Shown piece by piece: positions 1 to 32,418 of a DNA stretch of 32,418 bases. The translations under genes and the position numbers were made by a program. Source of the stretch: a bacterium (GTDB taxonomy: Bacteria > Latescibacterota > Latescibacteria > Latescibacterales > Latescibacteraceae); contig JAJFUH010000201.1 in NCBI GenBank assembly GCA_021372535.1, forward strand, positions 1-32,418, read 5' to 3'. Each line of letters begins with the position of its first letter. Within the stretch, counting starts at the first letter, position 1. The notes beneath the pieces were generated by a model, which was not told where the DNA came from, did not search any database, and worked only from the letters and a program-made list of their open reading frames with translations.

Positions 1-6
1 ATATTG

Positions 7-112
7 ATTATTGCTCCGGCGGATAAATAATGATACCAATAGCAGGAATAGATGCCGAAACAAGTTCGGCATGACGTCATCCGATATCACTGTTTAATCG
101 CCGAAGCAATAT
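7..112. repeat. Family A MITE/REP-like element, copy 1
   Basis: The ends are imperfect inverted repeats: attattgctccggcg at 7-21 and cgccgaagcaatat at 99-112. In the middle is a hairpin TGCCGAA/TTCGGCA, followed by the palindrome ATGACGTCAT. Two relatives lie at 9222-9329 and 18204-18312, with the same length, end sequences and central hairpin. All three are intergenic. Confidence 0.8.
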
Positions 113-159
113 CTCGTGTTTATGGCAGAATATGACAATTACCACCTTTATCAAAGGAA

Positions 160-242
160 CTCACCCCGCGCATAACACTTTGATAATACAGATGTTGATG
201 GCGCTACCACTCTCTTTGAAAGAGAGGGGATTAAGGGGTGAG
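160..242. repeat. Closing-stem element with internal hairpin
   Basis: CTCACCCC (160-167) pairs perfectly with GGGGTGAG (235-242). Between them is a strong hairpin, CTCTCTT against AAGAGAG (210-226). The design of an outer stem enclosing smaller hairpins recurs at 3359-3400, 11825-11934 and 14254-14326. No protein is suggested. Confidence 0.6.
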
Positions 243-404
243 GCCGGGTGGAGAAATGGGGAAAATAATCATATCCAAAACACTCCACATTCTGATAAAT
301 GTCATTATAACAAAATATTTCCTGATTTAATGCAATTTTAACCGGACACTCCGGACACTATTGATGGGGAATAACAGTTAAACATCAAGTACAGGAAGGA
401 TATC

Positions 405-3089
405 ATGAAATTTGCCGTAAAGAAGAGATTCGGGTACTTTTTCTCAGTAGGGGCACTACTGCTGTTTTCCGGTACGGTATCAGCTCAAAACGTGCCGCCC
501 TATAAAAATCCCGCTCTTTCGGTGGAACAACGGGTCGATGACCTGCTGGGGCGCATGACAATCGGGGAAAAGGTGGCACAGCTTGTCAATCTGTTTCCTC
601 CCGGACTCGAACTCGAACACAAGACAATCGATGATGTGCTGACCGGTGATGGTATCGGTGGAGTGACCCGTGTTGATGTGTTTTCCGGCCGGACGACGAA
701 CAGTGCCCGTGAATCGGCAGCGATCGTAAACGAGGTACAGAAGAAGCTTGTCGAGAATACGCGGCTCGGTATTCCGGCTATCATTCACAACGAAGCCCTG
801 CACGGCCTTACCGCAAAGGGGGCCACGAGCTTTCCACAGGCTATCGGGCTGGCCGCGACTTTCGACGACAATCTGATGAGGGAGGTTTCAGCCGCGATTG
901 CCGCGGAAACGAAAGCCAGCGGATACCGTCAGGTGCTCTCGCCGGTAGTCAATATCGCCCGCGATGTCCGATGGGGCAGAACGCAGGAGACATATGGCGA
1001 GGATCCGTACCTCACATCGCGCATGGGCGTGGCATACTGTAAAAGCTTCGCCGACAGAGGCGTGATTACGACGCCGAAACATTTTGTGGCCAATTTCGGC
1101 GACGGCGGCAGAGACAGCAATGCCATTCACTTTTCCGAACGCCTCCTGAATGAAATCTATTTCCCGGCCTTCAAGGCATGCATTCAGGAGGGCGGCGCGC
1201 TGTCGATCATGCCCGCTTTCAATTCCGTCGACGGCCGTCCATGCAACGCCAGCCGATGGCTCCTGACGGATATACTGAGGGCCGAATGGGGATTCGAGGG
1301 ATTTACGGTCTGCGATTATGACGCTCTCATAGAGATAATCAGCCTGCACAAGACTGCCGCGACAAAAAAGGAGGCTGCGGCTCAGGCCCTGTATGCCGGG
1401 CTGGACAGGGAGCTTCCCGCCGCCAATGTTTACGGGGACGCGCTGATCGAAGCGATCCGTGACGGCCTGGTTTCCGAAAAGGCGCTCGATGACGCAGTCG
1501 GGCGAATCCTCTCGGTGAAGTTCAGGCTGGGACTTTTCGAGAATCCCTATGTGGATACCGATTCGGCTGACGGGATATATGACTCACCGGCGCACAGAGA
1601 ACTGGCGCTCAAGGCTGCCCGTGAGTCGATAGTCCTGCTGAAAAACGACGGCGCTGTTCTGCCCCTGAAAAAAAATCCGAAAAAAATCGTTGTCATCGGA
1701 CGTGATGCCGATGTGGCCAAACTCGGCAGCTACAGCGGTCACGGCATGGAAACGGTTTCCATCCTGCAGGGAATCAGAAACACAGTCCCGGCCGGAACGG
1801 AAGTCGTGCACGAAACAGGAACCGATCATACTCAGTATATGCTCCCGACCATACCGGCAGAGTACTTTTTCCACAGGGAGGGATCGACGCTCAAACCGGG
1901 TCTCAGGGCCGAATATTTCAATAACACGGACCTGGCGGGCGATCCGGTGCTTGTCAGGCTTGAAGACAATATCGGATTCGAATGGGGCGGCGGTTCGCCC
2001 GACCCCTCCATCAACCATGATTTCTTCTCAGCCCGTTTCAGCGGGGTACTGAAATCGCCTGTCGACGGTGCGGTGACATTGAGCCTTTCAGGCAGCGACG
2101 GTGTCAGGCTCTACTTCAGCAACGAGCTTCTCTTCGAAAACTGGCGTGACCGCGGTTTCCCGACCGATTATATCCCCGTGAGCCTTGAAAAGGGGAAACT
2201 CTATGATATCAAAGTGGAATATTATGAAGGAAAATGGGGCGCCGACCTGTATCTCGGCTGGGACATCGGATTCGAGGCCCAGGAGAAAAAGACAATGGCA
2301 AGCGCTGCACATGCTGCACGCGGCGCTGACGCTGCCGTGATTGTAACGAGCATCGAAGAGGGTGAATTCAGGGACCGCGCCAGCCTTCGCCTGCCCGGTT
2401 TTCAGGAAGAGCTCATCAGGGAAGTTTCCTCAACCGGAACACCCACTATCGTGATCCTCGTGACCGGCAGCGCCGTTTCGATGGCAGACTGGCTTGCCGG
2501 TGCCGATGCGGTTATCGAGGCATGGTATCCGGGCGAAGAGGGCGGAACCGCAGTGGCGGACGTGCTTTTCGGAGAGTATAATCCGGGGGGACGCCTTCCG
2601 ATAACCTTTCCGCGCTCGGCGGCGCAGCTTCCGCTGTACTATAACTACAAGCCTTCGGGACGGGGTTACGATTATATGGATATGAGCGCGGTACCGCTGT
2701 TTCCCTTTGGTTACGGCCTGAGTTACACGACATTCTCGTACGGCGGGATCAGGTTCGATAAAAAGACCGTGCGCATCGGCGAGCCTGTCACCGTATCGGT
2801 CGATGTCACCAATACGGGAACAGTCCGCGGCGACGAGGTTGTGCAGCTGTATCTCCATGACGAGATCGCAAGCGTGTCCCGCCCGGAAAAAGAGCTGAAG
2901 GGATTCAGGAGGATTTCACTCGATCCCGGAGAAACACGCACGGTGAGCATGACACTGGCAGCACAGGAAATGACGATGCTGAACGAGGACATGCAGTGGG
3001 TTGTCGAGCCGGGAGAATTCCGTGTCATGGCAGGCTCATCATCGTCAGACATAAGGAGCGAGGGGATTTTTACGGTCACGGCTCCATAA
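405..3089 (+). CDS. Exported GH3 family beta-glycosidase with PA14 insert
   Basis: The protein has 894 residues and hydrolyses terminal beta-linked sugars from oligosaccharides, judging by its family. Residues 1-27 form a Sec signal peptide ending SVSA-type (here TVSA/Q). The GH3 N-terminal barrel covers about 35-380, with the substrate-binding KH pair (225-226) and the nucleophile motif TVCDYD, where Asp304 is the expected nucleophile. The alpha/beta sandwich domain follows and is split by a PA14-type domain at about 498-625 (GLRAEYFNN, ending LGWDIG). The acidic cluster EEGEF (651-655) is where the general acid/base is normally sought. A fibronectin III-like domain closes the protein (about 790-890). 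The insert and domain order match beta-glucosidase/xylosidase members of GH3. AGGAAGG lies 7 nt before the ATG. The gene stands alone on its strand. The exact sugar is unknown. Confidence 0.93.
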   Translation: MKFAVKKRFGYFFSVGALLLFSGTVSAQNVPPYKNPALSVEQRVDDLLGRMTIGEKVAQLVNLFPPGLELEHKTIDDVLTGDGIGGVTRVDVFSGRTTNSARESAAIVNEVQKKLVENTRLGIPAIIHNEALHGLTAKGATSFPQAIGLAATFDDNLMREVSAAIAAETKASGYRQVLSPVVNIARDVRWGRTQETYGEDPYLTSRMGVAYCKSFADRGVITTPKHFVANFGDGGRDSNAIHFSERLLNEIYFPAFKACIQEGGALSIMPAFNSVDGRPCNASRWLLTDILRAEWGFEGFTVCDYDALIEIISLHKTAATKKEAAAQALYAGLDRELPAANVYGDALIEAIRDGLVSEKALDDAVGRILSVKFRLGLFENPYVDTDSADGIYDSPAHRELALKAARESIVLLKNDGAVLPLKKNPKKIVVIGRDADVAKLGSYSGHGMETVSILQGIRNTVPAGTEVVHETGTDHTQYMLPTIPAEYFFHREGSTLKPGLRAEYFNNTDLAGDPVLVRLEDNIGFEWGGGSPDPSINHDFFSARFSGVLKSPVDGAVTLSLSGSDGVRLYFSNELLFENWRDRGFPTDYIPVSLEKGKLYDIKVEYYEGKWGADLYLGWDIGFEAQEKKTMASAAHAARGADAAVIVTSIEEGEFRDRASLRLPGFQEELIREVSSTGTPTIVILVTGSAVSMADWLAGADAVIEAWYPGEEGGTAVADVLFGEYNPGGRLPITFPRSAAQLPLYYNYKPSGRGYDYMDMSAVPLFPFGYGLSYTTFSYGGIRFDKKTVRIGEPVTVSVDVTNTGTVRGDEVVQLYLHDEIASVSRPEKELKGFRRISLDPGETRTVSMTLAAQEMTMLNEDMQWVVEPGEFRVMAGSSSSDIRSEGIFTVTAP

Positions 3090-3657
3090 CCGACAGCAAA
3101 CCGTTTGGGGCGATAGTGTATCGGAGAAAAAATGAATATATACCATATGCATCAGCGTACATCCGCCCGATCCGCTTATATCTCCGTTCAATTTCATCGA
3201 TTCATGAATTGATCGGAATCAAACCGGATTCTATGTGAAATATGGTACCACGAAGGCACAAAGACACAAAGTAGCAAAATGGAATGCGTATAGAAATCTC
3301 AAAAAATATACTCAAGATGAAACCATGCCAGTACAATGGTGTGTATCGTAAAGTTCCCGCTCCCCCTGTCCTTCGGACATCCCCCTTATTAAGGGGGAGC
3401 TTAACTGATTGCTCCTCAATGAATTATGCCCTTTTAACAAGGGAGTTGCCGATAAAAATCCGCAGGAGGATTTACTTGCAAAGCCTTTTTACCTGATATG
3501 ATCGTTCCGGGAAAACAAACGTCCTTTTATATTGTCAGAGGTTCCCTTTATTCTCTACTGTCTCTTTGTGCTTTCATGGTTAAAATACTTTTACCTAAAT
3601 TTTACAGAATAACTCCCTTTTTCCTATCCGGAGAGGTAAAATCCGGGCTCGCTTCCC
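3090..3657. other. Convergent intergenic region with repeat words
   Basis: This lies between the convergent GH3 and esterase genes. It contains a word at 3247-3271 (accacgaaggcac then aaagacacaaag) whose diverged inverted copy is at 12021-12045. It also holds a competing-hairpin element (3359-3400). I see no gene and no clear U-tract terminator. The 70- and 80-codon open frames here have no protein character. Confidence 0.6.
3359..3400. repeat. Compact element with two mutually exclusive stems
   Basis: GCTCCCCCT (3359-3367) pairs perfectly with AGGGGGAGC (3392-3400). Inside, TGTCC (3367-3371) pairs with GGACA (3375-3379), and CCCCCTT (3381-3387) can instead pair with AAGGGGG (3391-3397). The G-rich arm can therefore pair with either of two C-rich partners. 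It could act as a bidirectional terminator between the convergent genes, but no run of T follows closely. Confidence 0.6.
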
Positions 3658-5277
3658 CTATGGTTTGAGCCTGCCGTCGGTAATTCCCGGCCAGGAATCC
3701 GTACGGAACGGCGAGGCGGGAAGTCCCGCGGAATTATAGAGATTGCACCGGGGATTGTCATCCCAGCCATACCGGACGGCGACGGGATTTCTTGCCCGGT
3801 CGCTCGACACCACGACCTCGTTACCCTCGATTCGGGCATCGGCGCTGTGGAAAACCTTGTCGCTCCCCGCAATTTCGAATCCCGCAAGCGCTTCGTTGAC
3901 CGGGGTTTTGAGCCCGTCGGCGGTATGAGTGAATTTCAGCCGTACGGCGCCCCCTTCGACTTTCATCGACGCATACATCGGCCCCGAATATTCGAGAGAA
4001 CGGTCATAGGCTACATGAAGGGCCCCGAGCGCGAGACGGCGGCCAACCTCGGCCTTGTTGTTCGGATGAATGTTCCCCGGATCGCCAATGTCGATTGTCA
4101 CCGCCATGGCGGTATTCGGCAGAGAAAGCGTCATAACCTGAGCCTCACGGAGCTCCGGCCAGGAACCCCAGCCGCCGGTCACCGTGACGGTCTCCGTTTC
4201 CCAGTTCGCGAGCTGGACGAACAGGAACGGGAAATCGCCCTGTTTCCATGCGTCGCGCCAGTCGCTGATCATCGTCGGGAACAGGGTGCGGTACTGCCAG
4301 GCGCATATGGAATTCGATTCGCCCTGGTACCAAATAACTCCACGGATAGCATAGGGCACCATCGGCGCTATCATGGCGTTATAAAGGCCGGCCGGCCAGT
4401 CGCGCGTTTCCGGCCCGCGCGGGGGAGGATACAGGAGGGTTACCTGTTTCCCTTCGGCTGCCGCTTTCTGCAGTTCCGCATTTTTCCGGTCGTATTCCGC
4501 CTTTATCCCGGGATAATCGGCCGCCATCGTATCGAGGTTCTCGACAAGGGGCCGCAGTTCGGCAACGGATTTGAGCGTTTCAAGCCTCGTCCATGCCTCC
4601 GCGAACGAACCACCCCATGAAGAATGGATCAGCCCGATCGGCACGCCGATCTCCTTATGAATGTTCTTGCCGAAAAAATAGGCAACCGCCGAAAAACTCT
4701 TGACTGTCTCCGGATTGCACGTCACCCACTCCGGTTTCGTCCCCGGAAAATCGTACTGCGGAGTCGTCTTTGAAACCCTGGAAACCGAAAACAGCCGTAT
4801 ATCGGGATAATCGGCGGAAGCGATCTCCTGCTCGTTATTCTTGACCTGCGACATCGCCCACTGCATGTTCGACTGCCCGGAACACACCCATACATCGCCG
4901 ACAAGAATGCCGGTAAGCTTCACGGTATTGCCGCCCCGGACAACAAGCTCGAACGGGCCCCCGGCCTCCATCTTGTCAAGTTTGACCATCCAGCGGCCGT
5001 CCTTTCCCGCTGTCGTCCGCACGGATTTGCCATCGATTGAAACAGTGACCTTCTCTCCCGGCCCGGCGGTACCCCACACCGGCACCTTCATATCACGCTG
5101 AAGCACCATGTTGCTGCCGAATATGGAAGGAAGGCTGACATCGGGCAATGCGACCGATACCTGCAGAAAGGCCGCAAAAATGATAAAAAAAGTGACACAC
5201 ATGCGGGTACCGGATGTTTTCCGCATCAGGCCGAAACAGGTGAATCCGGTGTTTTTCCGCAGTAAATCAGTTTTCAT
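3658..5277 (-). CDS. Exported sialate O-acetylesterase-like (SASA/SGNH) protein 1
   Basis: This 539-residue protein should remove O-acetyl groups from a glycan outside the cytoplasm. The start chosen is the ATG at 5277, with AAAGGG 7 nt upstream. A longer frame begins at 5319 but has no comparable ribosome-binding site. The N-terminus is long and basic, then hydrophobic (about residues 26-43), so it is a signal peptide or anchor. Visible SASA motifs are MVLQRD, CSGQSNM with Ser136 as nucleophile, SSWGGSFAEAW, WYQGESN, and the DIGDPGNIHPNNK block with His404 as the likely catalytic histidine. An immunoglobulin-like N-terminal domain precedes the esterase domain, as in the family. The gene follows a paralogue at 5472-7013 after 194 bp. 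The sialate label is only the family name; acetylated xylan or uronan is equally possible. Confidence 0.9.
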   Translation of the reverse strand: MKTDLLRKNTGFTCFGLMRKTSGTRMCVTFFIIFAAFLQVSVALPDVSLPSIFGSNMVLQRDMKVPVWGTAGPGEKVTVSIDGKSVRTTAGKDGRWMVKLDKMEAGGPFELVVRGGNTVKLTGILVGDVWVCSGQSNMQWAMSQVKNNEQEIASADYPDIRLFSVSRVSKTTPQYDFPGTKPEWVTCNPETVKSFSAVAYFFGKNIHKEIGVPIGLIHSSWGGSFAEAWTRLETLKSVAELRPLVENLDTMAADYPGIKAEYDRKNAELQKAAAEGKQVTLLYPPPRGPETRDWPAGLYNAMIAPMVPYAIRGVIWYQGESNSICAWQYRTLFPTMISDWRDAWKQGDFPFLFVQLANWETETVTVTGGWGSWPELREAQVMTLSLPNTAMAVTIDIGDPGNIHPNNKAEVGRRLALGALHVAYDRSLEYSGPMYASMKVEGGAVRLKFTHTADGLKTPVNEALAGFEIAGSDKVFHSADARIEGNEVVVSSDRARNPVAVRYGWDDNPRCNLYNSAGLPASPFRTDSWPGITDGRLKP

Positions 5278-5471
5278 GGTTTTCCCTTTCTGTGACAGGC
5301 GCTCGATGTTAAAGTTCATGTGATCATCTCATCAATAATCGCAGTACAGACATCCGATAATATAATGAATGATTAACGATTTATTAAGTACGATTGGTAC
5401 AGGATAGTTAATCCGAAACCGTACCTGTTATTCCGTACTTGTCTCTGTGTAAACGGGTATGAAACAGCATT

Positions 5472-7013
5472 TCATCGCAGCGGATCCGGTACAAGGATGC
5501 CATCGGTGATCCCCGGCCAGGTATCCGTGCGGAACGGCGAAGCGGGCAATCCGGCGGCATTGTAGAGATTGCACTTCGGAACATCGCTCCATCCGTACCG
5601 GACAGCAACCGGGTGCGGCAGCCGTTCGCCTGAAACCACGACTTCGTTGCCCTGGATACGCGCGACCGCCGGATGGAATATCCTGTCTTCACCCGCTATC
5701 TCGAATCCCGTAAGCGCAGCGCCGCCCGAAGCCCGTAATCCCTCCGCATGATCGAATTGCAACCGTGCGGTGTTTCCCTGTATCGTCATCGCCCGGTAGA
5801 GCGGTCCGGAGGAAACGATATCGCGGCCATAGGTCGTATTGAGCGCCGCGAGAGCGAGTCTGCCGCCGACATCCCATTTATCGTTGGCGTGCACATTGTC
5901 CGGCTCGCCGATGTCCACAGTGACCACCATCGCGGTGTTCGGCATGGAGAGCGCCACGAGCTGGGATTCGCGCAGTTCGGGAATGGTTTCACCCCCCCGG
6001 TAACCGGAAATCTGTACATAGAGGAACGGGAAATTCCCCTGTCCCCAGAGCTTGCGCCATTCGAGGATCATCATGGGGAAAAGCGCCCTGTACTGCCATG
6101 CGCGGCTGATGCTTGACTCACCCTGGTACCAGATGACGCCACGGATGGTAAACGGAATCAGCGGGGCAAGCTGGGCATTGTAAATACCCTCCGGGTAGCG
6201 CATGTAAAACCTGAGCGGCTTTGGAACGAATGTAAGATTCGGATCCGCGGGAGGAGGATTTCCCCTGGTTTTCGACAGAGCCAGAGCGGCGAGATACGCT
6301 TCGAACCGGCTCATGCTCCCCGGATTTGCGACCAGAACGGAGTCCCAGTACGTGACGATCGGGCTGAACAGCGGCTCCGAATCGAGCGTTTTCCGCGTCA
6401 TCCACGCTTCAGGGACTGAACCGCCCATCGATGAGTGAATGAGCCCGACCGGAACATGCAGTTCAGCCTGGAGTCTCCTGCCGAAGAAGTAGGCAACCGC
6501 GGAAAATTCCCCGAGCGTTTCGGGGCCGCAGGCTGTCCATGCGGGCGTCTTGCCGTATGAATCGTTCTCGGGTGACCACACGGAGAAGAGCCTGATATCG
6601 GGATTCGCCGCCGGCTCCACATCCTTCGGAATATCGTGGAGTTCCCCGAGGGGCAACCACATGTTGGACTGCCCGGAACAGAGCCAGACCTCGCCGATCA
6701 TAACATTCCCGAACGTGAGAACGGTTTTCCCCGTCACGGTCAAAGTGTAAGGCCCGCCGGCTTTCAGCGGCCTGAGCCTGGCCATCCAGCGGCCGTCCTT
6801 TCCGGCGGTTGCGGTACCGCGGTTTCCGTTGATTTCAACGAGCACCTTTTCCTGCGGTGAAGCGGTTCCCCAGACCATGATGTCCTTATCACGCTGAAGA
6901 ACCATGTTGTCGCCGAACACATACGGCATAATGACATCGGAACTGCACGGGAACGCGCCGGACACCATGAATACCGTGAGCAGCGGAATAATGCATTGTA
7001 CATATCTTCTCAT
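5472..7013 (-). CDS. Exported sialate O-acetylesterase-like (SASA/SGNH) protein 2
   Basis: This 513-residue paralogue of the downstream esterase shares its domain plan. It has a signal peptide at about residues 1-23, the MVLQRDKD block, CSGQSNM with Ser116 as nucleophile, SSMGGSVPEAW, WYQGESS, and DIGEPDNVHANDK with His375 as the probable catalytic His. It should deacetylate a polysaccharide or oligosaccharide in the periplasm or outside the cell. GAAAGGG sits about 10 nt upstream of the ATG. It lies 45 bp downstream of heparinase-like gene A, so the two are probably cotranscribed, which fits removal of acetyl groups that would block a lyase. The substrate is not readable from the sequence. 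Confidence 0.9.
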   Translation of the reverse strand: MRRYVQCIIPLLTVFMVSGAFPCSSDVIMPYVFGDNMVLQRDKDIMVWGTASPQEKVLVEINGNRGTATAGKDGRWMARLRPLKAGGPYTLTVTGKTVLTFGNVMIGEVWLCSGQSNMWLPLGELHDIPKDVEPAANPDIRLFSVWSPENDSYGKTPAWTACGPETLGEFSAVAYFFGRRLQAELHVPVGLIHSSMGGSVPEAWMTRKTLDSEPLFSPIVTYWDSVLVANPGSMSRFEAYLAALALSKTRGNPPPADPNLTFVPKPLRFYMRYPEGIYNAQLAPLIPFTIRGVIWYQGESSISRAWQYRALFPMMILEWRKLWGQGNFPFLYVQISGYRGGETIPELRESQLVALSMPNTAMVVTVDIGEPDNVHANDKWDVGGRLALAALNTTYGRDIVSSGPLYRAMTIQGNTARLQFDHAEGLRASGGAALTGFEIAGEDRIFHPAVARIQGNEVVVSGERLPHPVAVRYGWSDVPKCNLYNAAGLPASPFRTDTWPGITDGILVPDPLR

Positions 7014-7058
7014 ACGGCAACTGCCCTTTCATACTGTATTATGTTGTTGTTTCTGTAG

Positions 7059-9110
7059 TTATTTCGCAAGAACGAGTCCGTCGTCAGTCCTCTCGAACGA
7101 ATACCGGTATGTCCTGCCGTCCTTTTCGAACGAAAGGGAGAGGTTTCCGGACTTGTCAGACGAGCTCTTTACCGATTTCCGTATTCTGGCAGCCTCATTG
7201 TTATCTCTGACCGGCAGAATGACTGTCGCGATCCGTGTTGTCTCTCCGCGGGCCTGCGCCACCGTTCCGAAGTACGGTATCCACTGGAAAACGGCGTCCT
7301 TACGCACCGGAAGATAGGGATGTCTGCCCGGCCGTATGGTAAAATCGCCATCCGTCACGGGAATCAGCGCCATCGTCCCCTTTTTATGATCAAGAAGCAC
7401 ATACCCGTCCTTTACATCGGCTGTACAGTCCGAATGGAAACGGGTTTCGATCTCCGCGCCGGGATTCGATTTCACCTCGTCGAGCAGCACGGTGATGACC
7501 GGCTTTTCGAGAATGATATGACGGCGCCAGCCTTTCAGCTCCTTTTTCGGATAGGCGTTCGTCGGGTCCAAAAGCGTATAATCGCGGTCATTGCCGGGAC
7601 GGAACTCGATGACTTTGCCGCCGATACCCTCCTGCCAGGGCTGGTCTTTATACTTGGCGGAAATCTGCTCTTCTCCGTTCACGAGCACGAGGTTATGACC
7701 GAGACTCGATGCCTGAGGATATTTCCAGCGAACCTCATCGAAATACTTTTCATCGTAGAAATAGTTGCCGGAGCCGAGGTCGTTGATAAAAAACGTGTCC
7801 CGCCAGGTGACGATAACCTGCCCGCAGTCGAGATGGCCGTGATGGGGGTCATCGTTCAGGCCCGCCTTGCATGCCACGGTCACGGTCTCGGGATTTTTGA
7901 AATCGCTCCGCATGACCACCCAGCCGATGCTCCTGAAGTGACGGGATTTCTGCACGGGTTCGACCGGCTTCACACTGCTCCGGGGCCAGAGGATATCGTA
8001 CATGGTGTTTCCCGCGCCGAGCATGTTCGCACGGTACCATGCTGCCTCGCTGTTTTCGGTTTCATCGGTCAGCCTGTTCAGCAGATGGGTCGATCCCACG
8101 ACCGCGCCGGTACCGTCGCCGAAATACCCGGTCAGGCCGTACAGGGCGAATGCGGCGGGATTACTCTGGATTCGCGGATGACTGTAGAGATCGTATTTCC
8201 CGCCCGAAAGCCGTTTGAGTGATTCCATGAAAAAAACGCAGCTCCGCATACCGTACGCCCAGTATCCCCTGCCTTCCTGCCAGCCGCCATCCACGCCGAT
8301 TTCATTGAACATCCTGCCCATGCGGTTGTAACATTCGGCGACAACATCGACGAGCTGGGGGTCTTCGGTCAGAAGCGCCAGGGAAGCGACCCCGAGCCCG
8401 GAGAGGCATATGCCGCACCAGTTGCAGCGGTACGATGACGCCCACCAGTGATAGTCGAAATTCCCGCGGACACGGGTCACGGCGTTTTCGAGGAGGCCGC
8501 TTCTGATGCGGTCGCGCTGGCGTTTATCGAGCGCGGGATACAGCCAGTCATAGACAGCCGCAAGCTCGTAGGCCATGTCGCCGGTCCTGATGTCGAACGT
8601 AAAAACAACCTCGTCATCCTTCACATTCCACGGCCAGACACGGCTGTAAATGATGGGAAATTCATGTGCGCGGTATGTCCACGACCTGAGGTCGCACAGG
8701 ACATCGGCGAACTCGAACGCTTTCCGGGCATACTTTTCGTCCCCGGTCATCTGGTAAACAAAGGCGAGGGTGAGCGCAGCATCGGTATTCGAGCCGACAT
8801 AGCCGATAGCCTTGTTATCCGTCCAGTAGCGGGGATTTCTCGGCTCTGTCGGGGCTTCGGTCTCCACCGGGGTGTACATGAGACGGTTGGCTTCGGCCAG
8901 AAGTTTTGCCATGATGTCACGGGTTTCCGGGTCATTATTGATCCGTTCGAGCAGAGCGGGTTTATCATCCTCGCTGAAATAGAGGTACGGATGTCTGAGC
9001 ATATTTTTATCGATCGCCCCATCGATATCCTGCACGGTGATATCGCCATACAGCGACGCCGCAGCGACAGCAAACAGAAAAACGAACAACAATCTCCGTA
9101 TCATGATCAT
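7059..9110 (-). CDS. Exported heparinase II/III-like polysaccharide lyase A
   Basis: The 683-residue protein belongs to the heparinase II/III superfamily, which cleaves uronate-containing polysaccharides by beta-elimination. The ATG at 9110 is preferred because AGGAGG lies 9 nt upstream; a GTG at 9116 is only 3 nt from it. A signal peptide (about 1-22, ending in LYG) is followed by an alpha/alpha toroid with HPYLYFSEDDKP, YRCNWCGICLSGLG and DGGWQEGRGYW, where the Tyr is a candidate catalytic residue. The C-terminal beta-sandwich (PF07940-like) shows HHGHLDCG (423-430) and LGHNLVLVNGEEQ. It is a clear paralogue of the protein at 12109-14175, with long shared blocks such as KKELKGWRRHIILEKPVITV. 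Alginate, heparinoid or another uronan could be the substrate. Confidence 0.88.
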   Translation of the reverse strand: MIMIRRLLFVFLFAVAAASLYGDITVQDIDGAIDKNMLRHPYLYFSEDDKPALLERINNDPETRDIMAKLLAEANRLMYTPVETEAPTEPRNPRYWTDNKAIGYVGSNTDAALTLAFVYQMTGDEKYARKAFEFADVLCDLRSWTYRAHEFPIIYSRVWPWNVKDDEVVFTFDIRTGDMAYELAAVYDWLYPALDKRQRDRIRSGLLENAVTRVRGNFDYHWWASSYRCNWCGICLSGLGVASLALLTEDPQLVDVVAECYNRMGRMFNEIGVDGGWQEGRGYWAYGMRSCVFFMESLKRLSGGKYDLYSHPRIQSNPAAFALYGLTGYFGDGTGAVVGSTHLLNRLTDETENSEAAWYRANMLGAGNTMYDILWPRSSVKPVEPVQKSRHFRSIGWVVMRSDFKNPETVTVACKAGLNDDPHHGHLDCGQVIVTWRDTFFINDLGSGNYFYDEKYFDEVRWKYPQASSLGHNLVLVNGEEQISAKYKDQPWQEGIGGKVIEFRPGNDRDYTLLDPTNAYPKKELKGWRRHIILEKPVITVLLDEVKSNPGAEIETRFHSDCTADVKDGYVLLDHKKGTMALIPVTDGDFTIRPGRHPYLPVRKDAVFQWIPYFGTVAQARGETTRIATVILPVRDNNEAARIRKSVKSSSDKSGNLSLSFEKDGRTYRYSFERTDDGLVLAK

Positions 9111-9170
9111 GAACACGTTCCTCCTGTATAAAATATGGTATTTATAGAATATATCCTTTTTTCGTGCAGA

Positions 9171-9216
9171 GACAGGACGGGGCCTGTCCCCTACATTAAT
9201 GAAATTTAACCGGACA
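9171..9216. repeat. GACAGG hairpin plus AACCGGACA word
   Basis: GACAGG (9171-9176) pairs with CCTGTC (9183-9188), and AACCGGACA follows at 9208-9216. The same pairing of a GACAGG/CCTGTC hairpin with AACCGGACA about 20 nt later occurs at 30784-30834, where the hairpin is longer and has a U tract. It is probably a dispersed intergenic repeat. Confidence 0.5.
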
Positions 9217-9221
9217 CCATT

Positions 9222-9329
9222 AATTATTGCTCCGGCGAATAAATATCGATACTAATATTTTAAATAGATGCCTAATCAAGCTCGGCATGACGTCTCCGAA
9301 GTCACTGTCTAATCGCCGGAGCAATAATT
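9222..9329. repeat. Family A MITE/REP-like element, copy 2 (perfect ends)
   Basis: The two ends are perfect 16-bp inverted repeats: aattattgctccggcg at 9222-9237 and cgccggagcaataatt at 9314-9329. The centre holds an imperfect TGCC/GGCA hairpin followed by TGACGTC. It lies between two minus-strand genes. I saw no convincing target-site duplication. Confidence 0.85.
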
Positions 9330-9346
9330 CTTCATTGAACCTTCCG

Positions 9347-11686
9347 CTACTCAAGCAAAAACACCCGCGTTCCCGGAGCATGCAGATCGAATGAAAACTC
9401 GCGTGTGTTTCTGGACAGAATTTTGCCGTCGATGAGATCGCGTACCTGCTTTTTTTCGGGAAGCCTGATTGTTCTGCGTCCCGGCATGAGCGAATGGAGG
9501 GAGATAACGCTAGAATCGGCAAGCAGGATATCGTTGGACTCGCAGTAAACATGGGCTCCGGCATACCGCGCGATATTCCGCCACATATCGGCCGGTATCT
9601 GAACCGCTGTCGTGAAAATGGCGGCATAATCGCCATCGCCGTACGATCCCTTCCCATTCCCTTTTGCGCCGCTGCCGAATTCCTTTATAGCCAAGCCTGT
9701 CATGTTCATGCCGCCTTTTGTCCAGGCACGGCCGAGCTCGACACCATCCACCGGAATGAGCACCGGCCCGTAGGCAAGCGGACCTCCGATGACCAGCGAC
9801 TCGTCACAGCCCCGCGTGACCGGGTGATCGAAATTGGAAATAAGGATACGCCGCTGGGCGTTCGCCGGAAGCATGGTGAACCTGAAGCCGGTCAATTTCG
9901 CCGCCGATTCGGCGCCGATCTTCTCTCCATCGGAAATACCCGAACCCGGACCCCATACAACGATGTTGCCGTCACGGAATACTTTTTTCTTCAGCAGCGC
10001 CAGACGGTCGTCATCGACACGGAACAGATTCGGGAAATAGTACACACGGTGTTTGGGAAAATTATCGAGAGCAATGTCATCGAACAGGTAAATTCTGAAG
10101 GGCACACCGCACCGGGCGAGCCCCTGCTTGTATTCCCACATGACCGCTTCGTTGAGGTAATTCCCCGACCCGTTTGTTTCAAGTACCGAGGAGTCGTCCA
10201 GAATCATCGCGATACCGGGAACGTCCTCGTGCACCCAATCGATAGATTCCCGTATCACCTCGATCTGCCGGTCGATCACCTTATGCAGGTCTTCGGAATA
10301 AAACCAGTCGTCCGCGACAGTCCACGAATGGTGCCAGTATGAGCCGAAGCCCCGTGTCCATCCGCTCGCGAAATTACGCCAGGTGAGCGCCGCCCAGTCA
10401 TCGACCGTATGAGCGGCTCCGAGCGTCTGAGACCCGTCGTTACGGCAGTTGACGCAGTACCGTGTATCCATCTCGCTCCAGAAACAGGTACCCCGGAGGA
10501 CCGCCGAATCGGCCATTCCTTCGGGTTCGTACACTCCCCCCAGACCGCGGGCCTGGTAATCGTGGGGAGTTATCAATCCGGTGAAACCCGGAGTGTCGCC
10601 GAATAACGTTTCGACGCCGATAGAGCCCGATCCCGCCATGAGTTCCGGGAACGCCGGATTCCATGATGTATATCGCTCCGGCCCGATCGAAAAGAATCCG
10701 AACAGGTTCCACCCCTGCATCGGCTGTTTCATGGCGTCATGCATGAAGAGAACATTACGGTCGGCGCCCTTTTTCATGCCGGCGCCGATCTGACGGACCC
10801 GCCGGTGAAAGAGCTCGCGCTGGAGCTCGAGATAGTCGCGAAGCCCGCGGTTGTCCGCCGCATTCTGCCAGTAGAGGATATTCGACACCTCAGGCACTTT
10901 CCCGCGCAGCCTGTCTTTCGGAACCCGCATGGATTCGAACGTCGCAGTACTGTCACCATAGGCTGCCCGCAGTTTTTCGACGGTACCATACTTGTTCCTG
11001 AGGAATTGCCGCCATTTTAGAACCATCGATGGATTGTGATCGAAGAGATATCCCTCGGCAACCGGAATGTGGACACCCTCGGCGAGGTGGATATTCATGT
11101 ACCCGATGACACGGTCGGCCCAGGGACTCGACTCGACATACCGGACAAGCGCGGTGCAGAATTCGGACGCCTTCTCCCAGAAGAGGTCGGACGCAAGCGA
11201 CGGGGTATCGTGAATCCCTCCATCCTCATCGATGAAAAACTCCGCAGGATGGAGAGTTGACCAGGATTCCGGCGGTCGAGGCATGAATCGAATGATCAGA
11301 TACGCATTGGGAGCACCCTTTTTGATCTGACCGGCCTGCTCGTCGATGGTGACCAGATCGGTCGCCGCCGGCAGAGGTTCGCTCGTGATCGTGTCGCCCT
11401 TCCAGAATCGCGAGCCCCAGGAGTCCCCGGAAACGCTCTCGAGGTCCAGCAGATAGACCCCGAAGTCATGGCGGTACAGCGGAGCCATGAATTTCTCGAA
11501 GAATGGTTTCGTGTACCAGGGGCAGTACCCGGGAAGCGCATCGGGTTTGCCGTCGATGAAGACGGTTGGCCTGCCGTTGTACATCCTGACGACAACATCG
11601 GGCAGCTTCTGCGCGGGAGTTTCAGAGAATATGCAGAACAGAGATACACTAATCAGGATGAGACATATTTTTAAGCTGTTTTTCAT
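9347..11686 (-). CDS. Exported GH42-like glycoside hydrolase family protein
   Basis: The protein has 779 residues when started at the ATG at 11686, which has AAGGA 7 nt upstream; a start at 11707 lacks one. A signal peptide spans about 1-25. The central barrel resembles GH42 beta-galactosidase-like enzymes, most clearly in the helix MVLKWRQFLRNKYGTVEKL followed by RAAYGD. The usual Asn-Glu acid/base pair is not present; the equivalent strand reads YMNIHLAEG, so Glu203 is the nearest candidate. Glu405 in CFWSEMD is a candidate nucleophile. Residues from about 530 on resemble the GH42 trimerisation domain (YYFPNLFRVDD, GNIVVWGPG). A family member with altered specificity, or a related unclassified clan GH-A family, is likely. 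It lies between the two heparinase-like genes on the same strand. Confidence 0.75.
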   Translation of the reverse strand: MKNSLKICLILISVSLFCIFSETPAQKLPDVVVRMYNGRPTVFIDGKPDALPGYCPWYTKPFFEKFMAPLYRHDFGVYLLDLESVSGDSWGSRFWKGDTITSEPLPAATDLVTIDEQAGQIKKGAPNAYLIIRFMPRPPESWSTLHPAEFFIDEDGGIHDTPSLASDLFWEKASEFCTALVRYVESSPWADRVIGYMNIHLAEGVHIPVAEGYLFDHNPSMVLKWRQFLRNKYGTVEKLRAAYGDSTATFESMRVPKDRLRGKVPEVSNILYWQNAADNRGLRDYLELQRELFHRRVRQIGAGMKKGADRNVLFMHDAMKQPMQGWNLFGFFSIGPERYTSWNPAFPELMAGSGSIGVETLFGDTPGFTGLITPHDYQARGLGGVYEPEGMADSAVLRGTCFWSEMDTRYCVNCRNDGSQTLGAAHTVDDWAALTWRNFASGWTRGFGSYWHHSWTVADDWFYSEDLHKVIDRQIEVIRESIDWVHEDVPGIAMILDDSSVLETNGSGNYLNEAVMWEYKQGLARCGVPFRIYLFDDIALDNFPKHRVYYFPNLFRVDDDRLALLKKKVFRDGNIVVWGPGSGISDGEKIGAESAAKLTGFRFTMLPANAQRRILISNFDHPVTRGCDESLVIGGPLAYGPVLIPVDGVELGRAWTKGGMNMTGLAIKEFGSGAKGNGKGSYGDGDYAAIFTTAVQIPADMWRNIARYAGAHVYCESNDILLADSSVISLHSLMPGRRTIRLPEKKQVRDLIDGKILSRNTREFSFDLHAPGTRVFLLE

Positions 11687-12108
11687 GGCAGCATCCTTTT
11701 CAAACAATGGAACGCGGATTTACGCGGATTTGTTTTTATATTTTCTTTGAAGTTGACGATTAATTATCACTATAGATAGTATTATTAATCTATTCGGTTA
11801 TCCAGTTAAATCAGCCAACATGATTGATCCCCCTCGGCTTCGCCGTGTCCCCCTTATAAAAGAAAGGGGGATGAAAGCGCCCCAAAAGCCGCGCCCCCCT
11901 TAAAAAGGGGGGATGCCGCAGGCAGGGGGGATCACATACTATCGGAAGAAATTATCAATTCTGATTATAAAGGTTTTCTATGCTTATCAAACCGGATAAC
12001 CGGATTAATCTATTATGCCTCTTTGTGTCTTCATGTCTTTGTGGTAAAACATTTTCACGTATAATCCGGATCAGCGTTTACAGAATAACATGTCGATATT
12101 ATTATAGA
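11687..12108. other. Intergenic region with multi-hairpin repeat
   Basis: There is no gene in this 422-bp stretch. It holds the word GGAACGCGGATTTACGCGG at 11709-11727, which recurs in variant form near 19523 and 25547. It also holds a 110-bp multi-hairpin element (11825-11934) and the inverted relative (12021-12045) of the word at 3247-3271. Confidence 0.65.
11825..11934. repeat. Multi-hairpin element with 9-bp closing stem
   Basis: TGATCCCCC (11825-11833) pairs perfectly with GGGGGATCA (11926-11934). Enclosed are four hairpins: CGGC-TTC-GCCG (11835-11845), TCCCCCTT/AAGGGGGA (11848-11871), CCCCCCTT-AAA-AAGGGGGG (11894-11912) and TGCC-GCA-GGCA (11914-11924). Only a short linker at 11872-11893 is left unpaired in this reading. 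It lies upstream of the GH42-like gene. Confidence 0.7.
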
Positions 12109-14175
12109 TTATCGCCCTTGTTCCAGCACGAGTCCATCCGGTTCATTTTTGAATGTATATGAATACCGTTTACCATTCGCTGAGAACGATAACGAATAAT
12201 TCCCCGCGCGGTCAAGAGTTCTTTTCGCCGATTTCACAATGGCACGGGCTTCCCTGTCGCTGCCGACCGGGAGTATGATATGCGCTATGACAGTCCGGTC
12301 GGCGGGAGCATCGAGCACGGTGCCGTTATAGGGTATCCACTGGAAGGATGCCTGTTTCTGGAGCGCGAGATACGCATGCCGCGCGGGCCGGAACGCAAAC
12401 GGACACTCTACAACGGGGATGAGCGCCATATCGCCATCGGTGCCATCGAGCAGCGTATACCCGTCCCTGATGACCTGCGTGCAGTCGGAATGAAATCTCG
12501 CCTCTATCTCCGCCCCTTTCCGTGATTCGACCTCATCGACAACAACGGTGATAACCGGCTTTTCGAGAATGATATGACGGCGCCATTTTTTCAACTCTTT
12601 CTTCGGATAGGCGTCTGACGGGTCCATGAGGGTATAATCGCGGTCTTTGCCGGGCCGGAATTCGATGACTTTGCCGCCGATACGCTCATCGACCGGCTGC
12701 TTGTACAGTTTTCCGGGAATCTGCTGTTCCCCGTTCACAAAAATCAGATTGTGACCGGCACTCGATGCATGGGGAGTATCGTACTTTTCGGCGTCGAAAT
12801 ACTTTTCATCGTATACGGCGGTGCCGAGGTCGGCTATGTATCCCGCGCCATGCCAGAAGACGGTGAACTCACCGCAGTCGAGATGGCCGTGATGAGGATC
12901 GTCGTTTTTTCCGGCCTTGCACGCCACCATGACCTTATCGGGATCGGTGAAATCGCTCCTCATGACGACCCAGTCGATCGTGCGGAAGTGGATGGATGTC
13001 TGTTCGGGAAGTCCCGGCTTCACCGTGTTTTTCGGCCATATGATGTCGAAGATATCGTCGCCGTCTCCGAACATGGTTTCGAGAATCCACGCGCTCTCCC
13101 TGTTTCCCGTTTCGAGGGCGAGCTTGTTATAGAGACGGGGCGAGCCGACCTTGTGCATGCCCGCATCCTCGAAGTTCACGGCGTCCCAGCGTGGCGGTAT
13201 GCTGAGATAGAGGGGAAAGTTGACCGGATTGTTCGCTATTTTCGGGTGTTTGAACAGATCATATTGACCGTTCGTAAGCCGTTTCAGGGAATCCATGAAA
13301 AGCAGGGACATTCGGACAGTCTGCGCCCAGTACGCGGCTCCCTCCTGCCATCCGCCGTCAACGCCGATTTCATCGAATGTTCTGCCGATACGGTTGTACG
13401 ACTCGGCTATGACATCGGTAAGCTCGGGATTCTCGGTCAGAAGGGTGAGCGCGGCAAGCCCGAGCCCGGTATTGCACCAGGCGCACCAGTTGCAGCGGTA
13501 GGCGGTCGACCACCAGTGATACTGGTAGTTTCCGCGAACCTGGATAATCGCCTTCTCCATGAGAGCGCCCCGTATCCAGTCACGCTGCTCGACAGTAAGT
13601 ACCGGGTAGAGCCAGTCGTATACCGCCGAGAGATCGCTCGCGGTGTCGCTGGCGAGAATCGCATAGGTGAACACCACCTTGTCATCGGTCACATTCCACG
13701 GACTGACACGCTTGTACGCCTTGGCGAACTGGCAGGCGCGCATGACCCAGGTTTCCATGTCACAGAGGACCTGGGCGAATTCGAAGGATTTGGCGGCATA
13801 TTTCTCCTCTCCGGTCATCTGGTACAGAAACGCGAGGATGTACGCCGCTCTCCGGTACTGCCCGTAAACGCTCAGAAAGTCGCCGCTCGTATCGAACCGT
13901 GAATCTTTAAGCTCACGGGGCAGCGGAGTCACGACCGGAGTATAGAGCAGACGGTTTGCCTCGGCGAGGAGCCTGTTCATGATATCACGGCATGCGGGGT
14001 CACGATCGATCCGGTCGAGGATGGCGGGTTTTTCATCCTCGGTGAAGTAGAGATAAGGGTGCCTGAGATTCTGCCTGAGCGACCGGGCGATATCATCGGA
14101 TGTGACATCGGCATAGGATATTCCCGCGCACGGTATTACAAGCATGCTCCATATAAGTACCTGTCGAAATGTCAT
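12109..14175 (-). CDS. Exported heparinase II/III-like polysaccharide lyase B
   Basis: This 688-residue paralogue of lyase A should degrade a uronate-bearing glycan by elimination. The ATG at 14175 has AAAGGAG 8 nt upstream and begins a good signal peptide (about 1-22, ending SYA). The frame is open for another 55 codons upstream, but that stretch reads through a hairpin element and is not protein-like. The toroid motifs are HPYLYFTEDEKP, YRCNWCAWCNTGLG and DGGWQEGAAYW (Tyr282 a candidate catalytic residue). The sandwich domain has HHGHLDCGEF (428-437) and AGHNLIFVNGEQQ. Relative to A it carries a different loop at about 88-108 and 318-345, around regions that in this superfamily often border the active site, so the two may differ in specificity. 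Confidence 0.88.
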   Translation of the reverse strand: MTFRQVLIWSMLVIPCAGISYADVTSDDIARSLRQNLRHPYLYFTEDEKPAILDRIDRDPACRDIMNRLLAEANRLLYTPVVTPLPRELKDSRFDTSGDFLSVYGQYRRAAYILAFLYQMTGEEKYAAKSFEFAQVLCDMETWVMRACQFAKAYKRVSPWNVTDDKVVFTYAILASDTASDLSAVYDWLYPVLTVEQRDWIRGALMEKAIIQVRGNYQYHWWSTAYRCNWCAWCNTGLGLAALTLLTENPELTDVIAESYNRIGRTFDEIGVDGGWQEGAAYWAQTVRMSLLFMDSLKRLTNGQYDLFKHPKIANNPVNFPLYLSIPPRWDAVNFEDAGMHKVGSPRLYNKLALETGNRESAWILETMFGDGDDIFDIIWPKNTVKPGLPEQTSIHFRTIDWVVMRSDFTDPDKVMVACKAGKNDDPHHGHLDCGEFTVFWHGAGYIADLGTAVYDEKYFDAEKYDTPHASSAGHNLIFVNGEQQIPGKLYKQPVDERIGGKVIEFRPGKDRDYTLMDPSDAYPKKELKKWRRHIILEKPVITVVVDEVESRKGAEIEARFHSDCTQVIRDGYTLLDGTDGDMALIPVVECPFAFRPARHAYLALQKQASFQWIPYNGTVLDAPADRTVIAHIILPVGSDREARAIVKSAKRTLDRAGNYSLSFSANGKRYSYTFKNEPDGLVLEQGR

Positions 14176-14253
14176 GGTTCCGCTCCTTTGTTTATGAGGG
14201 CTGTGAAAAAGTATATTTTTCACGAGCCCGATAATGAAATGTATTGTTTCGGT

Positions 14254-14326
14254 GCTGTCAAGGGCATGTAAACATGTCCCCGAATCATTAATCGGGGATC
14301 GGCACTTCATGCCGACCCTTGACAGC
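14254..14326. repeat. 73-bp cloverleaf-shaped inverted-repeat element
   Basis: An 11-bp perfect closing stem, GCTGTCAAGGG (14254-14264) with CCCTTGACAGC (14316-14326), encloses three hairpins that touch each other with no spacer. They are CATG-TAAA-CATG (14265-14276), TCCCCGA/TCGGGGA (14277-14298) and TCGGCA-CTTCA-TGCCGA (14299-14315). Every base outside the three loops is paired. The middle hairpin, 22 nt, recurs exactly in the opposite orientation at 27433-27454. It lies in the leader region of lyase gene B, and the TTGACA inside the closing stem (minus strand) could be a -35 box. Confidence 0.8.
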
Positions 14327-14393
14327 TTATATCCACACATACAGACTTTATCATAAGACTTTTAAAGTATTATAGAAGGCAGAAAAATATCGA

Positions 14394-16586
14394 TCATTTG
14401 ATGAATAGCATTTTTCGTGAAGCGGTATCGATACCCGAATGAAGATGTGCAAAATATATCCCGGAGGAAACGACGTTCCCCATATCGTTCCTTCCATCCC
14501 AATGGATTGAATGAGTTCCAGGACCGATTTTTCCGGACAAGAGTGTTCGTACTTTCTGGCCGGTCATCGAGTATATGACAAGCTGTGCCCAATTATCATC
14601 AGCCAATGAGAATTCGATAACTGTCGAGGAATTGAATGGATTCGGATATATTCCGGAAAACAAACACGATACCGGCAAAACGTCTGGGTTCTTTACATGT
14701 GTAATGCTTGTCTCTTCATAAACCGAAACACCCCTCCATGTACCACAATAAATCTTATTATCCGGGCCGGAAACGATCACATAAACGTTATCACCGGCTA
14801 AACCATCAGCGGTCGTATACGTTTTCCATGTATCACCATTGAATCTTGAAATTCCACCGCCTCTGTCCCCGCATGTAGCAAACCAGATATCTCCATCGGG
14901 AGCAATCATTATAGAGCTTATCCAGTCAAGGGCAAGACCATTTTTATGTGTATACGTCGTCCATGTTCGACCGTCGAAACGTGATACGCCACCGGGGTAC
15001 ATGCCTCCGATTTTTTCCGAAAGAGCCTGATTGTTACCTGACGATGCTTCACCATCATCCGGGTAATCCATTGTTGCAAACCAGGCTACCCCGTTTCCCT
15101 CAATCGCTATTGCCACAACGGTATCGTAAAGAAGACCGTCAGCGTAAGTATAGGTTGTCCATGTCTGACCGTCAAACCTCGAAACACCCCCGTGAGTACC
15201 GAACCACAAACTGTTATCAGGGCCTAAAGCGACAGATTCAACCCGGTTATCGACTAATCCGTCTTCTATCGTATAATTCGTCCATGTTGTTCCATCAAAT
15301 TTCGATACACCTCCGGAGGTTCCAAACCAGACATCGTTTCCGGGGCCAATAACAGCGCAATGTACTTCATTGTCAACCAAACCGTTTTCGGTCGAGTAGT
15401 TTTTCCATGTTTTACCATCAAAGCGTGAAACACCTCCATTCGTTCCGAACCATACAGACCCATCGGATTTCGTGATAATGGCATTGATGTAGTTACCGGC
15501 TAATCCATTTTCGATTGTGAATATTTTCCATGTCTCCCCATCGTACCGTGAAACGCCATTATAACATGTTCCAAACCATATGCAGCCATCACGACCTACG
15601 GCGATTGAACAAATTTGATTGTCCGGAAACATCTTATCAACGGGGCATGTTGTCCATGTCTTTCCGTCATACCGCGTTATGCCACGATCCCTCGTACCGA
15701 ACCAAAGAACATTGTCAGAAGTCGAACAAATCGACCGTATATAATTGTCAGGCAGACCATCTTCAACCGTGTATTTTGTCCATCGTCCGTCAGTAAAATG
15801 TGACAGACCGGACACTGAACCGCACCAGACTCCATTATGGGCATCTATATAGACAGGATACACATAATTATCAGCCAAACCATCAGCGGTCGTATACGAT
15901 GTCCATGTTGTGCCGTTGTACCGGAGGACACCATTTTCAGGTGTACCGCACCATATATCACCATCAAGACCAACTGCAACCGAATAAATATTGTCAACCG
16001 GCATGCCATCGGCTTTAGTAAAATGTTTCCATTCCACACCGTCAAACCGGTACACTCCATTCCCGGTGGCAAGCCATACATCACCGTCCGGTCCGAAGTC
16101 TATTCCATTGATACTATAACCGATGGAAACGGAATATGCCGTCCACGATTCACCATCAAATCTGGATACTCCTTTCCCGAAGCTCCCGAACCATAATGAT
16201 TTGTCAGGAGCCAGTTTTATGGTGTAGATACTGTTACCGGCAAGTCCATCAGCGGAAGTATACGTTTTCCATGTTCGACCATCATATCTCAATACGCCAT
16301 CATTGTTCACTCCGCACCATATATCACCATCGGGTCCCATCGCTATCGAAATCACACGGTTGTCACCAAGGCCATCGGCAGTCGTATATTGTATCAACGA
16401 CCGGTCTTCATAATTTAAGCGTACAACGCCGCCTTTTTCGCTCGCGTACCAGATATAATCACCATGGACAAGCATATCGTTTAATACATTTGCATTTATA
16501 TAATTCGTCCATCTTCCGTCCGCGAAAATATTTCTCAACGGAAATAACACAACCCAAACGAATAAGACAATTCTAACGAGTCTCAT
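14394..16586 (-). CDS. Exported beta-propeller protein with C-terminal sorting domain
   Basis: The protein has 730 residues when started at the ATG at 16586 (AAGAGA 7-8 nt upstream). A signal peptide covers about 1-22. The body consists of about 13 repeats of 40-45 residues with the pattern D/N-G-L-x-D/G-N-x-V/I ... W-F-G-T ... G-V-S-R-F-D-G-x-T-W, the two-component-regulator propeller repeat; 13-14 such units would build two seven-bladed propellers. The end, from YPNPFNSSTVIEFSL to SGIYFAHLHSG, is the FlgD-like or type IX-like C-terminal domain used by FCB bacteria for secretion and surface attachment. There is no histidine kinase or DNA-binding domain, so this is not a hybrid sensor. It may bind a glycan or other surface partner, but its ligand is unknown. 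Confidence 0.85.
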   Translation of the reverse strand: MRLVRIVLFVWVVLFPLRNIFADGRWTNYINANVLNDMLVHGDYIWYASEKGGVVRLNYEDRSLIQYTTADGLGDNRVISIAMGPDGDIWCGVNNDGVLRYDGRTWKTYTSADGLAGNSIYTIKLAPDKSLWFGSFGKGVSRFDGESWTAYSVSIGYSINGIDFGPDGDVWLATGNGVYRFDGVEWKHFTKADGMPVDNIYSVAVGLDGDIWCGTPENGVLRYNGTTWTSYTTADGLADNYVYPVYIDAHNGVWCGSVSGLSHFTDGRWTKYTVEDGLPDNYIRSICSTSDNVLWFGTRDRGITRYDGKTWTTCPVDKMFPDNQICSIAVGRDGCIWFGTCYNGVSRYDGETWKIFTIENGLAGNYINAIITKSDGSVWFGTNGGVSRFDGKTWKNYSTENGLVDNEVHCAVIGPGNDVWFGTSGGVSKFDGTTWTNYTIEDGLVDNRVESVALGPDNSLWFGTHGGVSRFDGQTWTTYTYADGLLYDTVVAIAIEGNGVAWFATMDYPDDGEASSGNNQALSEKIGGMYPGGVSRFDGRTWTTYTHKNGLALDWISSIMIAPDGDIWFATCGDRGGGISRFNGDTWKTYTTADGLAGDNVYVIVSGPDNKIYCGTWRGVSVYEETSITHVKNPDVLPVSCLFSGIYPNPFNSSTVIEFSLADDNWAQLVIYSMTGQKVRTLLSGKIGPGTHSIHWDGRNDMGNVVSSGIYFAHLHSGIDTASRKMLFIK

Positions 16587-17120
16587 ATGTATTCTCTTTT
16601 TTATATGGAGTTTATCTGAAAAACTTTTAATCCCTCGTTGTGACAATCAACGATCATCATGGCTATTTTTATTTTCCGGACAACGGTACAGTATTGTACA
16701 TGATAATGCATAATGGAAGGGCATTAAACAAGTTAATATATGATAGTAATCCCTCTTTTTTCTCAAAACACTTTATTAATATGATACTTTCCTTTGCACG
16801 CCCAAAGGAAAGTATCCAAAGGAAAGGGCGCCCGTGAAAAACCTGTTTCCTCATATGCTTCGCGATTTTCGGGAAGCGCAAAACTCACACATCTTCGATG
16901 CGCTCGGACAGTTGCGCTTCTTTTCCCGAAAACCGTTCGCATATTCGGGGCTTTTCAACGGGTTTAATCCACAGGCCTTTCTGGTTCATATTCTATTCAT
17001 AACCAATACTTTTGAAAACTTCATTATTTATTTCCATGACACTTGAAATAACCGTCCGACAGTGTTATACTTCTCTTTACAAAACAATACTGCTCCGAAT
17101 CATTCGAAAAGGTGACCGCC
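16587..17120. other. Divergent intergenic region with long imperfect hairpin
   Basis: This region separates the divergent propeller and oxidoreductase-like genes and must contain promoters for both, though I cannot place them with confidence. A repeat-like segment with words such as caaaggaaagtatccaaagg runs from about 16790. It is followed by an inverted repeat with arms TTTTCGGGAAGCGCAA (16866-16881) and 16912-16932, where the right arm carries a 5-nt insertion (CTTTT). No gene is seen. Confidence 0.55.
16866..16932. repeat. Imperfect inverted repeat
   Basis: The left arm TTTTCGGGAAGCGCAA (16866-16881) is complementary to TTGCGCTT plus CCCGAAAA in 16912-16932, with CTTTT inserted between the two parts of the right arm. 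The loop is about 30 nt. It is likely a degenerate REP-type sequence; no promoter or terminator role is evident. Confidence 0.55.
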
Positions 17121-18194
17121 ATGGAAACGAGACGTTCATTCATGAAGAAAACCGCCCTGACCGGGATCGCAGGAATTCTCGCATCCGGGCATGCTCCCGT
17201 ATTCGCCCGTGATATGGGTATGCTGAAGCTCAGCAGGCTCGGGCTCGGCTCTCATAATTTTCTCGGAAGGTTCAAAACTCCGCCGGAGAGTTTCAAAGGC
17301 CCGGTGAAATGTAAACCGTACGCCGTATGGGACGATATCCCCGAGGTTGCCGATGCGATGAAGGGCGATCTCTTCGAAAAGGTGATGCGCGACCCGGTCG
17401 AGGTAGTGAAGGAATCGGACGGTATTCTCGTGATGCACGCGGATTACCGTAAGGTGTTCGAGCTCGCTCAGCCCGCGCTCGAAATGGGAAAGCCCGTGTT
17501 CATCAACCGGCCGTTCACCGCAACAATCGCCGATGCCGAGGAAGCGGTACGGCTCGCGCGGGCATACAATACGCCGCTCATGAGCGCCTCGTCGCTCGAG
17601 TTCCAGCCGGAGATTATGGACATGCAGAAGTTTATCGTGGACAAAGGGCCGCTCCGCGCCTATGAGGCATACTGCTGCGAGCCGCATTTCACCTGGCACT
17701 TCCCCCATGTCATCAACTATGCCCATGCGGCTCTCGGCGGAGGATTCGAGTCTGCCTATTTCGCCGGTGACTATGTCATGGAGCTCCGGTCGTGGACACT
17801 CGACAAAAAACCGATCGGCTCGTCCCTCTGCGTTCTCACCTATAAACCGCGCGAGGGCCAGCCGCCGGTCATCGGGATGAACCACTGCGGCGCCCAGCCC
17901 GGGGGATACCACATCGATGTATACTGCATGCAGGAAAACAAGCTCTTTCAGGCGGATAACAAGACCCTGTTCGATCACATGTTCACCGCGCTCCACGAGT
18001 TCTTTGTCAGCCGCACTGTTCCTCGGCCGTACGAGGCAATTCTCGAACAGCACCGCGCCCTCGTGGCAGCGAATGTCTCACGGCTTACCGGGAAAGCGGT
18101 CAGTCTCGATTCGCTCGGCGGGGAAGACGCTCTTCCCTATTCGGAAGGCATCCGCCGTTACATTGTCAACCGGACATTGAACAAAAAACAGTGA
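17121..18194 (+). CDS. Tat-exported Gfo/Idh/MocA-like protein, paralogue 1
   Basis: This 357-residue protein resembles the NAD(P)-dependent Gfo/Idh/MocA sugar oxidoreductases but looks degenerate. The ATG at 17121 is chosen because AAAAGG lies upstream at good distance; a GTG at 17112 overlaps it. The Tat signal is TRRSFMKK followed by a small-residue hydrophobic stretch ending FAR. The Rossmann glycine motif reads GLGSHN (41-46), with the third glycine replaced by Asn. The usual EKP catalytic motif reads NRP (129-131). FPHVINYAHAALGGG keeps the family histidine but not, in my alignment, the catalytic aspartate four residues before it. The end matches paralogues (RPYEAILEQHRALVAANVSRL). Its substrate and activity are unknown. 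Confidence 0.85.
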   Translation: METRRSFMKKTALTGIAGILASGHAPVFARDMGMLKLSRLGLGSHNFLGRFKTPPESFKGPVKCKPYAVWDDIPEVADAMKGDLFEKVMRDPVEVVKESDGILVMHADYRKVFELAQPALEMGKPVFINRPFTATIADAEEAVRLARAYNTPLMSASSLEFQPEIMDMQKFIVDKGPLRAYEAYCCEPHFTWHFPHVINYAHAALGGGFESAYFAGDYVMELRSWTLDKKPIGSSLCVLTYKPREGQPPVIGMNHCGAQPGGYHIDVYCMQENKLFQADNKTLFDHMFTALHEFFVSRTVPRPYEAILEQHRALVAANVSRLTGKAVSLDSLGGEDALPYSEGIRRYIVNRTLNKKQ

Positions 18195-18203
18195 AGTCGA
18201 CGG

Positions 18204-18312
18204 AATTATTGCTTCGTGGATCAAATAAGGATACAAAGAGCAGGAACAGATGCCGAAACAAGTTCGGCATGACGTTATTAAATATCACAATCTATCCACC
18301 GGCGCAATAATT
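18204..18312. repeat. Family A MITE/REP-like element, copy 3
   Basis: The left end aattattgcttcg starts at 18204 and the right end ccggcgcaataatt stops at 18312. The centre has the TGCCGAA/TTCGGCA hairpin identical to copy 1, then TGACGTTAT. It fills most of the gap between oxidoreductase-like paralogues 1 and 2. Confidence 0.8.
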
Positions 18313-18380
18313 ACTGTAAAACTATCGATAAACCATAAAACATGAATACATACGTTTCGACCGAAGAAAAGGAATACGGC

Positions 18381-19457
18381 ATGAAAACGGAAAAAGGCTC
18401 CATCATAACGAAAACAGCCCTGGCGGGCATAGCCGGAATTGTCGCGGCGGGGAAAGCTCCGGCGTATGCAAAGGACGGGAAAATCCTCAAAATCGGGGTT
18501 CTGGGTCTCGGTTCACACAGCTTCGCCGCGCGATTCAAGAATCCGCCCGCTGACTACACGAAACCGATACTTGTCAGACCCTACGGCGTATGGGACGATG
18601 TACCCGGAGTCGCCGAATTCATGAAGGGCGATATCTACGAAAAGGTTTACAAAGACCCGGTCACCCTCGTCCGCGAGTGCGACTGCATCCATATCGAGCA
18701 CGCCGATTACCGTAAGGTGTTCGAGCTCGCCCAGCCGGCGCTCGAAATGGGTAAGCCCGTATTCATCAACCGGCCGTTCACCGCGACAATCGCCGATGCC
18801 GAGGAAATCGTCCGGCTCGCCCGAAAATATGACGCCCCGCTCATGAGCGCGTCATCGCTCGAATTCGGAGGGGAAATCCCCGAAATGCAGAAGTTCGCCG
18901 TGGAAAAAGGCCCCATCCGCGCGTACGAAGCATACGGCCCCGAGGCGCATTTCACCTGGCATTTCCCCCATGTCATCAATTACGCTCATGCGGCGCTCGG
19001 CGGCGGCATCGATTCGGTCTATTTCACCGGGCATTTCGGGATCGATATGCGGACATGGCGCATCGAAAAGGAACAGATCGGGGCATCTCTGTGCGTTCTC
19101 ACCTACAAACCCCGTGAGGGTCAGCCCCCCATGATCGGCATGTGCCATATCGGGAACTACAAGGGGCAGTTCCATATCGATGTGTATGGAGCGCAGGAAA
19201 ACAGGGACTTCACCCTCCAGGGCAAATGGGACATGAATATGTTCGACAAGCTCAACGACCTCTATTCGTTCAGAAAGGTGCCGCGCCCGTACGAGGCGAT
19301 CCTCGAACAGCACCGCACTCTTGTCGCCGCCAATGTATCGAGGCTCAGAGGGTGCGCGGTGACGCTCGATTCGCTCGGCGGCGAGGATGCGCTTCCCTAT
19401 TCGGAGGGGATACGGCTCTATGTTTTGAGAAATTTCTATGAAAGCCAGAAGAAATGA
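18381..19457 (+). CDS. Gfo/Idh/MocA-like protein, paralogue 2, twin arginine lost
   Basis: This 358-residue protein is closely related to its neighbours. The ATG at 18381 is preceded by AAAGGA about 8 nt away; the frame is open back to 18342 but without a comparable site. The N-terminus begins MKTEKGSIITKTALAGIAG. It aligns with the Tat signals of the paralogues but lacks the two arginines, so export by Tat is doubtful. The glycine motif is GLGSHS (42-47), and the EKP position reads NRP (130-132). HFPHVINYAHAALGGG and RPYEAILEQHRTLVAANVSRL are conserved. The gene follows paralogue 1 by 186 bp, a gap mostly filled by a family A element. It may be an evolving or decaying copy. Confidence 0.83.
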   Translation: MKTEKGSIITKTALAGIAGIVAAGKAPAYAKDGKILKIGVLGLGSHSFAARFKNPPADYTKPILVRPYGVWDDVPGVAEFMKGDIYEKVYKDPVTLVRECDCIHIEHADYRKVFELAQPALEMGKPVFINRPFTATIADAEEIVRLARKYDAPLMSASSLEFGGEIPEMQKFAVEKGPIRAYEAYGPEAHFTWHFPHVINYAHAALGGGIDSVYFTGHFGIDMRTWRIEKEQIGASLCVLTYKPREGQPPMIGMCHIGNYKGQFHIDVYGAQENRDFTLQGKWDMNMFDKLNDLYSFRKVPRPYEAILEQHRTLVAANVSRLRGCAVTLDSLGGEDALPYSEGIRLYVLRNFYESQKK

Positions 19458-19522
19458 GTGTCATGCGGAAATGCTCATGAATCACATATCTAAAATTTAA
19501 GAATGAATCCAAGGGAAGAAAT

Positions 19523-19555
19523 GGAACGCGAATTTTCGCGGATTAGTTTTTTATA
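19523..19555. repeat. CGCGGATT-type intergenic word
   Basis: The word GGAACGCGAATTTTCGCGG followed by a short T-rich stretch resembles 11709-11731 and the doubled version at 25547-25590. It lies just downstream of paralogue 2 at the edge of the accessory block. Confidence 0.45.
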
Positions 19556-19567
19556 TAAGAATCCGGG

Positions 19568-19786
19568 TCAGTACTTTTCCCATTCTTCTATTGATATTCC
19601 AGCCTGTCGCAGAATTCTTGCCAGAAACTCTTTACCGATGTCTTTCTTGTGAGGATTCGGAATTGTGAGGGTCAAATCCCCTCTGAGCATAAAGGAATGC
19701 TTTCCGCCGGAATATGGGCCATCAAAGCCGCACTTCCTGAGGCACCTGACAAGGACGTCTCTTTTAACTGGGCCTAAAGGCGGCAT
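19568..19786 (-). CDS. hicA: HicA-like toxin (mRNA interferase)
   Basis: This 72-residue basic protein fits HicA toxins, which cut translated mRNA using a double-stranded-RNA-binding fold. The pattern RKCGFDGPYSGGKHSFML contains the family G-x-H-x-F/M signature, with His30 as the expected catalytic residue, then LTIPNPHKKDIGKEFLARILRQAGIS, which is typical of HicA. Its ATG shares one base with the stop of the upstream hicB (TGATG), so translation is coupled and the antitoxin comes first. The pair sits in the interrupted oxidoreductase array with opposite orientation, as expected of an acquired module. Confidence 0.82.
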   Translation of the reverse strand: MPPLGPVKRDVLVRCLRKCGFDGPYSGGKHSFMLRGDLTLTIPNPHKKDIGKEFLARILRQAGISIEEWEKY

Positions 19787-20034
19787 CAGACAACTACCTG
19801 TTTCTTAATCCTGATTTCGTTTGCATCGATTTTAGGAATCGGGAGATTCTTATAAACACGAAACAGAATCCATTCCTCCAAAACCTCCTCCAACTCATTT
19901 CTGCACTGCTCCAGGGTCGAAGCATTTGAATAAACACCGGGACACTCCAGAATCTCGCCGTAATATGTCTTGTCATCCTGGAGGATTTCATATCTCGCAC
20001 GCTTCATGGCAGATTGTATATACTGTCTGATCAT
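19786..20034 (-). CDS. hicB: HicB-like antitoxin
   Basis: This 82-residue acidic protein has the HicB fold signature: YEILQDDKTYYGEILECPG followed by VYSNASTLEQCRNELEEVLEEWI. It should bind and neutralise the HicA made from the next gene. The start at 20034 has AGAGGAG close upstream. I see no obvious ribbon-helix-helix or helix-turn-helix tail, so autoregulation by this protein alone is uncertain. The last base of its stop codon is the first base of the hicA start. Confidence 0.82.
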   Translation of the reverse strand: MIRQYIQSAMKRARYEILQDDKTYYGEILECPGVYSNASTLEQCRNELEEVLEEWILFRVYKNLPIPKIDANEIRIKKQVVV

Positions 20035-20491
20035 ATTTCTCCTCTTTTTTCTTCGTAAACCATACTATCAGTATCGCCACTCGCATTTTCTTGCGTTCAG
20101 ACTTTTTGCATAATAAAAAATTTTCCGAACTGATAACAAGAGGTCAACTCTGTTCGGCGGTTTAGTAACGCAGACACAATGCCTCGAACACTCAGTTCAG
20201 TAAAATAAAGAAATTCCTGGAAATTGACTATCCTCGCAGCAGAACTACGTGGTATTACGCCAATTTTCTGGTACTTCGTGCCAACGGAATTTCTGAAAAA
20301 ACCAAAGCATGATAACCCAAGAGTAGAACTCCGAGGAATTCTTTTGATTAAACTTTCTATAAAAATCCCTCTTTGAGAAGAACACGCCCACCCGCCATAC
20401 GCAACGGCGTCTTGTGCACTTTAAGCGAGGCACGACCAATCTGAACAACTCCTCAACTCTGTCGGTACCACGCGCTTGTTAGGCGGCCCTC
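20035..20491. other. Intergenic stretch between hicBA and an unrecognised gene
   Basis: No convincing gene is present. A 67-codon minus-strand frame (20245-20448) overlaps a dispersed 21-nt word at 20332-20352 that recurs at 30728-30748, so it is better read as repeat sequence. CCGAAC (20125-20130) and GTTCGG (20152-20157) form a hairpin base. On the minus strand, GCCTAAC starts 7 nt after the stop of the 20492-21169 gene, which resembles half of an integron attC site. Confidence 0.5.
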
Positions 20492-21169
20492 TTACTCGGC
20501 CTTTACAAGCAGAACTTGCTTAATATCACCTGTGTTCAACTCTCGACGCCACTTACGGCGGTCCGTTTCGTAGAGCTGAAGGCAACCTTGGGCCAGATGA
20601 TGATACAATCGATCACGCATACAAAAGCTTGGAACCATACCAGCCGCGCGAATTGCATCCGGCAGGCCAGAAGGGGTTGGCACAGGTGGCCAGTCCTCGA
20701 GCGCGTGTAATCCTGGACCGGACCAGGCAAAATACCGTTCTTGGAGCTCAACTCCTTGCCAAGGCTCTCGCGAATGCGGTTCTTGTCCAGAGATGATCTC
20801 GACCACGCGCACAACTGACTCGACTGCTGCGGCAGCCAGCTCGCCATCAGCTCTTACGGCTGTCCGGCGATGCTGAAGCGCGTCGGCCAGGGCAACAGCG
20901 TCACGCGCGAACTTCCGTGCCTCTTCATTCCCCGAACCAGGCAAGACGGCGGCGATGTAGGCGTCGAACATCCGCTTCGCATCCGTTGCACTTGGCGTCA
21001 CGCTGTCAGTTTGAGGATGAGTATCCGCGTCATAGACAGCCTGTGCCAGGGAGATGAGAGCCTCGCGACAGCATAGTCCGACGGCCTGCAGGTCTTCCTC
21101 GGTGTCGGCCGTAAGAAGTCGGTCATTTATCGCATCAACGGCGCGATGAATATAGTCCCAATCTTTCAT
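20492..21169 (-). CDS. Unrecognised 225-residue accessory protein
   Basis: I cannot assign a function. The protein is soluble, mostly helical and mildly acidic, with no signal peptide. The segment ARKFARDAVALADALQHRRT followed by a helix and VVRVVEIISGQ resembles a helical region I associate with accessory hypothetical proteins. The C-terminal part is rich in Trp, Tyr and His (ERYFAWSGPGLHALEDWP, DRLYHHLAQG). The ATG at 21169 has a weak AAGG upstream. Its stop is followed by GCCTAAC, the kind of sequence that ends many integron cassettes. It lies among a toxin-antitoxin pair and a gene relic, so mobile defence or stress cargo is possible. Confidence 0.6.
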   Translation of the reverse strand: MKDWDYIHRAVDAINDRLLTADTEEDLQAVGLCCREALISLAQAVYDADTHPQTDSVTPSATDAKRMFDAYIAAVLPGSGNEEARKFARDAVALADALQHRRTAVRADGELAAAAVESVVRVVEIISGQEPHSREPWQGVELQERYFAWSGPGLHALEDWPPVPTPSGLPDAIRAAGMVPSFCMRDRLYHHLAQGCLQLYETDRRKWRRELNTGDIKQVLLVKAE

Positions 21170-21329
21170 GTACCTTGGCTCAGGTTACGATCTTTTGAGT
21201 GGATATTGCTGGCCTCTCTAACAATGATAATACAGTCTGTTAAAACAGGTAAACTAGGCTCTTGTTTTCTGTATAAAAAAATTCCCGTCTCTTCTATTTA
21301 TTTCTCATAATAACATTCAAATCAACCAT

Positions 21330-21620
21330 TTATCTGTGTTGGTAGTCATTTGTCTTTTGCATCGATTCATTCAAAACCGGCTTCCCGTTTGTCCATAATT
21401 CATATTCGCTCAGATCAATGTCATCGTTCCACGAAATTCCATACCCTCATGTATCAACCCTGAAAGCCTTGAAAAACACCGGATTCCTCAAAGGATAAAA
21501 CCGGGGGCGTGAAAGAAGCGGTTTACAGTCGTAAACCTTCTGTTCGCCGTTATCAAAGCATATAAGGAACTGCATTGCTCCAATCACAGTTGCCGATTTG
21601 ATTTTGGATACTTGCTCCAT
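21330..21620 (-). pseudogene. DUF2442 family gene with in-frame TGA
   Basis: Translated on the minus strand from the ATG at 21620, this frame gives a DUF2442-like protein: VIGAMQFLICFDNGEQKVYD, then KPLLSRPRFYPLRNPVFFKA and FRVDT. A TGA at 21447-21449 (codon 58) interrupts it. The same frame resumes with GYGISWNDDIDLSEYELW and ends at TAA (21330-21332). The family normally reads about V-D-x-G-G-Y-G-I-x-W here, so the TGA most likely replaced a glycine codon by one base change. DUF2442 proteins are small and often paired with DUF4160; no DUF4160 frame was found upstream. A good promoter lies at 21675-21702. Confidence 0.75.
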
Positions 21621-21674
21621 GGCAGATTTACTCCAAACCCGGCATCATATCTTTACCATTCATATATGTATATC

Positions 21675-21702
21675 AAAATACCACAAATCCACACCCTGTC
21701 AA
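21675..21702 (-). promoter_or_regulatory. Sigma-70-like promoter for the DUF2442 relic
   Basis: On the minus strand TTGACA (21697-21702) is followed after 16 nt by TATTTT (21675-21680) and then GATATA. The same arrangement, TTGACA-N16-TATTTTGATATA, occurs on the plus strand at 25828-25861. It points at the DUF2442 frame about 50 nt away and is divergent from paralogue 3. Confidence 0.6.
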
Positions 21703-21799
21703 GCATTTTCCGCCTTCCTTTCCCCTTTACATTCCCTTCTTCTGTCCTTAAATTATTCTCATAAAAAAAGAAAAAAATCCTCTTTTCCGGAGTGTTTTC

Positions 21800-22897
21800 A
21801 TGTCTACCCGACGTTCGTTTATCCGCACATCCGCTCTTACCGGAATCGGCGGCATCATTGCCGCAGGTCAGGCGCCCGCATTCGCCCAGGACATGAAGAT
21901 GGTGAAGATCGGGCAGCTCGGTCTCGGCTCGCATGGTTTCGTGGGCCGGTTCAAAAATCCGGCGCCGAAATACAAGGACATCATTCGGTGCAAACCGTAC
22001 GCGGTATGGGACGATGTCCCCGGCGTCGCGGAAAAAATGCTCCCGATGGGCTTCGAGAAAGCCATCGGCGACCCGGTCGAGCTTGTCAAAGAATCCGATG
22101 TCGTCCATGTCGAACACGCCGACTACCGCCGTGTGCTCGAACTCGCCCGTCCCGCGCTCGAAATGGGCAAGCCGGTGTTCATCAACCGTCCCTTCGCCGC
22201 CAGTATCGCCGATGCCGAGGAAATCGTCCGCCTCGCCCGCGCGCACAACGCCCCCCTCATGTGCGCATCCTCGCTCGAATTCCAGCCGGAAATCCCCCTC
22301 ATCGGAAAATTCGCCGAGGAAAAGGGCCCGGTGCGCAGCTACATGGCGTACTGCCCGGAGCCGTATTTCACATGGATGTTCCCCCATGTCATCAATTTCG
22401 CTAACGCCGCGCTCGGCGGGGGAATCGACTCCGCCTATTTCAGCGGGGATTACATCATCGAGATGGGGGATATCAGGATCGAGGACGGGAAATTCGTCGA
22501 CCCCAAACGGCCATACGGTTCCGCGGTCAGCCTCCTGACCTATAAACCACGTGACGGGCAGCCGCCGATTATCGGCATGTGCCAGATCGGACAGAGCCCG
22601 GGAACCTACAACATCTATGTCTATGCGTACAAGGAGAGCAGGAATTTCGTGGCGGGCGGAGAGCTCAATGCGGCAAACATTTTCGAGTGCATGTTCCTGA
22701 CCCTCAACGACTTTTATGTGAACCGCAGACCGCCGCGGCCGTACGAGGCGATTCTCGAACAGCACCGTGCCCTCGTTGCCACGAATGCTTCACGGCTGTC
22801 CGGGAAGGCGGTGAAACTCGATTCCCTCAAAGGCAGCGATGCGCTCCCCTACGACGAATCGATCCGTAACTATCTTTTGAAACGATACAGGAACTGA
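21800..22897 (+). CDS. Tat-exported Gfo/Idh/MocA-like protein, paralogue 3
   Basis: This 365-residue protein has a standard Tat signal (TRRSFIRTSALTG, ending AFAQ). The ATG at 21800 has GGAG about 9 nt upstream. The Rossmann motif is complete here, GLGSHG (41-46), and AVWDD follows at the second strand. The EKP position again reads NRP (129-131). WMFPHVINFANAALGGG keeps the family His. A loop after YIIEMGD is longer than in paralogue 1. It is the most diverged of the four (ARPALEMGKPVFINRPFAAS; RPPRPYEAILEQHRALVATN). It may bind a dinucleotide, but hydride transfer of the usual kind is unlikely without the catalytic lysine. The accessory block ends just upstream. Confidence 0.86.
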   Translation: MSTRRSFIRTSALTGIGGIIAAGQAPAFAQDMKMVKIGQLGLGSHGFVGRFKNPAPKYKDIIRCKPYAVWDDVPGVAEKMLPMGFEKAIGDPVELVKESDVVHVEHADYRRVLELARPALEMGKPVFINRPFAASIADAEEIVRLARAHNAPLMCASSLEFQPEIPLIGKFAEEKGPVRSYMAYCPEPYFTWMFPHVINFANAALGGGIDSAYFSGDYIIEMGDIRIEDGKFVDPKRPYGSAVSLLTYKPRDGQPPIIGMCQIGQSPGTYNIYVYAYKESRNFVAGGELNAANIFECMFLTLNDFYVNRRPPRPYEAILEQHRALVATNASRLSGKAVKLDSLKGSDALPYDESIRNYLLKRYRN

Positions 22898-22925
22898 GAG
22901 GGTGGTGAAGGTTGAATTATACATT

Positions 22926-23008
22926 GCGACATAAATAATTGCGCATGTTATTAGCGATCAGATCCTGAAACGAGTTCAGGATGACGGTCACGCCGAATTC
23001 GTTTCGGC
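22926..23008. repeat. Family B 83-bp repeat, copy 1
   Basis: This 83-bp sequence matches 24274-24356 at 75 of 83 positions by my count, in the same orientation. It contains the hairpin CCTGAAACGAGTTCAGG followed by ATGACGG, and ends in a second GCCGAA/TTCGGC hairpin. The two copies flank oxidoreductase-like paralogue 4 as direct repeats. Confidence 0.85.
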
Positions 23009-23080
23009 TTCTATTTTATAAATAAACGCAGTGAAATATTTCATCATGAATAAATCATTACCATTGTCGGAGATACAAAC

Positions 23081-24193
23081 ATGAAAACGAGGAGAACCTT
23101 TTTAAAAACGGCCGCCGCGGGTGGGCTTGCCGGAATTATCTCAGCCGGGAAACCACCCGCTTTTGCCCAGGACAGCACCAAAATCAAGGTCGGTCAGCTC
23201 GGTCTCGGCTCCCATGGTTTCGTCGAGTCGTTTGTCAAGCCGCCGGAGAAATACCGCAGTATCGTGCGCTGCAGGCCCTATGCGGTCTGGGACGATGTCC
23301 CCGAAGCGGCGGAAGCGCTCAAAAGAACCTACGGCTTCGAGAAAATCATCGCCGATCCGGTGCAGCTCGTAAAGGAATCGGATGTCGTCCATGTGGAGCA
23401 CGCCGATTACCGTAAGGTGTTCGAGCTCGCCCAGCCTGCACTCGAAGCGGGGAAACCGGTGTTCATCAACAGGCCGTTTACCGCGACCATCGCCGATGCC
23501 GAGGAAGTAATCCGTCTCGCCCGGGCGTACGATGCGCCGGTCATGAGCGCATCATCGCTCGAATTCCAGCCCGTTGTGGCGGAAATGCAAAAATTCGCCG
23601 GAGAAAAAGGGCCGGTCCGGGCATACGAAGCGTACTGTCCCGAGCCTCATTTCACATGGATGTTCCCCCATGTCATCAACTATGCGCACGCGGCGCTCGG
23701 CGGGGGAATCGAGTCGGCGTACTTCACCGGGGAATACCTCATGGACATGACACGCTGGATCGATGAAAAACGCCCTCCGCTCGATCTTGGCAAGTGGATA
23801 GGCGAGACCAAGCCCATCGGGTCGTCACTCTGCGTCCTCACTTACAAACCCCGCGAGGGACAGCCGCCGATGATCGGCATGTGCCATATCGGGGCACACC
23901 CGGGAAGCTATCACATCGATGTGTATGCGGCGCAGGAAAACAGGCTGTTCGAGGCCGACACCGCGACCATTTTCGACCACATGTTTCTCACTCTCCACGA
24001 TTTCTACGTCAACCGCACGGTTCCCCGGCCGTACGAGGCGATTCTCGAACAGCACCGGGCGCTCGTGGCGGCGAATGTCTCACGGCTTACCGGGCGCGCG
24101 GTCAGGCTCGACTCACTCGGAGGAGGCGATTCGCTCCCCTATTCGGAAGCTATACGCCGGTGGCTGCTCCGTAATTTCATGGGGATGAAATGA
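23081..24193 (+). CDS. Tat-exported Gfo/Idh/MocA-like protein, paralogue 4
   Basis: This 370-residue protein starts at 23081 with GGAG about 9 nt upstream. The Tat signal is TRRTFLKTAAAGG, ending AFAQ. The glycine motif GLGSHG (41-46) is intact, the EKP position reads NRP (130-132), and WMFPHVINYAHAALGGG carries the family His. It is longest in the loop after YLMDMTRW, where about 12 residues are inserted relative to paralogue 1. Long stretches of DNA are nearly identical to paralogues 1 and 2, for example around 23401-23440 and 24025-24090, which suggests recent duplication or gene conversion. The gene lies between two direct copies of the family B repeat. It precedes the aldo/keto reductase-like gene by 275 bp. 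Confidence 0.86.
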   Translation: MKTRRTFLKTAAAGGLAGIISAGKPPAFAQDSTKIKVGQLGLGSHGFVESFVKPPEKYRSIVRCRPYAVWDDVPEAAEALKRTYGFEKIIADPVQLVKESDVVHVEHADYRKVFELAQPALEAGKPVFINRPFTATIADAEEVIRLARAYDAPVMSASSLEFQPVVAEMQKFAGEKGPVRAYEAYCPEPHFTWMFPHVINYAHAALGGGIESAYFTGEYLMDMTRWIDEKRPPLDLGKWIGETKPIGSSLCVLTYKPREGQPPMIGMCHIGAHPGSYHIDVYAAQENRLFEADTATIFDHMFLTLHDFYVNRTVPRPYEAILEQHRALVAANVSRLTGRAVRLDSLGGGDSLPYSEAIRRWLLRNFMGMK

Positions 24194-24220
24194 AACCGGA
24201 AAGTGATTTATGAAGTATAA

Positions 24221-24446
24221 AGTACGATTTTAGATTTACGATTTTAGATTTATGAATTACGATTTTATACATGGCGACAGAAATAAATGCGCATGTTATA
24301 AGCGATCAGATCCTGAAACGAGTCCAGGATGACGGTCTCGCCGAACCTGTTTCGGCACCTGTTTCCGGAAAAACGCAAGAACATAACCGGACATGTACAG
24401 ATTTACGATATTTACGATTTTTGATTTACGATTTTAGATTTAAAAA
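24221..24446. repeat. Gattttagatttacga-type AT-rich words
   Basis: Variants of gattttagatttacga are stacked at about 24221-24267 and 24404-24443, on either side of the family B copy. They read as low-complexity dispersed intergenic words, and no promoter or protein is evident in them. Confidence 0.5.
24274..24356. repeat. Family B 83-bp repeat, copy 2
   Basis: This is the direct repeat partner of 22926-23008, with 8 mismatches by eye. The central hairpin reads CCTGAAACGAGTCCAGG, with one change that breaks a base pair. Its distance from copy 1 is 1,348 bp and spans paralogue 4 exactly once. Confidence 0.85.
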
Positions 24447-24468
24447 CATTTAAGATACGAGGCGCACA

Positions 24469-25491
24469 ATGAAACGACGTGACATGATCAGGAAATCCGC
24501 GCTGGGAGTTGCAACCATCGGTATCGGGGCAGTCCCGGCATACGGCAAAGATACGGTCCAGATACCCAGTCTCCCCACTCCCCTGAACCATGAGATGGTA
24601 TACCGCCCGCTCGGGAAAACCGGGATTCAGGTCAGCCTTCTCGGTTTCGGATCACACCTCAGCGAGGAAAACCTCAAGGACGAAAAGGGCCGCGACCGTC
24701 AGATACAGGAAGCCATCGAGAACGGGATTACGCTTTTCGATGTGTACGACCACGGCAATTTCCACCAGTTCAAGCCCATGTCAGTATCGCTCGCGGGAAA
24801 ACGTCAGAAGGTGGTTATCTCGCTCGTTGCAGTGCAGGACGATGTACGCACCGAGATCGAGGGGGCGCTCCGGACATTCAACACTGATTTTATCGACCTC
24901 TACCGCATCGTCTACCATGACGGCGACAGCCACACCAAGGGCGACGACGAACTCAATATCCTCTTCAAGATGCGTGACGAGGGAAAAATCCGCGCTGTCG
25001 GCGTGGTGGCCCACGAAGAAGCGGGAGTCCTCTATGCGGTGGAGCACACGCCGGTCGATTATATCATGATGCCGCTCAATTTCCACCACAACAAGGCATG
25101 GGGCGCCGATGCGCAGGACACGTACAGCAAGGTCATCCCCCTCTGCCGTGAAAAGCAGGTCGGGATACTAGGTATCAAGCCCTTCGGAGGCGACCCCATG
25201 GTCGCATACGCTCAGTATCTCGGCCTGCTTTCGCCCGAATACAGGGGCCCGAGCTACCCGAAGGCCGCGTTCCGCTACCTCTGGCAGAACAAGGATATCT
25301 CTTCGAGCCTTCCATCCATCAATACGGTCGGTGAATTGTATGATGCCCTCGATTCCCTCTGGCGTCCCGAATTCACGAAAGAAGACCGTGAAGTGCTCAA
25401 AAATCTCTCGCGGAAAGCCGATAAGACGCTCGGAGAATACCTGCCGCCGAAGTACAAGTGGATGGAGAACTGGCGTATACGGAACGCATGA
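24469..25491 (+). CDS. Tat-exported aldo/keto reductase-like protein lacking most of its catalytic tetrad
   Basis: This 340-residue protein has the aldo/keto reductase barrel layout (YRPLGKTGIQVSLLGFGSH; FNTDFIDLYRI; KMRDEGKIRAVGV; GILGIKPFGG; SSLPSINTVGELYDAL). It starts with a Tat-like signal, KRRDMIRKSALG, ending AYGK, with GAGG 6 nt before the ATG. The family tetrad is Asp-Tyr-Lys-His. Asp91 is present in LFDVYDHGN, but the Tyr five residues later is missing. The strand that normally carries Lys reads VVISLVAV (115-122), and the strand that carries His reads LYRIVYHD (144-151) with Val in its place. Reductase activity of the normal kind is therefore unlikely. It closes the oxidoreductase-like array. 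Confidence 0.85.
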   Translation: MKRRDMIRKSALGVATIGIGAVPAYGKDTVQIPSLPTPLNHEMVYRPLGKTGIQVSLLGFGSHLSEENLKDEKGRDRQIQEAIENGITLFDVYDHGNFHQFKPMSVSLAGKRQKVVISLVAVQDDVRTEIEGALRTFNTDFIDLYRIVYHDGDSHTKGDDELNILFKMRDEGKIRAVGVVAHEEAGVLYAVEHTPVDYIMMPLNFHHNKAWGADAQDTYSKVIPLCREKQVGILGIKPFGGDPMVAYAQYLGLLSPEYRGPSYPKAAFRYLWQNKDISSSLPSINTVGELYDALDSLWRPEFTKEDREVLKNLSRKADKTLGEYLPPKYKWMENWRIRNA

Positions 25492-25546
25492 GCGGTTTGA
25501 AGAAATAATACGTGCAGTGAACACGGATTTTTAAAATAAATTCATA

Positions 25547-25590
25547 GAACGCGGATTTACGCGGATCAAGCGGATTTACGCGGATTCTAT
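25547..25590. repeat. Doubled CGCGGATTTACGCGG word
   Basis: The unit GCGGATTTACGCGGAT occurs twice in a row with a short spacer, and single versions lie at 11709 and 19523. It is a dispersed low-complexity intergenic repeat with no seen function. Confidence 0.55.
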
Positions 25591-25827
25591 TGTTAAATAT
25601 CTTCTTTATGGTCACTATAAAGTCCCAGTGGGACTCCTTTGTCCCTTTGTTCCTCTGTCCTTCTGTCCCTTAGTCCTTCTTTTCTCATTACCTGAAAATC
25701 CCAAAAAATCCATCGTTGACTGATATGTAACACTATAAATAATAACCAGATAAAGAATTTAGCCATAGGATTCATCCCCGGGTGGTTCTATCAAAAAAAT
25801 GTGGGAGCGCCAGTGAACATATTTCTC

Positions 25828-25861
25828 TTGACAGGGGGATAATTTTTACTATTTTGATATA
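25828..25861 (+). promoter_or_regulatory. Sigma-70-like promoter upstream of the AT-rich gene
   Basis: TTGACA (25828-25833), a 16-nt spacer and TATTTT (25850-25855) followed by GATATA match the box arrangement at 21675-21702 on the other strand. The leader to the next ATG (26027) would be about 165 nt and contains a weak hairpin. Confidence 0.55.
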
Positions 25862-26026
25862 GGTATATTATGGGCATGGATGACTGCGGAGGGAGCAGCC
25901 CATGCACAAAACTATGATATATCAAGAGTTATTGACAAAATGAGATTCGATTAGAGGGTGCCTCATACAGAAATTATAGCTGCATTGGGTTGAATGTAAG
26001 TTGTGCATAAATGAAAGAAAATTATC

Positions 26027-26890
26027 ATGAATAGATACATATATATTGGAACCTTTGTGATTGCACTTGGAACATTATTGATGGCTCAAATATTTGAAAA
26101 TGAAAAGTTGATTGTGATTGGCGGAATTATTAATGCTGTGGGGCTATTTTTGATGACGAAGGGCTCACTAATCAGCAGCAAAAAGGATAAATCCGAAATT
26201 GTAGAAAAAATTAAGGGGTTTAGAGAAGAAATGACAGAAATGAAGGGCACGATAACGAATAAAGAGTCATTGAATAAAATTGATAAAATTGAACATGAAT
26301 TTAATGAATGGGCTGAAGCTTTTATCGGTAATATTGAAAGCAAGAAAGTTGAACATGAAAAAAGCGAAATCATTTTAAAAGAGAAAGAAATTAATCTCAG
26401 TAAAAAATGGATGCATATTTATCAATACACTTTTGAATTAATTCCACAGATGTTAAAAGCTTATAACCAAAAGGCAAAGAATAAAATTGAATTTATAATA
26501 CCTGAATTGCCCAAAAACCTTTTTGACAAAGAGGTAGAATCATTTAAAAGCTCAATTATTTTTAGTGAAAGTACTGCTTGGACAATTACCTTAAAAATTA
26601 AAAAACCATACAAAGAAGATAAGATTCCTTCTATTATGATAAACTTTCACTTTGTGAATTCTCCGGGTGAAAATGTCAGAATAGTTGCGGAGAGAGACTT
26701 TCCCAAAGAATTTCTTTTTTTGTCTTTTGACCTTAAGAATAAATACTTTGATATTTATGAAAATGATAGTAATATCAATTTCGGAGATATTAAAAGCAGA
26801 TACTCAATTAGTAATGATAATTATAAAAATTCAATTAAGGATTTATTTACTGCCTTAATTGAATTTCAAATAGTAAATTTAAAGAGCTGA
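26027..26890 (+). CDS. Two-helix membrane protein with coiled coil, unrecognised
   Basis: The 287-residue protein has two hydrophobic helices at about residues 4-20 and 28-45. A charged, Lys/Glu-rich region predicted to form a coiled coil follows (about 52-130), and then a mixed alpha/beta C-terminal domain. I do not recognise the family. It is strikingly AT-rich and uses codons such as AAA, ATT and GAA far more than neighbouring genes, so it was probably acquired from elsewhere. The ribosome-binding site is weak (AAAG). A pair of attC-like boxes lies just downstream (26907-26913 and 26962-26968). A membrane-anchored accessory or defence function is conceivable but cannot be shown. Confidence 0.7.
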   Translation: MNRYIYIGTFVIALGTLLMAQIFENEKLIVIGGIINAVGLFLMTKGSLISSKKDKSEIVEKIKGFREEMTEMKGTITNKESLNKIDKIEHEFNEWAEAFIGNIESKKVEHEKSEIILKEKEINLSKKWMHIYQYTFELIPQMLKAYNQKAKNKIEFIIPELPKNLFDKEVESFKSSIIFSESTAWTITLKIKKPYKEDKIPSIMINFHFVNSPGENVRIVAERDFPKEFLFLSFDLKNKYFDIYENDSNINFGDIKSRYSISNDNYKNSIKDLFTALIEFQIVNLKS

Positions 26891-26906
26891 CAGCACAGAA
26901 AACATT

Positions 26907-26968
26907 GTATAACAAGAACATCCAGCGGACGTTGAGATAACGTGTAAATATTTATACTACTGTTATGC
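26907..26968 (+). other. attC-like segment
   Basis: GTATAAC (26907-26913) and GTTATGC (26962-26968) are complementary except for one position and stand 62 bp apart, in the size range of integron attC sites. Inside is the hairpin ACGTT-GAGAT-AACGT. The inner pairing boxes are not clear, and no integron integrase is in the window, so this is tentative. Confidence 0.3.
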
Positions 26969-27150
26969 TACGCATAGCTGATTTTATTTGTAAGCTCCCA
27001 TTTAATATCGATCCTATCATAATAATTATCCAACCAGCACCCTACTATTCTCTTTTTCCTCCCGCATCTCAAATCCTCTTACCCCCCCTTCATCAAACTA
27101 ACTATCGCTTCCTTTGATTTATTAATATAATAACCATCGTTATTTTTCTC

Positions 27151-27179
27151 TTGACTTATCCAGTGAAATTGTTTATATT
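27151..27179 (+). promoter_or_regulatory. Strong sigma-70-like promoter
   Basis: TTGACT (27151-27156), an exact 17-nt spacer, and TATATT (27174-27179) differ from the consensus boxes at one and two positions. The predicted start is near 27186. A terminator hairpin begins only about 11 nt later. Confidence 0.65.
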
Positions 27180-27196
27180 ACCTCTCGGTAATAAGT

Positions 27197-27218
27197 GAGC
27201 GACTACGCTCTTTTTTTT
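27197..27218 (+). terminator. Rho-independent terminator just after a promoter
   Basis: GAGCG (27197-27201), loop ACTA, CGCTC (27206-27210), then eight T. The stem is short but GC-rich and the U tract is ideal. Transcripts from 27186 would be about 30 nt unless read through. Confidence 0.65.
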
Positions 27219-27271
27219 GCGCTGATTAATAACGTCTGTTAGTTATATGAATGTTTAATACAAACACCTGT

Positions 27272-27645
27272 TGCAGGCAGAAGGCTTTAAAGGCAGGCAT
27301 AAGGCTTTAAAGGCAGGCATAAGGCAAAAGGCATAAGGCATAAGGGGGAAAGAATAAAGACAGGTAATAAGGTATAGGGGGAAAAAGAGACAAATAGAGG
27401 CTTCGGCTCTCTTCCTGAAGGTTTGAGATGGGTCCCCGATTAATGATTCGGGGACGACGGGTGGTGCTGTGCGGATTATTTTCACTCAGTGCCTTTTTTC
27501 AATTCACTCAGTGCCTTTGTCACCGTTTTCTCATACACTCAGTGCCTCAGTGCCTTTGCCCCTTAATCACTGTTTTTTCATTCACTTGTGCCTTATGCCT
27601 TTTGCCTTATGCCTGTTTTTTATACCTTGTGCCTTCTGCCTTTTT
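27272..27645. repeat. Aggcataagg word array with a 25-nt perfect inverted repeat
   Basis: Words built from aggcataagg are stacked at about 27272-27345, and reverse-complement words (tgccttatgcc, cactcagtgcc) at about 27482-27645. A 25-nt segment at 27314-27338 is exactly complementary to 27591-27615. The array lies directly upstream of the third lyase gene. Confidence 0.75.
27433..27454. repeat. Isolated copy of the cloverleaf hairpin
   Basis: This 22-nt palindrome (TCCCCGA and TCGGGGA type arms) is the exact reverse complement of 14277-14298, the middle hairpin of the cloverleaf element. Here it stands without the closing stem or the other two hairpins. Confidence 0.75.
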
Positions 27646-27709
27646 TCCCGATATTACCGGATATTTCCTGCGCCTGAACTTACATACATATCATCCCGTG
27701 AGGTCATCA

Positions 27710-30682
27710 ATGAAAATCCGCTCCGCAGTTCCCCCGATCGTTATTGTGCTCTGCCTGTTGTCCTGCGGCAGGCAGGCAACGCGCCGTGACAGCATCGCCA
27801 TCCCGACCGGCCCGGATACCGCAATCAAACGTGACGGCAACATCGAAAAAATCGCGTGGGACAAGGATGGCAGCGTTGTCTGGGATGCTCCGGTGGGAGA
27901 CCGCGTCCTCTGCGCATTTCCCCTGCCCGAAGGGGTGCGGCTCGACAACTACGGGCTCTGCAAGTTCGACATACGGATTACCGGAGGGCCGGTCGATGTC
28001 ATGATCTTTATCGAACGCCCCGGGGAAAAACACATGGTCTACCGTCCCATCGACGTCAACATGCCGCGCCCCGGATGGCAGACCATTCACCTCGACCTGA
28101 ATCAGCCGGAGATCATCCGTCAGAGCCATTTCACCTACGACCGTCCGGGCATAGCGTTCAACCTCTGGGCGATGAATACGGGGTATCCCGAACAGGAAGC
28201 CTCGCGTAAAATCGAGATCAGAAACGTGCGGCTTACCAGACGATTCCTCGATGTCAGGTGGAACGAGGTCGATTATAGCACCATTCCCGACCGGTCGGGC
28301 GATCTCATATATGAATATCCCGTCACGGTCTATAACAAGGATACGAAATCCCGCACAGTGCATGCACGGCTCGATTGTCCGGACAGCGGTTATGGAACGG
28401 GCATCATTACACCGGGGAAAGCGGTTCTCGCCCCCGGCGATTCGATGGTCTGCATGGCAGTTCTTCGTCTTCCCGCAGAGCGCCTGAAACAGCTGCCGGT
28501 GCTGTACTGCGAATGGTTCATGCCGGTGTTTTCGCTGGAAGGTATCTCCGACTCCGACGAGAGCATTCTCCGTTCGAGCGACAGAATCAGCCTGCCCCTC
28601 ATTATCATGCCGCGCGCGGAAATCCCGTTCGCACTCTTCGACAGCGATGGTCTCCGTCAGATGCGCGAGCGGTATAAATCCACGGACTGGGGACGGAAGG
28701 AAGGCGATGCCGTCATCGCAGCCGCCGAGAAGATACTCGCGAGCGACCTCACGATCCCCGATGGTCCCGGATGGGCGCGCGCCTACTATTACTGCGAGGA
28801 ACACCGCTGCGTCCTCCAGTACCAGGGGCCGGGCAAGCATTACTGCCCGGTTGGCGGCGAATACCGTACGGTGGATTTCGAGGGAGTCGACCTCGACCGT
28901 GACTACCGCGCCGGGGAGCATGACCGGTGCAGGGCATGGACGCGGACGCTCGCGCTCGCATATGCGCTGACCGGGGATGCGCGGTTCAGCACAGGGGCGC
29001 TCACCATCATCAACCAGTACCGGAAGAACTACTTCACGTACGACTGGCTCGATCTCGATGTCTCGAACAAAACGATCGACAAGGGAAGGCTCCATTTCGC
29101 CAAGTACATGGAGACATACGGGTTCAGGGCCATGATCGAGGCGCTCGATCTCCTCCGGGCGACCGGCGGGGTTCCCGATGACGAAGCGCAGGGGATAATC
29201 CGCGAGCTCTTCCTGCCCGCTCTAACGGAGATAGCCGACTACCGCATGGACATGCTCTGCCGTCAGACGACCATTACGGCAACGGCGCTCATCGGCGGTC
29301 TCACTTTCAACCATGCGCCGCTTGTGGCCTTTGCGGCACGGAGCCCGTACGGGTATTTCGGGCTGCGCCGGTGGGGAGCCACCGCGGACGGCATCGGGCA
29401 CGGTCACGGGTATGCACAGAACGGATACACGACCCACTGTGTCGAGATGGCCGAATTCCTGTACCGCATCGGCCTCGATACGTTCGATGAAGAACTGAAG
29501 CGTCTCATTGACGGATCGTTCTGGTGGAGCGAACCGATGAATCCATCGGCCATGGCGCAGGCATTCTCGATCGCCGCCCGTCACTATCCCGATCCCGTGT
29601 ACCGTAAATACGCCAGCCGCTCACTCATCGGTGGCGAGCCGCCCGCATACAGAGGCGGTGACATCGACCTGACTGTCCCGCCCACGGTGAATTTTCCCAA
29701 TTCCGGGCTTACCATACTCCGAAGGCCGCTCGACAGCGGTACGCTCGACGCCGAATTCAAGTGGAGCATGCCGGACAACCGGGGCTCGTTCTCGGTGATG
29801 TCGCTGGGGCTGAACTTCTACGGATACCGGTGCCAGAGCTACCCGGGGCATTTCAACTGGGGATCGACCGACCTCCATCACAAGTGGCAGATACAGTCGG
29901 CCTCTCATACGACAATCGTCGTCGACCGTCACAACCAGTCGGGTATGAAAGACTACTTCAAGGGGCACTACATGCCCCATCCCTCGCGCCAGATATTCTT
30001 CGAGGACGGCCCCGACGCGGCGGTGACCATGGCATACAACGACCGTATCTATCCCGGAGTCCGTATCTGGCGGACGGTATGCGTCATGGACGGCGCCTGT
30101 CTCATCATCGACTCGCTCCGTTCGGAGGCCGAGCACACGTATGACTGGTGGTTCCACGGCGTTCCCGATCATTCCAACGGCCGCGAGGGATTATCGCTCG
30201 TCCTGAATCCACGTCCGGAACCGCTCGGAAATGAGGACGGGTACGAGATGGTACAGAATCTTTCATCGGCATCGACCGACAGCGATTTCGGGAGCGACTG
30301 GATCATACCGGCAGAGGGCAGCCGGGGACGGCTCACCCTGTCGATGCGCGCGCTCAACACCGCGCCGGTCGAGGTTGTTCATGGATTCGAGTGGTCGTAC
30401 CAGTACCGGACGCCGGAAAAGGAATTCGTGGTTCTCCGGCGCGACAAGGCGCGGAACGCCGATTTCTGCGTCCTGCTCGAACCGCACAAGGGCGCGGCGA
30501 AGCTGACGAAATACGAGCGGTTCATTCCCGCGGATGAAAAGGGGAACCCGGTTGACAGCGCCATAGGATTGAACATCACGCTCAGCGGGAAATCTTTCGA
30601 AATCGTGTCAAACCCGGAAGGACATACGGTGAAAACGGTCAGGGGAACGACTGACAAGGTGTTCTCGGTGGGGCGGAGATAA
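27710..30682 (+). CDS. Heparinase II/III-like lyase C, putative lipoprotein
   Basis: The 990-residue protein begins at 27710 (GAGG upstream), where a lipoprotein signal appears: PPIVIVLCLLSC, with Cys20 as the lipidation site. The reading frame is open further upstream but only through repeat sequence. Residues about 45-190 look like a carbohydrate-binding-type beta-sandwich. An Ig-like segment follows, then an alpha/alpha toroid (about 310-640) with QTTITATALIGGLTFN and DGIGHGHGYAQNGYTTH. The C-terminal heparinase II/III-like sandwich has ASHTTIVVDRHNQSG and DGACLIIDSLRSE. It should be surface- or periplasm-anchored and cleave a uronate-containing chain. It is far from lyases A and B in sequence. 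A perfect terminator follows at 30784. Confidence 0.85.
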   Translation: MKIRSAVPPIVIVLCLLSCGRQATRRDSIAIPTGPDTAIKRDGNIEKIAWDKDGSVVWDAPVGDRVLCAFPLPEGVRLDNYGLCKFDIRITGGPVDVMIFIERPGEKHMVYRPIDVNMPRPGWQTIHLDLNQPEIIRQSHFTYDRPGIAFNLWAMNTGYPEQEASRKIEIRNVRLTRRFLDVRWNEVDYSTIPDRSGDLIYEYPVTVYNKDTKSRTVHARLDCPDSGYGTGIITPGKAVLAPGDSMVCMAVLRLPAERLKQLPVLYCEWFMPVFSLEGISDSDESILRSSDRISLPLIIMPRAEIPFALFDSDGLRQMRERYKSTDWGRKEGDAVIAAAEKILASDLTIPDGPGWARAYYYCEEHRCVLQYQGPGKHYCPVGGEYRTVDFEGVDLDRDYRAGEHDRCRAWTRTLALAYALTGDARFSTGALTIINQYRKNYFTYDWLDLDVSNKTIDKGRLHFAKYMETYGFRAMIEALDLLRATGGVPDDEAQGIIRELFLPALTEIADYRMDMLCRQTTITATALIGGLTFNHAPLVAFAARSPYGYFGLRRWGATADGIGHGHGYAQNGYTTHCVEMAEFLYRIGLDTFDEELKRLIDGSFWWSEPMNPSAMAQAFSIAARHYPDPVYRKYASRSLIGGEPPAYRGGDIDLTVPPTVNFPNSGLTILRRPLDSGTLDAEFKWSMPDNRGSFSVMSLGLNFYGYRCQSYPGHFNWGSTDLHHKWQIQSASHTTIVVDRHNQSGMKDYFKGHYMPHPSRQIFFEDGPDAAVTMAYNDRIYPGVRIWRTVCVMDGACLIIDSLRSEAEHTYDWWFHGVPDHSNGREGLSLVLNPRPEPLGNEDGYEMVQNLSSASTDSDFGSDWIIPAEGSRGRLTLSMRALNTAPVEVVHGFEWSYQYRTPEKEFVVLRRDKARNADFCVLLEPHKGAAKLTKYERFIPADEKGNPVDSAIGLNITLSGKSFEIVSNPEGHTVKTVRGTTDKVFSVGRR

Positions 30683-30727
30683 CCGAAACGGTATCGCAAT
30701 TACTATGAACTATCCCGCAGTAAATTG

Positions 30728-30748
30728 CGAGGAATTCTTTCGATTAAA
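30728..30748. repeat. Dispersed 21-nt word
   Basis: The segment from CGAGGAATTCTTT to GATTAAA matches 20332-20352 at 20 of 21 positions, same strand. Its left neighbour forms a CGCA/TGCG hairpin. It lies between the lyase C stop and its terminator. Confidence 0.6.
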
Positions 30749-30783
30749 AACAATCCGAATACAAATACATGGCATCTTGACAA

Positions 30784-30818
30784 GCAGGGACAGGTCGCAA
30801 CCTGTCCCTGCCTTTTTT
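30784..30818 (+). terminator. Rho-independent terminator of lyase C
   Basis: GCAGGGACAGGT (30784-30795) and ACCTGTCCCTGC (30800-30811) form a perfect 12-bp stem with loop CGCA, followed by C and six T. It stands 101 nt after the stop codon and before the convergent isomerase-like gene. Confidence 0.9.
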
Positions 30819-30908
30819 CAATCATAACCGGACATTATTGTTAACATACTTCTGTTCATGAAAAATCCGGTGGAATTCGGTTTTTCCCTTTCCTTGGTAA
30901 AAGCACCG

Positions 30909-32360
30909 CTATGCCTCCTCGACGACCTCGAAACCGAGCAGGGCGGCAATGTTGTATACCGGCCGCTTCAGATCGCCGAAAAACGTGACGCGGTGCCAGC
31001 CCCATTCGTCCCAGTAGTTCAGAAGCTTGTAAACATCGCCTTTCACCTCGACCGCAAGCTTGGTGCGGCAGGCCTTGTCATCATCGACATTTTCTCTGGT
31101 AATACCCTGGTGGAAAATCACCTGTTTCCTGTTGTGATCGAACTCTATGGTCGTCGTCATCTCACCGAGCGGAAAGAGTGATCGGTCGCATGCTCCCTTT
31201 CGGTCTTCCGAGTGATCGCGGATATGATAGGGATTGGACGGTCCCTTTGGGCCGAACACCTTTGTGGTTGCCATACAGTGGGAATAAATAATCTGGTTTT
31301 TCGAAGTGTCGATCACGGGATCGGAGATGAATCCGGGACGGCCCACCAGATAGGTCATGAGCAGCTTGGTTATCGCGGAGCGCTGATCGGCTTCGCACCC
31401 GCCCACCAATCCGCTGTTATCGAGCTCCATGAATCCGAGGCACGGATATGCCTCCACCATATTCCCGCTGTAAATCCCGCCGAGACAGTTCACCGTTATG
31501 CCCTGGGCGTGGTTCTGCAGCAACAAAGTATACATCGCCAGATACATGGCCGCGGCTTTCTCTATCTCCGCACGGGAAGGCTCCACAACCTTTTCGGCAT
31601 TGTCAATCCAGAGATCGGCAATTTTTTTCGCTTCCGACGGTTTGATTTGTTTGTAGGCATCGTTTATTTCGCTGAATTCCGTCTTACGCATCGTCGTCCC
31701 GTACACTTCGCCAATCCGTTTATCGGTATCGGCGCCGACAACGAGTATGGTCGAGGTTTTGAGCTTCTTCAGGCATTCGAAGCACCGGACAGCGTCGACG
31801 ACATCCTCGAAATTCGATGAGGAAACGGCGACAATCCTGCGGTGCTCTCTCCGTGCACGGGCTTAGGTGGTACGGTAGTCTCCGGTTCCGGCGAAAAGAT
31901 CATCGACGAATATCGTCGGTTTCCCTGAAGCGGCAATCGTTTCCGACATATCGCCCCAGAGACATCCGACAAGGTATACGATGTACCCGTCCACCTCGCT
32001 GTCGCCGGCCAGGATTTTATTCGCTGTCTCGACAGTGCCGGTATCGACGCTCACCGGTAGAAACTCGACAGCCGGACACTGTTCCTGCAGCATTTGTGTG
32101 ACTTTCTGAATCCGCCCCTTGAAATCATACCCGATGTTCGGCCAGTTCGGCTTTGTCGGGTCGGGATAAGCGAAAATGAGCCGAATCCTCGCTTTTTCAG
32201 TGCTCTGAGCAGAAAATTCGGTAGGAAAAGCCAGCAATGGGACACCCAGTGAAGACAGGGCTGAAATACCGGCGGCGCAGGACAGACAACCGCCCAAAAA
32301 GGTACGCCTCGACAGTCCGCAGGCACAACTCCCGTGATCATGTGCTTTAACCGATTCCAT
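30909..32360 (-). pseudogene. Tat-exported L-fucose/arabinose-isomerase-like gene with in-frame TAA
   Basis: One reading frame of 484 codons runs from the ATG at 32360 (GGGGAGG 5 nt upstream) to 30909 but is cut by a TAA at 31863-31865 (codon 166). Before it, a Cys-rich Tat signal (GLSRRTFLGG) leads into a sugar-isomerase N-terminal domain (VEFLPVSVDTGTVETANK). After it, the frame continues without shift as ARARREHRRIVAVSSSNFED and then an L-fucose-isomerase-like C-terminal part (NCLGGIYSGNMVEAYPCLGF, FPLGEMTTTIEF). The stop probably replaced a Tyr codon, one base away. The second half could only be made from an internal start such as the GTG at 31706. A sequencing error is possible. Export of an isomerase by Tat is odd in itself. 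Confidence 0.82.
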
Positions 32361-32418
32361 GTACACCTCCCCAACTCATTACATGAATGACATTATGCTG
32401 TTGTTATGTCTCATTTCA

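Follow-up and report, generated by a model that had tools for sequence, protein, structure and literature searches.

The window analysed here, a stretch of 32,418 nt, carries on its minus strand a gene for a heparinase II/III-type lyase with its ATG at 14175. Just beyond AAAGGAG, the likely ribosome-binding site of this gene, and 20 bp upstream of the ATG lies element A, a dispersed repeat in which 73 bases (14254-14326) fold into an exact four-way junction. Elsewhere in the window, positions 17112-24193 hold a set of four oxidoreductase-like paralogues that resemble each other in their N-terminal leader regions. Their neighbours include GH3, two SASA esterases and two heparinase-type lyases, and the whole has the look of a cluster for polysaccharide use. 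The features of element A are as follows.

14196..14361, plus strand: whole non-autonomous element, the mini-transposon (MITE) A in its 166-bp long form; limits set by flank conservation across dispersed copies
14192..14195, plus strand: left 4-bp flank TTAT, at the target duplication position; its partner is TTAA at 14362-14365, with one mismatch in the window copy
14196..14211, plus strand: left terminal repeat GAGGGCTGTGAAAAAG, resembling the IS1182-type ends AGGGCTTGTGATAAA (L199) and AAGGCCTGTGAAAAAG (L223)
14198..14229, plus strand: left-end hairpin GGGCTGTGAAAAAGTATATTTTTCACGAGCCC, one pair of which shows a T-A/G-C exchange across subfamilies
14254..14264, plus strand: left arm of the closing stem, GCTGTCAAGGG, from the fold and the alignment of copies
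14265..14276, plus strand: hairpin 1, CATGTAAACATG, whose second CATG is part of the 26-bp insert
14273..14298, plus strand: 26-bp insert CATGTCCCCGAATCATTAATCGGGGA, missing from ~77 short copies and shiftable by one base
14277..14298, plus strand: hairpin 2, a dispersed palindrome of 22 bp whose sequence recurs exactly at 27433-27454; a relative of CGTC-tagged REPs
14299..14315, plus strand: hairpin 3, TCGGCACTTCATGCCGA, native to the MITE core
14316..14326, plus strand: right arm of the closing stem, CCCTTGACAGC, from the fold and the alignment of copies
14340..14365, plus strand: right terminal region and flank, with 96% identity over 26 bp to the right end of an IS1182-family element (query positions 1498-1523)
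14362..14365, plus strand: right 4-bp flank TTAA, from the paired-flank comparison of copies

Our analysis confirmed the geometry given in the preliminary description, an 11-bp closing stem and three abutting hairpins of 12, 22 and 17 nt. Folded as RNA, positions 14254-14326 reach a minimum free energy of -41.3 kcal/mol (z -7.44, 0/200 shuffles) and folded as DNA -27.6 kcal/mol (z -8.47). The fold is therefore unlikely by chance, as had been claimed, but its precision, also put forward in that claim, is due to a palindrome inserted against an existing hairpin and not to demonstrated selection. An ARAGORN scan of the 73-base fold returned no tRNA, in agreement with the earlier reading, and the TTGACA pointed out in the closing stem does occur there, on both arms and facing outward. 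An Rfam search with the same 73 bases gave zero families above the gathering threshold. Over the element region, a promoter scan found 1 hit against 1.1 expected, which is the chance level, and a terminator scan gave nothing above chance.

The preliminary description had made its reading depend on second copies, and these exist: a covariance model of the 73-nt core matches 128 related cores in the genome from which the window comes (G000, 5.35 Mb in 236 contigs). A DNA search of this genome gave 40 scored copies, all of them matches. The covariance model had 0 matches in 40 relatives (including 1 of the same genus and 2 of the same family), and an exact-pattern scan of public genomes other than G000 found no copy of A. 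Similarity among the dispersed copies runs past the 73 bases and ends at fixed points, beyond which the sequences are unrelated; the adjoining genes are many and unrelated, and lie on either side. The fold is thus where it had been placed, but its extent had been drawn too narrowly, as the conserved repeat covers 14196-14361. Copies at contig ends were considered as ends of a long autonomous element and rejected, because they are assembly breaks in identical MITEs.

Element A is a mobile mini-transposon (MITE) of a new sequence family. Its terminal inverted repeats are imperfect (GAGGGC[GT]GTGAAAAAG with AAGTCTTGTGATAAAG or AAGCGTGGTGAAAAA), the ends reading GAGGGCTGTGAAAAAG on one strand against AAGTCTTGTGATAAAG on the other. 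Short target-site duplications are present: among the A copies with both ends located, 28 of 57 are flanked by identical 4-mers (shuffled mean 8.8, maximum 18, 5000 shuffles). The target sites fit NTAN, with TTAA commonest, and matching pairs other than TTAA include ATAG/ATAG, GTAA/GTAA, TTAC/TTAC, TTAG/TTAG and CTAA/CTAA. The 128 cores belong to dispersed non-coding copies whose short form (140 bp) and long form (166 bp) both fall within the 70-300 bp of a MITE and are too short to code for a transposase. One copy has inserted at TTTAA in a second repeat, B, and the uninterrupted site is known from other B copies. Repeat B (L168-L197, L034, L047) is a separate dispersed repeat of ~320 bp with ends CTGGC[AG]ACCCCC and target duplications of ~12 bp, such as CAAGGATTTTTT and CGCCGTATTTAA. 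GTCAAGG is frequent ~20 bp ahead of B at its sites and reads as a TTGAC (-35-like) motif on the other strand; this motif may be the reason why B is found, in either orientation, next to the GCTGTCAAGGG arms of A.

An autonomous element with the same ends is found on contig C167 (L199). This insertion sequence of 1,515 bp (L199:209-1723), with TTAA on both sides, encodes a 448-aa transposase of the IS1182 family (NF033551, 288.5 bits against a cut-off of 270) with the domains PF05598 and PF01609. Its right end matches the right ends of the MITEs, the window's included, over 24-29 bp at 93-100% identity, and its left end matches over only ~15 bp. The shared right end and the TTAA flanks make it the likely source of transposase for A, and the resemblance of ends suggests that A is moved in trans by the L199 enzyme. 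Against this assignment stand the short left-end match and the single IS1182-family copy found in the genome, to be set against ~130 MITEs. The closest public relative of the L199 transposase, on L223 (86% protein identity), belongs to an insertion sequence whose ends, AAGGCCTGTGAAAAAG and AAGTCTTGTGAAAAAG, fit the MITE left end even better than those of L199. L223 (JAPKXV010000357.1) is a contig of 4.2 kb catalogued with an archaeal MAG, a Methanoregula from Lake Pavin; so similar a transposase there means either that it was transferred recently or that a bacterial contig was misbinned. Another DDE candidate, L198, was rejected as partner because it has no A ends.

The origin of the junction is visible in the comparison of copies. 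The 128 matches have two core lengths, ~77 being short (47 nt) and ~51 long, the window copy included; these counts, based on match length, also take in cores that other insertions have split or cut. The 47-nt core, GCTGTCAAGGGCATGTAAATCGGCACTTCGTGCCGACCCTTGACAGC, consists of a stem, one hairpin and an 8-nt single strand and forms no four-way junction. Long cores have 26 further bases, CATGTCCCCGAATCATTAATCGGGGA, after GGGCATGTAAA, and there is no other difference. The exact abutting of the arms is therefore explained by a palindrome placed directly against an existing hairpin, its leading CATG pairing with the resident CATG.

The palindrome itself is a dispersed sequence, found in 112 places at ≤3 mismatches on both strands (0 for the reversed control). 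It also occurs at other MITE positions (L146, L148, L154), within repeat B (L120, L140) and in a third setting that includes positions 27433-27454 of the window. The palindrome is also part of repeats of the form CGTC-ATTCCCGAATCTTTAATCGGGAAT-CCA, for which a search with the tagged 31-mer, allowing 3 mismatches, gives 62 sites in this genome and none in 30 relatives. Free CGTC copies have the stem and tail of a REP but not its loop length. The palindrome in the window element has a 7-bp stem with a possible additional G-T pair and an 8-nt loop, followed by TCGG, and so departs from the REP pattern of an A-T-starting stem of 8-9 bp, a loop of 4-5 nt and a CCA tail; no CGTC tag was found on it, and ACATG precedes it instead. 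The identical palindrome at 27433-27454, on the minus strand, stands where the reading frame 27428-30682 begins, and its surroundings (CCCGTCG-TCCCCGAATCATTAATCGGGGA-CCCAT) resemble those of a CGTC REP. A longer dispersed repeat, ...CCCGTAACGCCGTCA-REP-TCCATATGCAGCCTGCATACATTTTTCATCCTTCGTTGTGACTATCTATAGTCATGG..., encloses the CGTC REP itself at L160, L162, L165 and further loci.

We put at about 0.9 the probability that a MITE mobilised by an IS1182-type DDE transposase has the 73-nt fold as its core, and that the junction was made by insertion of a palindrome into a 47-nt core. A would be a non-coding derivative whose terminal repeats are recognised by the IS1182-family transposase, acting in trans, with each transposition duplicating a 4-bp NTAN target. 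The original core of 47 nt would have consisted of two 11-bp inverted arms enclosing one hairpin. A 22-bp palindrome of the CGTC-REP kind, together with CATG, would have been inserted after GGGCATGTAAA; pairing of the added CATG with the resident one would convert a one-hairpin stem into an exact four-way junction, and the long form would then spread with the MITE and through core exchange between copies. Besides the imbalance in copy number and the short left-end match, three observations weigh against this explanation: the window copy has a one-base mismatch between its flanks (TTAT/TTAA), the MITE palindrome has neither the tag nor the tail that mark a CGTC REP, and whether a core is long or short does not follow flank subfamily.

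This last point calls for a more complex history. On a tree of the flanks, core length changes 18 times against 18.1 in shuffled data. Among the 55-57 A loci covered by these association analyses, the left and right flank subtypes are linked (mutual information 0.465 against 0.13 shuffled, 0/3,000), and core length is independent of either flank (0.023 and 0.030 against shuffled values of 0.041 and 0.043). A single insertion followed by simple descent is therefore insufficient and must be supplemented by exchange of cores or by recurrent gains and losses. Each flank is thus linked to the other but not to the core, so that cores seem to have passed between copies, most simply by short-tract gene conversion, or else the palindrome has been gained and lost. 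A loose pattern recognised no cores inverted relative to their flanks. A bolder proposal, which we consider doubtful, is that the 22-bp palindrome is a mobile unit that repeatedly enters and leaves cruciform-forming sites, and that the core between the 11-bp arms is exchanged as a cassette independently of the flanks. If true, this would give CGTC-type REPs a way to spread through capture by a MITE, with no need of a transposase of their own.

The same MITE could instead have had the 73-nt core from the beginning, with short cores arising by a 26-bp deletion. The presence of both core states in all flank subfamilies would fit such a history. We nevertheless find it improbable: three or more further sequence settings, as well as additional sites in A, have the palindrome independently, and copies split by repeat B retain the short-type left target copy CATGTAAATCGG. 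The change appears to have run from short to long core.

That the junction is a structured RNA or cis-regulatory leader, selected for example in connection with the minus-strand lyase, is very unlikely. In its favour are the strong fold, the almost invariant closing arms and a few double changes, in hairpin 2 (C-G to T-A), hairpin 3 (C-G to T-A) and the left-end hairpin (T-A to G-C). The near-invariance of the closing stem among copies, however, makes covariation there uninformative, and elsewhere the counts of compensated changes are within or barely over the shuffled range. In 20 aligned long cores, 3 pairs changed on both sides, the same as in controls slid by one column; hairpin 3 had 4 cells with compensated changes (shuffled mean 1.2, maximum 5), and the left-end hairpin 9 (shuffled mean 3.8, maximum 8), mostly from one subfamily-wide T-A/G-C exchange. 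Such counts carry little weight because the copies share ancestry. Of 21 long cores, ~10 have mismatches in hairpin 1, and together with the weak covariation this leaves no good evidence for a junction selected as RNA. The preliminary description would have given up its structural reading had covariation been absent, and the genome copies come close to that outcome. It would likewise have done so if homologous loci were without the structure, and such a locus exists: in the same-genus genome G001, the end of a related propeller/FlgD-tail protein is followed in the same order by the lyase (66% identity), and there is no element between the two genes. The insertion is thus specific to the lineage or the locus and is not an ancestral leader. 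Its proposal of a structured leader of the lyase, as origin or selected role, finds no support in view of this locus, of the unrelated genes beside the copies on either side and of the ~77 copies without hairpins 1 and 2; the lack of an Rfam match also counts against it. The junction probably has no selected role as RNA, and element A may still lie within the lyase 5' UTR and affect the lyase.

Least credible of all is an IS200/IS605- or RAYT-type element whose hairpins are recognised by a Y1 transposase, for although A has palindromic ends and hairpins and the genome one clear Y1 transposase, neither the palindrome nor an A end lies near the best Y1 genes, A makes true 4-bp target duplications, which Y1 elements are not known to make, and its ends match those of a DDE IS1182 element, so that the duplications and the matching insertion sequence largely refute it. 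The 22-bp palindrome as a RAYT/IS200-type REP was rejected for the same lack of palindromes flanking the genome's Y1 transposase genes, and L051, a weak Y1 fragment match, merely adjoins an A copy. The mobile single-strand-processed element of the preliminary description is accordingly mobile, as the 28 matched flanks indicate, but not single-strand-processed.

A MITE family with an inserted REP-like palindrome is a new combination of known kinds. With IS1182-family insertion sequences, A shares terminal sequences and TTAA-type flanking sites; the window element differs in having no coding capacity, and the ends alone are common to both. In Nostoc, small dispersed palindromic repeats of 20-27 bp are nested in mini-transposons, as the palindrome is in A; the sequence and the organism group are different, and the comparison is one of form. 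The bacterial MITEs RUP, NEMIS, ERIC, Bcr1, Nezha, QMITE2 and Chunjie (reviewed in PMC10969869) resemble A in being small, non-coding and intergenic, with terminal inverted repeats, target duplications, strong secondary structure and an insertion sequence with the same ends, whereas A is a new sequence family with an IS1182-family partner and has an internal CGTC-REP-like palindrome in ~40% of copies. For readings of structure from a single genome, A is a caution, as a seemingly engineered four-way junction can come from ordinary nested insertion. CGTC-tagged REPs, which include Neisseria dRS3, have been reported lodged in other palindromes and without a dedicated transposase (Di Nocera et al., 2013, PMC3733652). 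The free copies here, CGTC-ATTCCCGA-(loop)-TCGGGAAT-CCA, share the tag, the A-T stem start and the CCA tail but have an 8-nt loop instead of 4-5 nt, and the copy in the MITE differs further in lacking the CGTC tag and CCA tail and in being carried by a transposase-dependent MITE. Element A thus allows occupied and empty sites for a palindrome of this class (PMC3733652) to be compared, which is rarely possible, and with a MITE and its candidate transposase as a possible carrier, the spread of such palindromes becomes a testable question.
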